Assembly (NCBI RefSeq): GCF_001651875.1
Contig: NZ_LNQB01000071.1
Span: 1 to 64,000 of the forward strand
DNA length: 64,000 bases
Source of the DNA: Sinorhizobium saheli
Lineage (GTDB): Bacteria > Pseudomonadota > Alphaproteobacteria > Rhizobiales > Rhizobiaceae
Direction of reading: 5' to 3'
Each line of letters starts with the position of its first letter. Position 1 is the stretch's first letter. The notes under the pieces were generated by a model. That model had not been told where the DNA came from. It did no database searches and saw nothing but the letters and a program-made list of their open reading frames with translations. Made by a program: the position numbers and the translations under genes. Below are positions 1 to 64,000 of this stretch, one piece after another.

Positions 1-68
1 ACCGATGCGCCCACACCTTCTTCTCAGCTATCCTCATCGCCGCAACATGCTGCTTCTATCTCGATTAA
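1..68 (+). CDS. IS5-family transposase, C-terminal fragment
   Basis: Partial gene that enters from the left edge; the frame begins at base 3 and ends at TAA 66-68. The visible 21 residues read RCAHTFFSAILIAAT and then CCFYLD. The RCAHTF.SAI.IAA pattern followed by a short hydrophobic tail is the typical end of IS5-family (IS427/IS1031-like) transposases, which are DDE enzymes that move the element. Only the extreme C-terminus is visible, so the catalytic residues and the integrity of the element cannot be judged. It runs antiparallel to ndvB. Confidence 0.65.
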   Translation, partial: RCAHTFFSAILIAATCCFYLD

Positions 69-82
69 TGAGTCCTGAGCCC
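1..82 (+). mobile_element. 3' end of an IS5-family insertion sequence
   Basis: The first 80 or so bases do not continue the ndvB reading frame. Read on the plus strand in frame 3 they encode a transposase C-terminus and are followed by a short non-coding tail ending in GAGTCCTGAGC next to the ndvB sequence at about 81-83. This is the expected layout of an insertion sequence end abutting its target. The other terminal repeat and the target duplication lie outside the window, so the exact boundary is uncertain by a few bases. Confidence 0.7.
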
Positions 83-3000
83 GGCCGGTGGATGAGGAAG
101 GCGAGCGTATCCTGCAATTGGTCGCGGAAGCCGAAGGCGCCGCTCGCCTGGTAGAAGGCCGAGCGTGCCATGATCCGGCAGCCGAGGCTCTGGTAGGGAA
201 GCCAGTGGTTGATCATGTGGTCGAAGGCGCGGTCGGGCGTCTCGACCTTCACCACGCCGGTGAACTCGGTCCAGAATGCCTGCGCCGCTTCCAGTGCCGC
301 ATCGAAGGTGTTCGCCCTCAATTCGTCGAGGATCGCCTGCACCTGATCGGCATTGTCGGCGTCGCCGAGGAAGAAGGTGACCTGCCGCTCCGCGCCCGGC
401 TCGATCGTCAGATCGGTCACAAGCGCCGCACAGGCGTCTCCGTCCACCTCGGTCGATCCCGCCAGTCCGGCGCCGGCGAGCACCGCCTTCGGCGCGAGAA
501 TGCCTTGGGCACGGCCGAGGAATTCCCGCCGGCTTGCCGTATAGCCGGTGACATCGCCGTCAATGGCGAAAAACGCGGACCGGCCCGCATAATCGATGCT
601 GTAGGGATTGCTGGCGACGAGCGCCTTCGACGCCTCGTCCCACTCGCTGACGACGAACGGGGCGGTGCGGCCGCGATTGTTGCCGAGGACCCATTCGGCA
701 TAGCCGTAGACCCGCAGCTTGCGCGCCGACGAACCGCGGTTGCGGATCGTCAGCCGCACGAGCTTGGCCGGAAGTGTGGCATGCACGGTATGCGCCGCCT
801 CGATCTGCAAGTCGTCCTGGGTGCTCAAGAAGCGTGAATAGCCGAGCCCGTGACGGCCCTCGAAGACGACGGACTTGCGCCGCGACAGCGCGGCATAGGG
901 CGTCAGCACGGCGCCGCTTGCCATGTCGCGGATGAAGATCGCCTCGCCGGGGCGATTAACGACCGCATCGTTGGTCCAGGGCGTCAGCTGGTAGTCGCGC
1001 GAATTGCGGCTCCAGGAGAAGGCCGCGCCCTCGGCGGAGATATGGAAGCCGAACTGCTCGTTGGAAATGACGTTGATCCACGGATGCGGCGTCGACTCGC
1101 CGCCGCGCAGCCGCACGACATATTCGCGGCCGTCCTCGGCGAAGCCGCCGAAGCCGTTCCAGAACTCCAGCCCTTCGCCGTCGACATGGGCGGCGGCGCG
1201 CTCGGCCGGCTCCTCGATCACCGGCACCAGCATCGACGTACCTTCCCCCGCCGTTTCCGCCGGGGTCGCGTAGAGCGCCGTGGCGCGGGCGATCTGGTCG
1301 GAGATCGTGCCGTTGCGGGCGTGGAAGACGGCCCGCGATGCCGCGATCAGCGTCGACCAGGTCTCCGGCTCCATCAGGTCGCGGCGGACCGCGAAGATGT
1401 GCTGGCGCGGACCGTCGGAGAGGCCCCGAAGCCTCAGGTTCTCGCACATGGAATCGAGCGTGTGCTGCAGGTCCTGCGCGTAGGAAGAGGCGCGCTCGTT
1501 GACGACCACCAGATCGGCGGTGATGCCGCGCGCCCTCAAGTATTCCTGCGCACGCAGGGCCTCGCGGGCAATGCCGAGATCGCCGTCGTCGTTGATCCTG
1601 AGGCAGAAGATCGGGAAGTCGCCGGAGATCGCCAGCGGCCAGAGCGCCGACTGCGAGGCGAGCCCCGCCTTGACGGTCGCCGTGTCGGCACGAAGGTGCA
1701 TGTCCGGATAGACCAGATAGCGGCCGAGCATCTGGAAGCTTGCCGCCTCCTGCGAGGTGATCCCGACATGGCGCATCTGCACCTGGCTGCGGGTCCAGGC
1801 ATGGATGAGCTCGTGGTTGAAGGTCTCCGGATGGCGATAGCGGTCGATCGCCCGGTCGATCCCCTCCCGGTCCGGCGCGGCGATCGTCCAGAAGATGACG
1901 CTCACCTTCTTGCCCGCCGGAACACGCACGACGCGGCGAAGCGACATGATCGGGTCGAGCGTGAAGCCGTCGGTCCCCGACAGCGTGGCGCCCGGATCGA
2001 AGGCGGCCGCCTCCGCGAGCGTGCGGCCCTGGCCGAGGAAGCGCCGGCGATCGGTTTCCACCTGGGTGTGGCGATCGCTGCCGGCATTGTCGGTGATCAG
2101 ATGCGCGACCTCGATGTCCGGGTCGCCGGGGCCGCGCTTGTTGCGCGAGACGCGGATCACGTCGCCCTGGCGGCTGATCTCGGTGCGCAGGAACATCTTC
2201 GAGAAGGCCGGGTGTGCGCTGTCGGCGTCGTCATAGGCGAGCACCGGCTCGGCATAGGAGGTCACCTCTATGAACCGGTCTTCCGTGCCCGTGTTCAAGA
2301 GGATCACCCGCCGGCCCTCCGCATCGTGCTCGGTGGCGACGATGCACTCGACCTCGCTCGTCAGGTCGCCGACGGTCTTGACGAATTCGGCCTTGTCGTC
2401 GCCGAAGCGGGTGAGGGTCTTTTCGCCGGGCGCACGCCGGGGTTCGGCGGTGGCCGACCACCACTCTCCCGTGACGGTGTCGCGCAGGAAGATGAAGGTG
2501 CCGGTCCTGTCCTCGACGGGGTCCGGGTTCCAGCGGGTGACCGACTGGCCGTTCCAGCGCGCATAGCCGGCGCCGGTCGCCGTCAGCATGATCGAATAGT
2601 GACCGTTGGAGAGGAGCACCGTCTCGCGATCTTCCCGCAGCGGTTCCTCGACGATGCGGACCTCCGGGCGCAAGAGGTCGGCCTGGCCCTTTCCGAGCGA
2701 TTCCGGCTCGCGCTTGGCGGCCATGACCGGGATGTCGCGCGGCGCCTTCTCCTGCAGCAGCAGCTCGGCGGCCTCGATCACCGGGTCGGCATGGAACCAC
2801 TCGCGCAACTGCCCGGTGAAAACCACGTTGGCGATCGCCGCGATCGACATGCCGTGATGGTGGGCGTAGTAGTTGCGCACCACGGCGCATTTCTGCCCTT
2901 CCGGCACGCGCGTCGGCGTGAAGTCGACGGCGTCGTGGAAACCATAGGCGCCGAGCGCGCCGACCTCCCGGAGCTTTGCCAGATTGGCGAGCGCCGATTT

Positions 3001-6000
3001 CGGGTCGTACATGCAGGCGAGGATCGACGCATAGGGGGCGATGACCGCATTCTGCCCGAGGCCGCGCTTCAGGCCCAGCGTCGGCACGCCGAAATTCGTG
3101 TACTGGTAGGTGAGCTCGTGGTCGCGGGCGTTGAACGCCGCCTCGGAGATGCCCCAGGGGGTTCCGAGGCGCCGGCCGTGGTTGATCTGCTCCTGCACCA
3201 CCAGATTGTTGGTCTGGTTGAGGATGCCGCCCTGGCGCTCCTGCATGACGAGCGGAGGCATCAGATATTCGAACATCGAGCCCGACCAGGAGACCAGCGC
3301 GCCACGCGCGCCGACCGGTACGATCGGACGGCCGAGCTTGTACCAGTGCTCGGTCGGCAGATCGCCCTTGGCGATGGCGAAGAGGCTCGTCAGGCGCGCC
3401 TCGGATGCCAGAAGATCGTAGCAGGCCTCGTCGAGCTCGTTGGCGTGCACGCGGTAGCCGATCGACAGCAGCCGCCGCTCCGGCCGGAACAGGAAGCCGA
3501 AATCCATCGAGAAGGCGATGTCGCGGGCCCGTTCCTTGAGCACCAGCAGGCGCTGGCGCAGCGCCTCGATGGCGCCGAGATCGAAGACGCCGTCGGCGAT
3601 ATGCGCCTCGCAGGTCGAGACCAGCGAGCTCGCCCATTTCGCCATTTCGCCACTCTGCGCGCTGCGCACCTCATGATCGAGGTTGACCGCGAGCTTGTGC
3701 ATGTCGCGCGCCAGCACGGCTAGGTTGATCACCCTTATGGACGCGAATTCGTGCTCGCGCTTGACCGCGGCAAGCGCGTTCTGGAAGCCGGCGATGCGCT
3801 CCTCGATCAGGCGGCGGAGCGGCCGCACCGTCTTGCGGTCGTCGGGAAGCTCGCCGAGCGCCTCCTCGAGGATGGCGGCGACATCGCCGATGCCGTCGAG
3901 ATTGCCCTGGACATGGGCGGAAGGCGCTTCGGCCCATTCCCGGCACATGGACGAAACGGCAATGAGATGGCCCGCAAGGTTGCCGCTGTCGACGGAGGAG
4001 ACATAACGCGGCTCCATCGTTTCGAGGCCGCGCGTGCGATACCAGTTGAAGAGATGGCCGCGATATTTCGGCATGCGGTCGATCGTGCCGATGGTCTGTT
4101 CGAGCCGCGTGATCGTCTCTTCAAAGCCGATCCAGCCGAAGGAGCGCGCGGACATCACCGAGAGAAGATAGACGCCGATATTCGTCGGCGAGGTGCGCTC
4201 GGCCAGCACCGGCTGCGGCGTCTCCTGGAAGTTGTCCGGCGGCAGGAAGTTCTGCTCGGCCGTGACGAAGGTCTCGAAATAACGCCAGGTCCGGCGGGCG
4301 ATCTTGCGCATCTCGCCGATCGCCTCGTCGGAAACCGCGAGCTGGTCCTCGGTCTCGGCCGATTGGCTGACGAACCAGGCCACCGCGGGCGAGAGCGCCC
4401 AGATCAGCGCGAAGGGAATGCCGATGTAGGGCAGCCCCGTGTCGGAGATGGCCGCCAGCGCCAGCGAGACGACCGACAGGACCGGCGCCGTCCACATGGC
4501 GCGGAAATAATCGCCGATGGAACCGTGGCCGGCGCTCTGCACCTGCGCCGCCGTGCGCCATTCGAGCATCAGCTTGCGGCTGGCGAAGGTGCGGTAGAGC
4601 GCGCGGACGATCGCATCCGCCATCATCGCGGCATTGTGGGCGATGAAGACGATCCTGAGCGCCACCTGCGCGTTGGCGGCGCGGATGTCGGACAGGACGG
4701 TGTGGAGGTGAGCCCTCGCGACGATGTCGTTGCGCCGCGGCATGATGCCGTTGATAAGCGACAGGGTGGGGGCGACGAAAAGGCTGAAGATCAGCACGAT
4801 CTGCCAGATCAGCGCCTCGGCCGGTTCCATGTAGTACCAGCCCATGACCGAAGCCGCGAGCCAGGCGACGGGGATGAGCGACCGGCGCAGGTTGTCGTAC
4901 ATCTTCCAGCGGCCGAGCATCGACAGGCCGTTCGCCGGGCTGAAGATATAGGGCAGGAGCTGCCAGTCGCCGCGCGCCCAGCGATGCTGGCGCGACATCT
5001 CGACCTCGTAGCGGGTCGGGAAGTCCTCGACGAGCTCGACATCGGTCACCAGCGCGCAGCGCGCATAGGAGCCCTCGAGCAGATCGTGGCTCAGCACCGC
5101 ATTCTCTTCGATCCGGCCCTTGAGCGCGGCCTCGAAGGCATCGACATGATAGAGGCCCTTGCCGGTGAAGCTGCCTTCGCCGGTGATGTCCTGGTAGACG
5201 TCGGAGACGGTGAAGACGTAAGGGTCGATGCCGCGATTGATGGTGAAGATGCGCTGGAAGGCGGAGGCCTCGCTGCCGGTCGTCAGGGAGGGCGTCACGC
5301 GCGGCTGCAGCAGGCTGTAGCCGGTCACCACCTCCTGGGTCCGCGGATTCACGACGGGCCGGTTGATCGGGTGGTAGAGCTTGCCGACGAGCTTGGTGAC
5401 CGCGTCGCGCATCAGGCGCGTGTCGGAATCGAGCGTCATGACATATTGCACGCCCTCCGGCACCACGTTGGCGCCCGGCAGGAACGAGGTGTCGCGGTCG
5501 CCGCGCAGGAGCAGGTTCAGCTCGTGCAGCTTGCCGCGCTTGCGCTCCCACCCCATCCAGGCGCCTTCGGACTCGTTGTAGAGCCGGCGGCGGTGCAGGA
5601 GGAAGAAGCGCGTCTTGCCGTCATAGGCGTAGCGGGAGGCGAGCGACGCCACTTCGCGCTTGGCATAATCGAGCACATCCGCGTCGGCGGGCGTCTCCTC
5701 GAACTTGCTGTCGGCCCAGTCGCTCAGGAGCGCGAAATAGATCTCGCCGCGCGGATTGGCGAGATAGTGGACCTCGAGATTGCGCACGAGCTCGTCGACA
5801 TGGTCGCGCTTGGAAATGAGGCAGGGCACCACGACCAGCGTGCGCGCATCCTCCGGAATGCCGTCGAGGAATTCGTAGCCGACGAGGCGCGAGGGTTTGA
5901 CGAACAGCGTGATCAGCGTGTTGAACAGACCCATCGCGCCTTCGGAGGCCGGCAGCGCGAACAGCAGGAGCATGATCAGCATCGCGCCGTCCGGAATGTC

Positions 6001-7419
6001 CATCGGGCTCACGAAGGCGTAGACGGCGACCATCGCCAGGATCGTCAGGAGAATGTTGGGCCCGGCGATCGCGAACCAGTCGAGCCTGCGCGCGAAGCGG
6101 ATGAGGTACTGGAACACGGAGGGCGAATAGCCGATCCGCTTCTCCAGCGCCTTGCGCTGCAAGCCGACGAGGAAGGAGCCGACATTCGGCTCCTGCAGCG
6201 GCGCCTCGACGGCGGCGGCCGCCTTGGCTTCCTCGACCATCTCGATGGCGATCTTGGTGACTTCGTGCTCGCTGTAGCCGGAGCGGCGGGCGAGCTTCTC
6301 GATCGTGTCGCGATAGTTGTTGCGTGAACCGAAATCGAGGGCGGCGTAGTCGGAACCCTCGCGCAGCGTCGCATCGATCTTGCTGACGCTTTCGAACCAG
6401 ACGGCCCAGTCGGTGTCGTCGATCTCGCGCAGGCTGCGGATGATGTTGCTCATCGTCGCATTGCCCGACGACAGGCGGTTCTGCTCGGCGACCAGCGCTT
6501 CCTCGACATCGGTGCCGCGCCGCTCGAGCTGCTCCTCGATCCAGCCGATCACCGCGCCCGAGGTCTGCGATCCGTCGCGCATGCGATAGAGGAGCTGGGC
6601 GATGAAGGTGTTGTCGGCGGCCAGCGCCTCGGATTCGGCCAGAAGCGCCCGGCACCCTTCCGGGTCGCCCAGGCGGATGATCTGGTCGGCAACGTCGTTC
6701 GCCTTTCGCCGCATGCCGCGGGAGCGCTCGACGCGGATGGCGATCCGGCGCAGGTTTTCGATGAGAACGAAGCGCAGGATCGACGGCAGCGCCCAGAGTT
6801 CACCGATCTTGAAGGTCTCGTGCTCCTGGAAGCCCTCGACCATGGCGGTGATGCTTTCCCGCGAGACGGTGCTGTGGGTATGGGCGACATAGAGCCAGGC
6901 AAGCGCCATGGTGCGCGGGATGACCGTGCTGTTGATCTGGATCGTCGGCAATTGCCGGTAGAACCGGCGCGGGAAGTCGCGCCGGACCTCCTGGATCGCC
7001 TCCTCCACCACATGGTGGTTGTCGAGCAGCCATTCGGCCGCAGGGGTGATCGAAGCGCCGGCCTCGACGTCGGCCGCCGTCGCCCGGTAGACCCGCAGGA
7101 TTTCCTTCTCGTTCTCCCGATGCCGGGCGCGGAACTCGAAGGAAAAGAAGCCCGGCAGCGCGGAAATGCCGTTCTGGGCGAGGCTTGCACCACATCCCCG
7201 CAGCTCGTCGATCGAGAAATAGGTCGAGCGGATCGAATCGTTATAGTCGATCTGCTTCGCTTCCGGTTCGCGCGGTGAATTGGACGGCGTTGTATGTTGA
7301 AGCATGGGTACGGGTTCTGTTTCCAGCCGGGATCGGTCGATCCGGTTTTCGTTGTTCTGCCGGAGTGGCTGCGCCCCTGAAGGCCCATGCGTCGCCGGCG
7401 CGTTCCTGGACACGGTCAT
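34..7419 (-). pseudogene. ndvB: cyclic beta-1,2-glucan synthase NdvB, 3'-truncated by an IS
   Basis: Inner-membrane glycosyltransferase that builds cyclic beta-1,2-glucans from UDP-glucose, needed in rhizobia for osmoadaptation and nodule invasion. The start at 7419 is chosen because AAGGAGG lies 6 bases upstream of that ATG; an in-frame start at 7584 adds 55 low-quality residues. The product is 2461 residues, against about 2830 for intact NdvB as I recall it. The GT84 part is intact: DSDTR near residue 662, SHDLLEG near 778 and the RQHRW motif near 810, between hydrophobic segments (for example near residues 450, 480 and 860). Homology stops at FLIHRP, about base 84; the last 15 codons derive from insertion sequence DNA and end at a chance TGA. 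This removes about 370-390 residues of the C-terminal GH94-like phosphorylase domain, which controls ring size in Brucella Cgs. Confidence 0.85.
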
Positions 7420-7807
7420 GTGTCCTCCTTCCGCCCCTATCGTCCCGGGAGGCGGGATCCGGCGGAAGCCGGCGCCGACGGGGACCTGGGGCTTGGAGAT
7501 CGCAAAGCCGGCGGCGCGCTGGATTTCACGGCCGCGTGGTGCATGAAGATGGCATTTTTTAGCCGTAGTGTCAGCAGGTTGCAAGAATTGCCGGCGCTGC
7601 TTCCGGCGAATTGTCGGGGCGCGGGACGGGAGACGCAGGACATGCCTCGGCGCTCCCTCGGCTCAACGGATAGCTTGGTCAAGTTCGCCCCTTCCTGATG
7701 CATGGTTCCTCGAGGCTCGAAGCCGTTCAGGGAAACATGTCGCGTTTCAAGATCCTGCGGCAGGCCGAAACCTCGCAGGCGCTCTGCCCGGGCTCCCCTG
7801 CGCCGGA
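7420..7807. other. ndvB / lysR intergenic region
   Basis: This 388-base stretch lies between the ndvB start and the end of the LysR gene; both genes are on the minus strand. Apart from the candidate ndvB promoter and the ndvB ribosome binding site I see no gene, repeat or clear terminator. Open frames here are continuations of frames from the neighbours. Confidence 0.5.
7556..7584 (-). promoter_or_regulatory. candidate ndvB promoter
   Basis: Read on the minus strand, TTGCAA (7584-7579) and TAAAAA (7561-7556) are separated by 17 bases. This is a plausible sigma-70-type arrangement and would give an untranslated leader of about 130 bases before the ndvB ATG. Both hexamers are imperfect, so this is a weak call. 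Confidence 0.3.
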
Positions 7808-8701
7808 TCAGCCGACCTGTTCGGTGATCCATTCCCGGAACGCGTGGCTGATCGGGTTCTCGAGCTTGCCTTCGGGAATGGCGAGATAATAGCTGTTCTC
7901 CGTCTGCATCGGCCGGTCGAGAACGATCCGCAGCGTGCCTGCCGTCAGTTCCTGCTCGATCAGATAACGAGGCAAAAGGGCAAAACCGAGACCTGCAGTC
8001 GCCGCCTCGATCACCATCGAGAATTGGTCGAACCGGTTGCCGCGATAGGCGCCCTGGCTGTCGATCCCGTTTGCCTCGAACCATTGCGCCCAGAGCTTGG
8101 GTCTCGTCGCGAGCTGGAGCAGCGGCCGGGCGCCGAGATCCTCCGGCGTCGCGACCGGATTCGCCGCGAAAAGGGGAGGGCTCGCAACCGGTACGATGAT
8201 CTCGCTGCAGAGATAGCTGCAGGTCGCCCGAGCCCAGACCGGCTGGCCGTAATGGATCGCCAGGTCGAAATTCTGCTCCTCGAAGTCGAAGGGCTCGGAA
8301 CGGGAGGCGATGTTGACGACGGTGCCGGGGTGGCGGCGCAGGAAATCCGGCAGACGCGGCACCAGCCAGCGGCTGCCGAAGGTCGGCAGCGACGCGATCG
8401 ACAGGCTCGAGTCGGCGCGGGCCGACGCCATGGCGCGCACCATCAGTTCCTCGGTCTGGCTCAAGAGCCGGCGCACCTCCGGCAGGAACTTCTGCCCGGC
8501 TTCCGAAAGGATGACCCGCTGGCGCACGCGCTCGAAGAGCAGCACGCCGAGCTGCGTCTCGAGATCCTTGATCTGGCGGCTGACGGCGCTTTGCGTCAGG
8601 TTGAGCTCGGCCGCGGCCTGGGTGAAGCTGCCGTGGCGCGCCGCGCATTCGAAGGCCTGCAGCGTCGTCACGTCGGGAACCAGTCGGCGGCTCAACTTCA
8701 T
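7808..8701 (-). CDS. LysR-family transcriptional regulator (GcvA-like)
   Basis: 297 residues, the usual LysR length. The N-terminal winged HTH spans about residues 10-68, with the typical AARHGSFTQAAAEL and SAVSRQIKDLE recognition pattern. The remainder is a periplasmic-binding-like effector domain resembling the GcvA/AmpR subgroup. The ATG at 8701 is preceded by GAGG. The gene is divergent from the hglS operon across 113 bases, the standard arrangement for a LysR regulator of the neighbouring operon. I infer that it senses an intermediate of the 2-aminoadipate/2-oxoadipate pathway; the ligand is not visible from sequence. Confidence 0.85.
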   Translation of the reverse strand: MKLSRRLVPDVTTLQAFECAARHGSFTQAAAELNLTQSAVSRQIKDLETQLGVLLFERVRQRVILSEAGQKFLPEVRRLLSQTEELMVRAMASARADSSLSIASLPTFGSRWLVPRLPDFLRRHPGTVVNIASRSEPFDFEEQNFDLAIHYGQPVWARATCSYLCSEIIVPVASPPLFAANPVATPEDLGARPLLQLATRPKLWAQWFEANGIDSQGAYRGNRFDQFSMVIEAATAGLGFALLPRYLIEQELTAGTLRIVLDRPMQTENSYYLAIPEGKLENPISHAFREWITEQVG

Positions 8702-8814
8702 TCCGGCCTCGCATCAACATAGTCAGAAGCAGCGCGATCCAAGGCCGTCACCTTCCGATATGATCAGAATTAAGAATGACCTTGTCCTTCACCCTTAGCG
8801 CGAGGCGAGCCCCA

Positions 8815-10215
8815 GTGAAAGAGAATAGTTTCGTTTCGGCCGACGATATCCGCTCGGCCTTTTCCGCCGCGATGTCCCAGATGTATCGCGAGGAGGTGCC
8901 CGCCTACGGCACGCTCATGGAACTGGTGGCCAAGGTCAATGCCGATACGCTTTCGGCCGATGCAACGCTCAAGGAGCGCCTGGAGGCGACGGATTCGCTC
9001 GACCGCATCAGCGAGGAACGCCACGGCGCGATCCGCCTCGGCACCCCGGCGGAACTTTCGACGATGCGCCGCGTCTTCGCCGTGATGGGGATGTATCCGG
9101 TCGGTTACTACGATCTTTCGACCGCCGGCGTGCCGGTGCATTCGACCGCCTTCCGCCCCGTCGGCGAGGCGGCGCTGAAGCGCAACCCCTTCCGCGTCTT
9201 CACATCGCTGCTGAGGCTCGATCTCATCGCCGACGAGCGGCTGCGCGCGGAAGCCGAAGCGATCCTCAAGGAGCGGCGCATCTTCACTCCGGCCGCGATC
9301 GAGCTCACCGGAAAAGCCGAGCGCGACGGCGGGCTCGCCAAGGCCGATGCCGACCGCTTCGTGGCGGAAGTCCTCGAAACCTTCCGCTGGCACGACAAGG
9401 CCAGTGTCGGTGCCGACATGTACGAGCGGCTCCATGACGCCCACCGGCTGGTCGCCGACGTCGTCTCCTTCAAGGGGCCGCACATCAATCATCTGACGCC
9501 GCGCACGCTCGACATCGACAAGGTGCAGGCGCTGATGCCCGAATACGGCATCGCCCCCAAGGCGGTCGTCGAAGGGCCGCCGACCCGCAAATGCCCGATC
9601 CTGCTCCGCCAGACCTCCTTCAAGGCGCTGGAGGAACCGGTTTCCTTCCGCGATGCCGGCGGCGGCTGGAAGGCCGGCTCGCACACGGCGCGTTTCGGCG
9701 AGATCGAGCAGCGCGGCCTGGCGCTGACGCCGAAGGGCCGCGGCCTCTACGACCGCCTGCTCGAGGAATCGCGCAAGGTCGTGCGCCCCGCCGCGGACGG
9801 CTCCAACGCCCGGGCATACGAGGGCGCCCTGGCGGAGGCCTTCCAGGGCTTCCCGGACAGCTGGGCGGAAATTCGCCGAGCCGGGCTCGGCTATTTCAGC
9901 TATTCTCTGACGGAAAAGGGCCGGCAGACGAAGCTTCCCGGCCGCCGCGACATCGACTCGCTGATCGCCGACGGCCTTGTTCGGTTCGACCCGATCGTCT
10001 ACGAGGACTTCCTTCCGGTGAGCGCCGCCGGTATCTTCCAGTCGAACCTCGGCGACGGCGCGCAGCAGGAATTCGTCGCAAGCCCGAACCAGAAGCGCTT
10101 CGAGGCCGACCTCGGCGTCGCCGTGCTCAACGAATTCGACCACTATGCAGGCATCGAGCAGGCATCGATCGAAAGCTGCCTCAGGGCACTGACTGCCGCC
10201 GTAGCAGCGGAATGA
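8815..10215 (+). CDS. hglS: 2-oxoadipate dioxygenase/decarboxylase, DUF1338 (HglS-like)
   Basis: DUF1338 (VOC-superfamily) enzyme. The characterised member, Pseudomonas putida HglS, converts 2-oxoadipate to D-2-hydroxyglutarate with Fe(II) and O2. The GTG at 8815 is preferred: it gives 466 residues, close to the 464 of HglS, and an N-terminus aligning with the family (FVSADDIRSAFSAAM). An in-frame ATG at 8776 lacks a ribosome binding site. Likely metal and substrate residues sit in VHSTAFRP, KGPHINHLTPR and FGEIEQRGLALTPKGR. It is the first gene of an operon; the next ATG follows its TGA after one base. The neighbours (2-hydroxyglutarate dehydrogenase, AmaB-type dehydrogenase, aminotransferase) strongly support a lysine/2-aminoadipate role. 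Confidence 0.85.
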   Translation: MKENSFVSADDIRSAFSAAMSQMYREEVPAYGTLMELVAKVNADTLSADATLKERLEATDSLDRISEERHGAIRLGTPAELSTMRRVFAVMGMYPVGYYDLSTAGVPVHSTAFRPVGEAALKRNPFRVFTSLLRLDLIADERLRAEAEAILKERRIFTPAAIELTGKAERDGGLAKADADRFVAEVLETFRWHDKASVGADMYERLHDAHRLVADVVSFKGPHINHLTPRTLDIDKVQALMPEYGIAPKAVVEGPPTRKCPILLRQTSFKALEEPVSFRDAGGGWKAGSHTARFGEIEQRGLALTPKGRGLYDRLLEESRKVVRPAADGSNARAYEGALAEAFQGFPDSWAEIRRAGLGYFSYSLTEKGRQTKLPGRRDIDSLIADGLVRFDPIVYEDFLPVSAAGIFQSNLGDGAQQEFVASPNQKRFEADLGVAVLNEFDHYAGIEQASIESCLRALTAAVAAE

Positions 10216-10216
10216 C

Positions 10217-11647
10217 ATGCCGACGATGATTGACGAGCACCATATCGACGCGCTGACCAGGCTTCTTGGCGACAAGGGCGTCGTCACGCGCCCCGAGGAC
10301 AGGGAAGCCTATGAGGTGGGCGCGCGCTACGACCGCGGCCGCGCCGCCGCCGTCCTGCGCCCGGCGACGACGGCGGAGGTTTCCGCCGCGGTCTCCTATT
10401 GCGTGCGCAACGGCATCGCCCTCGTCCCGCAGTCCGGCAATACCGGTCTCGTCTCCGGATCGACGCCGGACGGTTCCGGCGACGAGGTGGTGCTGAGCCT
10501 CGACCGGCTGACCCGGCAATTCGCGCTCGACCTCGACAATCGTTCGATCCGCATCGATGCGGGCTTTCGCCTGTCCGACCTCAACCGGCGCCTGGAGGAG
10601 CACGGCCTGTTCTTCCCGATCGACCTTGGCGCCGACCCGCGTCTCGGCGGCATGATCGCCACCAACACGGGCGGCTCGCGCTTCCTGAAATATGGTGACG
10701 TGCGCCGCAACACGCTGGGGCTGAAGGTGGTGCTCGCCGACGCGGCGGGCACGGTGCTCGACCTCGGCTCGGAGCTGCGCAAGAACAATACCGGGGTCGA
10801 CTGGAAGCAGCTCTTCATCGGCACGTCCGGCGCCTTCGGCATCGTCACCGAATGCGTCCTCAATCTCGAGCGCGTCCCGAAGCAGGCGGCGACCGCGCTG
10901 CTGGTGCCGGCGAGCGGAGCGCACGTGCTGCCGCTCCTGAACGCCATGGAAGAGCGCCTCGGCGCCTATCTCTCGGCCTTCGAGGGCATGTCGAGGAATG
11001 CGGTCGCCGCAGCCTTCGCCCATGTGCCGTCGCTCAAAAACCCGTTCCAGGGCGGCAGGATCCCCGACTACGTGATCCTCGCCGAAATCGCCCGCACCTC
11101 CGCGCCGCGCGAGGGCGAGCAGCCGCTCGACGCGGTCCTCGAAAGCGTGCTTGCGGAAATCTGGGAGATGGAAGGAGCGCCGCTCGCCGATGCCTTTGTC
11201 GGCCCGCCCCACGAGATCTGGGCGCTGCGCCACGCGTTGTCGGAAGGGGTCAAGCACCTCGGCAAGCTGATCGCCTTCGATCTTTCCTTCCGCCGGGGTG
11301 ACATCATGGCCTTCTGCGACCATATGAAGGCGGAAATGCCGGAGAAGTTCCCGGGCGTCACCGTCTGCGACTTCGGCCATATCGGCGACGGCGGCGTCCA
11401 TTTCAACCTGGTCGTCGCGAAGGACAGTCCGCTTGCGGCCGATCCGACCTTCGATGAGCGGCTGCGCGAATGGGTCTTCGCGGTCGCGGTCGAGCAGTAT
11501 CACGGCAGCTTCAGCGCGGAACACGCGATCGGCCGCCGCAACCAGGCAGTTTACGATTTCTACACACCGGAAAAAATGAAAGAGATGGCCGCCGGCCTGA
11601 AGACGTTCACCTCGCCGGGAAAGCTCGGCAGCGCGCGCTTCGGCTAG
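10217..11647 (+). CDS. FAD-linked D-2-hydroxyglutarate dehydrogenase
   Basis: 476-residue flavoprotein of the FAD-binding PCMH / FAD-oxidase C family (GlcD, D-lactate and D-2-hydroxyglutarate dehydrogenases). The FAD-binding half contains PQSGNTGLVSGS and NTGGSRFLKYGDVR; the C-terminal half contains the metal/substrate motif GHIGDGGVHFN and the AEHAIGRRN signature. In this context it most likely oxidises the D-2-hydroxyglutarate made by the upstream DUF1338 enzyme to 2-oxoglutarate, feeding the TCA cycle. Its start lies one base after the hglS stop, which suggests translational coupling. D-lactate or glycolate dehydrogenase cannot be excluded from sequence alone. Confidence 0.8.
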   Translation: MPTMIDEHHIDALTRLLGDKGVVTRPEDREAYEVGARYDRGRAAAVLRPATTAEVSAAVSYCVRNGIALVPQSGNTGLVSGSTPDGSGDEVVLSLDRLTRQFALDLDNRSIRIDAGFRLSDLNRRLEEHGLFFPIDLGADPRLGGMIATNTGGSRFLKYGDVRRNTLGLKVVLADAAGTVLDLGSELRKNNTGVDWKQLFIGTSGAFGIVTECVLNLERVPKQAATALLVPASGAHVLPLLNAMEERLGAYLSAFEGMSRNAVAAAFAHVPSLKNPFQGGRIPDYVILAEIARTSAPREGEQPLDAVLESVLAEIWEMEGAPLADAFVGPPHEIWALRHALSEGVKHLGKLIAFDLSFRRGDIMAFCDHMKAEMPEKFPGVTVCDFGHIGDGGVHFNLVVAKDSPLAADPTFDERLREWVFAVAVEQYHGSFSAEHAIGRRNQAVYDFYTPEKMKEMAAGLKTFTSPGKLGSARFG

Positions 11648-11677
11648 GCCGCCCAAGCAAGATGGGAGTCAGATGAC

Positions 11678-13210
11678 ATGAACATTGCAGCCAAGAAAGT
11701 CGACGTCGCCAGGGAGGCGGCCGTCCTCCTCGAGAAACTGGGCGTCGCGAGCGATCTCTATACCGGCGGCGCCATGCCGTCCTTCAGCCCGGTCACCGGC
11801 GAGCAGATCGCCAGCCTGAAGACCGTCTCGGCCGCAGGGGCCGCGGAGAAGATCGAAAAGGCCGACGCGGCCTTCCGCGCCTGGCGGCTGGTGCCGGCGC
11901 CGAAGCGCGGCGAGCTCGTCCGCCTGCTCGGCGAGGAACTGCGTGCCGTCAAGGCCGATCTCGGCCGGCTCGTCTCGATCGAGGCCGGCAAGATCCCGTC
12001 GGAAGGGCTCGGCGAAGTACAGGAGATGATCGACATCTGCGATTTCGCCGTCGGGCTTTCGCGCCAGCTCTACGGCCTGACGATCGCCACCGAGCGTCCC
12101 GGCCACCGGATGATGGAGACCTGGCACCCGCTCGGCGTCGTCGGCATCATCTCGGCCTTCAACTTCCCCGTCGCCGTCTGGTCGTGGAACGCGGCGCTGG
12201 CGCTCGTCTGCGGCGATGCGGTCGTCTGGAAGCCGTCGGAAAAGACGCCGCTCACCGCGCTTGCCTGCCAGGCGATCCTCGAACGCGCCATCGCCCGCTT
12301 CGGCGATGCGCCCGAAGGCCTGTCGCAGGTGCTGATCGGCGACCGGGCGATCGGCGAGGTCCTCGTCGACCATCCGAAGGTGCCGCTGGTCTCGGCGACC
12401 GGCTCCACCCGCATGGGCCGCGAGGTCGGTCCGCGGCTTGCCAAGCGCTTCGCCCGCGCCATCCTCGAGCTCGGCGGCAACAATGCCGGCATCGTCTGCC
12501 CGTCCGCCGATCTCGACATGGCGCTCCGCGCCATCGCCTTCGGCGCCATGGGCACCGCCGGCCAGCGCTGCACGACGCTGCGCCGTCTCTTCGTCCATGA
12601 GAGCGTCTATGACCAGCTCGTGCCGCGGCTGAAGAAGGCCTACCAGTCGGTCTCCGTCGGCAACCCGCTGGAGACGACCGCGCTCGTCGGCCCGCTCGTC
12701 GACAAGGCCGCCTTCGACAACATGCAGAAGGCGATCGCCGAGGCGAAAGGGCACGGCGGCGTGGTCACCGGCGGAGAACGCGTCGAACTCGGCTACGAGA
12801 ACGGCTTCTACGTCAAGCCGGCGCTCGTCGAAATGCCGAAGCAGGAGGGCCCGGTGCTGGAAGAGACCTTCGCGCCGATCCTCTATGTCATCAAGTACAG
12901 CGACTTCGACGCGGTGCTCGCCGAGCACAATGCGGTTGCCGCGGGGCTTTCCTCCTCGATCTTCACCCGCGACATGCAGGAATCGGAGCGCTTCCTCGCG
13001 GCCGACGGCTCCGATTGCGGCATCGCCAACGTCAACATCGGCACCTCGGGCGCGGAAATCGGCGGCGCCTTCGGTGGCGAGAAGGAGACCGGCGGCGGCC
13101 GCGAATCCGGCTCCGACGCCTGGAAGGCCTATATGCGCCGGGCCACCAACACGGTGAACTATTCGAAGGCTCTGCCGCTGGCGCAGGGCGTCTCGTTCGA
13201 CATTGAATAG
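11678..13210 (+). CDS. amaB: L-2-aminoadipate-6-semialdehyde dehydrogenase (AmaB-like, ALDH7)
   Basis: 510-residue NAD(P)-dependent aldehyde dehydrogenase of the antiquitin (ALDH7) class, close in length to P. putida AmaB. Catalytic elements are visible: NFPVAVWSWN and KPSEKTPL in the cofactor fold, the general-base Glu in LELGGNNA, and the nucleophile Cys in GTAGQRCTTLRR. The conserved C-terminal GGAFGGEKETGGGRESGSD loop is present. It would oxidise 2-aminoadipate semialdehyde (from lysine or pipecolate) to 2-aminoadipate. It lies 30 bases after the dehydrogenase gene and before aatB, so the operon encodes four consecutive steps. Its TAG stop falls inside a short tandem repeat. Confidence 0.83.
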   Translation: MNIAAKKVDVAREAAVLLEKLGVASDLYTGGAMPSFSPVTGEQIASLKTVSAAGAAEKIEKADAAFRAWRLVPAPKRGELVRLLGEELRAVKADLGRLVSIEAGKIPSEGLGEVQEMIDICDFAVGLSRQLYGLTIATERPGHRMMETWHPLGVVGIISAFNFPVAVWSWNAALALVCGDAVVWKPSEKTPLTALACQAILERAIARFGDAPEGLSQVLIGDRAIGEVLVDHPKVPLVSATGSTRMGREVGPRLAKRFARAILELGGNNAGIVCPSADLDMALRAIAFGAMGTAGQRCTTLRRLFVHESVYDQLVPRLKKAYQSVSVGNPLETTALVGPLVDKAAFDNMQKAIAEAKGHGGVVTGGERVELGYENGFYVKPALVEMPKQEGPVLEETFAPILYVIKYSDFDAVLAEHNAVAAGLSSSIFTRDMQESERFLAADGSDCGIANVNIGTSGAEIGGAFGGEKETGGGRESGSDAWKAYMRRATNTVNYSKALPLAQGVSFDIE

Positions 13211-13250
13211 TTGGCGACATCGAATGATTGGCGGCATCGAATAATCGAAT
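13205..13250. repeat. 17-bp imperfect tandem repeat
   Basis: Unit 1 is GAATAGTTGGCGACATC (13205-13221) and unit 2 is GAATGATTGGCGGCATC (13222-13238), 14 of 17 identical. A third copy starts with GAATAAT and degenerates. The amaB stop codon is inside unit 1. The array fills most of the short gap before the aatB ribosome binding site. Confidence 0.7.
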
Positions 13251-13260
13251 AGGATCGGCC

Positions 13261-14493
13261 ATGACCATCAATGCAACGGTCAAGGAGGCGGGCTTTCGGC
13301 CCGCCTCGCGGATCGCCTCGATCGGCGTTTCGGAAATCCTGAAGATCGGCGCCCGCGCCAGCGCGATGAAGCGCGAGGGCAAGCCGGTGATCATTCTCGG
13401 CGCCGGCGAGCCGGATTTCGACACGCCCGACCACGTCAAGGAAGCCGCTGCGGAAGCGATCTGGCGTGGCGAGACGAAATATACGGCCCTCGACGGCACG
13501 CCGGAACTGAAGAAGGCGATCCGCGAAAAGTTCCAGCGCGAGAACGGCCTCGCCTACGAGCTCGACGAGATCACGGTCGCGACCGGCGCCAAGCAGATCC
13601 TGTTCAACGCCATGATGGCGTCGATCAATCCCGGCGACGAGGTGATCATCCCGACGCCCTACTGGACCTCCTATTCGGACATCGTCCAGATCGCAGAAGG
13701 CAAGCCGGTGCTGATCGCCTGCGATGCCTCGTCCGGCTTCCGCCTGACTGCGGACAAGCTCGAGGCGGCGATCACGCCGAGGACGCGCTGGGTGCTGTTG
13801 AATTCCCCCTCGAACCCGTCCGGCGCCGCCTACGGCGCTATCGACTACCGGCCGCTCCTCGACGTGCTGCTGAAGCATCCGCATGTCTGGCTGCTCGTCG
13901 ACGACATGTACGAGCACATCGTCTATGACGGCTTCCGCTTCGTCACGCCGGCTGAGCTCGAGCCGCGGCTGAAAGAACGCACGCTCACCGTCAACGGCGT
14001 CTCCAAGGCCTATGCGATGACCGGCTGGCGCATCGGCTATGCCGGCGGCCCGCGCGATCTCATCAAGGCGATGGCCGTCGTCCAGAGCCAGGCGACCTCC
14101 TGCCCGTCATCCGTGAGCCAGGCAGCCTCGGTCGCCGCACTCAACGGCCCGCAGGATTTCCTGAAGGAGCGCACCGCGAGCTTCCAGCGCCGCCGGGATC
14201 TCGTCGTCAAAGGGCTGAACGCCATCGACGGCCTCGATTGCCGGGTTCCGGAAGGCGCCTTCTACACCTTCTCGGGCTGCGCCGGCATGCTCGGCCGGGT
14301 GACGCCCGGCGGCAGGACGATCGAGACGGATACGGACTTCTGCGCCTATCTGCTCGACGACGCCCACGTCGCCGTCGTCCCGGGCTCGGCCTTCGGCCTT
14401 TCGCCCTATTTCCGCATCTCCTATGCGACGTCCGAGGCGGAGCTCACGGAAGCGCTCACCCGCATCGCCGCCGCCTGCGCGCGGCTTTCGTGA
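13261..14493 (+). CDS. aatB: aspartate aminotransferase B / probable 2-aminoadipate aminotransferase
   Basis: 410-residue PLP-dependent class I/II aminotransferase that closely matches my memory of Sinorhizobium meliloti AatB. The PLP lysine is in VNGVSKAYAMTGWRIGY, the cofactor Asp/Tyr loop is LVDDMYEH, and NSPSNPSG binds the cofactor phosphate side. The ATG at 13261 has AGGA 10 bases upstream and gives the family N-terminus; the longer frame from 13228 adds 11 unlikely residues. AatB was described as an aspartate aminotransferase. Its position after amaB and in an operon with hglS suggests it also, or mainly, converts 2-aminoadipate to 2-oxoadipate. The intergenic repeat that follows may act as a hairpin. 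Confidence 0.88.
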   Translation: MTINATVKEAGFRPASRIASIGVSEILKIGARASAMKREGKPVIILGAGEPDFDTPDHVKEAAAEAIWRGETKYTALDGTPELKKAIREKFQRENGLAYELDEITVATGAKQILFNAMMASINPGDEVIIPTPYWTSYSDIVQIAEGKPVLIACDASSGFRLTADKLEAAITPRTRWVLLNSPSNPSGAAYGAIDYRPLLDVLLKHPHVWLLVDDMYEHIVYDGFRFVTPAELEPRLKERTLTVNGVSKAYAMTGWRIGYAGGPRDLIKAMAVVQSQATSCPSSVSQAASVAALNGPQDFLKERTASFQRRRDLVVKGLNAIDGLDCRVPEGAFYTFSGCAGMLGRVTPGGRTIETDTDFCAYLLDDAHVAVVPGSAFGLSPYFRISYATSEAELTEALTRIAAACARLS

Positions 14494-14517
14494 GTTAGAC
14501 GGAAGAGTCGCGGAAAA

Positions 14518-14680
14518 AAGCCCCTCCCCAACCCCTCCCCACAAGGGGGAGGGGCTTAACCTGCCGCACCCACTCCCCCTCTACTTTGGACCGTTTCAAC
14601 GAACTCGAGCTTGGAAAATGGCAGTCGGGCGCAGCAGGCGCCAAAGCCCCTCCCCCTTGTGGGGAGGGGTTGGGGAGGGG
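14518..14680. repeat. inverted pair of C/G-rich intergenic repeats
   Basis: A block reading AAGCCCCTCCCCAACCCC and onward (14518-14557) is repeated in inverted orientation at 14643-14680, each arm itself containing the CCCCACAAGGGG type palindrome. It lies between the convergent 3' ends of aatB and the XRE-cupin gene and can form a large hairpin. The same element type occurs at 16773-16924 and 44907-45064 in this window. Confidence 0.75.
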
Positions 14681-14704
14681 TCTCTTTGCGCCTATTGAAC
14701 AGGG

Positions 14705-15253
14705 TCAAAACGTCGGCGGCGTGCAGGCGCTGATCACCTCGCAGGGGACCGGCCCGACGCAGCGGAAGCGGTGGGGACGGCGGCTTTCGAAATAATAGGC
14801 GTCTCCCGGCCCGAGGACGCGCCGCTCGTCGTCGACGGTTACCTCCAGCCGGCCGGAAAGCACGATGCCGCCCTCCTCGCCCTCGTGCACGAGCGGTACC
14901 TTGCCGGTGTCGGCGCCCGGCTGGTAGCACTCCTTCAATATCTGCAGGCTGCGGCCGAAGAGATTGTCGCCGATCTGGCGATAGGAGATCGGCCCTTTGC
15001 CGATTTCGACCAGCTCGTCGGCCGCATAGAAGGCCTTGCGCGGCTTCTCCGGCTCGAAGGAGAAGAACTCCGCGAGCCCGATCGGAATGCCGTCGAGAAT
15101 GCGCTTGAGCGCCCCGACCGAAGGGTTGGAGGCATTCGATTCGATCAGCGAGATGGTGGAGTTGGTGACGCCCGCCCGCTTGGCAAGCTCGCGCTGGGAG
15201 AGATTGTGCGCCAGCCGCACATGGCGCAGGCGGTTGCCGATATCGACGCTCAT
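14705..15253 (-). CDS. XRE-family regulator with C-terminal cupin domain
   Basis: 182 residues. The N-terminal XRE-type HTH (about residues 5-60) contains RLRHVRLAHNLSQRELAKRAG and the recognition helix TNSTISLIES; the C-terminal half is a small cupin with VPLVHEGEEGGIVLSG and LGPGDAYYFES, the PuuR-like layout. The ATG at 15253 fits the family start; the frame extends upstream to 15304 without support. The gene is divergent from a class III aminotransferase, and two similar TTCGG-containing sites lie in the gap, so it most likely represses that gene and itself, with an amine or amino acid as ligand in the cupin. The ligand is inferred only. Confidence 0.85.
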   Translation of the reverse strand: MSVDIGNRLRHVRLAHNLSQRELAKRAGVTNSTISLIESNASNPSVGALKRILDGIPIGLAEFFSFEPEKPRKAFYAADELVEIGKGPISYRQIGDNLFGRSLQILKECYQPGADTGKVPLVHEGEEGGIVLSGRLEVTVDDERRVLGPGDAYYFESRRPHRFRCVGPVPCEVISACTPPTF

Positions 15254-15267
15254 CGCGTACTCCGGTG

Positions 15268-15296
15268 TTGACCTTGTTCGGAATACCGAAACTCTA
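15268..15296 (+). promoter_or_regulatory. promoter with embedded operator before the aminotransferase
   Basis: TTGACC (15268-15273) and ACTCTA (15291-15296) are spaced by 17 bases. The spacer contains the palindrome TTCGG-AATA-CCGAA (15277-15290), so a bound regulator would cover the promoter core. The -10 match is poor. Confidence 0.45.
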
Positions 15297-15349
15297 CCAA
15301 ACACGATCTAGGAAATACAATAGCTTAGGCGACTTCAGAAAAGGACTTG

Positions 15350-15363
15350 TTCGGAAATCCAAA
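15350..15363. promoter_or_regulatory. second candidate operator
   Basis: TTCGGAAATCCAAA follows CTTG exactly as in the upstream site; the two share CTTGTTCGGAA and the following CC.AA. It is a half-degenerate second copy of the probable XRE-cupin operator, located about 40 bases before the aminotransferase start. Confidence 0.4.
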
Positions 15364-15401
15364 TCATGGCGTCAATCGCCTCACCGACAGGAGGATTGCC
15401 C

Positions 15402-16739
15402 ATGAACGCCCACGACAAGCCCAACGCCCCGGTTCTCGACAGCTACTGGATGCCCTTCACCGCCAACCGCCAGTTCAAGGCCGCACCCCGCCTGCTCGCC
15501 TCGGCCGAGGGCATGCACTACACAAGCATCGACGGCCGGACGATCCTCGACGGCACCGCCGGTCTCTGGTGCGTCAATGCGGGGCACGGCCGCCGGCAGA
15601 TCGCCGCCGCCGTCGAGCGGCAGCTGACGACGATGGATTATGCCCCCTCCTTCCAATTGGGCCATCCGATCGCCTTCGATTTCGCCGAGCGGCTGGCCGA
15701 GATCGCCCCGGGCCCGGCCGGCGCCAAGCTCGACCGGATCTTCTTCACCGGCTCCGGCTCGGAATCGGTCGACACGGCCTTGAAGATCGCGCTCGCCTAT
15801 CAGCGCTCGATCGGCCAGGGCACCCGCACCCGGCTGATCGGCCGTGAGCGCGGCTATCACGGCGTCGGCTTCGGCGGCATTTCGGTCGGCGGCATCCTCA
15901 ACAACCGCCGCGTCTTCCCGCAGCTTGCCGGCTCCGACCACCTGCGCCACACCCACGACCTTGCGAAGAACGCCTTCGTCAAGGGCCAGCCGGAGCATAG
16001 CGCCGAGCTTGCCGACGACCTCGAAAGGCTCGTGGCGCTGCACGGCGCCGAGACGATCGCCGCCTGCATCGTCGAGCCGGTGGCCGGCTCGACCGGCGTG
16101 CTGATCCCGCCGAAGGGCTATCTCGAGCGGCTGCGCGCAATCTGCGACAGGCACGGCATCCTGTTGATCTTCGACGAGGTGATCACCGGCTTCGGCCGTC
16201 TCGGCGCCACCTTCGCGGCCGACTATTTCGGCGTCACGCCGGATATCGTCACCACCGCCAAGGGGCTGACCAACGGCGCGATCCCGATGGGCGCGGTCTT
16301 TGCGAGCCGCAAGGTGCACGACGCGCTGATGCACGGGCCGGAAGGCCAGATCGAGCTCTTCCACGGCTACACCTATTCCGGCCACCCGGCCGCCTGCGCC
16401 GCCGGCATCGCCACCCTCGACATCTATCGCGACGAGGGCCTTATGACCCGCGCCGCCGAGCTGCAGGAGGACTGGCACGCGGCGATGCATTCGCTGAACG
16501 GCCTGCCGCACGTCATCGACATCCGCACCATCGGCCTCATCGCCGGCATCGAGCTCAGCCCACGCGACGGCGCGCCGGGAGCGCGCGCCTACGACGTCTT
16601 CGTCGATTGCTTCGAGCGCGGCCTGATGATCCGCGTCACCGGCGACATCATCGCCTTCTCGCCGCCGCTGATCGTCGAGAAGCAGCATATCGGCGAGATC
16701 GTCTCGATCCTCGGCGACGCGCTGAAGCGGGTGAAGTAA
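15402..16739 (+). CDS. class III PLP aminotransferase (omega-amino acid:pyruvate type)
   Basis: 445 residues. It belongs to the class III family with beta-alanine/omega-amino acid:pyruvate transaminases. The PLP-contact Asp is in LIFDEVITGFGRLG and the Schiff-base Lys is in TTAKGLTNGAIPMGA; the N-terminal WMPFTANRQFK pattern is typical of the beta-alanine:pyruvate group. The ATG at 15402 has AGGAGG 8 bases upstream; an upstream ATG at 15366 has none. It is divergent from the XRE-cupin regulator and monocistronic. Likely substrates are beta-alanine or another omega-amine with pyruvate as acceptor. The exact substrate cannot be read from sequence. Confidence 0.83.
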   Translation: MNAHDKPNAPVLDSYWMPFTANRQFKAAPRLLASAEGMHYTSIDGRTILDGTAGLWCVNAGHGRRQIAAAVERQLTTMDYAPSFQLGHPIAFDFAERLAEIAPGPAGAKLDRIFFTGSGSESVDTALKIALAYQRSIGQGTRTRLIGRERGYHGVGFGGISVGGILNNRRVFPQLAGSDHLRHTHDLAKNAFVKGQPEHSAELADDLERLVALHGAETIAACIVEPVAGSTGVLIPPKGYLERLRAICDRHGILLIFDEVITGFGRLGATFAADYFGVTPDIVTTAKGLTNGAIPMGAVFASRKVHDALMHGPEGQIELFHGYTYSGHPAACAAGIATLDIYRDEGLMTRAAELQEDWHAAMHSLNGLPHVIDIRTIGLIAGIELSPRDGAPGARAYDVFVDCFERGLMIRVTGDIIAFSPPLIVEKQHIGEIVSILGDALKRVK

Positions 16740-16772
16740 CCGGTTCGATACCTGCAAGTGAATCGCAGGACA

Positions 16773-16924
16773 AGGCCCCTCCCCACCCCTCCCCACAGGT
16801 GGGAGGGGCTTGCCTGCGGCACCGTCTCCACCCAGTTTCGTCGTTTCGACGGGTTGGACGGCTCGATGATGGCAGGCGGCTGCAGCGCGCACCGAAGCCC
16901 CTCCCACCTGGTTGGGGAGGGGTC
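16773..16924. repeat. inverted pair of C/G-rich intergenic repeats
   Basis: The segment containing CCCCTCCCCACAGGTGGGA (16773-16811) recurs inverted at 16895-16924 as CCCCTCCCACCTGGTTGGG. It lies between the convergent ends of the aminotransferase and glycerate kinase genes, as at 14518-14680. Confidence 0.7.
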
Positions 16925-16951
16925 TTGCTCCACCCGATGCCCTGAACCAAA

Positions 16952-18223
16952 TCACCGGATCAATATCGCCCGGAAATCATTGACGTTGGTGCCGGTCGGG
17001 CCGGGAACGAAAAGGTCGTTGCTCGCCGCGAAGGCCGACCAGGCGTCGTGGCGGGCGAGATGGGCGCGCGGGTCGATGCCGGCCGCGCGCATGCGGGCGA
17101 CGCTTTTCCCGTCGGCGAAGGCGCCGGCATTGTCCTCCGAGCCGTCGATGCCGTCCGTGTCCGCTGCCAGCGCATCGATGCCCGTAACTCCGTCGATATC
17201 GAGCGCCAGCGACAGGAGGAACTCGCTGTTGCGCCCGCCCTTGCCGTAATCGTTGCCGGAGATCGTCACCGTCGTCTCGCCGCCGGAAAGCAGCACGACC
17301 GGCTTGCCAAACGGCCGACCGCGCAAGGCCACCTCGCGGGCGAGCGCGGCATGCATGCGGCCGATGTCGCGCGCCTCGCCCTCGATCGCATCGGAAAGGA
17401 TCATCGCCTCGAGGCCGAGTGCCCGGGCGCGCGCCGCCGCCGCTTCGAGCGACACGCTCGCCGAGGCGATCACGTGAATTTCGTTGCCGGCAAAGCCGGG
17501 ATCGTCGGGCTGCGGTGCGCGCGCGGCTTCGGAGGAAAGATGCGCCATCACCCGCTCGGGGAGCGCCATGCCATAACGCGCGACGATCTCGCGCGCCTCT
17601 TCGAGGCTCGACCGGTCCGGCACGGTCGGGCCGGAGGCGACGAAGGCGGGGTCGTCGCCCGGAACGTCGGAGACGACGAGGCTGACGACGCGGGCCGGCG
17701 CGGCGGCCAAGGCAAGCCGCCCGCCCTTGATCCTGGAGACATGCTTGCGCACGACGTTCATCGCCGAGATCGGCGCCCCGGAGGCAAGCAGCGCCCGGTT
17801 GACGGCGATCTCGTCCTCGAGCGTCAATCCATCCGGCGGCGCCGGCAGCAGCGCCGAGCCGCCGCCGGAGACGAGCGCCACGACGAGGTCGTCCGCCGTC
17901 AGGCCCTCGACCTGCTTGAGGAGCGACGAGGAGGCGACGAGGCCTGCCTCGTCCGGCACCGGATGGGCCGATTGCAGCACCCGGATGCGCTCGCATTCTT
18001 CGATCGGGCCATGGCGCGCGACGACGTTGCCTTCGAGCGGTCCGTCCCAGAGGCGCTCGAAGGCGGCCGCCATCTGGCTTGCCGCCTTGCCGGCGCCGAC
18101 GACGATCGTGCGCCCTTTCGGCCGCTGCGGCAGATGCGCCCGAATGGCGGCTTCAGGATCGGCCGCGGCGACGGCAGTCTCGAAGAGGGAGGTCAGGAAG
18201 GAGCGCGGCTCGATCGATGTCAT
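16952..18223 (-). CDS. ttuD: glycerate 2-kinase (MOFRL family, TtuD/GckA-like)
   Basis: 423 residues with the two-domain glycerate-kinase / MOFRL layout. The N-terminal part has VVGAGKAASQMAAAFE and ALVSGGGSALLPAP; the middle has NVVRKHVSRIKGGRLA; the C-terminal MOFRL part has LLSGGETTVTI and GGRNSEFLLSLAL with DTDGIDGSEDNAGA. The family phosphorylates D-glycerate to 2-phosphoglycerate; older annotations call it hydroxypyruvate reductase TtuD. It lies 138 bases downstream of a GMC oxidoreductase on the same strand and could be the last gene of the sugar catabolic locus, consuming a C3 product. The separate gap leaves operon membership open. Confidence 0.83.
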   Translation of the reverse strand: MTSIEPRSFLTSLFETAVAAADPEAAIRAHLPQRPKGRTIVVGAGKAASQMAAAFERLWDGPLEGNVVARHGPIEECERIRVLQSAHPVPDEAGLVASSSLLKQVEGLTADDLVVALVSGGGSALLPAPPDGLTLEDEIAVNRALLASGAPISAMNVVRKHVSRIKGGRLALAAAPARVVSLVVSDVPGDDPAFVASGPTVPDRSSLEEAREIVARYGMALPERVMAHLSSEAARAPQPDDPGFAGNEIHVIASASVSLEAAAARARALGLEAMILSDAIEGEARDIGRMHAALAREVALRGRPFGKPVVLLSGGETTVTISGNDYGKGGRNSEFLLSLALDIDGVTGIDALAADTDGIDGSEDNAGAFADGKSVARMRAAGIDPRAHLARHDAWSAFAASNDLFVPGPTGTNVNDFRAILIR

Positions 18224-18361
18224 GAATCAATCCGGAAGTTCGAGGTCGTAAACGTGCGCACCTTGGACGCGGCCTTCGGCCGCCGCAACCAATTTTGCGC
18301 CGGTACGGCGATGATCTGCGCCGTTGAGACAGGTTGGCGACGGCGGATCATCGCCGCCGTC

Positions 18362-20017
18362 TCAACGAACGTCAGCGCGCGCCCGCGGCCGCGTGTCGTT
18401 GCGCTCATGCTGAAACACCGCCTGCGGCAAGGGCGGCAGTCCGCGGATGATGTCCGCCCCCTTTTCGCCGACCATGATCGTCGGCCCGTTCGTGTTGCAG
18501 GAGGGAACGCGCGGCATTACCGAGCTGTCGCAGACGCGCAACCCTTCGAGCCCGCGGACCTTGAGCTCCAGGTCGACGACCGCCATGGCGTCCGTTCCCA
18601 TCTTGCAGGTGCCGACCGGGTGGTGGTCGGTCTTGGCATTGGCGCAGCCATAGTCGAAGAGCTGCTCCCCGGTTTTCACGTCCTTGCCCGGCAGACGTTC
18701 GGCGAGCACGTAGGGCTCCAATGCCGGCTGCTGCATGATCTCGCGGGCGATCTGCAGCCCCTCGAGCGACATCCTGCGGTCGTGCGGATCCTCCCAATAG
18801 TTCGGGTCGATCAGCGGTGCTGCAGCCGGGTCGGCCGAGGAAAGCCTGACCGTGCCGCGCGAGCGCGGGTGCAGATAGGCGGAGTTGAGGGTGACGCCGG
18901 CGTTCTTCAGCCGCGCGACGCCGGCCTCGATGCCGGATCCGAGGCCGAGATGGAACTGGATGTCCGGCGAGCGGGCATCCGGATCGGCATACCAGAAGCC
19001 GCCGGTCTCGAAGAGCGACGAGGCGACCGGGCCGGTGCGGAAGAGCACGTATTGCAGGCCGGCCCAGAGCGTGCGGTGGAGCTTGGCGACATTGTCGTAG
19101 GTGTGATCGCCGGTGCATTCGGAAATCACGAAGAGATCGAGATGGTCCTGGAGATTGCCGCCGACGCCGGGGAGGTCGTGCCGCACCTCGACGCCCACCG
19201 AGCGCAGGTGATCGGCTGGGCCGATGCCGGATTGCAGGAGCAGCTTCGGCGAACCGATGGCGCCGGAGGAGACCAGCACCTCCCTTCCGGCGCGGATCGT
19301 CTCGCTGCCCTTCGCCGTCGCCACTTCGACGCCGACGGCGCGGCTGCCCTCGAGCAGGATGCGGGCGACGCGGGCGCCGGTGCGCACCGTCAGGTTCTTG
19401 CGCTTTCTGATCGGCGAAAGATAGGCGAGCGAGGCGGAGGAACGCCGCCGGTTGCGCTGGGTCAGCTGGTAGAAGCCGACACCCGCCTGCTGCCTGCCGT
19501 TGAAATCGTGGTTATAGGGGATGCCGAGCTCCTGGCCGGCGCGGATATAGGCATCGCAGATCGGCAGCGTCGAGACCGGCATCGAGACGCCGAGCGGCCC
19601 GCCATAGGCATGATAGTCGTCGGCGAAACGCTGGTTGTCCTCGGCGCGCTTGAAATAGGGAAGGACGCTGCGATAGTCCCAGCCGGTGCAGCCGTCCTCG
19701 CTCGCCCAGAGATCGTAGTCGACGGCATTGCCGCGGGTATAGAGCTGCGCGTTGATGGACGAGCCGCCGCCGATCACCTTGGCCTGGGTATAGCGCAGCA
19801 CCCGGCCCTTCATGTGCTTCTGCGGCACCGTGTTCCAGCCCCAGCTCGCCACCCCCTTGGTCATCCTGGCGAAGCCGGCCGGCATGTGGAACAGCGGGTT
19901 CCAGTCGCCGCCGCCCGCCTCGAGCAGCAGCACCTTGACGGTCGGATCCTCGCTCAAGCGATTGGCGAGCACGCAGCCGGCCGGGCCAGCGCCGGTGATG
20001 ATGTAGTCGTAGGTCAT
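18362..20017 (-). CDS. GMC-family FAD oxidoreductase (choline dehydrogenase-like)
   Basis: 551 residues. The N-terminal FAD-binding fold is YDYIITGAGPAGCVLANRL with LLLEAGGGD; GMC signature 1 is near GGGSSINAQLYTRGN and signature 2 near SSGAIGSPKLLLQSGIG. The catalytic His is in DHHPVGTCKMG and the second catalytic residue region is SCNTNGPTIMVGEKGAD. The class oxidises primary or secondary alcohols and is often misannotated as choline dehydrogenase; no BetA-specific context is present here. The ATG at 20017 has GAGGAC upstream. It follows the sdr/GMC/ABC operon across a repeat-containing gap of 225 bases. I infer oxidation of a sugar or sugar-alcohol intermediate of that locus. Confidence 0.8.
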   Translation of the reverse strand: MTYDYIITGAGPAGCVLANRLSEDPTVKVLLLEAGGGDWNPLFHMPAGFARMTKGVASWGWNTVPQKHMKGRVLRYTQAKVIGGGSSINAQLYTRGNAVDYDLWASEDGCTGWDYRSVLPYFKRAEDNQRFADDYHAYGGPLGVSMPVSTLPICDAYIRAGQELGIPYNHDFNGRQQAGVGFYQLTQRNRRRSSASLAYLSPIRKRKNLTVRTGARVARILLEGSRAVGVEVATAKGSETIRAGREVLVSSGAIGSPKLLLQSGIGPADHLRSVGVEVRHDLPGVGGNLQDHLDLFVISECTGDHTYDNVAKLHRTLWAGLQYVLFRTGPVASSLFETGGFWYADPDARSPDIQFHLGLGSGIEAGVARLKNAGVTLNSAYLHPRSRGTVRLSSADPAAAPLIDPNYWEDPHDRRMSLEGLQIAREIMQQPALEPYVLAERLPGKDVKTGEQLFDYGCANAKTDHHPVGTCKMGTDAMAVVDLELKVRGLEGLRVCDSSVMPRVPSCNTNGPTIMVGEKGADIIRGLPPLPQAVFQHERNDTRPRARADVR

Positions 20018-20069
20018 TCATACGTCCTCAAGCTTACGCGTCTGCGCGCGGTCAGATACTCAGCATTTG

Positions 20070-20226
20070 CCCCTCATCCGGCTGCCGCCACCTTCTCCCC
20101 GCGCGCGGGGAGAAGGGACTCGCGGCACCGCCTTAGCCATCTCCCCGACCTATCGCCGACCGCGTCCCCTCTCCCCGCAGGCGGGGAGTGGGTTAGTCCT
20201 CGGGTTAAACCCGAGGAGAGGGGGCT
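20070..20226. repeat. RIME-like palindromic intergenic repeat
   Basis: The block starts with CCCCTCATCCGGCTGCCGCC and a TTCTCCCCGCGCGCGGGGAGAA palindrome (about 20090-20116). It ends with a second palindrome around CCCTCTCCCCGCAGGCGGGG and a third hairpin with arms CCTCGGG/CCCGAGG. It separates the SDR gene from the following GMC gene within a same-strand run. The layout resembles the Rhizobium intergenic mosaic elements. Confidence 0.75.
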
Positions 20227-20242
20227 GCCTCCCCCGACAAGT

Positions 20243-21016
20243 TTACAACCGGCTGATCGACAGGCCTCCATCCGCCTGGATGACCGAGCCCGTGGCGAAG
20301 GCGAACTTGCCGCTGGCGAGGCCGGCGACGGTGTTGCCGATGTCGTCCGGTTCCCCCCAGCGGCGCATCGGCACCAGCCCGCCGGCGATCAGCGCGTCGT
20401 ATTTGCCGGACACGGCCGCCGTCATGTCGGAGCGGATGATGCCGGGGCGGACCTCGAAGACGGCGATGCCGGTGCCGGCGAGCCTCAGCGCCAGGCCCTG
20501 GCTGAAGGCCGCGAGCCCCGCCTTGCTCATGCAATAGTCGAGCCGCTCCGGCGAGGTCATCGCCGCCGACACGGAAGTGATGTTGATGATCGAACGGGGC
20601 CGATCGGCCTCAGCCCGAAGCATCGCCTTCAGCACGGCCTGCGTGAAGAAGACCGTGCCGCGCAGGTTGACGCCGACGATCGTGTCGAAATTCTCGGGCT
20701 TCAGATCGAGGAAATCGCCGCGCACCACCGAGGCGATGCCGGCATTGTTGACGAGGCAGTCGATCCGGCCGAATTGCGCGACGACCGCATCGACGGTCGC
20801 CTGATGGCTCGAAAGGTCGGCGAGATCCGCCTTCAGGAAGATCGCCCGCGCGCCGAGCGCGCCGAGTTCGGCAATGACCGGAGCGACGCCTTCCGCATCG
20901 CCGACGCCGGTGACGGCGACGTCGAAGCCGTCGGCGGCCAGCGCCCGGGCGATGCCGAGGCCGATGCCGCGGCGGCCGCCGGTGACGATCGCGACGGGGC
21001 GTGTCTTTTCCGTCAT
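20243..21016 (-). CDS. short-chain dehydrogenase/reductase
   Basis: 257 residues, a classical SDR. The cofactor motif is TGGRRGIGLGIARAL, with LVNNAGIAS in the middle, catalytic Ser in INITSVSAAM and the YxxxK motif in DYCMSKAGLAAFSQ. It ends in the usual FATGSVIQADGG. The ATG at 21016 overlaps the TGA of the upstream GMC gene (TGATG), so it is translationally coupled. Automated pipelines would call it 3-ketoacyl-ACP reductase, but the sugar-transport context suggests a polyol or keto-sugar reductase/dehydrogenase. The substrate is unknown. Confidence 0.82.
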   Translation of the reverse strand: MTEKTRPVAIVTGGRRGIGLGIARALAADGFDVAVTGVGDAEGVAPVIAELGALGARAIFLKADLADLSSHQATVDAVVAQFGRIDCLVNNAGIASVVRGDFLDLKPENFDTIVGVNLRGTVFFTQAVLKAMLRAEADRPRSIINITSVSAAMTSPERLDYCMSKAGLAAFSQGLALRLAGTGIAVFEVRPGIIRSDMTAAVSGKYDALIAGGLVPMRRWGEPDDIGNTVAGLASGKFAFATGSVIQADGGLSISRL

Positions 21017-22518
21017 CACCGCAAATCCTCTTTCACGATGTGATCGGCGACCCGCAGCGCCTGCGCCGCGACGGTGAGCGCCGGATTGACGGCGGCCGAG
21101 GTCGGCAGGAAGCCCGCGTCGACGACAAAGAGGTTCGGATGGTCGAAGGCGCGGCAATGGACGTCGAGCGGTGCCTGTTCCGGATCATTGCCGATCCGCA
21201 CCGTGCCGCACTGATGCGACGGCGTCCGCTTGTCGAAGGCGCGGGCAAGCACGACCGGGAAGCCCGCCTTCTTCAAGACCGCCTTCAGCCTGGCGACGAG
21301 GTCGAGATGCGCCTGCCAGTTGGTGCGCACCCATTTCAGCACGACGCGGTCGCCGTCGACCATCACCCGGCTCTCCGGCGACGGCAGGTCCTCGCTCATC
21401 GCATAGAAATCGATGCCGCGGGCGGAGACCTGGTTCAACAGCCATTCCGGCATCGCCGGCATGTTCGCCTTCAGGATCGCGCCGGAGACGCGGCCGAGGA
21501 GCTGGATGTTGCCGAGCGGCGGGCCGCCGGCTCCGTCGGAGAGATAGAAGTCGTTGAGGCCGAAGGTCTTCTGGTAGACGGAATCGTTTCGGTACCAGGG
21601 GCTGAGCGCGATGACGGCGCTCGAATTGTGATTCATGAAGTTGCGGCCGACCTGGTCGGAGCGGTTGGCGAGCCCCGCGGGATTGCGCTCGTCGGCCGAG
21701 CGCAGAAGCAGGACGGCGGATTGCACCGCGCCGGCCGAGAGGATCACGAGCTTCGGCGAGACGCGGTGCTCCGTCCCGTCCTTGACGTAGTGCACGGTCT
21801 CGATCGCCTTGCCGTCCGGGGCGGCCCGGAGCCGGTTCACGCGCGCGCCGGTCGCAAGCCGGACGTTCGGATGTTCGAGCGCCACCGTCATCGCCGCGGT
21901 CTCAGCGTCCATTTTGCCGTCGAAAGCGTTCGGGTGCGCGTCCCAGGGCGTCCTGCCCTTGGCAAGCCAGCGCTCGATATCGATGCCGAGCGGCAGCGAG
22001 TAGGGGTGGAGCCCGAGGTCGCGCAGGCGCTCGCGCACCCTTGCGATCGGCGGCTCGTCCGGCACCGGGGCGTAGGCGTAGTCGCGCGAGTGGGCGGGCT
22101 CGGTCGGATCCTCGCCGAGGCGCCCGCGCACCTGGTAGAGCTCTTCCGCCCTCGAATACCAGGGCTCGAGCTCGTCATAGGGGAAGGGCCAGGCGGGCGA
22201 GATGCCGTCGCGATGCCGCATCTCCTCGAAATCCTCGCGGCGGTAGCGGGTGAGCACGGCGCCGTAGAATTTCGAATTGCCGCCGACATTGTAGTAGTTG
22301 CCGGGATTGAAGCCGAGACCGCCTGCCTCGTACCAGGTCTCCTTCGGACGGAAATGGCCGCGCTGGAAGATCGCCCGCTGGTCGCGGTTGATGGGCAGGT
22401 CCTCGATATGATGACCGGCTTCGAGGATCAGGATCTCGGCACCGGAGGCGGCAAGGCCCGCCGCCGTGGTCGCGCCGCCGATTCCCGACCCGATGATGAC
22501 GATATCGGGCTGGCTCAT
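21016..22518 (-). CDS. GMC oxidoreductase, pyranose-oxidase-like subgroup
   Basis: 500 residues, clearly different from the choline-dehydrogenase-like neighbour at 18362. The FAD site is IVIIGSGIGGATTAAGLAA with ILILEAGH; NVGGNSKFYGAVLTRYR follows in the flavin-attachment region. The catalytic pair is probably His in PSHQCGTVRIG and Asn in SAAVNPALTVAAQALR, which is the pattern of pyranose oxidases and bacterial glycoside/sugar oxidases. The ATG at 22518 overlaps the stop of the ABC ATPase by four bases (ATGA). Coupling to a sugar importer and the subgroup both point to oxidation of an imported pyranose, perhaps at C2 or C3. The ORF frame upstream of 22518 is antisense-like and rejected. Confidence 0.78.
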   Translation of the reverse strand: MSQPDIVIIGSGIGGATTAAGLAASGAEILILEAGHHIEDLPINRDQRAIFQRGHFRPKETWYEAGGLGFNPGNYYNVGGNSKFYGAVLTRYRREDFEEMRHRDGISPAWPFPYDELEPWYSRAEELYQVRGRLGEDPTEPAHSRDYAYAPVPDEPPIARVRERLRDLGLHPYSLPLGIDIERWLAKGRTPWDAHPNAFDGKMDAETAAMTVALEHPNVRLATGARVNRLRAAPDGKAIETVHYVKDGTEHRVSPKLVILSAGAVQSAVLLLRSADERNPAGLANRSDQVGRNFMNHNSSAVIALSPWYRNDSVYQKTFGLNDFYLSDGAGGPPLGNIQLLGRVSGAILKANMPAMPEWLLNQVSARGIDFYAMSEDLPSPESRVMVDGDRVVLKWVRTNWQAHLDLVARLKAVLKKAGFPVVLARAFDKRTPSHQCGTVRIGNDPEQAPLDVHCRAFDHPNLFVVDAGFLPTSAAVNPALTVAAQALRVADHIVKEDLR

Positions 22519-23627
22519 GCGATCCGCTTCTCGCTCTCGGGATCGAAGAACACCGCCTTGTCGAGGTTGAAGGCGAGCCGCGACGTCTGGCCGGGGGCGA
22601 TGCGGGCGTCGGCCCGCAGCCGCGCGACGATCTCCTTGCCGCCGAGGCGGGTGACCGCGAAGGTATCGGAACCGGCCGGCTCGACGACCTCGATCAGGCA
22701 ATCGCCCTCGGCGACGAACCTCGCATTGCGGTCGGCCCCATCCGGATCGGTCAGCGCCTCCGGACGGATGCCGAAGACGACCTCGCGGCCGGCATAGGCG
22801 GAGAGGGCGCCATTATGCGGCACGGCGAGTTTCAGCGGCTCGGTGTTCGGCCGCGCCAGAGTGACGACGAGGTCGGCGCCGAAGCGCTCGACCTGGGCCT
22901 TGAGCAGGTTCATTGCCGGCGAGCCCATGAAGTCGGCGACGAACATGTTGGCGGGGTTGTTGTAGATCTCGGCGGGCGTCCCGAACTGCTGCAGCACGCC
23001 GTCCTTCAGCACCGCGATCTTGGTCGCGAGCGTCATCGCCTCGATCTGGTCGTGGGTCACGTAGACGATCGTCGTCTTCATGCGGCCGTGCAGCCGCTTG
23101 ATCTCGGTGCGCATGTCGACGCGCAGCTTGGCGTCGAGATTCGACAGGGGCTCGTCGAAGAGGAAGACCTGCGGTTCGCGCACCAGCGCGCGGCCCATAG
23201 CGACGCGCTGGCGCTGGCCGCCGGAGAGCTGGCTCGGCTTGCGGTCGAGCAGATGGCCGATCTGCAGCATGTCGGCGACCTGCTTGATCGCCTTGTCGCG
23301 CTGCTCCTTCGGCACGCCGCGGATCTCCATGCCGAAGGCGATGTTTCCGGCGACCGTCATGTTCGGATAGAGCGCATAGGACTGGAACACCATGGCGATG
23401 TCGCGCTTCGACGGGTGCAGCCCCGACACCGAGCGGCCGTTGATGGCGATGTCGCCGGAGGTGATCGGCTCGAGCCCGGCGATCGTGTTGAGCAATGTCG
23501 ACTTGCCGCAGCCGGACGGGCCGACGAGCACCAGGAAGCCGCCCTCCTCGATCTCGAGGTTGATGTCCTTCAGGATCTCGAGCGAGCCGTAGGATTTGCG
23601 CAGGTTGGTGATTTTCAGGAATGACAT
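22515..23627 (-). CDS. sugar ABC transporter ATP-binding protein (UgpC/MsmK type)
   Basis: 370 residues, typical of CUT1 ATPases with a C-terminal regulatory OB domain (TOBE, about residues 235-370). Walker A is GPSGCGKST, the Q-loop is in MVFQSYALYPN, the ABC signature is LSGGQRQRVAMGRA and Walker B is QVFLFDEPLSN, followed by the H-loop in THDQIEAMTLA. It energises the two permeases encoded immediately upstream (4-base gap) and is translationally coupled to the GMC gene downstream. The single ATPase would act as a homodimer. Confidence 0.92.
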   Translation of the reverse strand: MSFLKITNLRKSYGSLEILKDINLEIEEGGFLVLVGPSGCGKSTLLNTIAGLEPITSGDIAINGRSVSGLHPSKRDIAMVFQSYALYPNMTVAGNIAFGMEIRGVPKEQRDKAIKQVADMLQIGHLLDRKPSQLSGGQRQRVAMGRALVREPQVFLFDEPLSNLDAKLRVDMRTEIKRLHGRMKTTIVYVTHDQIEAMTLATKIAVLKDGVLQQFGTPAEIYNNPANMFVADFMGSPAMNLLKAQVERFGADLVVTLARPNTEPLKLAVPHNGALSAYAGREVVFGIRPEALTDPDGADRNARFVAEGDCLIEVVEPAGSDTFAVTRLGGKEIVARLRADARIAPGQTSRLAFNLDKAVFFDPESEKRIA

Positions 23628-23631
23628 GGGC

Positions 23632-24513
23632 TTATCCTTTCACGGCGCCGGACATCAGCCCGCGGACGAAGTAGCGGCCGGACACGATGTAGACGATGAG
23701 CGTTGGCAGGGCGGCGAGGATCGCGCCCGCGAAGTGGACGTTGTATTCCTTGACGCCTGTCGACGAGCTCACGAGGTTGTTGAGCGCCACGGTCATCGGC
23801 GTCGAGAACGGACCGGAGAAAGAGGCGCCGAACAGGAAGTCGTTCCAGATATTGGTGAACTGCCAGATGACCGAGACGACGATGATCGGTCCGGAAGACG
23901 GCAGCAGGATGCGCCGGAAGATCTGGAAGAAGCTCGCGCCGTCGATCTGCGCGGCGCGCACCAGTTCGGTCGGGAAGGCCTCGTAATAGTTGCGGAAATA
24001 GAGCGTGGTGAAACCGATGCCGTAGACGACGTGGACGAGGATCAGCCCCCAGATGGAGCCGGCAAGGCCGAGAATGCCGAGGATGCGCGCCATCGGGATC
24101 AGCACGATCTGGAACGGGATGAAGCAGGACAAGAGCAGCATGCCGAAGAAGACGTTCGCCCCGGGGAAGCGCCACTTGGTCAGCACGTAGCCGTTCAGCG
24201 CGCCGATGATCGTCGAGATCGCCACGGCCGGCACGACCATCAGGATCGAGTTGATGAAGAAGGGGCGCAGCCCCGTCGGCTGCACGCCGATCTGCGCCGT
24301 CGACCAGGCGGATAGCCAGGGCGCGACCGTCCAGGTCTCGGGCAGGTTCAGCATGCCGCCCTGGCGGATCTCGTCGAGCGGCTTCAGGGAATTCACCACC
24401 ATCACATAGAGCGGCAGCAGCGAGTAGAGCGCGAAGAGGATCAGCGCCAGGTAGATCAGCGCCCGCGTCAGGCGGTTGTGCGAAATGACGTTGTCAGGAC
24501 TGGGAGCGCCCAT
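23632..24513 (-). CDS. sugar ABC transporter permease (MalG-like)
   Basis: 293 residues with six predicted membrane segments beginning at about residue 17 (ALIYLALILFALYSLLPL). The cytoplasmic EAA loop that docks the ATPase is EAFPTELVRAAQIDGAS followed by RILLP. It is the second permease of the CUT1 heterodimer. Its ATG overlaps the stop of the preceding permease as TGATG, so the two subunits are translationally coupled. Confidence 0.92.
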   Translation of the reverse strand: MGAPSPDNVISHNRLTRALIYLALILFALYSLLPLYVMVVNSLKPLDEIRQGGMLNLPETWTVAPWLSAWSTAQIGVQPTGLRPFFINSILMVVPAVAISTIIGALNGYVLTKWRFPGANVFFGMLLLSCFIPFQIVLIPMARILGILGLAGSIWGLILVHVVYGIGFTTLYFRNYYEAFPTELVRAAQIDGASFFQIFRRILLPSSGPIIVVSVIWQFTNIWNDFLFGASFSGPFSTPMTVALNNLVSSSTGVKEYNVHFAGAILAALPTLIVYIVSGRYFVRGLMSGAVKG

Positions 24514-25391
24514 CAGCGTTTTCCTCCCCGGACTTCGGAATAGAGATAGGGAATGATGATCGAGAAGATCATCACCATCATGATGATCGCCGACGAGGCG
24601 CCGATCGCCATCTGGTTGCGGGTGAAGGTGTAGGAATACATGAAGGTCGCCGGCAGTTCGGTCGCCTGCCCCGGCCCGCCGCCGGTCAAGGCGATGATCA
24701 GGTCATAGGCCTTGATGGCGAGATGGGCGAGGACGACGAAGGCGGAAAGGAAGACCGGCCGCATCAGGGGGATGATGATCCGCCGGTAGATGGTCGGCGT
24801 CGTCGCCCCGTCGATCTGGGCGGCCTTGATGATCTCGTTGTCGACGCCGCGCAAGCCCGCCAGGAACATCGCCATGACGAAGCCGGTCGACTGCCAGACG
24901 GCGGCGATGACGACGCAGTAGATCGCGAAGTTGCGGTCCTTGATCCAGTTGAAGGAGAAGCTCTCCCAGCCCCAGAGGTGCATGGTGTTTTCGAGCCCGA
25001 TGCCGGGATCGAGGAACCACTTCCAGGCGGTTCCCGTGACGATGAAGGAAAGCGCCATCGGATAGAGATAGATCGGCCGGAGGAATCCTTCGGCTCGGAT
25101 CTTCTGATCGAGAAGGATCGCGAGCGCCAGGCCCAGCACCGAGCAGATGGCGATATAGAGCGTGGCGAAAATGGCGAGGTTGCTGATCGCCCGCCACCAG
25201 TGCGGCAGCGCCCAGAGGCGGCTGTAATTGCTCAAGCCGACGAAGTTGTAGGACGGCAGCATCTTGCTGTCCGTCAGCGACAGGAATCCCGTATAGGCGA
25301 TGAAGCCGTAGACGAACACCAGGACGATGACGAAGCTAGGGGCGAGCACGAGCTTCGGCAGAAGCTCCTGCAGCCGGGTTCGGCTATCCAT
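24513..25391 (-). CDS. sugar ABC transporter permease (MalF-like)
   Basis: 292 residues from the ATG at 25391; an in-frame GTG at 25403 would add four residues and is a credible alternative, as neither start has a strong ribosome binding site. There are six predicted membrane segments, starting with KLVLAPSFVIVLVFVYGF. The EAA loop reads DNEIIKAAQIDGATT and RIIIPLMRP. It lies 217 bases downstream of the substrate-binding protein gene, with a RIME-like repeat in between, which may lower permease expression relative to the binding protein. Confidence 0.9.
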   Translation of the reverse strand: MDSRTRLQELLPKLVLAPSFVIVLVFVYGFIAYTGFLSLTDSKMLPSYNFVGLSNYSRLWALPHWWRAISNLAIFATLYIAICSVLGLALAILLDQKIRAEGFLRPIYLYPMALSFIVTGTAWKWFLDPGIGLENTMHLWGWESFSFNWIKDRNFAIYCVVIAAVWQSTGFVMAMFLAGLRGVDNEIIKAAQIDGATTPTIYRRIIIPLMRPVFLSAFVVLAHLAIKAYDLIIALTGGGPGQATELPATFMYSYTFTRNQMAIGASSAIIMMVMIFSIIIPYLYSEVRGGKR

Positions 25392-25430
25392 GTTTGTTAC
25401 CACCGTATCGTTTCTCTTAGGCGGGGTCTG

Positions 25431-25597
25431 CCCCTCATCCGCCTGCCGGCACCTTCTCCCCGCTTGCGGGGAGAAGGTTTATGCCGCAGCGCCTCCGTCC
25501 CCTCCGGACGGTAATGAGTGGCAACGGGCTCGCCGCTTGCCCCTTCTCCCCGCAAGCGGGGAGAAGGTCGCGGCAGCGGGGTGAGGGGCGTGTCCCC
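25431..25597. repeat. RIME-like palindromic intergenic repeat inside the ABC operon
   Basis: The left part has CCCCTCATCCGCCTGCCGGC and the palindrome TTCTCCCCGCTTGCGGGGAGAA; the right part repeats the palindrome as TTCTCCCCGCAAGCGGGGAGAA and ends in GGGGTGAGGGGCG. The two halves are inverted relative to each other. It sits between the binding-protein and permease genes of one transporter. Confidence 0.8.
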
Positions 25598-25608
25598 CCT
25601 CGCGTCGC

Positions 25609-26853
25609 TTACTTCGCCGCCTCGACCGCCGCGACGAGTTCCTTCACCGCGTCTTCCGAGCTCAGTTCGCCGTTGAACTGGCGGGTCACGACGTCGTAGA
25701 TCGCATTCTTGACGGCGGCCGGGTTGGCGTGGCCATGCGCCATGGAGCCGTAAAGCGTGCCGTTGGCATTGGCTTCGGCCAGGTCCTTGATGCCCTTCTT
25801 GCCGCAATCGTCGAAGTCCGTGTCCGGAACGTCGGTGCGGGCCGGAACCGAGCCCTTGACGACGTTGAAGGCCGACTGGAAGGTCGGGCTCTCGATCGCC
25901 GAGGCCATCTGCAATTGCGCCGGGACCTTCTCGTCAGAGACCTTGAACATTGCGAACTGGTCGGAGTTGAAGGTGACGGACCCTTGCGTTCCCGGGAAGC
26001 GGATGCAGACGAAATCGGTACCCGGCTTCTTGCCCGCCTTCAGGAATTCGCCCTTGGCCCAGTCGCCCATGAACTGCAGGCCGGCCTTGTTCTCGATCAC
26101 CATCGCCGAGGCGAGGTTCCAGTCGCGGCCGGAGAAGTTGTCGTCCACGTAGGATCTGAGCTTCGTCATCCGGTCGAAGGCCTCCTTCATCTTGTCCGAG
26201 CCGAGCGCCGCCGGGTCGAGGTCGATGAAGGCCTGCTTGTAGAAGTCGTTGCCGAGCGCGAGCACGACCGCGTCGAAGATCGTCGCGTCCTGCCAGGCCT
26301 GGCCGCCATGGGCGACAGGCGTGATGCCCTGCTCCTTGAACTTGTCGAGCAGCGCGATCAGTTCCTCCCAGGTCGTCGGCTCCTTGCCGCCGGCCTTGTC
26401 GAGCGCGGCCTTGTTGATCCAGACCCAGTTGGTCGAATGGACGTTCACCGGTGCGGCGATCCAGTGGCCGTCATATTTGGAGAACTGCTGCAGGGCGGCC
26501 GGCACCACCTTGTCCCAGCCTTCCTTGGCGGCGATCTCGTCGAGATTGCCGAGCGCGCCTTCCTTCGCCCAGTCGAGAATGTCGAAGCCGAGCATCTGCA
26601 CCGCCGTCGGCGCGTTGCCGGAGGTGACGCGGGCGCGCAGCACGGTCATCGCCTCGGTGCCACCGCCGCCGGCGACCGGCATGTCGGTCCAGGTGATGCC
26701 CTTGCTTTCCAGATCCTTCTTCAGGACGTCGAGCGCCGCCGCCTCGCCGCCGGACGTCCACCAGTGCAGCACTTCCACGTTCTCTGCTGCACGCACGGCC
26801 GTCGCGGCCAACATCAGTGCTGCAACAGCCGTCGTCGTCATCAACTTGCGCAT
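25609..26853 (-). CDS. sugar ABC transporter substrate-binding protein (GtsA-like)
   Basis: 414 residues with a Sec signal peptide ([19 protein letters not shown], cleaved near VRA-AE). The mature protein is of the CUT1 extracellular solute-binding family 1. Segments such as [30 protein letters not shown] and [12 protein letters not shown] resemble, from memory, the Pseudomonas glucose-binding protein GtsA, so a pyranose ligand is likely. Two Cys residues (in DFVCIRFPG and FDDCGKKG) could form the family disulfide. The ATG at 26853 has GGGAGGA upstream. It is separated from the aldehyde dehydrogenase gene by 229 bases and may have its own promoter. Confidence 0.88.
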
Positions 26854-27082
26854 CGTTTTCCTCCCGTTTGCAAGTTATCGAGGCGAAACCTTCTCCGCCC
26901 CTTTTTAAGCCGCCCTCTCCTGCGGACGGCATGGCCTGCGGCGTCGGCCGCCCGGCCCGATTCAAGACGTTACACCCTTTCGCCGGCTACGACGACATCG
27001 CCCTTCGCCGGATATCTCCTGCACTTTCAAGGCGCTGGCCGGCAGGCGGGAGCCCATCTGAATCATCCCTTCCCCTCCGGCC

Positions 27083-28591
27083 TCAGCGCGGCATCCACCA
27101 GCTGGTGCGCCGGCCGATATGCATGTTGAGCGTCTTGGTCTCGGTGTAATCCTCGACCGCGTGCCGCCCGAGTTCGCGGCCGAGCCCCGACTGCCGATAG
27201 CCGCCGAAGGGCAACTCAGAAGCACCGTCCATGAAGGTGTTCATCCAGATCGTCCCGGCGCGCACGCGCCGCCCGATCGTGAGACAGGTGTCGAAATCGC
27301 GGCTCCAGACGCCGGCCGAAAGCCCGTAGTCGATCGAGTTGGCGATGCGGACCGCCTCCTCCGTCGTCTCGAAGGTCAGCACCGAGAGGACCGGCCCGAA
27401 CACCTCCTCGCGAGCCACCGCCATCTCCGGCCGGACGGCCGAGAGAATGGTCGGCGCCATGAACTGGCCGATGCCGAGATCGAGCGGCCTTCCGCCATGG
27501 GCCACCGTCGCACCGTCACCGGCAGCGGCGGAAACATAGCCGGCGATCTTTTCCAGATGCTGCGGCGTGATGATCGCGCCGACCTGCGTCTCGGGATCGA
27601 GCGGATCGCCGACCTTGACCTTGGCGGAGAGGCTGGCGATGCGCGCCGTCACCTCCTCGGCGATATCGCGATGGAGGATCAGCCGGGAGCCGGCATTGCA
27701 GCATTCGCCGGCATTGAAATAGGCACCGAAGACCGCCGCATCGACGAACGCGTCGAGATCCGCGTCGGGAAAGACGATCTGCGGGTTCTTGCCGCCGAGT
27801 TCGAGCGAGACCTTCTTCAGGGTTTGCGCCGCGTTCGCCATCGTCAGCCGGCCGATACCGGTCGAGCCGGTGAAGGAGACCATGTCGACGTCCGGATGAG
27901 TGGTGAGTGGCGCGCCCGCCTCCGGTCCCGTGCCGACGATGATGTTGACGGCGCCGGCCGGCACGCCCGCCGCCTCGAGGATTCCGCCGAGGACGAGCGT
28001 CGAGGCGGAGGTCAGCTCCGACGGCTTCACCACCGTGGTGCAGCCGGCGGCGAGCGCGAAGGGCAATTTCTGGCTGACGATCAGGAAGGGGAAGTTCCAC
28101 GGCGTGATGATCGAGACGACGCCGATCGGCTCGCGCAGCACGACCCCGAGCGTGCCTTCGCCGAGCGTGTTGTAGCTCTCGCCGGAGAGCTCGCGGGCAA
28201 GGGCCGCGGCATAGCGCCAGAGATCGGCCGCACCCGCCAGTTCGCCCTTCGCCTGGCTGATCGGCTTGCCCGACTCGATCGCGTCGAGAAAGGCGAGCTC
28301 GTCGGCCCGCGCGGCGATCATGTCGGCCGCGCGTAAGAGAATCAGCGAGCGTTCCGATGCGGTCATGCGCGGCCAGGGGCCGTCGTCGAAGGCACGCCGC
28401 GCCGCGGCGATGGCGCGCTCCGCATCCGCCTTCGTCGCCGCCTGGTAGCGGCTGACGACGACGCCGTGGCCGGGCGCCACGCGTTCGATCGTCCCACCTT
28501 CGGCGCCATCGACCCACTTGCCGTCGATCAGCATCCGGAACTCGCGGACCTTGTCGTCGCCGAGCGGCTTCGGCCTCACCAGTACGGTCAT
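27083..28591 (-). CDS. NAD(P)-dependent aldehyde dehydrogenase
   Basis: 502 residues. ALDH-superfamily features are present: ITPWNFPFLIVSQKL, GFTG-type loop SFTGSTGIGR, general-base Glu in VSLELGGKNPQ, and nucleophile Cys in NAGECCNAGSRL. The ATG at 28591 is used because it overlaps the TAA of the enoyl-CoA hydratase gene (TAATG) and has GGGAGA at a proper distance; an ATG six bases earlier is too close to that site. It ends the tightly coupled five-gene lacI-to-aldehyde dehydrogenase segment. It probably oxidises an aldehyde intermediate made by the locus; the substrate is unknown. Confidence 0.87.
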   Translation of the reverse strand: MTVLVRPKPLGDDKVREFRMLIDGKWVDGAEGGTIERVAPGHGVVVSRYQAATKADAERAIAAARRAFDDGPWPRMTASERSLILLRAADMIAARADELAFLDAIESGKPISQAKGELAGAADLWRYAAALARELSGESYNTLGEGTLGVVLREPIGVVSIITPWNFPFLIVSQKLPFALAAGCTTVVKPSELTSASTLVLGGILEAAGVPAGAVNIIVGTGPEAGAPLTTHPDVDMVSFTGSTGIGRLTMANAAQTLKKVSLELGGKNPQIVFPDADLDAFVDAAVFGAYFNAGECCNAGSRLILHRDIAEEVTARIASLSAKVKVGDPLDPETQVGAIITPQHLEKIAGYVSAAAGDGATVAHGGRPLDLGIGQFMAPTILSAVRPEMAVAREEVFGPVLSVLTFETTEEAVRIANSIDYGLSAGVWSRDFDTCLTIGRRVRAGTIWMNTFMDGASELPFGGYRQSGLGRELGRHAVEDYTETKTLNMHIGRRTSWWMPR

Positions 28592-29370
28592 TACCATTCT
28601 CCCTTGAAGCGCGCTTCGCGCCTTTCGCTGAAGGCGGCGACGCCCTCCTTGAGGTCGCCGGTCTTGGCGACAAGGATCGAGCCCAGCGCCTCGACGGCCG
28701 CGCCTTTGTCCTCGCCGTTCGCCGAAGCGATCATCAGCTTCGATATTTCGAGCGCTGCCGGACCACGGGCCGCGACACGCGCGGCATAGTTCCGCGCCGC
28801 CGCCATGACCGCCCCCGTCTCGGCGACGGCATCGACGAGACCTTCGGCCTTCGCCTCGTCGGCCGAGAACATCTCGCCGCCCAGCACCATGCGGCGGACG
28901 ATCTGCGCGCCGAAGCGCGAAACGAGGCGTTGCGTGCCGGACCAGCCGGGCACCATGCCGAGACTGGTTTCCGGCAGGCCGATCTTCACCTGGCGTTCGG
29001 CAATGCGGATGTCCGCGGCCGCCGCAAGCTCCAGGCCGCCGCCGAGCGCGTGGCCGTTCAAGGCCGCGATCACCGGCATGCGCAAGGTCGCCAGGCGCTC
29101 GAAGACGCGGTGGCCGAAGCGCACCCAGTCGTGCCCGAATTCGGCCGCGTCCATGCCGCCCCAGGCCTTGATGTCGCCGCCGGCGGAAAAGGCCTTGCCC
29201 TCGCCGGTGAGGATCACGACCCGCACGACGCGGTTCGACTCGATCGTATCGCAGGCGGAGGCGAGCGCCCTCAGCATGTCAATGTCGAAGGCATTGAGTT
29301 TTTCCGGCCGCGCGATGGTCATCGTCGCGACGGCACCCTCGAACTCAACGCGGATGCGTTCGTCAGCCAT
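28591..29370 (-). CDS. enoyl-CoA hydratase/isomerase family protein
   Basis: 259 residues, a crotonase-fold protein. The oxyanion-hole segments are KAFSAGGDIKAW and ALNGHALGGGLELA. Both acidic positions used by hydratases are retained (Glu in GGGLELA and in GLPETSLGMVPG). Its ATG overlaps the end of the CoA-transferase gene by eight bases. Together with the CoA-transferase it implies that the pathway passes through an acyl-CoA, which is unusual next to a sugar reductase. The precise reaction (hydration, isomerisation or hydrolysis) is not predictable. Confidence 0.87.
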   Translation of the reverse strand: MADERIRVEFEGAVATMTIARPEKLNAFDIDMLRALASACDTIESNRVVRVVILTGEGKAFSAGGDIKAWGGMDAAEFGHDWVRFGHRVFERLATLRMPVIAALNGHALGGGLELAAAADIRIAERQVKIGLPETSLGMVPGWSGTQRLVSRFGAQIVRRMVLGGEMFSADEAKAEGLVDAVAETGAVMAAARNYAARVAARGPAALEISKLMIASANGEDKGAAVEALGSILVAKTGDLKEGVAAFSERREARFKGEW

Positions 29371-30982
29371 TTGCGCCTCCCGCGATCTCGCGCTCGGGTT
29401 TGGCCGGCAGCGTCAGGCCGATCGGCGCTTCATGGAACAGGCCCGCGTCCATGACCTTCAGACTGTCGGAGACGATCAGCGGGAATTCCGACTGGTCGAG
29501 GATATGCGTCTGGAGATCGACGCCGGGCGCGATTTCGGTGAGCACGATGCCCTCGGACGTCAGCTTCATCACGGCGCGCTCGGTGACATAGGTGATGTCC
29601 TGCCCCTGCTCGATCGCCCGGCGGCCGGAAAAGGTGACGTGCTCGACCGCGCTGACGAGCTTCTTCAGCTTGCCTTCCTTCTCGATGACGAGCCGGCCGT
29701 CGGCGACGGCGAGTTTCGCGCCGGCATTGTACATGCCGGAGAAGACGATTTTCCTCGCCCGCGCGGTGATGTCGACGAAGCCGCCGGCACCGGCCGTCAC
29801 ATGCGGGCGGAAGCTGAGCTTCGAGACGTTGACGGAACCGGTGCGGTCGATCTCCAGGAAGGAGAGCAGCGAGGCATCGAAGCCGGCGCCCTGGAAATAG
29901 GTGAACTGGTAGGGCGACGGCATGAAGGCGTCGGCATTCGACGCGCAGCCGAAGGCGAAGTCGAGGAGCGGCACGCCGCCGACCGCGCCCTGCTCGATCA
30001 CCCAGGTGACGGCGCCGTGCAGCCCCTCTTCCAAGAGGATGCGCGGTACATTGGCGGAAATGCCGAAGCCGAGATTGACGGCGCTGCCCGCTTCGAGCTC
30101 CTGGGCGACGCGGCGCGCGATCACCTTCTGGATGTTGAATTCCGGGACGCGGAAACTGTCGAGCGGCCGGAAGATCTCGCCGGAAATAGCTGGATCGTAG
30201 AGCGTCTGGGTCGTCTGCTTCTGGTCCGGATCGACGACGACATAGTCGACGAGCACGCCCGGCACGCGCACGTCGTGCGGCTTGAACGAGCCTTCCTTGG
30301 CGATGCGTTTCACCTGGGCGATGACGATGCCGCCATTGTTGCGGGCGGCAAGCGCCTGGTCGAGCCCGCCGAGATAGGCGCCCTCGTGCTCGTAGGTGAG
30401 ATTGCCGCGCTCGTCGGCCGTCGTGGCGCGGATGATCGCCACTTGCGGCGCGATCGCCTTGAAATAGAGCCAGTCCTCGCCCTCGAAGGTAATCTTCTTC
30501 ACCACCGGTTCCGCGGCGGCGGCCGCGTTCATGGCGCAGCCTTCGCGCGACGGATCGACGAAGGTGTCGAGCCCGACCTTGGTCATCACCCCCGGCCGTT
30601 TCGCCGCCGCCTCGCGGTGCATGTCGAAGAGAATGCCGGACGGGATGTTGTAGGCGGCCACCTCGTTGGCGCCGACCATCTGCCAGATCAGCGGCGGCTC
30701 GGCGCTCGACGGGCCGGACGGGTAGGAGCCGCCGATGATCTTCTTCAACAGGCCCTTCCTGGCGATGTGGTCGACGCCCTTGATGCCGCTCATGTCGCCG
30801 GCGGCGATCGGGTGCAGCGTCGTCAGGTCCCGCGGGTGGCCGGTCGCCTCGAAGCGCTCGCCGATCGCCTTCAGCATCAGGTCCGGGCAGCCGAGGCCGC
30901 TGGAGGAGGAGACCGAAACGACGGCTCCGTCCGGGATCAAGGCGGCCGCTTCGGCCGGGGAGATATGCTTGCTGTCGGACAT
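29363..30982 (-). CDS. acyl-CoA:acetate/3-ketoacid CoA-transferase (YdiF/PCT-like)
   Basis: 539 residues, a fused alpha-beta family I CoA-transferase. The N-terminal half has IPDGAVVSVSSSSGLG and GGSYPSGPSS; the C-terminal half carries the catalytic Glu in TWVIEQGAVGGVPL, preceded by VNLGFGISANVPRIL. The ATG at 30982 has GAGG upstream and follows the anhydrofructose reductase stop by five bases; a TTG at 30991 is less likely. Such enzymes exchange CoA between acetyl-CoA and a short carboxylate or hydroxyacid. It likely activates an organic acid formed by the aldehyde dehydrogenase. Confidence 0.86.
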   Translation of the reverse strand: MSDSKHISPAEAAALIPDGAVVSVSSSSGLGCPDLMLKAIGERFEATGHPRDLTTLHPIAAGDMSGIKGVDHIARKGLLKKIIGGSYPSGPSSAEPPLIWQMVGANEVAAYNIPSGILFDMHREAAAKRPGVMTKVGLDTFVDPSREGCAMNAAAAAEPVVKKITFEGEDWLYFKAIAPQVAIIRATTADERGNLTYEHEGAYLGGLDQALAARNNGGIVIAQVKRIAKEGSFKPHDVRVPGVLVDYVVVDPDQKQTTQTLYDPAISGEIFRPLDSFRVPEFNIQKVIARRVAQELEAGSAVNLGFGISANVPRILLEEGLHGAVTWVIEQGAVGGVPLLDFAFGCASNADAFMPSPYQFTYFQGAGFDASLLSFLEIDRTGSVNVSKLSFRPHVTAGAGGFVDITARARKIVFSGMYNAGAKLAVADGRLVIEKEGKLKKLVSAVEHVTFSGRRAIEQGQDITYVTERAVMKLTSEGIVLTEIAPGVDLQTHILDQSEFPLIVSDSLKVMDAGLFHEAPIGLTLPAKPEREIAGGANG

Positions 30983-30987
30983 GCGCC

Positions 30988-33029
<2,042 letters not shown>

Positions 33030-33073
33030 AAATGTTCTCCCACCGGTCAATTTCAGCTTATGCACCCTTTTAG

Positions 33074-33087
33074 TTGGAACGTTCCAA
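33074..33087. promoter_or_regulatory. LacI-type operator, perfect palindrome
   Basis: TTGGAACGTTCCAA is a perfect 14-bp palindrome with a central CG, the hallmark of LacI-family operators. It lies 45 bases upstream of the lacI-family start codon. Confidence 0.7.
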
Positions 33088-33290
33088 TTTCGTCAAGAGG
33101 CCGCCGTTCACTTTTTTCATGCGTCGCAGTCGGGCAGAATCGCCTTGAAACGACGGATGACTGCAAAAAACATCAGGCGTTTTCAGGTATCTAAGCGTTA
33201 GAAGGAATGGCTTCGGAGCTTCAGGGGCCATCAGGCGACACGGGCAATTTTCTCGAGGGCGCGGGAGCAAAGCAATTTCTGTCTTGAAAT

Positions 33291-33304
33291 TTGGAACGAT
33301 CTAA
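33291..33304. promoter_or_regulatory. LacI-type operator, second copy
   Basis: TTGGAACGATCTAA matches the palindrome at 33074 in 12 of 14 positions and keeps the central CG. It lies about 36 bases before the DUF993 start. The two copies are 217 bases apart centre to centre, which would allow looping. Confidence 0.6.
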
Positions 33305-33339
33305 ATTATTCGGTGCCGCAAACAGAGGAGGATACGCCG

Positions 33340-34512
33340 ATGACCAGTCTGATGCTGCCGCGCCGGGATGGCTCGCTCGAAGAATACCGGCTGCAGGGAA
33401 CGCCGATCGCCCGGCCAGGCACGGTTCCGACGTTCAACCGCATCGCCTATGCCGCCGCCCACGTCGTTTCCGATCCGCTGCGCGACGCCGACCCCTGGGG
33501 CAATCCGGCGATCGACTGGGAGGCGACGATGGCCTTTCGCCACCATCTCTGGGGCCTCGGCTTCAAGATCGCCGAGGCGATGGATACCGCCCAGCGCGGC
33601 ATGGGGCTCGCCTGGCCGGCCGCCCAGGAGCTGATCCGCCGCTCGCTTGCCGAGGCAAGGAGCGTTGCCGGCGCCGATCTTGCCTGCGGCGCCGGCACCG
33701 ACCATCTGGCTCCCGCCGACGCCCGGTCGATCGAGGACGTGATTGCCGCCTATGAAGAGCAGATCGGTTTCGTCGAGGGCGAGGGCGGCCGGGCGATCAT
33801 GATGGCGAGCCGCGCGCTTGCGCGGGTGGCGCGTTCCGCCGACGACTACCGGCGCGTCTATGGCCGCATTCTCGAACAGGCGAAGGACAAGGTCGTGCTC
33901 CACTGGCTCGGCGACATGTTCGACCCGCAACTCAAGGGCTATTGGGGCTCGGAGAATTTCGAGGAGGCGCTCGAAACCGTGCTCGCGATCATTGCCGAGA
34001 ACAGTGCCAAGGTCGAGGGCATCAAGATCTCGCTGCTCGACAATGCCAAGGAGGTGGCGCTTCGCAACGGCCTGCCGGAGGGCGCGCTCTGCTTCACCGG
34101 CGACGACTTCAACTATGCCGAACTGATCGAGGGCGACGGCACGAGGTACAGCCACGCGCTGCTCGGCATCTTCGACGCGGTCGCGCCGTCCGCCTCGAAG
34201 GCACTGGCCGCACTGGCGGGCGGCGATCTTGCAACCTTCCGCGGCGTGATCGAGCCGACCGTGCCCCTGTCGCGCAAGATCTTCGAGGCGCCGACGCAAT
34301 ATTACAAGGCCGGCGTCGTCTTCCTCGCCTGGCTGAACGGCCACCAGCGCCATTTCACCCTGCCGGCCGGCCTGCAATCAGCCCGCGGGCTCCTGCATTA
34401 CGCCGACATCTTTCGTCTGGCCGATCGGGCCGATGTGCTCGACAAGCCGGAGCTGGCAACGGCACGGATGCGGAACCTGCTTGGCGTACTGGGCGTGGAG
34501 CAGGGGGTATAG
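33340..34512 (+). CDS. DUF993 protein, dihydrodipicolinate-synthase-like TIM barrel
   Basis: 390 residues of the DUF993 family, distantly related to class I aldolases of the DapA group; function not established as far as I know. Visible conserved stretches are FNRIAYAAAHVV near the N-terminus, LACGAGTDHL, VLHWLGDMFDPQLKGYWG, and EGIKISLLDNAKE, where the Lys in VEGIKIS could be the Schiff-base lysine of a DapA-like aldolase. The ATG at 33340 has AGGAGG 8 bases upstream; a GTG at 33313 does not. Divergent from the LacI-family gene with a shared operator region, so it is most likely a member of the same regulon and could perform a retro-aldol cleavage of an oxidised sugar. That is inference. Confidence 0.78.
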   Translation: MTSLMLPRRDGSLEEYRLQGTPIARPGTVPTFNRIAYAAAHVVSDPLRDADPWGNPAIDWEATMAFRHHLWGLGFKIAEAMDTAQRGMGLAWPAAQELIRRSLAEARSVAGADLACGAGTDHLAPADARSIEDVIAAYEEQIGFVEGEGGRAIMMASRALARVARSADDYRRVYGRILEQAKDKVVLHWLGDMFDPQLKGYWGSENFEEALETVLAIIAENSAKVEGIKISLLDNAKEVALRNGLPEGALCFTGDDFNYAELIEGDGTRYSHALLGIFDAVAPSASKALAALAGGDLATFRGVIEPTVPLSRKIFEAPTQYYKAGVVFLAWLNGHQRHFTLPAGLQSARGLLHYADIFRLADRADVLDKPELATARMRNLLGVLGVEQGV

Positions 34513-34600
34513 CGCGGGGGCGATCATATCGCCCCCCGCATGCCGGTCCTGCAAAGAGTTAGGTACCACACAGGCTTGCGGGGTGAGGGATCGGCGAAAA

Positions 34601-34705
34601 CTAGGGCGGTGTGCACTCACATGCGTTCGCGCCACCGCTCTATCTGTTTGTTTTCGCCGTATTTGTGCGACCTCAGGTGATTCCACCCGACTGCAAAATG
34701 TCTAG
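34601..34705. repeat. 105-bp CTAG-bounded intergenic element, copy 1
   Basis: The element begins with CTAGGGCGGTGTGCACTCAC and ends with CAAAATGTCTAG, so both ends carry CTAG. It holds two hairpins: arms near GGGCGGTG/CACCGCTC and a smaller one around GGTG-GAAT-CACC when read on the minus strand. A second copy in inverted orientation is at 51077-51183. The stop codon TAG of rpoH2 (34702-34704) lies inside its boundary. Confidence 0.75.
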
Positions 34706-35568
34706 TGCATCGCCGCCGTCAGCGCCGGCGCCTTGGCGTTCAGCGCCACGCGCAATTTTTCGAGCGCCCGCGTCTCGATCTGCCGCACCCGCTCCTTCGA
34801 TATGCCGAGGGCGAGGCCGAGTTCCTCCAGCGTCGCGCCCTCTTCGGTGAGACGTCGCGCGCGGATGATCTTCATCTCGCGTTCGCTGAGTTCCTCGAGC
34901 GCGATGTTGAGCCAGCGTCGCGCGCGCTCGCCGTCGATCATGTCGCTCACCTGCTCGTCCGGCAGGGGTGCATCGCTCGCCAGGAAATCGAGCCGGACCC
35001 CGCCCTCCGAATCGCTTCCGCCGACCGGAGCCTGCAGCGAGGCGTCGTTGCCGGAAAGGCGGGCATCCATCGTCTGCACGTCGGCGAGGCTGACGCCGAG
35101 GGCCGCAGCGATCTCCTCATGCATCGCCTGCGAGGTCAGTTGCCTGTCGCCCTGGGCGAGCCGCGCCCGCAGGCGGCGCAGGTTGAAGAACAGCGCCTTC
35201 TGCGCCGAACTGGTGCCGCCGCGCACGATCGACCAGTTGCGCAGCACATAGTCCTGCATCGAGGCGCGGATCCACCAGGTCGCATAGGTCGAGAAGCGCA
35301 CCTCGCGGCTCGGCTCGAAGCGTGCGGCGGCCTCCAGCAGGCCGATATGCCCCTCCTGCACCAGATCCCCCATCGGCAGGCCGAAGCTGCGGAACTTTGC
35401 CGCCATCGCGATCACCAGGCGCATGTGCGACATCGCGATCTTGTTGCGGGCCTCCTGGTCGTTGTCGTTGCGCCAGGCCTCGGCGAGCGCATGTTCCTCG
35501 TCCCGCTCGAGATAGGGTGCGTCCATGGCAATCTTGATCATGCGCCTGTCTGCAGTGAGGGTCTTCAT
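34702..35568 (-). CDS. rpoH2: RNA polymerase sigma factor RpoH2 (sigma-32 family)
   Basis: 288 residues of the sigma-70 family, RpoH branch. Region 2 is LPMGDLVQEGHIGLLEAA with STYATWWIRASMQDYVLRNWS; the RpoH-specific box is QKALFFNLRRLR; region 4 ends in LGISKERVRQIETRALEKLR. It matches my memory of S. meliloti RpoH2 rather than RpoH1 (MKTLTADRRMIKIAM start). It directs stress-response transcription. The ATG at 35568 has GGAG 7 bases upstream. A GGAAC-N16-CGTT element about 210 bases upstream indicates control by the extracytoplasmic sigma RpoE2. The stop codon lies in the repeat element at 34601-34705. Confidence 0.92.
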   Translation of the reverse strand: MKTLTADRRMIKIAMDAPYLERDEEHALAEAWRNDNDQEARNKIAMSHMRLVIAMAAKFRSFGLPMGDLVQEGHIGLLEAAARFEPSREVRFSTYATWWIRASMQDYVLRNWSIVRGGTSSAQKALFFNLRRLRARLAQGDRQLTSQAMHEEIAAALGVSLADVQTMDARLSGNDASLQAPVGGSDSEGGVRLDFLASDAPLPDEQVSDMIDGERARRWLNIALEELSEREMKIIRARRLTEEGATLEELGLALGISKERVRQIETRALEKLRVALNAKAPALTAAMH

Positions 35569-35780
35569 CGATCGCTCCGTGGCTGGCGCAAGGCGCCGTT
35601 GACGATTGAACTCGAAGGGCCGAGCGCATGTTGGGGGCGTCGGCGAGGGGATGGCGGGCGCCGCTTGACGAAACGGCAGGGCGCCCTAAATCGCAGCGTA
35701 CGAACCTGAGACGGTGAGGAAATTCACAGAACCAAGAACGCCCGGCAGCCCAGGCGCACGCCCACCTGCCGGGAGTGATA
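35569..35780 (-). other. rpoH2 untranslated leader
   Basis: About 205 bases between the inferred start site and the rpoH2 ATG. I see no ORF with a ribosome binding site, and no clear long hairpin over the ribosome binding site, so there is no direct sign of an RNA thermometer. A second promoter within it is possible but not evident. Confidence 0.4.
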
Positions 35781-35805
35781 AACGTGCGCCGGCTCGAAAA
35801 GTTCC
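35781..35805 (-). promoter_or_regulatory. RpoE2-type ECF sigma promoter of rpoH2
   Basis: On the minus strand GGAAC (35805-35801) and CGTT (35784-35781) are separated by 16 bases, matching the GGAAC-N16/17-CGTT consensus known for RpoE2 (general stress response) in Sinorhizobium. Transcription would start near 35773, giving a leader of about 205 bases before rpoH2. RpoE2 control of rpoH2 has been reported in related rhizobia. Confidence 0.7.
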
Positions 35806-35879
35806 CCGGACGATGACGATTTCGGATTGCAGCGTGCCTCATATGCACGGAACCGCTGCAGCGGCCCTTTGCGCACGCA

Positions 35880-35912
35880 CAAAAAAAGCCCGGCGCATGA
35901 GCCGGGCTTTGT
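35880..35912 (-). terminator. intrinsic terminator after carD
   Basis: Read on the minus strand the sequence is AAAGCCCGGC, a six-base loop, GCCGGGCTTT and then further T residues (T-run at 35887-35881). A 10-bp stem with a T tract is a textbook rho-independent terminator, about 25 bases past the carD stop. Confidence 0.85.
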
Positions 35913-35934
35913 TGATGGAGTCTCGGGAGGCCGG

Positions 35935-36504
35935 TTAGGCGGCTTCGTCCTGGGCATCCTCTTCTTCGATGGCCTTGCCGCGTTTCGGCCCCTTGTTGAG
36001 ATTGGCCTCGACGAGGCGGACGGCCTCGGTTTCGGACATCTTGTTCACGGCAGCGATTTCGCGCGCCATGCGGTCAAGAGCGGCTTCGTAGAGCTGGCGC
36101 TCGGAATAGGACTGTTCCGGCTGGTTCTCGGCGCGATAGAGGTCGCGCACCACTTCCGCGATGGAAATGAGATCGCCGGAGTTGATCTTGGCATCGTATT
36201 CCTGGGCGCGGCGCGACCACATGGTCCGCTTGACGCGCGCCTTGCCCTGCACAACCTTCAACGCACGGTCGACGAAATCGGTTTCGGACAGCTTGCGCAT
36301 GCCGATGCTCACGGCCTTCGCGACCGGCACCTTGAGACGCATCTTGTCCTTCTCGAAGTCGATGACAAAAAGCTCGAGCTTCATGCCTGCGACTTCCTGC
36401 TCCTCAATCGCGACAATCTGGCCAACGCCATGAGCCGGATATACGATCGATTCACCGGTCTTGAAGCCCTGGCGCGTTGAAGATTTTTTCTGCTGGATCG
36501 TCAT
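35935..36504 (-). CDS. carD: CarD/CdnL-family RNA polymerase-binding regulator
   Basis: 189 residues. The N-terminal CarD RNAP-interaction (Tudor-like) domain includes FKTGESIVYPAHGVGQIVAIE and a beta-rich stretch to about residue 85; the C-terminal helical domain carries KARVKRTMWSRRAQEYDAKI and RQLYEAALDRMAREIA. The protein stabilises open complexes at promoters, notably of rRNA and housekeeping genes. The ATG at 36504 gives the family N-terminus; the frame from 36615 adds 37 unsupported residues. It is monocistronic, between fdxA and its own strong terminator. An acidic tail (EEEDAQDEAA) ends the protein. Confidence 0.88.
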   Translation of the reverse strand: MTIQQKKSSTRQGFKTGESIVYPAHGVGQIVAIEEQEVAGMKLELFVIDFEKDKMRLKVPVAKAVSIGMRKLSETDFVDRALKVVQGKARVKRTMWSRRAQEYDAKINSGDLISIAEVVRDLYRAENQPEQSYSERQLYEAALDRMAREIAAVNKMSETEAVRLVEANLNKGPKRGKAIEEEDAQDEAA

Positions 36505-36910
36505 TCGTTTCAAACACTCCCTAGTGCGCACCCGGTTCTCATGAGCCGGGGCCGGGTCGGTCAGGCCCGGGATAGACGGGGATACCGCCGGGTGGGTCCA
36601 TCCTGGTCCGTCCAACGAAGCGCAAACAAGCTTATGCTGCGGTCACAGGCAACGGTACGTTGCATATCTGAAAGGTGCCGCGCGGTGGAGATCGTTTGCT
36701 TTCGTGCTGGTTTTCGGGCGCGCAAAAGCACCCTCTGTGGATCAGTATGATGAAACTATCATAAAAAAGTGCGGAAATCAATAATTTGCTGCACGGCAAC
36801 GATCAAGTCACCGCGCTCGCAGGCGCGAAGTGCCGGCGGGATTTCCCCAACTTTCCGGCCTTCGTATGTTCTCGCTCGTCAGCCGCGACGAACGAACCGT
36901 CAGCGCCGCC
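36505..36910. other. fdxA / carD intergenic region with an AT-rich palindrome
   Basis: 406 bases between two minus-strand genes. The stretch at 36740-36790 is much more AT-rich than the surroundings and contains the palindrome TATGAT-GAAACT-ATCATA (36746-36763), followed by an A-run. This is the likely promoter/regulatory region of carD. No intrinsic terminator for fdxA was found. Confidence 0.4.
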
Positions 36911-37249
36911 TCAGTCGCCCTGCCCGGGCTCGGCAGAGAAAAACTTCTCGTATTTTCCTTCGACGCCGTCCATCTCCTTGGCTTCCGGCAGGGGCTCGCG
37001 CTTTACCGTGATATTCGGCCACTTGGTGGCAAAATCCGCGTTCAATTTCAGCCACATATCAAGGCCAGGCTCGGTGTCCGGCTTGATCGCCCCGGCCGGA
37101 CATTCCGGCTCGCAGACGCCGCAGTCGATACATTCGTCGGGATGGATGACGAGGAAGTTCTCCCCCTCGTAGAAGCAATCCACCGGGCAGACTTCCACGC
37201 AGTCCGTATACTTGCAGCGAATGCAATTGTCGGTCACGACATACGTCAT
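36911..37249 (-). CDS. fdxA: 7Fe ferredoxin (3Fe-4S / 4Fe-4S)
   Basis: 112 residues. The two cluster motifs are [17 protein letters not shown] and [12 protein letters not shown], the layout of Azotobacter-FdI-like seven-iron ferredoxins, where one motif carries an extra spacing that favours a 3Fe-4S cluster. The C-terminal 50 residues lack Cys, as in the alphaproteobacterial FdxA group. It is a soluble electron carrier. The ATG at 37249 has GGAG upstream; the upstream frame to 37291 is not supported. Confidence 0.92.
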
Positions 37250-37752
37250 GAGGTACTCCAGCCAATGCTCACATTTGGTGGCAGCCGGCAATCAAGGGTG
37301 AGGCTCGATCGTCCGTGCATGCTAGGAATGACCGGCGCGCATAGCTGCCGAAACAGACCCGGATGCCACCTGACTTGGCTAGTCACGTAAAGGCTTTGGC
37401 CGCCCTTTGCAAGGATAAACCATGCGCGATTTGTCGCGAAACGGACAGAGTTTTTCAAGCCCTGTCGCTGGTTGAGATCGAGGCGTTCAAATACCTTGCC
37501 GAGGGGAAAGGGGCGTGCATCGGCACCGGCGAATGAGCGCGGCATCCGCCCCTCAGCCGCCTGCCGGCACCTTCTCCCCGCAAGCGGGGCGAAGGGGCAA
37601 GCATAGCCCGCTCAAGCTCCCTATCCCCCGGATCGGCTCGGCGGCGCTCCGCCTCCTTCTCCCCGCGAGCCCCCGCGGGCGGCCCCTTGTGGCGAGAGGG
37701 TTGGGGGGTGGAATCGCCACATTCCTGCGACTCAATTCATTCTCTTGCCGCG
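37250..37752. other. intergenic region upstream of fdxA with RIME-like repeat
   Basis: About 500 bases between fdxA and the S4-domain gene. The right half (37549-37712) is a RIME-like repeat, with CCGCCTGCCGGCACCTTC and a TTCTCCCCGCAAGCGGGGCGAA palindrome. The left half should hold the fdxA promoter, but no confident hexamers were identified. No gene is supported here. Confidence 0.5.
37549..37712. repeat. RIME-like palindromic intergenic repeat
   Basis: The left part has CCCCTCAGCCGCCTGCCGGC followed by the palindrome TTCTCCCCGCAAGCGGGGCG. The right part is a degenerate inverted copy (CTTCTCCCCGCGAGCCCCCG). It lies past the 3' end of the S4/helicase operon. Confidence 0.7.
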
Positions 37753-38166
37753 CTATTCGTCGTCACCGCCGACGCCGGGCTTCAGGCGGTCCGTTTCGCG
37801 GCGCTCGCGTTTCGTCGGACGTCCGGCGCCGCGGTCGCGGGTCGCCTGCTCGAACGGCGTGCGCCGGCCGGCGGCTGGGGCGGGCGTCAGGTCCTCGTAG
37901 AGGAGGCGTGCCTCCTCATAGGGGCCGCGCCTGGACCCCGGCAGCAGCACGCGCACGACGAGGTCGCGCCGCTCGAGCGACAGTTCGAGCGTGTCGCCCG
38001 GCTTGACCTGGCTCGACGACTGCGTCGCCCGCTCGCCGTTGATCGCGACGTGACCGGCCTCGATCGCCTTCTGCGCGAGCGAGCGCGACTTGATGAGCCG
38101 GGCGAAGAACAGCCACTTGTCGAGCCGCTGGCGCGATGCAGGGGCGGACGGCGGCTCTTTCTCCAT
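37753..38166 (-). CDS. S4-domain RNA-binding protein (Hsp15-like)
   Basis: 137 residues. The N-terminal S4 domain (about residues 12-75) reads QRLDKWLFFARLIKSRSLAQ and ends with the typical AINGERATQSSSQVKPGD. The C-terminus is basic and low-complexity (GAGRPTKRERRETDRLK). Hsp15-type proteins bind 50S subunits carrying stalled nascent chains or act on RNA. The start has GGGAAGG upstream, nine bases after the helicase stop, so the two genes form an operon for RNA handling. Confidence 0.85.
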   Translation of the reverse strand: MEKEPPSAPASRQRLDKWLFFARLIKSRSLAQKAIEAGHVAINGERATQSSSQVKPGDTLELSLERRDLVVRVLLPGSRRGPYEEARLLYEDLTPAPAAGRRTPFEQATRDRGAGRPTKRERRETDRLKPGVGGDDE

Positions 38167-38175
38167 GGGCCTTCC

Positions 38176-41100
38176 CTATTTCTTGAGCTGCTCCTTGAGA
38201 GCGGCGAGCTTGGCAAAGGGCGAATCCGGATCGATCGGCTTCTCCTTGCGCGGCGGACGGGCGTCGAACTTGCCGCCCGCCGGCTTGCCGCGCTCGTGCC
38301 GGTCGGCCCGATCCTTGCGCTGGCCGCCAGGACGGCCGTCCTGCGCCTTGCCCTCCTGCGGCCTGCCGTGCGCGGCGCCGGCCCGGCGACCGCCTTCGCG
38401 CGCCTCGGCCTGGCCGTGGCGCTGGCCGCCGCGGCGCTGATCCCCGTGCTGGCGGCCGCCTTGACGCTGATTGTCCTGGCGCGTTCCGGGGCGCCAGAGC
38501 AGCACGGGCCTGGCTTCGGCCGGCGCTTCCGGCGGCGTCGCGGCGACGTCCTCGCCCGCCTCGGCGGCCGGTGCCTCCGCGGCCGATGCCTCCGCGGTCT
38601 GAGCCTCTACGGCAGGCGCGTCGGCCGTCGCGGCATCGCCAGCCGCAGCTTCGCCAGCCGGGCTTTCGGCAACATCGACGTCGCTGCCCGCATCCACCTC
38701 ACCATTCTCGGCCGGCGTCGCGGCGGCGGCCTCGGTCTCGGCCGGCGCGCCGGCCTGGCTCGCGAGGAAGGCCGCGGCCTCCTCGGCCGTCGCCACGTCG
38801 GCCCGATAACCGAGACCCTTCAGGATCTCTTCCATATCGTCCGGCGTCGCGCCGAGGATGGACAGCATCGAGGTCGTGGCCATGAAACGGCGGCCGTCGT
38901 AAGCGCCGTCCGGGCGCGGCGACGTGCCCGGCTTCCACTGCAGGAGCGGACGGATGAGGTCGGCGAGACGCTCGAGGATATCGATGCGCACGGCGCGCTT
39001 GCCGAGGAAGCGGAAGCCCGCCAGCTTGTAGAAGGTGCGCTCGAAGGACGGGTCGGTGACCACCGAGGTGCGGCCGGCGGCGAGCATCGGGATAAGCTCG
39101 CCATAGCCGGGCTTGTCGAGCCCGTCGTTCTTCAGCGCCCAGAGCAGCGTGATGAGTTCCGCCGGCGCCGGCTTCAGGAGCGCGGGCAGGAAGATATGGT
39201 AGGCGCCGAAGCGGACGCCGTATTTGCGGATCGACGCGCGGCTTTCCTGGTCGAGCGACTTCACCTCGTCGGCGACGTCGCGGCGGAAAAGCACGCCGAG
39301 GTTTTCGACGAGCTGGAACGCCAGTCCCTTGGCGAGGCCCTCGAGATCCTCCGCGCGGGAAATGTCGTCGAGCGGCTTCAGGACCGTGCTGATGTGGTGG
39401 TTGACGAAGCGCTCGATGCGGGCGACCACGTGCTCGCGGGCGTTGGCCTGGAGCTGTTCGTCGGCGAGCAGGATGACGCGCGGACGCATGACGTGGTCGC
39501 TTGCCGCCAGCCGCGCCACGGGATCGCCGAGCCAGCGCACGAGACCGTCCGACGACAGCGCCAGGTCGTTGTTGCCGGCCGCATGCAAGCGGGCGGCGCG
39601 CGCCTCGAATTCCAGCGCAAGCGCCTTGTGGGCGGCGCCCTGAACGGCCTTGGCGTCCGACCCCTCGCTACCCGAGGCCAATGTGAACCGGAAACCGGTT
39701 AGCTGACCCACGTGGTGCCCCTCGACGAAGACATCACCATTCACACTGATTTCTGCTTCCAGCATCGCATTCTCTCTCAGGCGCTTCATGAGCACAGATG
39801 TCCTGCGATCAACAAAGCGTTTCGTCAACCTTTCATGTAACGCGTCGGACAACCGATCTTCGATTTCCCGCGTCTTTTCCTGCCAGTGTGTCGGATCGGC
39901 AAGCCAGCCGGGCCGATTGGACACATAGGTCCAAGTTCTGATCTGCGCAATTCGCGCCGAAAGTGTGTCGATCTCGCCATCCGTGTGGTCGGCGCGGCGG
40001 ACCTGTTCGGCCATGAAGTCCTCGTTGACCGTGCCGTGGCGAACGAGATCGGCATAGATGGTCGAAATGAGGTCCGCATGCTGTGCCGGGGTGATGCGGC
40101 GATAGTCGGGGAGGGCGCAGGCTTCCCACAGCTTTTCGACGCGCTCGGCCGTGGTGGCGACATCCACCACTTCCGGATAGCGCGCCAGATGCTCGAGCGC
40201 CTGCTGGTCGACGGCCGGCAGCGCACGCGTGAGGCCGGAAACGGCCGGTGCTGCGTCAAGGCTGTGCTTCAATGCCTTGAGCGAGGAGTAGTCCAGCGCC
40301 TTGGAGCGCCATTGCAGCACCCGCACGGGATCGAACTCGTGCGATTCGATCCGGTGCACCAACTCGTCCTCGAAGGGATCGACGCGTCCGGTCACGCCGA
40401 AGCTGCCGTCGCGGATGTGGCGGCCCGCGCGGCCGGCGACCTGGGCGAGCTCGGCCGGATTGAGGTTGCGGTACTGATAGCCGTCGAACTTCCGGTCCTG
40501 GGCGAAGGCGACGTGGTCGACGTCGAGATTGAGCCCCATGCCGATGGCGTCGGTCGCCACCAGGTAATCGACGTCGCCTTCCTGGTAGAGCGCCACCTGC
40601 GCATTGCGGGTGCGCGGCGACAGCGCCCCCAGCACCACCGCGGCGCCGCCGCGCTGGCGGCGGATGAGCTCGGCGATGGCGTAGACCTCGTCGGCCGAAA
40701 AGGCGACGATCGCCGAACGGTTCGGCAGCCGGGTGATCTTCTTCGAGCCGGCATAGAGGAGCTGCGACATGCGCGGCCGCTCGGTGACGGTGATGCCGGG
40801 CAGGAGGTGTTCGAGGATCGGCCGCATCGTCGCCGCGCCGAGGAGCAGCGTCTCGCCCCGGCCGCGCAGATGCAGGATCCTGTCGGTGAAGATGTGGCCG
40901 CGCTCGAGGTCGCCGGCAAGCTGCACCTCGTCGATCGCCACGAAGGAGGCGGTCGTCTCGCGCGGCATCGCCTCGACCGTGCAGACCGAGTAGCGGGCGC
41001 GGTGCGGGGTGATCTTTTCCTCGCCGGTGATCAGCGCGACATTGTGGTGGCCGACCTTCTCGACGAGGCGGGTATAGACCTCGCGCGCCAGCAATCGCAG

Positions 41101-41235
41101 CGGCAGCCCGATGACGCCGCTGTCATGGGCGACCATGCGCTCGATCGCGTAGTGCGTCTTGCCGGTATTGGTGGGCCCGAGCACCGCGGTCACGCCGCGG
41201 CCGCTCAGGATCATGGATTGAAAGGACAAGGTCAT
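38176..41235 (-). CDS. Suv3-like superfamily 2 RNA helicase
   Basis: 1019 residues. The helicase core occupies about residues 1-480: motif I GPTNTGKTHYAIERM, motif II DEVQ in FVAIDEVQLAGD, motif III GAATMRP, and motif VI QVAGRAGRH. It resembles the mitochondrial degradosome helicase Suv3. From about residue 840 the protein becomes low-complexity: first Ala/Glu-rich (repeats of AAEA and AETEAAAATP types), then Arg/Gly/Gln-rich (RQDNQRQGGRQHGDQRRG), ending in a short conserved SPFAKLAALKEQLKK tail. The basic tail may bind RNA. It is followed by an S4-domain gene and preceded by the GANTC-rich non-coding region that should contain its promoter. Confidence 0.88.
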   Translation of the reverse strand: MTLSFQSMILSGRGVTAVLGPTNTGKTHYAIERMVAHDSGVIGLPLRLLAREVYTRLVEKVGHHNVALITGEEKITPHRARYSVCTVEAMPRETTASFVAIDEVQLAGDLERGHIFTDRILHLRGRGETLLLGAATMRPILEHLLPGITVTERPRMSQLLYAGSKKITRLPNRSAIVAFSADEVYAIAELIRRQRGGAAVVLGALSPRTRNAQVALYQEGDVDYLVATDAIGMGLNLDVDHVAFAQDRKFDGYQYRNLNPAELAQVAGRAGRHIRDGSFGVTGRVDPFEDELVHRIESHEFDPVRVLQWRSKALDYSSLKALKHSLDAAPAVSGLTRALPAVDQQALEHLARYPEVVDVATTAERVEKLWEACALPDYRRITPAQHADLISTIYADLVRHGTVNEDFMAEQVRRADHTDGEIDTLSARIAQIRTWTYVSNRPGWLADPTHWQEKTREIEDRLSDALHERLTKRFVDRRTSVLMKRLRENAMLEAEISVNGDVFVEGHHVGQLTGFRFTLASGSEGSDAKAVQGAAHKALALEFEARAARLHAAGNNDLALSSDGLVRWLGDPVARLAASDHVMRPRVILLADEQLQANAREHVVARIERFVNHHISTVLKPLDDISRAEDLEGLAKGLAFQLVENLGVLFRRDVADEVKSLDQESRASIRKYGVRFGAYHIFLPALLKPAPAELITLLWALKNDGLDKPGYGELIPMLAAGRTSVVTDPSFERTFYKLAGFRFLGKRAVRIDILERLADLIRPLLQWKPGTSPRPDGAYDGRRFMATTSMLSILGATPDDMEEILKGLGYRADVATAEEAAAFLASQAGAPAETEAAAATPAENGEVDAGSDVDVAESPAGEAAAGDAATADAPAVEAQTAEASAAEAPAAEAGEDVAATPPEAPAEARPVLLWRPGTRQDNQRQGGRQHGDQRRGGQRHGQAEAREGGRRAGAAHGRPQEGKAQDGRPGGQRKDRADRHERGKPAGGKFDARPPRKEKPIDPDSPFAKLAALKEQLKK

Positions 41236-42060
41236 CGATCCCGGGCAGTCTCCGCAGCGCCGTCGCGTCCCTTCAGACGCACAAGGAGGCGCTGCAGCGC
41301 TTTCGATTGCATGCGGTGCGCCGGCACGCTCTCATGCGCCGGCGGGGAACAGATGCCCACGCGCCATGCCAAACGCAAGGGGCGCGGGAACCGGTCGGGG
41401 TGCCATGGCCATATCTAGCGTCCCCGTCTCGAACCTCCACCCCAATATCTGGAACAGCGATGGAACGAATCAGCGACGAATCGCTGACTCTCGTCGATTC
41501 ACTGTATGTTCACGACTAGATATAGATTTCAATATCCAGATTCGCACCAGATGCTGAATCCGGAGCCAACGAGCCTGTTCTACCGCCGCTATTTGCCTCG
41601 GGTTCCGATGCCGGCGGCCCGGCGGCTCGCAAGGATTCCGAATCCAAGAGTCTGGAATGTTTGGAAAATTTTAGCCCGGATTCGCGCTCCGACTCCGCGA
41701 AATGCGAAATGAGAATCGCCAGCCGGCGTTCCACGATGGATCGGCGCGCCCGGAGCGGAATCGCCGGCAGCACCGTTTTCCGCTTTTGTTCTCCACAAGA
41801 TGTAGATGGAAACGCGCTTTGGCGCCGCGCTTCAAATTGCAGGCAATTCGCTGGATTCGTAACGCCGGCGGCATTCACCGGAAGCGATTCATCACGGACG
41901 CGGTCGACAGAAGACGTCCTGCACGACCAGCGCGGTGACACCGCACTGGCCGCGCGCCGGATTCTCGGCCGCGTATTTGCCGGAGCTTGCCGGCGACCAC
42001 GCCTGCATCAGGGCCTCTTGAAGGGCGGCTATCGAACGATAGAACCCTACCCCCTTCCGG
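41236..42060. other. non-coding region with a dense cluster of GANTC sites
   Basis: 825 bases between the helicase start and the phbB stop. GANTC, the site of the cell-cycle methylase CcrM, occurs 16 times in 498 bases: 41467, 41478, 41486, 41496, 41539, 41556, 41634, 41640, 41648, 41679, 41691, 41713, 41758, 41854, 41886 and 41960. At about 62% GC roughly 1.7 would be expected. Several are paired as inverted repeats, such as GAATCAGCGA...TCGCTGACTC (41467-41490) and GATTCCGAATC (41634-41644). One DnaA-box-like TTCTCCACA is at 41789-41797. ORFs here have no ribosome binding site or family resemblance. Confidence 0.75.
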
Positions 42061-42786
42061 TCAGGCGAAGTACTGTCCGCCATTGGCCGAGATCGTCGAG
42101 CCGGTGATGAAGCCGGCGTCGTCGGAGGCAAGGAAGACGACGCAGCGCGCGACCTCTTCCGGTTCGCCGAGGCGGCCGACGGGGATCTGAGGGATGATCC
42201 GCTCGTTCAAGACCTTCTCCGGCACGGCCCGCACCATTTCGGTGCCGATATAGCCCGGGCAGATGGCGTTGACGGTAATCCCCTTCGCCGCCCCTTCCTG
42301 GGCCAGCGCCTTGGTGAAGCCGAGGTCGCCCGCCTTGGCGGCGGAGTAGTTGGCCTGGCCCATCTGGCCCTTCTGGCCGTTGATCGACGAGATGTTGATG
42401 ATCCGGCCGAAGCCGCGGTCGCGCATGCCCGACCAGAGCGGATGCGTCATGTTGAAGAGACCGGTGAGATTGGTGTTGATGACCTCTCCCCATTGTTCCG
42501 GCGTCATCTTGTGGAACATCGCATCGCGGGTGATGCCGGCATTGTTGACGAGGATGTCGACCGGTCCGAGGTCCGCCTCCACCTTGGCAATGCCCTCGAC
42601 GCAGGCCTGATAGCTCGACACGTCCCATTTATAGACGGGAATGCCCGTCTCCTGCTTGAAGGCCAGGGCCTTTTCGTCATTGCCGGCATAGTTCGCGGCC
42701 ACCTTGTAGCCGGCTGCCTTCAGCGCCACGGAAATCGCCGCACCGATACCGCGCGACCCGCCCGTAACCAATGCTACCCTGCTCAT
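42061..42786 (-). CDS. phbB: acetoacetyl-CoA reductase
   Basis: 241 residues, SDR family, NADPH-dependent reduction of acetoacetyl-CoA to (R)-3-hydroxybutyryl-CoA in polyhydroxybutyrate synthesis. The cofactor motif is VTGGSRGIGAAISVAL, NNAGITRDAMFHKM is typical of PhaB, and the catalytic Ser/Tyr/Lys are in INISSINGQKGQMGQANYSAAKAG. The C-terminus FITGSTISANGGQYF is diagnostic. GGGAGG precedes the ATG. It lies 112 bases downstream of phbA on the same strand. Confidence 0.95.
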   Translation of the reverse strand: MSRVALVTGGSRGIGAAISVALKAAGYKVAANYAGNDEKALAFKQETGIPVYKWDVSSYQACVEGIAKVEADLGPVDILVNNAGITRDAMFHKMTPEQWGEVINTNLTGLFNMTHPLWSGMRDRGFGRIINISSINGQKGQMGQANYSAAKAGDLGFTKALAQEGAAKGITVNAICPGYIGTEMVRAVPEKVLNERIIPQIPVGRLGEPEEVARCVVFLASDDAGFITGSTISANGGQYFA

Positions 42787-42898
42787 GCTCGCCTCCCACG
42801 TGGGTTAACTCAAATTGGCAAATCAGTCCCGTGCGGCCCGAAGCCGGGCCGCTCACGCATGATCGAAATTCGGAGGAGCCCGTACACGGGCCGACCGG

Positions 42899-44080
42899 TT
42901 ACAGGCGCTCGACGCACATGGCGACGCCCATGCCGCCGCCGATGCACAGCGTCGCAAGGCCCTTGGAAACGCCGCGCCGCTTCATCTCGAAGAGCAGCGT
43001 GTTGAGGACGCGGGCGCCGGACGCGCCGATCGGATGGCCGATGGCGATCGCGCCGCCGTTGACGTTGACGATCGACGGATCCCAGCCGAGATCCTTGTTG
43101 ACCGCGCAGGCCTGCGCCGCGAAGGCTTCGTTGGCCTCGACGAGTTGGACGTCGCCGACCGACCAGCCGGCCTTCTCGAGCGCCTTGCGGGAGGCGGGAA
43201 TCGGGCCCGTGCCCATGATCTGCGGGTCGACGCCGGCCGTCGCCCAGGAGACGATGCGGGCGAGGGGCTGGATACCGCGCCGGCCGGCTTCCGCTTCGGT
43301 CATCAGCAGCGTCGCGGCGGCGCCGTCATTGAGGCCGGAGGCGTTGCCGGCGGTCACCGTTCCCTCCTTGTCGAAGGCCGGGCGCAGCTTCGCCATGGAA
43401 TCGAGGGTCGCGCCGTGGCGGATATATTCGTCCTGGTCGACGGTGACGTCGCCCTTGCGCGTCTTGACGATGAAGGGCACGATCTCGTCGGCAAACCGGC
43501 CGGCCTTCTGCGCCGCTTCCGCCTTGTTCTGCGAGGCAAGCGCGAATTCGTCCTGCTCCTCGCGGGTCAGCTGCCATTTGCGCGCGACGTTCTCGGCGGT
43601 GATGCCCATGTGGTAGCCGTAGAAGGCGTCCGTGAGGCCGTCCTTGATCATCGTGTCGATCATCTTGTAGTCGCCCATCTTGACGCCGGCGCGCAGGTGG
43701 GCGCAATGCGGCGCCATCGACATCGATTCCATGCCGCCGGCGACGATGATGTCGGCGTCACCGGTGGCGATCTGCTGCATGCCGAGCGCCACGGCCCTGA
43801 GGCCGGAGCCGCAAAGCTGGTTCATGCCCCAGGCGGTCTTCTCCTGCGGAATGCCGGCCTTGATCGCCGCCTGGCGCGCCGGATTCTGCCCTTCGCCCGC
43901 CTGCAGCACCTGGCCGAGGATCACCTCGTCCACCTCTCCCGCCTCGACGCCCGCCCGCTCGAGCACCGCCTTGATGGCTGTTGCGCCCAATTCGTGCGCG
44001 GGCGTGTTCGCGAATGCGCCGTTGAAGGAACCGACGGCGGTACGCGCCGCGCTGGCGATGACGATGGAGGGAGTGCTCAT
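42899..44080 (-). CDS. phbA: acetyl-CoA acetyltransferase (beta-ketothiolase)
   Basis: 393 residues, the length of S. meliloti PhbA. It condenses two acetyl-CoA to acetoacetyl-CoA. The nucleophile Cys is in [11 protein letters not shown], the catalytic His in [16 protein letters not shown] and the second Cys in [10 protein letters not shown]. The ATG at 44080 has AGGA upstream and gives the known N-terminus; the frame extends 22 codons further without support. A TTGACT-like element lies about 65 bases upstream. It forms an operon with phbB and is divergent from phaR. Confidence 0.95.
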
Positions 44081-44231
44081 GGGACGTTTCCTCATCTTTG
44101 CTTTGCCTGACACGAGCAGACTGGCAAAGCGGAGGGCGCAAGTCAAACGCCTATGTGCACTGCCGCAAAAGCTTCATCCTCGAGGTCGATCTTCCAAGTT
44201 CGCACCTGCGTCGCCGCAACGCACAAAGAGA

Positions 44232-44260
44232 TTGTCAGCGGCGCTCTTTTGCGGATACTC
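44232..44260 (+). promoter_or_regulatory. candidate phaR promoter
   Basis: TTGTCA (44232-44237) and ATACTC (44255-44260) are spaced by 17 bases, about 45 bases before the phaR ATG. The -35 is good and the -10 mediocre. Confidence 0.35.
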
Positions 44261-44306
44261 TCAAAAAAACACAATAGAGACGGGACGATGGGTAGAGGAG
44301 ACCCTG

Positions 44307-44885
44307 ATGGCGAAGAATGAAGGCCAGATCGTTATCAAGAAATATGCGAACCGGCGTCTCTACAACACCGGCACGAGCACCTATGTGACCCTCGACGATC
44401 TGGCGGTGATGGTGAAGAGGGGAGAGGACTTCGTCGTCCAGGACGCCAAGTCCGGCGAGGACATCACCCATTCCGTGCTGACGCAGATCATCTTCGAGCA
44501 GGAGTCGAAGACCGGAAACACGCTTCTGCCGATCTCGTTCCTGCGCCAACTGATCTCCTTCTATGGCGACCAGATGCAGATGGTCGTGCCGAGCTATCTC
44601 GAACACTCCATGCAGGCCTTCACCGAACAGCAGGCGCAGATGCGCGAGCAGATCAACAAGGCCTTCGGCGACACGCCGCTCGGCAAGAACCTGCAGGTGC
44701 CGCTGCAGCTCGTCGAGGAGCAGGTGCGCCGCAACACCGAAATGTTCCACCAGGCCATGCAGATGTTCTCGCCCTTCATGGCGGCGCCTCCGGCCAAGGA
44801 AACCAAGAAGGCCGAGGCAAAGGACATCGACGAGCTCAAGGAACAACTGCGGGCGCTGCAGACGAAGCTCGACAATCTCGGCTGA
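44307..44885 (+). CDS. phaR: polyhydroxyalkanoate synthesis regulator PhaR/AniA
   Basis: 192 residues. The N-terminal PHB/PHA accumulation DNA-binding domain includes IVIKKYANRRLYNTGTS and YVTLDDLAVMVK; a central part (LLPISFLRQLISFYGDQMQ) and a predicted C-terminal coiled coil (IDELKEQLRALQTKLDN) follow. PhaR binds both DNA and PHB granules and represses phasin and other genes when polymer is absent; AniA in S. meliloti affects carbon flow and exopolysaccharide. The ATG at 44307 has GAGGAG upstream. The frame is open far upstream but that part overlaps phbA antisense. Confidence 0.93.
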   Translation: MAKNEGQIVIKKYANRRLYNTGTSTYVTLDDLAVMVKRGEDFVVQDAKSGEDITHSVLTQIIFEQESKTGNTLLPISFLRQLISFYGDQMQMVVPSYLEHSMQAFTEQQAQMREQINKAFGDTPLGKNLQVPLQLVEEQVRRNTEMFHQAMQMFSPFMAAPPAKETKKAEAKDIDELKEQLRALQTKLDNLG

Positions 44886-44906
44886 GATAGATTCCTCTTA
44901 GGAAAA

Positions 44907-45064
44907 AGACCCCTACCCAACCCCTCCCCACAAGGGGGAGGGGCTTAAGCTGCCGCGCCGGCTTCTTTTTCGACTTCGCGGCAGGCTCGGCGGCTCATCG
45001 GTTGCTCACGATCGCCGCGGGCGCCAAAGCTCCTCCCCCTTGTGAAGAAAGGTTGGGGAGGGGA
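44907..45064. repeat. inverted pair of C/G-rich intergenic repeats
   Basis: The left arm contains CCCAACCCCTCCCCACAAGG (44914-44946 region) and the inverted right arm contains CTCCTCCCCCTTGTGAAG and GGTTGGGGAGGGG (45030-45064). It lies between the convergent phaR and rpmF genes and may act as a bidirectional hairpin. Confidence 0.7.
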
Positions 45065-45076
45065 ATTTAAGCCGCA

Positions 45077-45107
45077 AAAGAAAAGGGCCGGCAGAGCCGA
45101 CCCTTCA
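45077..45107 (-). terminator. intrinsic terminator after rpmF
   Basis: On the minus strand GGGTCGGC-TCT-GCCGGCCC is followed by TTTTCTTTT. The stem is 8 bp with one G-T pair. It lies about 25 bases past the rpmF stop. Confidence 0.75.
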
Positions 45108-45130
45108 ACTTCATCCGCATACAGAAGCGC

Positions 45131-45316
45131 TTATGCGCTTTCCTTCGGCGTCAGGACCTGGCGGCCGCGATACATGCCGGTCTTCAGATCGATGTGGTGC
45201 GGACGGCGCAGTTCGCCGGAGTTCTTGTCTTCGATGTAGGTCGGAGCCTTGAGGGCGTCAGCGGAACGGCGCATGCCACGCTTGGACGGGCTCGTTTTTC
45301 TTTTCGGTACAGCCAT
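45131..45316 (-). CDS. rpmF: 50S ribosomal protein L32
   Basis: 61 residues, the alphaproteobacterial L32 length. It begins [17 protein letters not shown] and contains the conserved [16 protein letters not shown] tail; like many alphaproteobacterial L32 it lacks the zinc-binding Cys residues. The ATG at 45316 has GGAGA upstream; the frame from 45328 is not used. It has its own terminator. Confidence 0.96.
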
Positions 45317-45478
45317 TTCATTCTCCACTTATCGGGCAAAACACTGTTCAGCAGCCGAAAATGGCCGGGTCAAACAGATGTCGATCTCGGAAATTTCGCG
45401 CGCTTATACATGGCCTGCCGGGGTTTGACCAGTCCCCGCACGGAAATTTTCGACTCCGCGGGGAAGCGCCCTTCCCGT

Positions 45479-46126
45479 TCAGGCTTCGTCCTCGGGCACG
45501 ATCCAGGGCTCGGCCCTTGCCGCCTCCTCCCACTTGCGGAAAGCGGGATGCGCCTTGACGGCCTCCATATAGGCGCGGGTGCCCGGATCGGTCACGAGTT
45601 CGTAGACGTCGAAGCGGTTGACGACCGGGGCGAACATCGCGTCGGCCGCGGTGAAGCGGCCGAAGAGGAAGGGGCCGCCGGAACGGGCGATCGCCTCGCG
45701 CCAGATCGCCTCGATCCGCGCGACATCGTCCGCTACGCCCTCCGGCAGCGCGATCGCCTTTACCGGCCGGCGGATGTTCATCGGGCAGGCGCCACGCAGC
45801 GCCCGGAATCCGGAGAGCATCTCCATCGAATAGCTGCGGGCGCGGGCACGGGCCTCGCGGTCCTCGGGCCAGAGGCCGGCCTGCGGGAAGAGCTCCGCCA
45901 CATATTCGATGATCGCCAGTGACTCCCAAACCTGGGTGTCGCCATGGTGCAGCACCGGCACGCGGCCCGTCGGCGAGATCTCGCGGAAGCGCGGATTGCC
46001 CGCGGCAAAGTCGAAGGGGATCACGACGTCCTCGAACGGGATGCCGCAGCCTTCGAGGGCGAGCCATGGCCGCAGCGACCAGGACGAATAATTCTTGTTG
46101 CCGACGTAAAGAACGAGCTTGGCCAT
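45479..46126 (-). CDS. glutathione S-transferase family protein
   Basis: 215 residues. The N-terminal thioredoxin-like domain starts LVLYVGNKNYSSWSLRPWLAL, with the cis-Pro of the glutathione site in GRVPVLHH and the ESLAIIEYVAELF motif; the C-terminal helical domain has GRFTAADAMFAPVV. The SSWSLR pattern places a Ser in the catalytic position, typical of a bacterial GST subgroup. Substrate unknown. It stands alone between rpmF and mtgA on the minus strand. Confidence 0.88.
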   Translation of the reverse strand: MAKLVLYVGNKNYSSWSLRPWLALEGCGIPFEDVVIPFDFAAGNPRFREISPTGRVPVLHHGDTQVWESLAIIEYVAELFPQAGLWPEDREARARARSYSMEMLSGFRALRGACPMNIRRPVKAIALPEGVADDVARIEAIWREAIARSGGPFLFGRFTAADAMFAPVVNRFDVYELVTDPGTRAYMEAVKAHPAFRKWEEAARAEPWIVPEDEA

Positions 46127-46202
46127 CTACTGTGTCTCCCTGCCGTGTCGAGAGGCAGGCTTGCCATATCAGCGGCCGCAAGACCAATGAATTGCCTTCA
46201 TC

Positions 46203-46913
46203 TCATTCATAAAGGCACGTGATGTAGTCGCCGGACCGGCTGGCGCGCCGCTCGATCACGGAGGCGAGGCGCCTCAAGCCCCGCCCGGGCTTGCCGGCAT
46301 TGCGGTCGATCGGGTTGGGCAGCGCAACGGCAAGCAAAGCTGCCTGGCGGCGGGAAAGCTTGGACGCCGGAACGCCGAAATGATGCCGCGCGGCGGCCTC
46401 GATCCCATAGATGCCGTCGCCCCATTCGGCGACGTTCAAGTAAATCTCCATCATCCGCCGCTTGCTCCAGACGAAATCGGCGGCGATCGCGAGCGGCAGC
46501 TCCATCGCCTTGCGCACGAAGGAGCGGCCGTTCCAGAGGAACAGGTTCTTGACCGTCTGCATCGGAATGGTGCTGGCGCCGCGCGTCTGCTCGCCGTCCA
46601 ACGCGTCCTCGACGACGCCGCGCATCTGGCCCCAGTCGACGCCGGCATGCGAGCAGAACTGGCCGTCCTCCGACATCATCACCGAGCGCACCAGCACCGG
46701 CGCGATGGCGTCGAATTCGACCCATTGGCGATCGTAGCCGCGCAGCAACACGAGATCGCGCAGCATCAGCGTCGAAACCGGATGGATGAAATCGAGGAGG
46801 TAGAGGACGACCAGCACATAGGGCAAGAGCAGGATGGAAAGGGCGATGAGAGCGAGGCGCCGCCACCGCGTCCGCCATGTCTGGCGCATGGCGGCCCTGC
46901 GGCCCATGGGCAT
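46203..46913 (-). CDS. mtgA: monofunctional peptidoglycan transglycosylase
   Basis: 236 residues, GT51 family. One N-terminal membrane segment ([20 protein letters not shown]) anchors the periplasmic enzyme, which polymerises lipid II glycans. The catalytic Glu is in the [13 protein letters not shown] motif, followed by [17 protein letters not shown] and the second Glu region [15 protein letters not shown]. The ATG at 46913 is chosen because AGGAG lies 6 bases upstream; in-frame ATGs at 46991 and 46976 lack properly spaced sites and would add 26 or 21 hydrophilic residues. Confidence 0.87.
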
Positions 46914-47120
46914 CTCCCTCTCCTCGCGCTCTTCCGAAACGATGTCCACGCCCCGACCGTCCACCTCTTTTTCCATCCCCTCATAGGCCATGCCGAAAGA
47001 AAGTTGAACGGTCTTTCATGCAAAAGGCAAGCGGCCGGGGGCGGTCATCCCGGACAAAGCTTCGGGCCGCGACGCCGATGGCCGTTGAAAGCGGCGCCGC
47101 CTCGTGTCAAAGAGCGCAGC

Positions 47121-48035
47121 ATGACAGACGAGACCTCATCCTTTTCGGCGCGGCTCAAGGCCAATGCGGCCGCGGTCGAAGCGCTGCTCGCGACGCTTCT
47201 CGGCCCGGCCGCCTTGCCGGACGAAATCGCCCGCCCGGAAACGCTGCTCGATGCGATGCGCCACGGCGTGCTGAACGGCGGCAAGCGGCTGCGCCCCTTC
47301 CTCGTCACGGAGAGCGCCGCCCTTCTCGGCGGAAACGCCGATGCGGGCTTGAGGATCGGCGCGGCGCTCGAATGCGTGCATTGCTATTCGCTCGTCCATG
47401 ACGACCTGCCGGCGATGGACGACGACGACGTCCGGCGCGGCAAGCCGACGGTCCACATCGCCTTCGACGAGGCAACGGCGATCCTCGCCGGCGACAGCCT
47501 GCTGACCTTCGCCTTCGACATCATCGCGGCGCCGGAGACGGCGCTTTCCGACAGCCAGAAGACGACGCTCGTGCTGGCGCTGGCGCGCGCCGCCGGCCAC
47601 GGCGGCATGGCCGGCGGGCAGGCGCTCGATCTCGCGGCCGAGAGACGGGCCCCGGACGAAGCCGGCATCGTCCTGCTGCAGGCGATGAAGACCGGGGCAC
47701 TTATCCGCTTTGCCTGCGAGGCCGGCGCGATCATCGCCGATGCCGGGCCGGAGGACCGCCGGCGGATGCGCGCCTTCGGCGAGAAGATCGGCCTCGCCTT
47801 CCAGCTTGCCGACGACCTCCTGGACCTCACCGCCGACGCCGCGGTGATCGGCAAGGCGACCGGCAAGGATGCCACCCGCGGCAAGGGCACGCTCGTCGCC
47901 CTTCACGGCCAGGCCTGGGCCGAGCGCGCGCTCGAAAGGCTGGTCCGGGAGGCGGAAGAGCTGCTGGCGCCCTACGGCGCCCGCTCGGCCATCCTTGCCG
48001 AGGCCGCCCGTTTCATCGCCAACCGCAGGAGCTAG
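47121..48035 (+). CDS. ispA: farnesyl diphosphate synthase (polyprenyl synthetase)
   Basis: 304 residues, trans-isoprenyl diphosphate synthase. The first aspartate-rich motif is [18 protein letters not shown], with the two-residue insertion typical of bacterial (type II) farnesyl synthases; the second is [24 protein letters not shown] binds the pyrophosphate. It makes farnesyl diphosphate for quinones, undecaprenyl phosphate and hopanoids. The ATG at 47121 is the likely start; the frame extends far upstream antisense to mtgA. hisC starts four bases after its stop. Confidence 0.92.
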
Positions 48036-48039
48036 AGCC

Positions 48040-49095
48040 GTGAGCAAATTCTGGTCGCCGATCGTTTCGACGCTGAAGCCCTATGTTCCGGGCGAGCAGC
48101 CGCGCATGGCGAACCTCGTCAAGCTGAACACCAACGAGAGCCCTTATCCCCCCTCGGAAAAGGCGATCGAGGCGATCCGGGCGGCGGCAGGCGCCGATCT
48201 CCGGCTCTATCCGGATCCGGTGGCGCTGGGCCTGAGGGAAGCGATCGCGGCGAGATACGGCGTCTCGGCCGGCGAAGTCTTCGTCGGCAACGGCTCGGAC
48301 GAGGTGTTGGCCCATGCCTTTGCCGCACTCCTGAAGCACGACGATCCGCTGCTCTATCCGGACATCTCCTACAGCTTCTATCCGACCTATGCGGGCCTCT
48401 TCGGCATCGATGCGGTCGAGGTGCCGCTCGACGCGGCCTTCCGCATCGGCATCGCCGACTACCGCCGCCCCGCCGGCGCGATCATCCTGCCGAACCCCAA
48501 CGCCCCGACCGGCATCGGCCTGCCGCTCGCCGAAATCGAGGCGCTGGTCGCCAGACACCCGGACCAGCCGGTGGTGATCGACGAGGCCTATATCGACTTC
48601 GGCGGCGAGTCGGCGACCGCGCTCGTGCCGAAATACGACAACCTGCTCGTGGTCCAGACCTTCTCCAAGTCGCGCGCCCTTGCGGGCCTGCGCGTCGGCT
48701 TCGCCATCGGTCAGCGGCCGCTGATCGAGGCGCTGGAGCGCGTCAAGGACAGCTTCAACTCCTACCCGCTCGGACGCGCCGCCCAGGCGGGCGCCACCGC
48801 CGCGATTAAGGACGAGGCATGGTTCGAGGCAACGCGGGGCAAGATCATCGCCTCGCGGGCGAGGTTGACGGCCGAACTGGAACGACGCGGCTTCGAGGTC
48901 CTGCCGTCGCAGGCAAACTTCGTCTTCGCCCGCCACCCGGGCCATGCCGGCCAGACGCTCGCCGCCAGGCTCCGCGAGCACGCCGTCATCGTCCGCCACT
49001 TCGCCAAGCCGCGGATCGCGGATTTCATGCGCATCACCATCGGCACCGACGAGGAATGCGGAAGGCTGATCGCGGCGCTCGACGCGATTTTGTGA
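48040..49095 (+). CDS. hisC: histidinol-phosphate aminotransferase
   Basis: 351 residues from a GTG at 48040 with AGGAG nine bases upstream. It is a PLP enzyme of the HisC group: substrate/N-terminal [15 protein letters not shown], phosphate site [28 protein letters not shown], cofactor Asp/Tyr IDEAYIDF and the Schiff-base Lys in [14 protein letters not shown]. It functions in histidine synthesis and possibly as an aromatic aminotransferase. Rhizobia often carry several hisC copies, so this may not be the only one. It is in an operon with ispA without an obvious metabolic link. Confidence 0.87.
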
Positions 49096-49128
49096 GGTTG
49101 AACCGGACGCAGCGGCGCAGCACGTCCT

Positions 49129-49437
49129 GCCCCTCATCCCGCTGCCGCGACCTTCTCCCCGTCGTGACGGGGAGAAGGGGCATGGGGCGCCCGCTTGCTC
49201 CCCCGCTTCGCTTGCGCGGAGGGGGCGGTTGCGAGGGGTTCATAGCGGCGCCGCGCGTCCCCTTCGCCCCGCTTGCGGGGCGAAGGTGGCCGGCAGGCCG
49301 GATGAGGGGCATGAGGCACCCGCTTGCTCCGCCGTTTCGCTTGCGCGGAGGGGCGTTGCGAGGGATTGATAGCGGGCCGCGAGTCCCCTTCGCCCCGCTT
49401 GCGGGGAGAAGGTGGCCGGCAGGCCGGATGAGGGGCA
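49129..49437. repeat. array of three RIME-like palindromic repeats
   Basis: A left unit (CCCCTCATCCCGCTGCCG and TTCTCCCCGTCGTGACGGGG) is followed by two near-identical inverted units, each starting CCCCTTCGCCCCGCTTGCGG and ending GGCCGGCAGGCCGGATGAGG (49259-49310 and 49385-49436). A shared spacer with CCGCTTGCTCC and TTGCGCGGAGGGG occurs twice. It fills the convergent gap between hisC and ispG. Confidence 0.85.
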
Positions 49438-49479
49438 ATTCCGGCCGGCTATCCGGCTGAAGGAGATACGCTCGTCGCC

Positions 49480-50733
49480 TTACTCCGCCGCCGCCCGGCC
49501 GCGGCCGAAGCGCTTGTCGATATAGTCGGCGACGAGGAGCTGGAATTCCTCGGCGATCTTCGGGCCGCGCAAGGTCATCGCCTTCTGGCCGTCGATGAAG
49601 ACGGGGGCGGCCGGCGTCTCGCCGGTGCCGGGGAGCGAGATGCCGATATCGGCGTGCTTGCTCTCGCCGGGACCGTTGACGATGCAGCCCATGACCGCGA
49701 CCTTCAGCGCCTCGACGCCGGGATATTTCTCGCGCCAGACCGGCATGCTCGAACGGATGTCCTCCTGGATCTTCTGGGCAAGCTCCTGGAAGACGGTCGA
49801 GGTGGTGCGGCCGCAGCCGGGACAGGCGGCGACGACCGGAATGAACTGGCGGAAGCCCATGACCTGCAGCAGTTCCTGCCCCACCTGCACCTCGCGGGTG
49901 CGGTCGCCGCCGGGCTCGGGGGTGAGCGAAATGCGGATCGTGTCGCCGATGCCCTGTTGCATCAGGATGCCGAGCGAGGCGGAGGAGGCGACGATGCCCT
50001 TGGTGCCCATGCCGGCCTCGGTGAGCCCGAGATGCAGCGCATGGTCGGAGCGGGCGGCGAGCATCGCATAGACGGCGATCAGGTCCTGGACGCCGGAGAC
50101 CTTGGCGGAAAGGATGATGCGGTTGCGCGGCAGGCCGAGCTCCTCGGCAAGTTCCGCCGAAAGGAGCGCCGACTGCACGATCGTCTCGCGCGTCACCTGC
50201 TGCGCCGTCAGCGGCGAGCCCTTGGCCTGGTTCTCGTCCATCAGCCGCGTCAGGAGCTCCTGGTCGAGCGAGCCCCAGTTGACGCCGATGCGCACCGGCT
50301 TGTCGTAGCGGATCGCCATCTCGATGATCTCGGCGAACTGCTTATCCTTCTTGTCCTTGAAGCCGACATTGCCGGGATTGATGCGGTATTTCGCCAGCGC
50401 CTCGGCGCAGGCCGGATGGTCGGCCAAGAGCTTGTGGCCGATATAGTGAAAGTCGCCGACGAGCGGCACGTCCATGCCGAGCCTCAGGAGCCGCTCGCGG
50501 ATCTTCGGCACGGCGGCCGCACTCTCGTCGCGGTCGACGGTGATGCGCACGAGCTCCGAGCCTGCCTTGTGGAGGGCCGCAACTTGGGCGACGGTCTGGT
50601 CGACATCGGCCGTATCCGTGTTCGTCATCGACTGGACGACGACCGGCGCGCCGCCGCCGACGATCACGCCGCCGACATCGACGGCGACCGAGGCGCGGCG
50701 CGGCTTTGGCTCGAAATCGAAGGCAGAAGACAT
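49480..50733 (-). CDS. ispG: 4-hydroxy-3-methylbut-2-enyl diphosphate synthase
   Basis: 417 residues, GcpE/IspG of the MEP isoprenoid pathway; it converts MEcPP to HMBPP using a 4Fe-4S cluster. The cluster ligands are in [12 protein letters not shown] and [27 protein letters not shown] and [14 protein letters not shown] belong to the TIM barrel. The ATG at 50733 has GAGG upstream. It is monocistronic and flanked by RIME-like repeats on both sides. Confidence 0.95.
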
Positions 50734-50877
50734 GAAGGCCTCTTCTTGGTCCTTTTGCTGGTGCGGCTTCGCGCGCCGAGCTTTCGCTTTTCAGGTGGCG
50801 GAGGAAAGCGTGCTTGTCAACGGCAACATCACGCGCTGACGGCGAATTGATGGCAGGGTAGGTGTCGAGCGCGCGAT

Positions 50878-51052
50878 GGCCCCTCATCCGCCTGCCGGCA
50901 CCTTCTCCCCGTTCTCACGGGGCGAAGGGACTTGCCGCACCGTTGAAGTCCCCTCTCACGCAGGCGCCAGCGGGGAGTCGAGACGCATGCTGCGAGTCCC
51001 CTTCGCCCCACCTGCGGGGAGAAGGTGGCCGGCAGGCCGGATGAGGGGCAAT
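50878..51052. repeat. RIME-like palindromic intergenic repeat pair
   Basis: The left unit has CCCCTCATCCGCCTGCCGGC and a TTCTCCCCGTTCTCACGGGG palindrome; the right inverted unit has CCCCTTCGCCCCACCTGCGG and ends GGCCGGCAGGCCGGATGAGG. It lies in the 446-base gap between ispG and the MFS gene, where no gene is supported. Confidence 0.8.
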
Positions 51053-51076
51053 CGCCTCCGCGACGCATCGTGCCAA

Positions 51077-51183
51077 CTTAGAGCTTTTTGCAGTCAGGCG
51101 GAAACACCTGACGTCGCACAAATGCAGCAACACCAAATGGTTAGATCGGCGGCGCGATCATATGTGAGCGCACTCCGCTCTAG
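51077..51183. repeat. 105-bp CTAG-bounded intergenic element, copy 2
   Basis: Inverted copy of the element at 34601-34705. Shared blocks include TTTTGCAGTC, CACCTGA, GTCGCACAAAT, GGCGCGA and ATGTGAGTG/ATGTGAGCG, and both ends are TTAG/CTAG. The TAG stop of the MFS gene (51180-51182) lies in its right boundary. Confidence 0.72.
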
Positions 51184-52373
51184 GAATGCTCCTTGCCGTG
51201 ATCCGCATGGACGGCGTGATGCGAGAGCAGGAGCACGACGACGAAGAGAGCGGGGACGGCGGTGAAGATGATCGCAAAGCCGCTGTGCTCGGCGACGAAG
51301 CCGATCAGCGACGGTGCGAACAGCATGCCGGAATAGCCCATGGTGGTGGCGACCGCGAGGCCGATGCCCGGCTGCAGGCCCGGCATGTTGCCGGCCGCCG
51401 AGAAGGCGATCGGCACCATGTTGGAGATGCCGATGCCGGCGACCGCAAAGCCGAGGATCGCCAATACCGCGTTCGGGGCGAGCCCGGCAAGGACCAGGCC
51501 GACAAGCGCGGTCACGGTGCAAATGCGCAAGGTCCGCTTCGCGCCGAGCAGATCACGCAGGTGATCGCCGGCAAAGCGCATCGCCGCCATGGTCGCCGAG
51601 AAGGCGGCGAAACCGAAGCCCGAGAGTTCGGTCGAGGCGCCGAGTTCGTTGCGAAGGTAGAGCGCGCCCCAGTCGAGCACGGCGCCCTCCGGCACCATCG
51701 AGAACAGCGCCATGATGCCGATCAGCCAGGGAAGCGGCGTCAGCGGCAGCCGGAGTTTCTCCCTCGCCGCGGCGGGATGGGGACGGTCGGCGAGAATCAT
51801 CGGCCAGGCGACGGCAAGGATGGCGAGGCAGAGGCCGGTGACGGCGATCGCATGCGGCAGCACGCCGATGCGCGCCATCAGGAAGCCGCCGGTGCCGGCG
51901 CCGATCAGCCCGCCGAGGCTCCAATAGGCGTGGCAGGACGACATGATCGCCCGGCGCATCGATCTTTCCACCTCGACCGCATTGGCGTTCATCGCCACAT
52001 CCATGGCGCCGACGAAGCCGCCGAGCAGAAACATGCCGATCGCCGCCGCGAAGACGTTCGGCACGAGGGTCAGGACCAGGAGCAGGGGCGAGAGGATGAT
52101 CGCCGTGACCTTGGCCACCGTCTGCGAGCCGAGCCGGGCGATGAGCCCGCCGGCGATCGGCATCAGCACCAGCGAGCCGACGCCGAACACGAGGATCAGG
52201 AGCCCGAGGACGCCCTCGCCGATCGCAAGCCGGTCCTTGAATTCCGGAATTTTCGGCGCCCAGCTACCGTTGACGAAGCCGTTCAACAGGAAGAGGAGCG
52301 ACACGGCGAGCCGGTTCTTCGACATGTAGCCCTGCCGGACGACGGGCCGGGCGGTGTCGATACGTTGATCCAT
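51180..52373 (-). CDS. MFS transporter (FucP/YbjJ-like)
   Basis: 397 residues with about 12 hydrophobic segments. The first is NRLAVSLLFLLNGFVNGSWAPKIPEF and the A-motif-like loop is GGLIARLGSQTVAKV. The NGxxxGSWAPKIPEFKDRL start is typical of a group of bacterial MFS proteins of unknown substrate, annotated YbjJ-like. The ATG at 52373 has GGAG upstream; the frame to 52406 is not needed. It lies 69 bases downstream of a DeoR regulator on the same strand, so the two likely form a unit and the transporter may handle a sugar or nucleoside. Confidence 0.83.
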   Translation of the reverse strand: MDQRIDTARPVVRQGYMSKNRLAVSLLFLLNGFVNGSWAPKIPEFKDRLAIGEGVLGLLILVFGVGSLVLMPIAGGLIARLGSQTVAKVTAIILSPLLLVLTLVPNVFAAAIGMFLLGGFVGAMDVAMNANAVEVERSMRRAIMSSCHAYWSLGGLIGAGTGGFLMARIGVLPHAIAVTGLCLAILAVAWPMILADRPHPAAAREKLRLPLTPLPWLIGIMALFSMVPEGAVLDWGALYLRNELGASTELSGFGFAAFSATMAAMRFAGDHLRDLLGAKRTLRICTVTALVGLVLAGLAPNAVLAILGFAVAGIGISNMVPIAFSAAGNMPGLQPGIGLAVATTMGYSGMLFAPSLIGFVAEHSGFAIIFTAVPALFVVVLLLSHHAVHADHGKEHS

Positions 52374-52442
52374 GGTTGTCTCCGCTTGCCGGACCATCCG
52401 GCTCAAATGGTGATTTCGATCAGATTGCCGCCGGATCGCGGA

Positions 52443-53225
52443 TCATTGCCTCGGATCGCCGGCGAGAACGACCTTGGCCCCGCGCGCCGCAAGAGCGGCA
52501 ACGTGAGCCTCCGGCGCATCCGCCTCCAGGACCAGCGTCGACACGGCCTCGATGCCGATCACCGCGTATGGCGCCGCCGTGCCGAGCTTGTCGCTGGTGA
52601 CCGCTGCCAGCAGGGAGCGGCTCCTTGCGGCGATCAGCCGCTTGAATTCCGCATCCTCGAAGTGGAAGGCCGTCAGTCCCGCCTCGGCATCGGCGCCGCA
52701 GGCGCCGAGAATCGAGAGATCGGGCCTCAGGAGTTCGGCATCGCGCCGCGCCCGCGCGCCCACCGCAGCGCCGACGGCGCGGTTGAGAGTGCCGCCGATG
52801 AGGATGACGTCGAGGCCCGGCTTTTCCATCAGCGCGGCGGCGATCAGCGGCGTGTTGGTAACGATCGTCGCCGAAAGCGTGGGTGCCACCGCCCGCGCGA
52901 TCGCCAGGTTGGTCGAGCCGGCGTCGAGGAAGACCGTCATGCCCCGGCCGATGAAGCCGATCGAGGCCTGCGCCAGTGCCAGCTTTCGCTCCGGGGCGAG
53001 CGACGCCCGCTCGCTCAAGGAACCGGCATCCGGGGCGAGCGGCAAGGCCCCGCCATAGACGCGCTCGCAAAGCCCGGCCGCTGCCATCTCGCGCAGGTCG
53101 CGGCGGATCGTGTCCTCGGAGACGTTGAATTGGCGGGCAAGGTCGGCCGCGAGCACCCGGCCCTCCGTCCTCAGGCGTTCCTGGATCAGGGATTTTCTTT
53201 CGCGCAGCAGCAGTTCCGTCGACAT
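52443..53225 (-). CDS. DeoR-family transcriptional regulator
   Basis: 260 residues. The N-terminal DeoR HTH reads RERKSLIQERLRTEGRVLAADLARQFNVSEDTIRRDL in outline, and GLCERVYGGALPL follows. The C-terminal sensor domain has the phosphosugar-binding DAGSTNLAIARAV and ILIGGTLN patterns. No good ribosome binding site precedes the ATG at 53225, so the transcript may be leaderless or the start may be elsewhere. Just upstream are two similar AAACGTG motifs (about 53240 and 53262) that could be its own binding sites. It probably controls the MFS gene. Confidence 0.86.
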   Translation of the reverse strand: MSTELLLRERKSLIQERLRTEGRVLAADLARQFNVSEDTIRRDLREMAAAGLCERVYGGALPLAPDAGSLSERASLAPERKLALAQASIGFIGRGMTVFLDAGSTNLAIARAVAPTLSATIVTNTPLIAAALMEKPGLDVILIGGTLNRAVGAAVGARARRDAELLRPDLSILGACGADAEAGLTAFHFEDAEFKRLIAARSRSLLAAVTSDKLGTAAPYAVIGIEAVSTLVLEADAPEAHVAALAARGAKVVLAGDPRQ

Positions 53226-53495
53226 ATTTGAAATCGTGCATAAACGTGTATGAATCGGTGAAAACGTGAATAGCGCTCTCGCTCGGCCATTTCAACCGCG
53301 GATCGCTTGGAACACGTATTGGTGTCGCGGGTTTCTCATCGGAGCGTTTTCCGTGGAAAGTCGCTCACGCGAGAAAAATCTTCATCGAAGCAGTCGTGAT
53401 TTGGTCGTTTATGCGCTCAGGCGCGCCGGATTTTGTGCGAATCTCGCCACAATCCGGATGACGGGCCGGAGAACAAACGAGATGGAAACAAGACA

Positions 53496-54269
53496 ATGAA
53501 ACTCCTTCCGACGCTTTTCGCTGCCGCCCTTCTGCAACTTGCCGCCTTCATGCCGGCCGAGGCCGGCTCGAACCTCGACGAGATCAAGTCCGCCGGCGTG
53601 CTGAAGATCGGCACCGAGGGCACCTATGCCCCCTTCACCTATCACGACGCCAGCGGCGCCCTAGTCGGCTTCGACGTCGAGATCGGCCAGGCGGTCGCCG
53701 AGCGCCTCGGCGTCAAGGCGGAATTCCTCGAAGGCAAGTGGGACGGGCTGATCGCCGGCCTCGATGCCAATCGCTACGACACGGTCATCAACCAGGTCGG
53801 CATCACCGAGGAACGCAAGAAGAAATACGATTTCTCCGACCCCTATATCGCCTCCAAGGCGGTGCTGATCGTCAAGGGCGATAATGACGAGATCAAGGAC
53901 TTCGCCGATCTCAAGGGCAAAAAGTCCGCTCAGTCGCTGACCAGCAACTTCGGCAAGCTCGCCCAGGCTTCGGGCGCCGAGCTCGTCGGCACCGACGGTT
54001 TCGACCAGTCGATCCAGCTGGTCCTGACCGGCCGCGCCGACGCGACGATCAACGACAGCCTCTCCTTCCTCGATTTCAAGAAGCAGAAGCCGGACGCGAA
54101 CGTGAAGGTCGCCGCAGAAAAGCCGGACGCCGACTATTCCGGCATCATCATCCGCAAGGGCGAACCGGAGCTGCTCGACGCCATCAACAAGGCGCTCGCC
54201 GAGATCAGGGCGGACGGCACCTACGAGAAGATCTCGCAGAAATATTTCGGCGCCGACGTCTCGAAATAG
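53496..54269 (+). CDS. amino acid ABC transporter substrate-binding protein (cystine-like)
   Basis: 257 residues with a signal peptide (MKLLPTLFAAALLQLAAFMP, cleaved near AEA-GS). It belongs to solute-binding family 3: VLKIGTEGTYAPFTYHD, GFDVEIGQAVAERLG, and DTVINQVGITEERKKKYDFS. These segments resemble cystine-binding TcyJ/FliY proteins more than general amino acid ones, which is a tentative ligand call. The ATG at 53496 gives a proper signal peptide. It is followed by a repeat-containing gap of 331 bases before the permease gene. Confidence 0.87.
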   Translation: MKLLPTLFAAALLQLAAFMPAEAGSNLDEIKSAGVLKIGTEGTYAPFTYHDASGALVGFDVEIGQAVAERLGVKAEFLEGKWDGLIAGLDANRYDTVINQVGITEERKKKYDFSDPYIASKAVLIVKGDNDEIKDFADLKGKKSAQSLTSNFGKLAQASGAELVGTDGFDQSIQLVLTGRADATINDSLSFLDFKKQKPDANVKVAAEKPDADYSGIIIRKGEPELLDAINKALAEIRADGTYEKISQKYFGADVSK

Positions 54270-54289
54270 CCTATGGGAAACGCCGTGAG

Positions 54290-54502
54290 CGGCCCCTCAT
54301 CCGCCTGCCGGCACCTTCTCCCCGCAAAGGCGGGGAGAAGGGGCAAGCCGCACCCTCCCAGTCTGCCCTTAACAAGCGCGGTAGCAGGTGGACGCGGCAA
54401 CGTCTCACCCCTCCGCCGGCACGCCGTGCGTTGCGGTGTCCTCGTCCCCTCTCCCCGCAAGCGGCCGGAAGCGGGGAGAGGGCTAGGGTGAGGGGCGGTG
54501 TC
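54290..54502. repeat. RIME-like palindromic repeat inside an ABC transporter operon
   Basis: The left unit has CCCCTCATCCGCCTGCCGGC and a TTCTCCCCGCAAAGGCGGGG hairpin; the right inverted unit has CCCTCTCCCCGCAAGCGGCC and AGCGGGGAGAGGG and ends in GTGAGGGGCGG. As at 25431-25597, it separates the binding-protein gene from the permease gene. Confidence 0.78.
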
Positions 54503-54600
54503 CAGCCTGCCTGCAGGCTTCACAGCTTTCCCCGTCCTGCTTTATGTATCGTGATCCGTTCCGGCATCGGAGCGGATCGCGCGTTTCGAAAGGCTCTCCC

Positions 54601-55281
54601 TTGCCCAACTGGCTTCAATTGATGGCGGACTCGCTGCCGACCCTGCTTTGGGCCGGGCTGATCTTCACGGTTCCGTTGACCCTGCTTTCCTTCGTGCTTG
54701 GTCTTTCGCTCGGACTTGTCACGGCGCTCGTCCGTCTCTTCGCACCGGCTCCTTTTGTCGCCGTGGCGCGGTTCTATGTCTGGGTGTTCCGCGGAACGCC
54801 GCTCCTCGTCCAGCTCTTCGTCATCTTCTACGGCCTGCCGAGCATGAACATATTGCTCGATGCCTTCCCCGCTGCGCTGATCGGTTTCACGCTCAACATC
54901 GGCGCCTATACATCCGAAATCATCCGCGCAACGATCTCCTCCGTGCCGCGCGGCCAATGGGAGGCGGCCTATTCGATCGGGATGAGCTGGAGCCAGGTCA
55001 TGCGCCGCACGATCCTGCCGCAGGCGACCCGGGTCGCAATCCCGCCTCTCTCGAACACCTTCATTTCGCTGGTGAAGGACACTTCGCTCGCAGCAGCAAT
55101 CACCGTGCCGGAGCTCTTCCAGACGGCGCAGCGCATCGTCGCCACCACCTATGAGCCGTTGATCCTCTACATCGAAGCGGCGCTGATCTATCTTGTCATG
55201 AGTTCCGCCCTTTCGGCGTTGCAGGTGAAGCTGGAACAGCGCTTCGCCCGCTATGGCGGCTTCCTGGAGGCGCGCGCATGA
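54601..55281 (+). CDS. amino acid ABC transporter permease
   Basis: 226 residues from a TTG at 54601 with AAAGG seven bases upstream, giving an N-terminus PNWLQLMADSLPTLL typical of the family; an upstream ATG at 54544 and a downstream ATG at 54622 are alternatives. It is of the HisM/TcyL type with about five membrane segments. The EAA loop is PRGQWEAAYSIGMSWSQVM and RRTILPQA. As there is a single permease gene, it probably forms a homodimer. It is coupled to the ATPase gene by a four-base overlap. Confidence 0.87.
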   Translation: MPNWLQLMADSLPTLLWAGLIFTVPLTLLSFVLGLSLGLVTALVRLFAPAPFVAVARFYVWVFRGTPLLVQLFVIFYGLPSMNILLDAFPAALIGFTLNIGAYTSEIIRATISSVPRGQWEAAYSIGMSWSQVMRRTILPQATRVAIPPLSNTFISLVKDTSLAAAITVPELFQTAQRIVATTYEPLILYIEAALIYLVMSSALSALQVKLEQRFARYGGFLEARA

Positions 55282-56039
55282 TCGAACTCACCGACATCGA
55301 AAAGCGTTTCGGCACCAACCTGGTGCTCAAGGGAATCAGCGTGACGATGGCCGAGGGCTCGGTAACGGCGCTGGTCGGCCCATCCGGGGGCGGCAAGAGC
55401 ACGCTGCTCAGATGCGTCAACCTTTTGGAGATCCCTACACACGGGGCGATCCGGCTTGGCGAGGAACGGCTGGAGTTCGCGCCTCACCGCACGGTCGGCT
55501 GGAGGGCGATCCAGAAACTTCGCCGCCAAACCGGCATGGTGTTCCAGAATTTTCAACTCTTTCCGCACCAGACCGCGCTCGGCAACGTGATGGAAGGCCT
55601 TGTAACCGTTCTCAAATGGCCGGCCGACCGCGCCCGCGCCCGGGCGATGGAACTCCTTGAAAAGGTCGGCATGGCGCACAAGGCCGACGCCTGGCCGTCG
55701 ACGCTTTCCGGCGGCCAGCAGCAGCGCGTCGCGATCGCCCGGGCGCTTGCGCCATCGCCGCGCGTCCTTCTCTGCGACGAGCCGACTTCCGCGCTCGACC
55801 CGGAACTTGCCGAGGAAGTGGTCGAGGTGCTGAGCCGTCTCGCCCGCGAAGGCACGACAATGATCATGGCGACCCACGACCTGCGCCTCGCCTCGCGCGT
55901 CGCCGACCACGTCGTCTTCCTCGACGCCGGCGTCGTCGTCGAAAGCGGCCCGCCGCGCAAGATTTTCTCGACGCCGGAGCGCGAGCGGACGAAGCGGTTC
56001 ATTTCATCGCTGAGCGCGCCGATGAGCTATGATATCTGA
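55278..56039 (+). CDS. amino acid ABC transporter ATP-binding protein
   Basis: 253 residues, PAAT-type ATPase. Walker A is GPSGGGKST (a less common Gly replacing the usual Cys/Ser), the Q-loop is in MVFQNFQLFPHQTAL, the signature is LSGGQQQRVAIARAL, Walker B is RVLLCDEPTSALDPE and the H-loop is in MATHDLRLA. Its ATG overlaps the permease stop (ATGA). Together with the two genes before it, it makes a complete importer. Confidence 0.93.
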   Translation: MIELTDIEKRFGTNLVLKGISVTMAEGSVTALVGPSGGGKSTLLRCVNLLEIPTHGAIRLGEERLEFAPHRTVGWRAIQKLRRQTGMVFQNFQLFPHQTALGNVMEGLVTVLKWPADRARARAMELLEKVGMAHKADAWPSTLSGGQQQRVAIARALAPSPRVLLCDEPTSALDPELAEEVVEVLSRLAREGTTMIMATHDLRLASRVADHVVFLDAGVVVESGPPRKIFSTPERERTKRFISSLSAPMSYDI

Positions 56040-56250
56040 GCGTGCATGAAGAGGTTAGACGAGCCTGGAGAAACCCCAGTGTTGTCGGCGCGGCCGCGAA
56101 AACCATACCGGTCTTCCTGGCAAACGGTGTCGAATCTTTCGACTGAGGAGCCTTTCCCGCCGTGCATGACGGCCGAGGTGATGCCTGGCGATGAATGCAA
56201 ACGGGGAATCTGATCTCCGCTAGTGCGACCGGCATCGCTCAGAAAGCACT
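56040..56250. other. convergent gap between the amino acid ABC operon and the atypical island
   Basis: No gene, repeat or clear terminator is seen here. The stretch marks a change from high-GC housekeeping sequence to the more AT-rich 56250-57190 segment. Confidence 0.35.
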
Positions 56251-56841
56251 TTACGCAATCTGCTCAATCCGGCACTGCTGGCACAGCGGATATGTCTGCA
56301 AGAAGGATGTCAGGCAATCTCGCATAGTTTGGAAATCTGATCCGTACATGTAGAGTGCGGTTTCGTGCTGCCCTTGCCAGTGGCTCTTCACTATCCCGAT
56401 GCCGCTCAACAGTCGCTCGCATTCCTGATAGACGAAATTGACGTCACTCGTGGCATAGACCTCCTGTGGGAGGTCGGTACCGTTGAGGTACAAGGCTAAC
56501 CCCTCGTGAGCACCGAACTCGATGACCCGGTTCTGATCTGGGACATGTAGGCGCGAGCCTTTTGGAGCAAGCATGGCTTCCAAGGCTCTGACAACGATGT
56601 CGATCGTGACATCAGACAGATGATCCAACTCGATCTCGATGTCGCAATGCTCGACCTCTCCATTGGATTGCAATAAAGTACCGCCCCCAAGGACACGAAC
56701 ACCATGTCCGTGCCTCTTCATCACGGCATCGAGTGCATCTTCAAGTTCCCCGCGGTGAACTGGCTGCAGTCGAGCGTTCAAACTGGCTACGACGACTGAC
56801 GGATTCTTCTTGTTCTTCTTGAAGACTAGCGGCCACTTCAA
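56251..56841 (-). CDS. hypothetical protein, unrecognised, atypical composition
   Basis: 196 residues from a TTG at 56841 with AGAGGTGA five bases upstream. That start overlaps the stop of a small upstream ORF as TTGA, the same geometry as ATGA coupling. I do not recognise the family. Visible features are a basic start (WPLVFKKNKKN), a hydrophilic alpha/beta-looking core with GVRVLGGGTLLQ, CDIEIELDHLSD and VRALEAMLAPKGSRL, and a C-terminal PLCQQCRIEQIA with a CxxC pair. There is no signal peptide and no long membrane segment. GC content and codon use (frequent A/T third positions) differ from all neighbours, suggesting acquisition by transfer. A regulatory or immunity-type role is possible but not shown. 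Confidence 0.55.
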   Translation of the reverse strand: MKWPLVFKKNKKNPSVVVASLNARLQPVHRGELEDALDAVMKRHGHGVRVLGGGTLLQSNGEVEHCDIEIELDHLSDVTIDIVVRALEAMLAPKGSRLHVPDQNRVIEFGAHEGLALYLNGTDLPQEVYATSDVNFVYQECERLLSGIGIVKSHWQGQHETALYMYGSDFQTMRDCLTSFLQTYPLCQQCRIEQIA

Positions 56842-56954
56842 TTGATCACCTCTAATTGTTCGTTGCTGCGAGGCGAAATCTTCGCATGATCTGACGCAAA
56901 AACTGCCCATAAAAAGCAACTGCGAGTGTTTACTGCGAAAAGGATTGCGGCCAT
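56838..56954 (-). CDS. possible small membrane peptide coupled to the next gene
   Basis: A 38-residue ORF beginning MAAILFAVNTRSCFLWAVFA and ending EQLEVIN, whose TGA overlaps the TTG start of the 196-residue gene. The same frame is open and hydrophobic further upstream (CALIATIGLLAGAASMAA) back to a TAA near 57014, so the true start could be a non-ATG codon upstream, giving a full membrane helix. The overlap and hydrophobicity favour a real gene; the lack of a clear ribosome binding site argues against. It may also be the remnant of a longer gene. Confidence 0.3.
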   Translation of the reverse strand: MAAILFAVNTRSCFLWAVFASDHAKISPRSNEQLEVIN

Positions 56955-57192
56955 TGACGCGGCGCCAGCTAGCAGGCCTATGGTCGCGATCAGAGCGCAG
57001 CTGAACAGCCTTTATTCCAAGAATCAATTCCCAATTCCCGCAGCGACCAATGCCAGAATAGGGCCGGGAATGTCAGGAGGAGTGACACAATTGGCTCCAA
57101 TTCGCACCGCCTCTCGTAAGCAGTCTGATCCCACGTTGTCGGTGTCGGCCAGTGGAAAGGCCGGTCACTCCCACCGACCCCGCGAGTAAAGC
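56955..57192. other. degenerate-looking coding remnant between the island and pyc
   Basis: On the minus strand a frame from about 57134 (GTG) to a TGA at 57024 encodes 36 residues including EAVRIGANCVTPPDIPGPI and a hydrophobic end LALVAAGIGN. No start signal was found. It looks like part of a decayed or very small gene associated with the atypical island. Confidence 0.25.
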
Positions 57193-60100
57193 CTACCCGC
57201 CAAACACGACCAACAAATCCTTGGCATCGATCTGGTCGCCGGCGCGCACCAGCACCTCGGCGATCGTGCCGTCCTTCTCGGCGTGCAGTGCCGTCTCCAT
57301 CTTCATCGCCTCGATCGACAAGAGCACGTCGCCGGCCTTGACCGGCTGACCGGTGACGACGGCGACGGTCGAGATGACCCCCGGCATCGGTGCGCCGAGA
57401 TGGGCGGCGTTGCCGGTCTCGGCCTTGCGGCGGATGGCGGCGGAAGCGCCGCGGTTCCTGTCCGGGACCTTGATCGAGCGCGGCTGGCCGTTCAATTCGA
57501 AGAACATCTTGACCATGCCCTTCTCGTCGATCTCGCCCTGGGCCTGGTTGAGGATCACCAGCGTCTTGCCCTTCTCGATGTCGGCGAAGAGTTCCTCGCC
57601 CGGCGCCATGCCGTAGAAATAGGCGGGCGTCGGCAGGACGCTCACCGGGCCATAGGTCTCGCAGGCCATCGCATAGTCGGTGAAGACCTTCGGATACATG
57701 AGGTAGGAGGCGAACTCGAAATCATCGACGCTGCGGCCGAGCTTCTCCTCGATGCTTTTCCGCTCCTGGTCGAGATCGGCCGGCGGCAGCAGCGAGCCGG
57801 GGACGGCCGTATAGGGTGCTTCGCCCTTCAGCGCCTTCTTCTGCAGCGCCTCCGGCCAGCCGCCCGGCGGCTGGCCGAGATCGCCCTTCAGCATCGACAC
57901 GACCGAATCCGGAAAGGCGATGTCTTTCGCCGGGTTCTCGACATCGGCGACGGTCAGGTCCTGGGAGACCATCATCAGCGCCATGTCACCAACGACCTTG
58001 GAGGACGGCGTCACCTTGACGATGTCGCCGAACATCCGGTTGGCGTCGGCATAGGCCTGCGCCACCTCGTGCCAGCGGGTCTCGAGCCCGAGCGAGCGGG
58101 CCTGTTCCTTCAGATTGGTGAACTGGCCGCCCGGCATCTCGTGTAGGTAGACTTCCGAGGCCGGCCCCTTGAGGTCGCTTTCGAAGGCGGCATATTGGTG
58201 ACGCACCGCCTCCCAGTAGAAGGAGATGCGGCGGATCCATTCCGGATTGAGGCCCGGGTCGCGCTCGGTGCCGGACAGCGCCTCGACGATCGAGCCGAGG
58301 CAGGGCTGCGAGGTGTTGCCGGAGAGCGCATCCATCGCCGCGTCGACGATGTCGGCGCCGGATTCGACCGCCGCCAGCACCGTCGCGGCCGCAATGCCCG
58401 AGGTGTCGTGCGTATGGAAATGGATCGGCAGGTCGGTCGCTTCCTTCAGCGCCTTGAACAGCACCCGGGCGGCGGCGGGCTTCAGCAGCCCGGCCATGTC
58501 CTTGACGGCGATGATATGGGCGCCGGCCTTCTCGAGTTCCGCCGCGAGCGCCGTATAGTATTTGAGGTCGTATTTCGGGCGGGCGGAATTCAGGATGTCG
58601 CCGGTATAGCAGATCGCCGCCTCGCAGATGCGGTTCTCCTCGCCGACCGCGTCCATCGACACCCGCATGTTGTCGACCCAGTTCAGGCAGTCGAAGACGC
58701 GGAAGACGTCGATGCCGCCCTTGGCCGCCTGGCGAACGAAGTATTTGACGACGTTGTCCGGATAGTTCTTGTAGCCGACGCCGTTGGCGCCGCGCAGCAG
58801 CATCTGCAGCAAGAGGTTCGGGGCGCCCTCGCGCACCATTGCCAGCCGCTCCCACGGGTCTTCGGTCAGGAAGCGCATCGACACGTCGAAGGTGGCGCCG
58901 CCCCAGCATTCGAGCGAAAACAAATTGGGCAGCGCCCGCGCATAGGTGCCGGCGATGCGGGCGATGTCATAGGTGCGCATGCGGGTGGCGAGCAGCGACT
59001 GGTGGCCGTCGCGCATCGTCGTGTCGGTGATGAGCACCTGCTTCTCAGCCTTCACCCATTCGGCGAATTTTTTCGGGCCGAGCTCGTCGAGTTTCTGCTT
59101 GGTGCCCGGCTTCACCTCGCCGTTGATGAACGGCACCACCGGGGCGGCGATGTCGTCGTTGGGCTTCGGCCGGCCCTTCGCCTCCGGGTGGCCGTTGACG
59201 GTGACGTCGGCGAGATAGGTGAGGAGCTTGGTGGCGCGGTCCTGGCGCTTGACCTGCTGGAACAACTCAGGCGTCGTGTCGATGAAGCGGGTCGTGTAGC
59301 TGTTGTCGCGGAACTTCGGGTGGCCGATGATCGCTTCGAGGAAGGTGAGGTTGGTGGCGACCCCGCGGATGCGGAATTCGCGCAGCGCCCGGTCCATGCG
59401 GCGGATCGCCTCCTCCGGGTTCGGCGCCCAGGCGGTGACCTTTTCCAAGAGCGGATCGTAATAGCGGGTGATGACCGCGCCGGAATAGGCGGTGCCGCCG
59501 TCGAGGCGGATGCCGAAACCGGTGGCGCCGCGATACGCGGTGATGCGGCCATAGTCCGGAATGAAGTTCTGCTCCGGGTCTTCCGTCGTGATGCGGCACT
59601 GCAGCGCATGGCCGTTGAGGCGGATGTCCCCTTGCTGCGGCACGCCCGATTCCGGCGTGCCGATGGCAAAGCCGTCGAGGATGTGGATCTGCGCCTTGAC
59701 GATGTCGATGCCGGTCACCTGTTCGGTCACCGTGTGCTCGACCTGGATGCGCGGATTGACCTCGATGAAGTAGAACTTGCCGGTGTCGGCATCCATCAGG
59801 TACTCGACGGTGCCGGCGCCGATATAGCTGGTCGCCCGGGCGATCTTCAGCGAATAATCGGCGAGTTCCTGGCGCTGGGCGTCGGTCAGGTAGGGGGCAG
59901 GCGCCCGCTCGACGACCTTCTGGTTGCGCCGCTGGATCGAGCAGTCGCGCTCGAAGAGATGGACGACGTTGCCGTGCGTGTCGCCGAGAATCTGGCTTTC
60001 GACGTGGCGGGCGCGTTCGACCAGCTTTTCGAGATAGACCTCGTCCTTGCCGAAGGCGGCCTTCGCCTCGCGCTTGGCCTCGGTCACCTCGCGGATCAGG

Positions 60101-60651
60101 TCCTTTGGCTCGCGGATCGCCCGCATGCCGCGGCCGCCGCCGCCCCAGGAGGCCTTCAGCATCACCGGATAGCCGATCTCGTCCGCAAGCCGGGTGATCT
60201 CCGCCGGATCGTCCGGCAGCGGCTCGGTCGCCGGCACCACCGGCACGCCGATCGAGATGGCCAGGTTGCGGGCCGCCACCTTGTTGCCGAGCTGGCGCAT
60301 CGTCTCCGGCTTCGGGCCGATGAAGGTGATGCCGTTCTCGGCGCAGGCCTCGGCGAATTCCGGGCTTTCGGAGAGAAGACCGTAGCCCGGGTGGATGGCA
60401 TCGGCACCCGACAGCCTGGCGACGCGGATCACCTCGTCGATCGAAAGATAGCTCTCGATCGGGCCGAGATCGCGGGCGAGATGCGGCCCGCGCCCGACCT
60501 GGTAACTCTCGTCCGCCTTGAAGCGGTGCAGCGCCAGCTTGTCCTCCTCAGCCCAGATCGCGACCGTTTTAAGCCCCAGCTCATTGGCCGCGCGGAAGAC
60601 GCGGATGGCGATTTCGGATCGGTTGGCAACAAGGATCTTCGAGATGGACAA
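57193..60651 (-). CDS. pyc: pyruvate carboxylase
   Basis: 1152 residues, the full length of rhizobial Pyc. The biotin carboxylase domain (about 1-460) has [16 protein letters not shown], the ATP loop [12 protein letters not shown] and [17 protein letters not shown]. The carboxyltransferase domain (about 530-830) begins [20 protein letters not shown] and contains [13 protein letters not shown]. The C-terminal biotinyl domain carries the biotinylated Lys in EAMKMET near residue 1118. It replenishes oxaloacetate from pyruvate. The start is a TTG at 60651 with GAGGAG upstream. It is divergent from rlmN. Confidence 0.96.
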
Positions 60652-60989
60652 GTCGGACTCCTCATGGACTTGGACACGCGGGAATGCTGCACCCGCGAAG
60701 GGAACTATTAGCGAGTCACGGAATGAAGTGCAATTTCAGATGCGACACCGACCCTAACCCATTCGGTCAGGGCGGGTGCGATGGCGCGGGAAGTGCCCGC
60801 CGTCGGCGGCTATCCTGGTGCCACGCGGGTCCCATGGTGACTCCCGGCGAAAAGAATGCTAAAGCGCCGGCGATAGAGAGCCCTGCGCCCCGATCGAGCG
60901 CGCCTCAAGGCTCGCCAGATTTCAATTCGAGCATCGGAACAGGATCCGGAAACGTCTCCGGGCGGGCCGTCGCTTTACGACAGGACATC
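60652..60989. other. pyc / rlmN divergent intergenic region
   Basis: 338 bases that should hold both promoters. No confident promoter hexamers, operators or small gene were identified. The rlmN frame is open back to 60684, but that part reads as low-complexity and lacks a ribosome binding site. Confidence 0.4.
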
Positions 60990-62231
60990 ATGAGCATGGC
61001 AGTGACCGGGATCTTGAACAGGTCGGACATCGTCAAGGCGCCGGAGGCGCGTCCCGTTCCGCAGCCGGAAAAGCCGTCGCTGATCGGTCTCTTGCGCGAG
61101 GACATGGCGAAGCTGCTCGTCGAGAAGGGCGTGCCCGAGCGGCAGGTCAAGATGCGCGTCAGCCAGCTCTGGCACTGGCTCTATGTCCGCGGGGTCTCGG
61201 ACTTCGATCAGATGTCGAACGTCTCCAAGGACATGCGCGAGATGCTGAAGGCGCATTTCACCGTCGCCCGGCCGGAGATCGTCGAGGAGCAGGTCTCGAA
61301 CGACGGCACCCGCAAGTGGCTGCTGCGCTTTCCGCCGCGCGGCGCCGGCCGGCCGGTCGAGATCGAAACCGTCTACATCCCCGAGGAAGGCCGCGGCACG
61401 CTCTGCATCTCGAGCCAGGTCGGCTGCACGCTCACCTGCTCCTTCTGTCACACCGGCACGCAGAAGCTCGTGCGCAACCTGACGGCCGAGGAAATCCTCT
61501 CGCAGCTCCTGCTCGCCCGCGACCGGCTCGGCGACTTCCCCGAGCGCGACACGCCGCAGGGCGCGATCGTGCCGGCCGAGGGCCGCAAGATCACCAATAT
61601 CGTCATGATGGGGATGGGCGAGCCGCTCTACAATTTCGACAACGTCAAGACGGCGCTGCTGATCGCCTCGGACGGAGACGGGCTGTCGCTGTCGAAGCGG
61701 CGCATCACGCTTTCGACCTCGGGCATCGTGCCGGAGATCTACCGCACCGGCGAGGAGATCGGCGTCATGCTGGCGATCTCGCTTCACGCCGTCAACGACG
61801 AGTTGCGCGACATGCTGGTGCCGATCAACAGGAAATATCCGCTCGAAGAGCTGATGAAGGCCTGCCGTGCCTATCCCGGCCTTTCGAATGCCCGCCGCAT
61901 CACCTTCGAATATGTGATGCTGAAGGACGTCAACGACAGCCTGGAAGACGCCAAGGCGCTGGTGAAGCTCCTGAAGGGCATCCCGGCCAAGATCAACCTC
62001 ATTCCCTTCAACCCCTGGCCGGGCACCAACTACCAGTGCTCGGACTGGGAGCAGATCGAGGCCTTCGCCGACTTCATCAACCAGGCCGGCTATGCCTCGC
62101 CGATCCGCACCCCGCGCGGCCGCGACATCCTCGCCGCCTGCGGCCAGCTGAAGTCGGAATCGGAGCGCATGCGCAAGGTCGACCGCCTCGCCTTCGAGGC
62201 GATGATGATCGCGAACCACGGCGAGGATTGA
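60990..62231 (+). CDS. rlmN: dual-specificity 23S rRNA/tRNA adenine C2-methyltransferase
   Basis: 413 residues, radical SAM enzyme that methylates C2 of A2503 in 23S rRNA and A37 in tRNAs. The radical SAM cluster motif is [11 protein letters not shown]; the methyl-carrying and resolving Cys are expected in the C-terminal region (NYQCSDW and ILAACGQL are the candidates). [15 protein letters not shown] is a strong RlmN signature. The ATG at 60990 has AGGA upstream; an ATG two codons later is an alternative. Confidence 0.93.
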
Positions 62232-62441
62232 TCGCGGAGAGCGTGGCGACGGCGCTACCCCCTCTGGCCTGCCGGCCAGAGGGGCTTGAGGATGCGTGTG
62301 AATGGGGCAGAATCAAAAACTTTGATGGGTGAAGCTCGTGCCATCGATTGATTTCATCCATCCGCCTGCCTAAGAAAGCGGCAAATCATCCTGAGCGGAT
62401 ATTCGGCCCGGCTCCCGCTCGCAGAGATCGGAGGACCAACC

Positions 62442-63395
62442 ATGCGTTCACTTCTCATTGCGCTCGCCGCCACGGTGGCGCTCTCCCTGCCGGCGCGTGC
62501 CGACGAGGTCACGGTCGCCGTGACGGCGATCGTCGAGCATCCGGCGCTCGATGCCGCCCGCGACGGCGTCAAGGATGCGCTTGCCGCCGCCGGCTACAAG
62601 GAAGGCGAGAACCTGAAGTTCATCTACGAGTCCGCCCAGGGCAATCCGGCGACCGCGGCGCAGATCGCCCGGCAGTTCGCCGGCGAGGCGCCGGACGTGA
62701 TCGTGCCGATCTCGACGCCGTCGGCCCAGGCCGTGGTCTCCTCCACCCGCGATATCCCGGTGGTCTTCACCGCCGTCTCCGATCCCCTCGGCGCCCAGCT
62801 CGTCAAGGACATGGAGAAGCCCGGCGGCAACGTCACCGGCCTTTCGGACATGTCGCCGGTCGCCGAGCACGTGGCGCTGATCAAGGAGATCCTGCCGAAC
62901 GCCAAGACGATCGGCTATCTCTACAATTCCGGCGAAGCGAACTCCGTATCGCTGTTGGCGGCGCTCAAGGCAGAGGCCGAGAAGGCCGGGTTGACCGTGG
63001 TCGAATCCGCCGCGACCAAGTCGGCCGAGGTGCAGGGTGCGGCCCGCGCGCTCGTCGGCCGCGCCGACGCGATCTATGTGCCGACCGACAACACGATCGT
63101 TTCCGCCCTGGAAGGTGCGGTCGCCGTTGCCGAGGAAAGCAAGCTGCCGCTCTTCACCGCCGACACGGATTCGGTTTCCCGCGGCGCGCTCGCCGCCCTC
63201 GGCTTCAACTACTACGACGTCGGCAAGCAGACGGGCGAAGTGGTCGTGCGCGTTCTCAAGGGCGAGAATCCGGGCGATATCCCGGTCAAGGTTGCCGCCG
63301 GCACCGACCTCGTCATCAACAAGGGCGCGGCCACCCGGATGGGCGTGACGCTGCCGGAAAGCATCGTCGGCCGGGCGACCCGCACGATCGAGTAA
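62442..63395 (+). CDS. ABC transporter substrate-binding protein (TrpX-like, ABC_sub_bind)
   Basis: 317 residues with a signal peptide (MRSLLIALAATVALSLPARA). The mature part has the periplasmic-binding-protein I-like fold of the TrpX/DUF534 family: VEHPALDAARDGVKDAL, TPSAQAVVSSTRDIPVVF and SDPLGAQLVKDMEKPGGNVTG. Members near T-box/trp leader elements transport tryptophan; here there is no such leader evidence, so the ligand is open. GGAGGA precedes the ATG. A permease gene follows after 181 bases. Confidence 0.88.
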   Translation: MRSLLIALAATVALSLPARADEVTVAVTAIVEHPALDAARDGVKDALAAAGYKEGENLKFIYESAQGNPATAAQIARQFAGEAPDVIVPISTPSAQAVVSSTRDIPVVFTAVSDPLGAQLVKDMEKPGGNVTGLSDMSPVAEHVALIKEILPNAKTIGYLYNSGEANSVSLLAALKAEAEKAGLTVVESAATKSAEVQGAARALVGRADAIYVPTDNTIVSALEGAVAVAEESKLPLFTADTDSVSRGALAALGFNYYDVGKQTGEVVVRVLKGENPGDIPVKVAAGTDLVINKGAATRMGVTLPESIVGRATRTIE

Positions 63396-63576
63396 CGGGC
63401 CCGCGGCCTTTTTGTTGCCTTCTTGCCGCCTCCGTTCCATACTGGGGCGGTTCGCTTATCGAGCGGGAGCTGAAATGCATGCGCGGTTTCCGTCCGCATC
63501 CCGCGCCAACTTCAAAAATGCATGTTCCGCATCTCGCCGCGAGCCTGCGGAACATCGGAGAAGAGGACTACCGGCG

Positions 63577-64000
63577 TTGAGTCAAATCGCTTTCTGGGGA
63601 GCCGTCGAACTGGGGCTCGTCTATGCCTTCGTCGCGGTCGGCGTGTTCCTCGCCTTCCGGGTGCTCGACTTTCCCGACCTCACCGTCGACGGCTCCTTTC
63701 CGCTCGGCGCTGCCGTCACCGCGGTGCTGATCATCGCCGGCGTCAATCCGTGGCTGGCGGCGGCGGTGGCGATGGCCGCCGGCGCCGCGGCGGGGATCGC
63801 CACGGCGATCCTGAACGTGCGGTTCAAGATCTTGAACCTGCTCGCCTCGATCCTGACGATGATCGCGCTCTTCTCCGTCAACCTCAGGGTCATGGGCAAG
63901 CCCAACGTCGCCTTGATCAACGCCGACACCATGCTCTCGCCCTTCTACGGTCTCGGCTTGAGGGATTTCTACGTGCGTCCGCTTTTCGTCGGCGTCCTCG
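63577..64000 (+). CDS. ABC transporter permease (TrpY-like), partial
   Basis: The first 141 codons of a gene that runs off the right edge. The start is a TTG at 63577 with AGAGGA upstream; no ATG occurs early in the frame. It reads SQIAFWGAVELGLVYAFVAV, then RVLDFPDLTVDGSFPLGAA and further membrane segments, the layout of BPD_transp_2 (LivH-like) permeases that pair with TrpX-type binding proteins. An ATPase gene is expected beyond the window. Confidence 0.82.
   Translation, partial: MSQIAFWGAVELGLVYAFVAVGVFLAFRVLDFPDLTVDGSFPLGAAVTAVLIIAGVNPWLAAAVAMAAGAAAGIATAILNVRFKILNLLASILTMIALFSVNLRVMGKPNVALINADTMLSPFYGLGLRDFYVRPLFVGVL

Follow-up and report, generated by a model that had tools for sequence, protein, structure and literature searches.

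A conserved GANTC-rich non-coding element upstream of a Suv3-like helicase gene in Sinorhizobium and other Alphaproteobacteria

Why does a short non-coding stretch of the Sinorhizobium saheli genome carry a crowd of GANTC (CcrM) sites, and what might read them? The first-pass annotation of our window, the whole 64,000-nucleotide stretch of DNA that was analysed, had reported such a cluster, and a recount bore it out: 16 GANTC sites lie within 498 bp (41467–41964, unstranded), 13 of them within 296 bp (41467–41762). The remaining 63.5 kb of the window hold 81 sites, and the window as a whole is depleted in GANTC (97 observed versus 376 expected from dinucleotide shuffles). For the 825-bp intergenic region 41236–42060, 2,000 shuffles gave a mean of 4.8 sites (sd 2.0, maximum 12) against the 16 present. 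The cluster is enriched about 3- to 5-fold relative to shuffles and about 25-fold relative to the density actually found outside it in the window (1.28 per kb); the roughly nine-fold excess originally proposed falls between these estimates.

Comparable crowding was not seen elsewhere in a sample from a relative. We sampled 400 kb (20 stretches of 20 kb) from contig C1 of a same-genus genome, G016, with one stretch including the locus, and found a mean of 1.69 GANTC per kb. The maximum per 500 bp was 14 at the locus and at most 5 in 18 of the other stretches. The sole other sampled stretch to reach 6 per 500 bp (L093, G016:C1:3326001-3346000) bears hemE. The available portion of a survey of 157 Ensifer genomes gives 0.90 to 1.83 GANTC per kb, with intergenic DNA at about twice the coding density (PMC8725594).

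The sites are embedded in a defined architecture. Unit 1, about 100 bp long (41450–41551, + strand, orientation set by the GAAC repeats), was recognised by the sequence-only profile R1 (E = 1.3e-19) and by alignment with relatives. It carries GAAC-N7-GAACGAATC, repeats 11 bp apart (41452–41471, +; letters verified); GAAC-N7-GAAC is present in 26 of 26 loci and occurs a single time in the 64-kb window. Next comes the core word CGAATC (41477–41482, +), whose GAATC is invariant in 59 aligned units and in 22/22 class sequences, the invariance of CGAATC in these sets being partly a product of how the sequences were selected. Facing the GAAC repeats lies ATTC-N7-GTTC (41497–41511, +; letters verified), of which TTC and TGTTC recur in at least 90% of 85 units picked without using that word. 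A palindrome of the form CNANATNTNG, here CTAGATATAG (41516–41525, unstranded), retains C.A.AT.T.G in at least 90% of the same 85 units. It is followed by CACCAGATGCTGAATC, in which the palindrome word recurs in less regular form ahead of GAATC (41545–41560, +; GAATC in 24/24 genus sequences, majority word in the 85 units). Further right, the genus alignment revealed a genus-specific conserved block with four GANTC (AAGGATTCCGAATCCAAGAGTCTGG...; 41631–41684, unstranded). Unit 2 lies about 280 bp beyond unit 1 (41752–41823, +; R1 E = 2.0e-7 and pattern match); its GAAC repeats have decayed, with TTTGTTC (41785–41791) and the palindrome (41796–41805) kept. In several genus members unit 2 is intact, about 282 bp after unit 1. 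The inverted-repeat layout suggested at first pass is partly right, in that GAAC and GAATC words of one strand face GATTC and GTTC words.

The same plan emerges from larger sets. Eighty-five units chosen by the core pattern alone share GAAC-N7-GAACGAATC, GACGAATCG in an 11-bp step, CTGACTC, TTC-N7-GTTC and CNANATNTNG. In alignment A1, which comprises 59 of the 93 units listed, AACGAA, CGAATC, TTC and GTTC are invariant; unlike in the 85-unit set, TTC and GTTC are so by construction, as both were required in selection. As both GAACGAAGC and GAACGAAAC occur as the first repeat in A1, its conservation is not due to GANTC. Judged by its letters, this arrangement of two facing pairs of 11-bp-spaced repeats plus a palindrome looks like the site of an oligomeric DNA-binding protein. 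A search of the S. saheli genome with R1 returned four places at E up to 10, two of them below 0.1 (units 1 and 2) and the others at 0.19 and 0.34; by this search the element is one locus in its own genome.

When 40 genomes were searched at the DNA level, each of the 24 from the genus (S. saheli and 23 others) gave a match and the 16 from other families of the order gave none. Rather than being lost in close relatives, the sites are kept: 12–18 GANTC occur per intergenic region in 26 loci (24 of the genus, including all 23 other same-genus genomes, plus S. meliloti Ak57 and Rhizobium sp. NLR16a). Together these regions hold 391 GANTC in 21,683 bp (18 per kb) versus 117 in 83,867 bp of flank (1.4 per kb); one of them, L021, has no phbB on its stretch and was taken to the stretch end. 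Spacing is conserved as well, the first four core sites lying 11, 8 and 10 bp apart in 23/26 loci, Rhizobium included (L011, L016 and L023 deviate).

Is GANTC itself what is maintained? We aligned the 24 genus sequences, leaving out Ak57, and counted five-column windows with GANTC in at least half of the sequences. There were 14 such windows, versus 5 for the next commonest words of the same shape. At five of them the outer bases are kept and the middle varies: 41539 (T6, G8, C2, A1), 41648 (G13, C10), 41691 (C9, G2, T1), 41699 (A8, T5, G3; a site absent from S. saheli itself) and 41758 (A11, C6). The middle base is fixed in the other 9 of 14. Because GA and TC are kept around a free middle base at five sites, GANTC itself seems to be under selection in the genus. 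A stricter variable-middle count put GANTC at 4 windows and CANAT, a word contained in the palindrome, at 3; the test is thus supportive and not overwhelming. The nine fixed-middle windows suggest that a different reader acts there and, together with the few GANTC in distant copies described below, that the core is read by something besides CcrM.

The element extends well beyond the genus. With at most one mismatch, the pattern GAACGAATCNNNGACGAATCG was found in 190/297 family genomes and 76/109 genera, and its reversed control gave zero in every row listed. Copies number 1–4 per genome, a few kb apart and, among the places listed, nearly always on one strand (both strands in G250). A GAACGAATCNNNNNCGAATCNNNGAC scan of a genome collection (one genome per species, 84,980 species) matched at least 120 stretches. 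Informative titles among the matches listed were all alphaproteobacterial, covering Rhizobium, Agrobacterium, Mesorhizobium, Bradyrhizobium, Nitrobacter, Methylocapsa, Hoeflea, Bartonella, Brevundimonas and others; the matches listed also include two MAGs titled only 'Proteobacteria' and one record named Marinicella with the same helicase. Related units thus range over Hyphomicrobiales and are also found in Brevundimonas and other alphaproteobacterial families. A two-mismatch tally across the order (74/199 genomes) is noisy and is not used as a count here, because reversed-control matches appeared in six genomes and 2 of 10 loci (L070, L074) had no unit. Viral contigs gave no match to the pattern, and the plasmid collection gave six records. 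One of these, from Rhizobium sp. NLR16a, was considered as a plasmid origin and rejected, being the same locus adjoining the same helicase gene. The record CP090106.1 (L033) appears to be mislabelled: under the title S. meliloti Ak57 plasmid pSymB, it spans 3.7 Mb and bears the chromosomal locus.

How old, then, is the GANTC load? Among 240 class genomes, R1 matched 55 at E up to 0.1, many close to noise; besides S. saheli, 22 strong matches (E up to 3e-6) came from 14 other families. A consensus of 22 class sequences, 20 strong and two weaker, reads GAaC-N7-GaAC, cCGAATC, cTnAc, tTC and GTTCac, with 1–4 GANTC per 87 bp. Since the distant copies hold so few GANTC, the GAAC / CGAATC / TTC-GTTC scaffold, to judge from this distribution the oldest conserved feature, looks older than the GANTC load. 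Crowding extends beyond the family of S. saheli, with 12 to 14 GANTC in or near other order-level loci, L071, L072 and L260 among them. In G606 (L274), a GAACGAATC-type word occurs three times, possibly as a different dispersed repeat, and two of these copies lie apart from the helicase start.

The one constant neighbour is a Suv3-like helicase gene to the left of unit 1 (38176–41235, − strand; Pfam DEXQc_Suv3, 93 bits, plus Helicase_C). Suv3 is a mitochondrial RNA-decay helicase; to our knowledge, little is known about the control of Suv3-family helicases in bacteria. From gene numbering and synteny in S. meliloti Ak57, we take this gene to be the counterpart of SMc03877. The name mgpS is used for SMc03877 in the accessible part of a published account (PMC4941405). 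Of the 120 matches listed, 109 could be judged, and in all of these the unit precedes the helicase gene in one orientation; in the other 11 the match is at most 422 bp from the helicase-side end of the stretch. The helicase start is 48–551 bp from the unit in these 109 loci (quartiles 152, 186 and 209 bp), and the 700 bp upstream of the helicase hold 13.5 GANTC per kb versus 1.5 per kb elsewhere (99 loci among the matches listed). The helicase stands beside the unit in 28/30 family loci; the other two, L059 and L060, have no helicase nearby and weak R1 scores. At class level it lies downstream of the unit in 20 of 22 strong copies. One exception, L262, stands beside a gene named by eye as an acyl-CoA dehydrogenase, in a genome (G562) where a protein search found no helicase; L259 is the second strong copy without an adjacent helicase. 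Conversely, a helicase gene with no recognisable unit is common among class genomes (30 of 74 helicase matches inspected upstream).

On the other side, phbB (42061–42786, −; short-chain reductase families) is a convergent neighbour that is not constant, found no more than 2.5 kb away in 27 of the 71 loci whose stretch was long enough. Of the position between phbB and a helicase gene first described for the cluster, the helicase is the constant part and phbB is incidental. Within the helicase leader, 41255–41313 matches a repeat dispersed at many places in same-genus relatives, which we liken to the RIME element of rhizobia; in S. saheli, where 13 of 74 candidates were scored, the matches listed include just this locus.

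Where on the chromosome does the element lie? hemE is a marker of oriC, and we searched for it in 20 genomes. In the 18 with element and hemE on one contig (excluding G268 and G111; G002 has two hemE matches, and the one sharing the element's contig was taken), the two are 74–495 kb apart, and 101–150 kb apart in 11 of the genus. The element points toward hemE in 15 of these genomes and away in 3, which argues against both oriC and a polar barrier. The reading as oriC is accordingly not supported, with hemE 74–495 kb off and not adjacent, DnaA boxes unconserved and orientation to hemE variable; nor is that as a polar replication-fork barrier, the orientation to fork movement not being fixed. 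The one-mismatch DnaA box noticed earlier (41789–41797) did not hold up: the window contains 2 such words versus 2.4 expected, and the box is kept, with at most one mismatch, in 1 of 25 aligned genus sequences. The parS sequence is TGTTTCACGTGAAACA, and no match to it with up to 3 mismatches occurs in the window.

We favour, at about even confidence, the reading that the element is a methylation-gated cis-regulatory region of the Suv3-like helicase gene mgpS. From its architecture, conservation, helicase linkage and signs of GANTC selection, we infer protein binding, methylation sensing and control of mgpS. Its constant position ahead of a single gene points to regulation of this gene, and the individual maintenance of GANTC sites within the genus suggests a role for their methylation state. 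The first-pass proposal of a methylation-timed promoter or GANTC-sensing platform fits because the unit stands upstream of the helicase in all judgeable loci among the matches listed and five GANTC have a free middle base; it needs amending in that the oldest conserved feature is the GAAC scaffold, not GANTC. The cis-regulatory DNA would consist of one unit or several upstream of mgpS, each about 100 bp long and presenting the 11-bp GAAC repeats, the facing GTTC pair and the palindrome to one or more putative DNA-binding proteins. In rhizobia and their kin, this scaffold would have become loaded with CcrM sites, and whether these are fully, half or not methylated probably governs binding, or else what binding does at the helicase promoter. 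The accessible text of one study places GANTC methylation in Ensifer late in the cell cycle (PMC8725594). A site on the origin side of the chromosome, as in the rhizobia examined, would be replicated early and, with CcrM acting late, should stay hemimethylated longest; this period of hemimethylation would couple helicase expression to the cell cycle.

S. saheli encodes GcrA (PF07750, E = 3.3e-68, a model that is not fully specific, its control list also matching Sulfolobus). Among 28 class genomes, six had element-like upstream regions, recognised by regular expression or by eye; five of these carry GcrA and the sixth (84% complete) does not. Many of the 28 without the element also carry GcrA, and its presence does not clearly track the element. 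Against helicase control stand the two strong copies without an adjacent helicase, the frequent helicase without a recognisable unit and the lack of a consensus promoter. The sequence between and after units bears on the GANTC reading both ways. In its favour, GANTC is enriched there, with 232 in 24,266 bp (9.6 per kb) versus 104 expected from dinucleotides (4.3 per kb); against it, GTTAAC-like words, which resemble CtrA half-sites, outdo GANTC (GTNAA z = 19, TTNAC z = 15; regions in L126–L245).

The main rival, owing to the two of 22 strong class copies without an adjacent helicase, is a stand-alone chromosomal site with its own binding protein, serving replication timing, initiator titration or segregation, the helicase being a neighbour and perhaps a partner. 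We regard this as rather unlikely but worth serious consideration, and the nucleoid or segregation site among the first-pass proposals keeps some probability. It would suit the single locus of the S. saheli genome, the origin-side position seen in 18 rhizobial chromosomes and the tandem, iteron-like units. Unit-to-unit spacing is 270–274 or 281–284 bp in 57 of 95 cases and never 275 to 280 bp, the two groups being about one helical turn apart; the script behind this survey recognised no unit in 43 of 184 loci. However, the 95 values score high at many periods, and phasing over the 39 distinct spacings is not significant (best nR2 2.7, p about 0.07), so we make no phasing claim. The invariable placement of the helicase beside the unit, in one orientation, in the 109 judgeable loci among the matches listed also speaks against a free-standing site, as do the varying distance and orientation relative to hemE.

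Still less probable is that every unit serves as a divergent promoter, CNANAT being its −10, from which a small RNA is transcribed rightward. The rhizobial −10 is CTATAT, which CNANAT resembles, and the units stand in tandem, all pointing away from the helicase. But sequence beyond the unit is not conserved, and scanning the region for consensus sites turned up neither a sigma-70-type promoter nor a terminator-like site. The structured RNA once suggested for the cluster likewise found no backing: across the 59 aligned units, five pairs were predicted at an energy of −1.1, none changed on both sides, and the window gave no Rfam match at threshold and no tRNA. Fixed word spacing without covariation fits a DNA element, not an RNA. 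At a relaxed Rfam threshold, the best of four matches was the Brucella sRNA family BASRCI414 at 41925–41994 (−), with 19.4 bits against a threshold of 270 (E = 0.03), probably by chance. On the helicase side, the genus alignment conserves a weak candidate promoter for the helicase gene, TTGCGT-N17-CATCTG (41350–41378, −); TTGCGT occurs in only 11 of 137 helicase leaders of wider relatives.

We consider it very unlikely that the element is an SOS operator, with GAAC-N7-GAAC and NTTC-N7-GTTC as LexA boxes. The alphaproteobacterial LexA box is GAAC-N7-GAAC, a direct repeat of GAAC or GTTC 11 bp apart, and the element shares that repeat: the left pair of unit 1 keeps both half-sites in all 26 loci, with its single occurrence in the window. 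Unlike in LexA boxes, the half-sites are not both kept throughout. Second units do not keep the left GAAC, the first base of the right half is free, and GAAC-N7-G[AG]AC occurs in only 10 of 22 class sequences, leaving 12 without the pair. Additional fixed words, CGAATC and the palindrome, are foreign to the LexA box. A chance or compositional cluster deserves practically no credence, contradicted as it is by the shuffles, by conservation in 23/23 other same-genus genomes and by the pattern's presence in 190/297 family genomes with zero reversed-control matches among the rows listed.

Several known systems resemble the element in part. Promoters controlled by CcrM and GcrA, such as ctrA P1 of Caulobacter, carry one to a few GANTC. 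Like them, the present locus has GANTC upstream of a gene, kept in relatives, in a genome encoding GcrA, and hemimethylation could time expression; unlike them, it has 16, embedded in a fixed arrangement of other words that looks older than the crowd of GANTC sites. The gammaproteobacterial chromosomal sites crtS, datA and maoS are alike in kind, not by sequence comparison, as single conserved non-coding sites with a possible role in replication or chromosome layout, whereas the present site is tied to a helicase gene. In Agrobacterium, the available part of a report on repABC origins gives three GANTC in the promoter, three intergenic and three near the origin (PMC11514494). GANTC are grouped there too, at a replication-related control region; the present locus, in contrast, is chromosomal and has no repABC genes, and units of about 100 bp are not described for repABC in that part of the report. 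Hypomethylated GANTC promoters protected by MucR in S. meliloti show that GANTC methylation can depend on a DNA-binding protein; the accessible text names SMa1635 and SMa2245, not the present locus (PMC5172544). The likeness lies in the GANTC sites, and MucR binding here is hypothetical. A search of the open-access literature found no description of the element; transcript or methylation data for the locus may exist in print. A search by the unit's own words gave no alphaproteobacterial title among the matches listed.

On a wider and decidedly tentative view, which we think improbable as a whole, Alphaproteobacteria of several orders would own a so far unnamed, iteron-like nucleoprotein control site older than its methylation sites, which rhizobia and their kin made into a dense, often tandem CcrM sensor on the origin side. 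Its binder would read fork passage via hemimethylation and so time a Suv3-type helicase or replication. A non-coding element beside one gene in many alphaproteobacterial families implies a DNA-binding factor with an old role, as yet undescribed. With so many CcrM sites, the element is well suited to testing what reads GANTC methylation beyond the known promoters.
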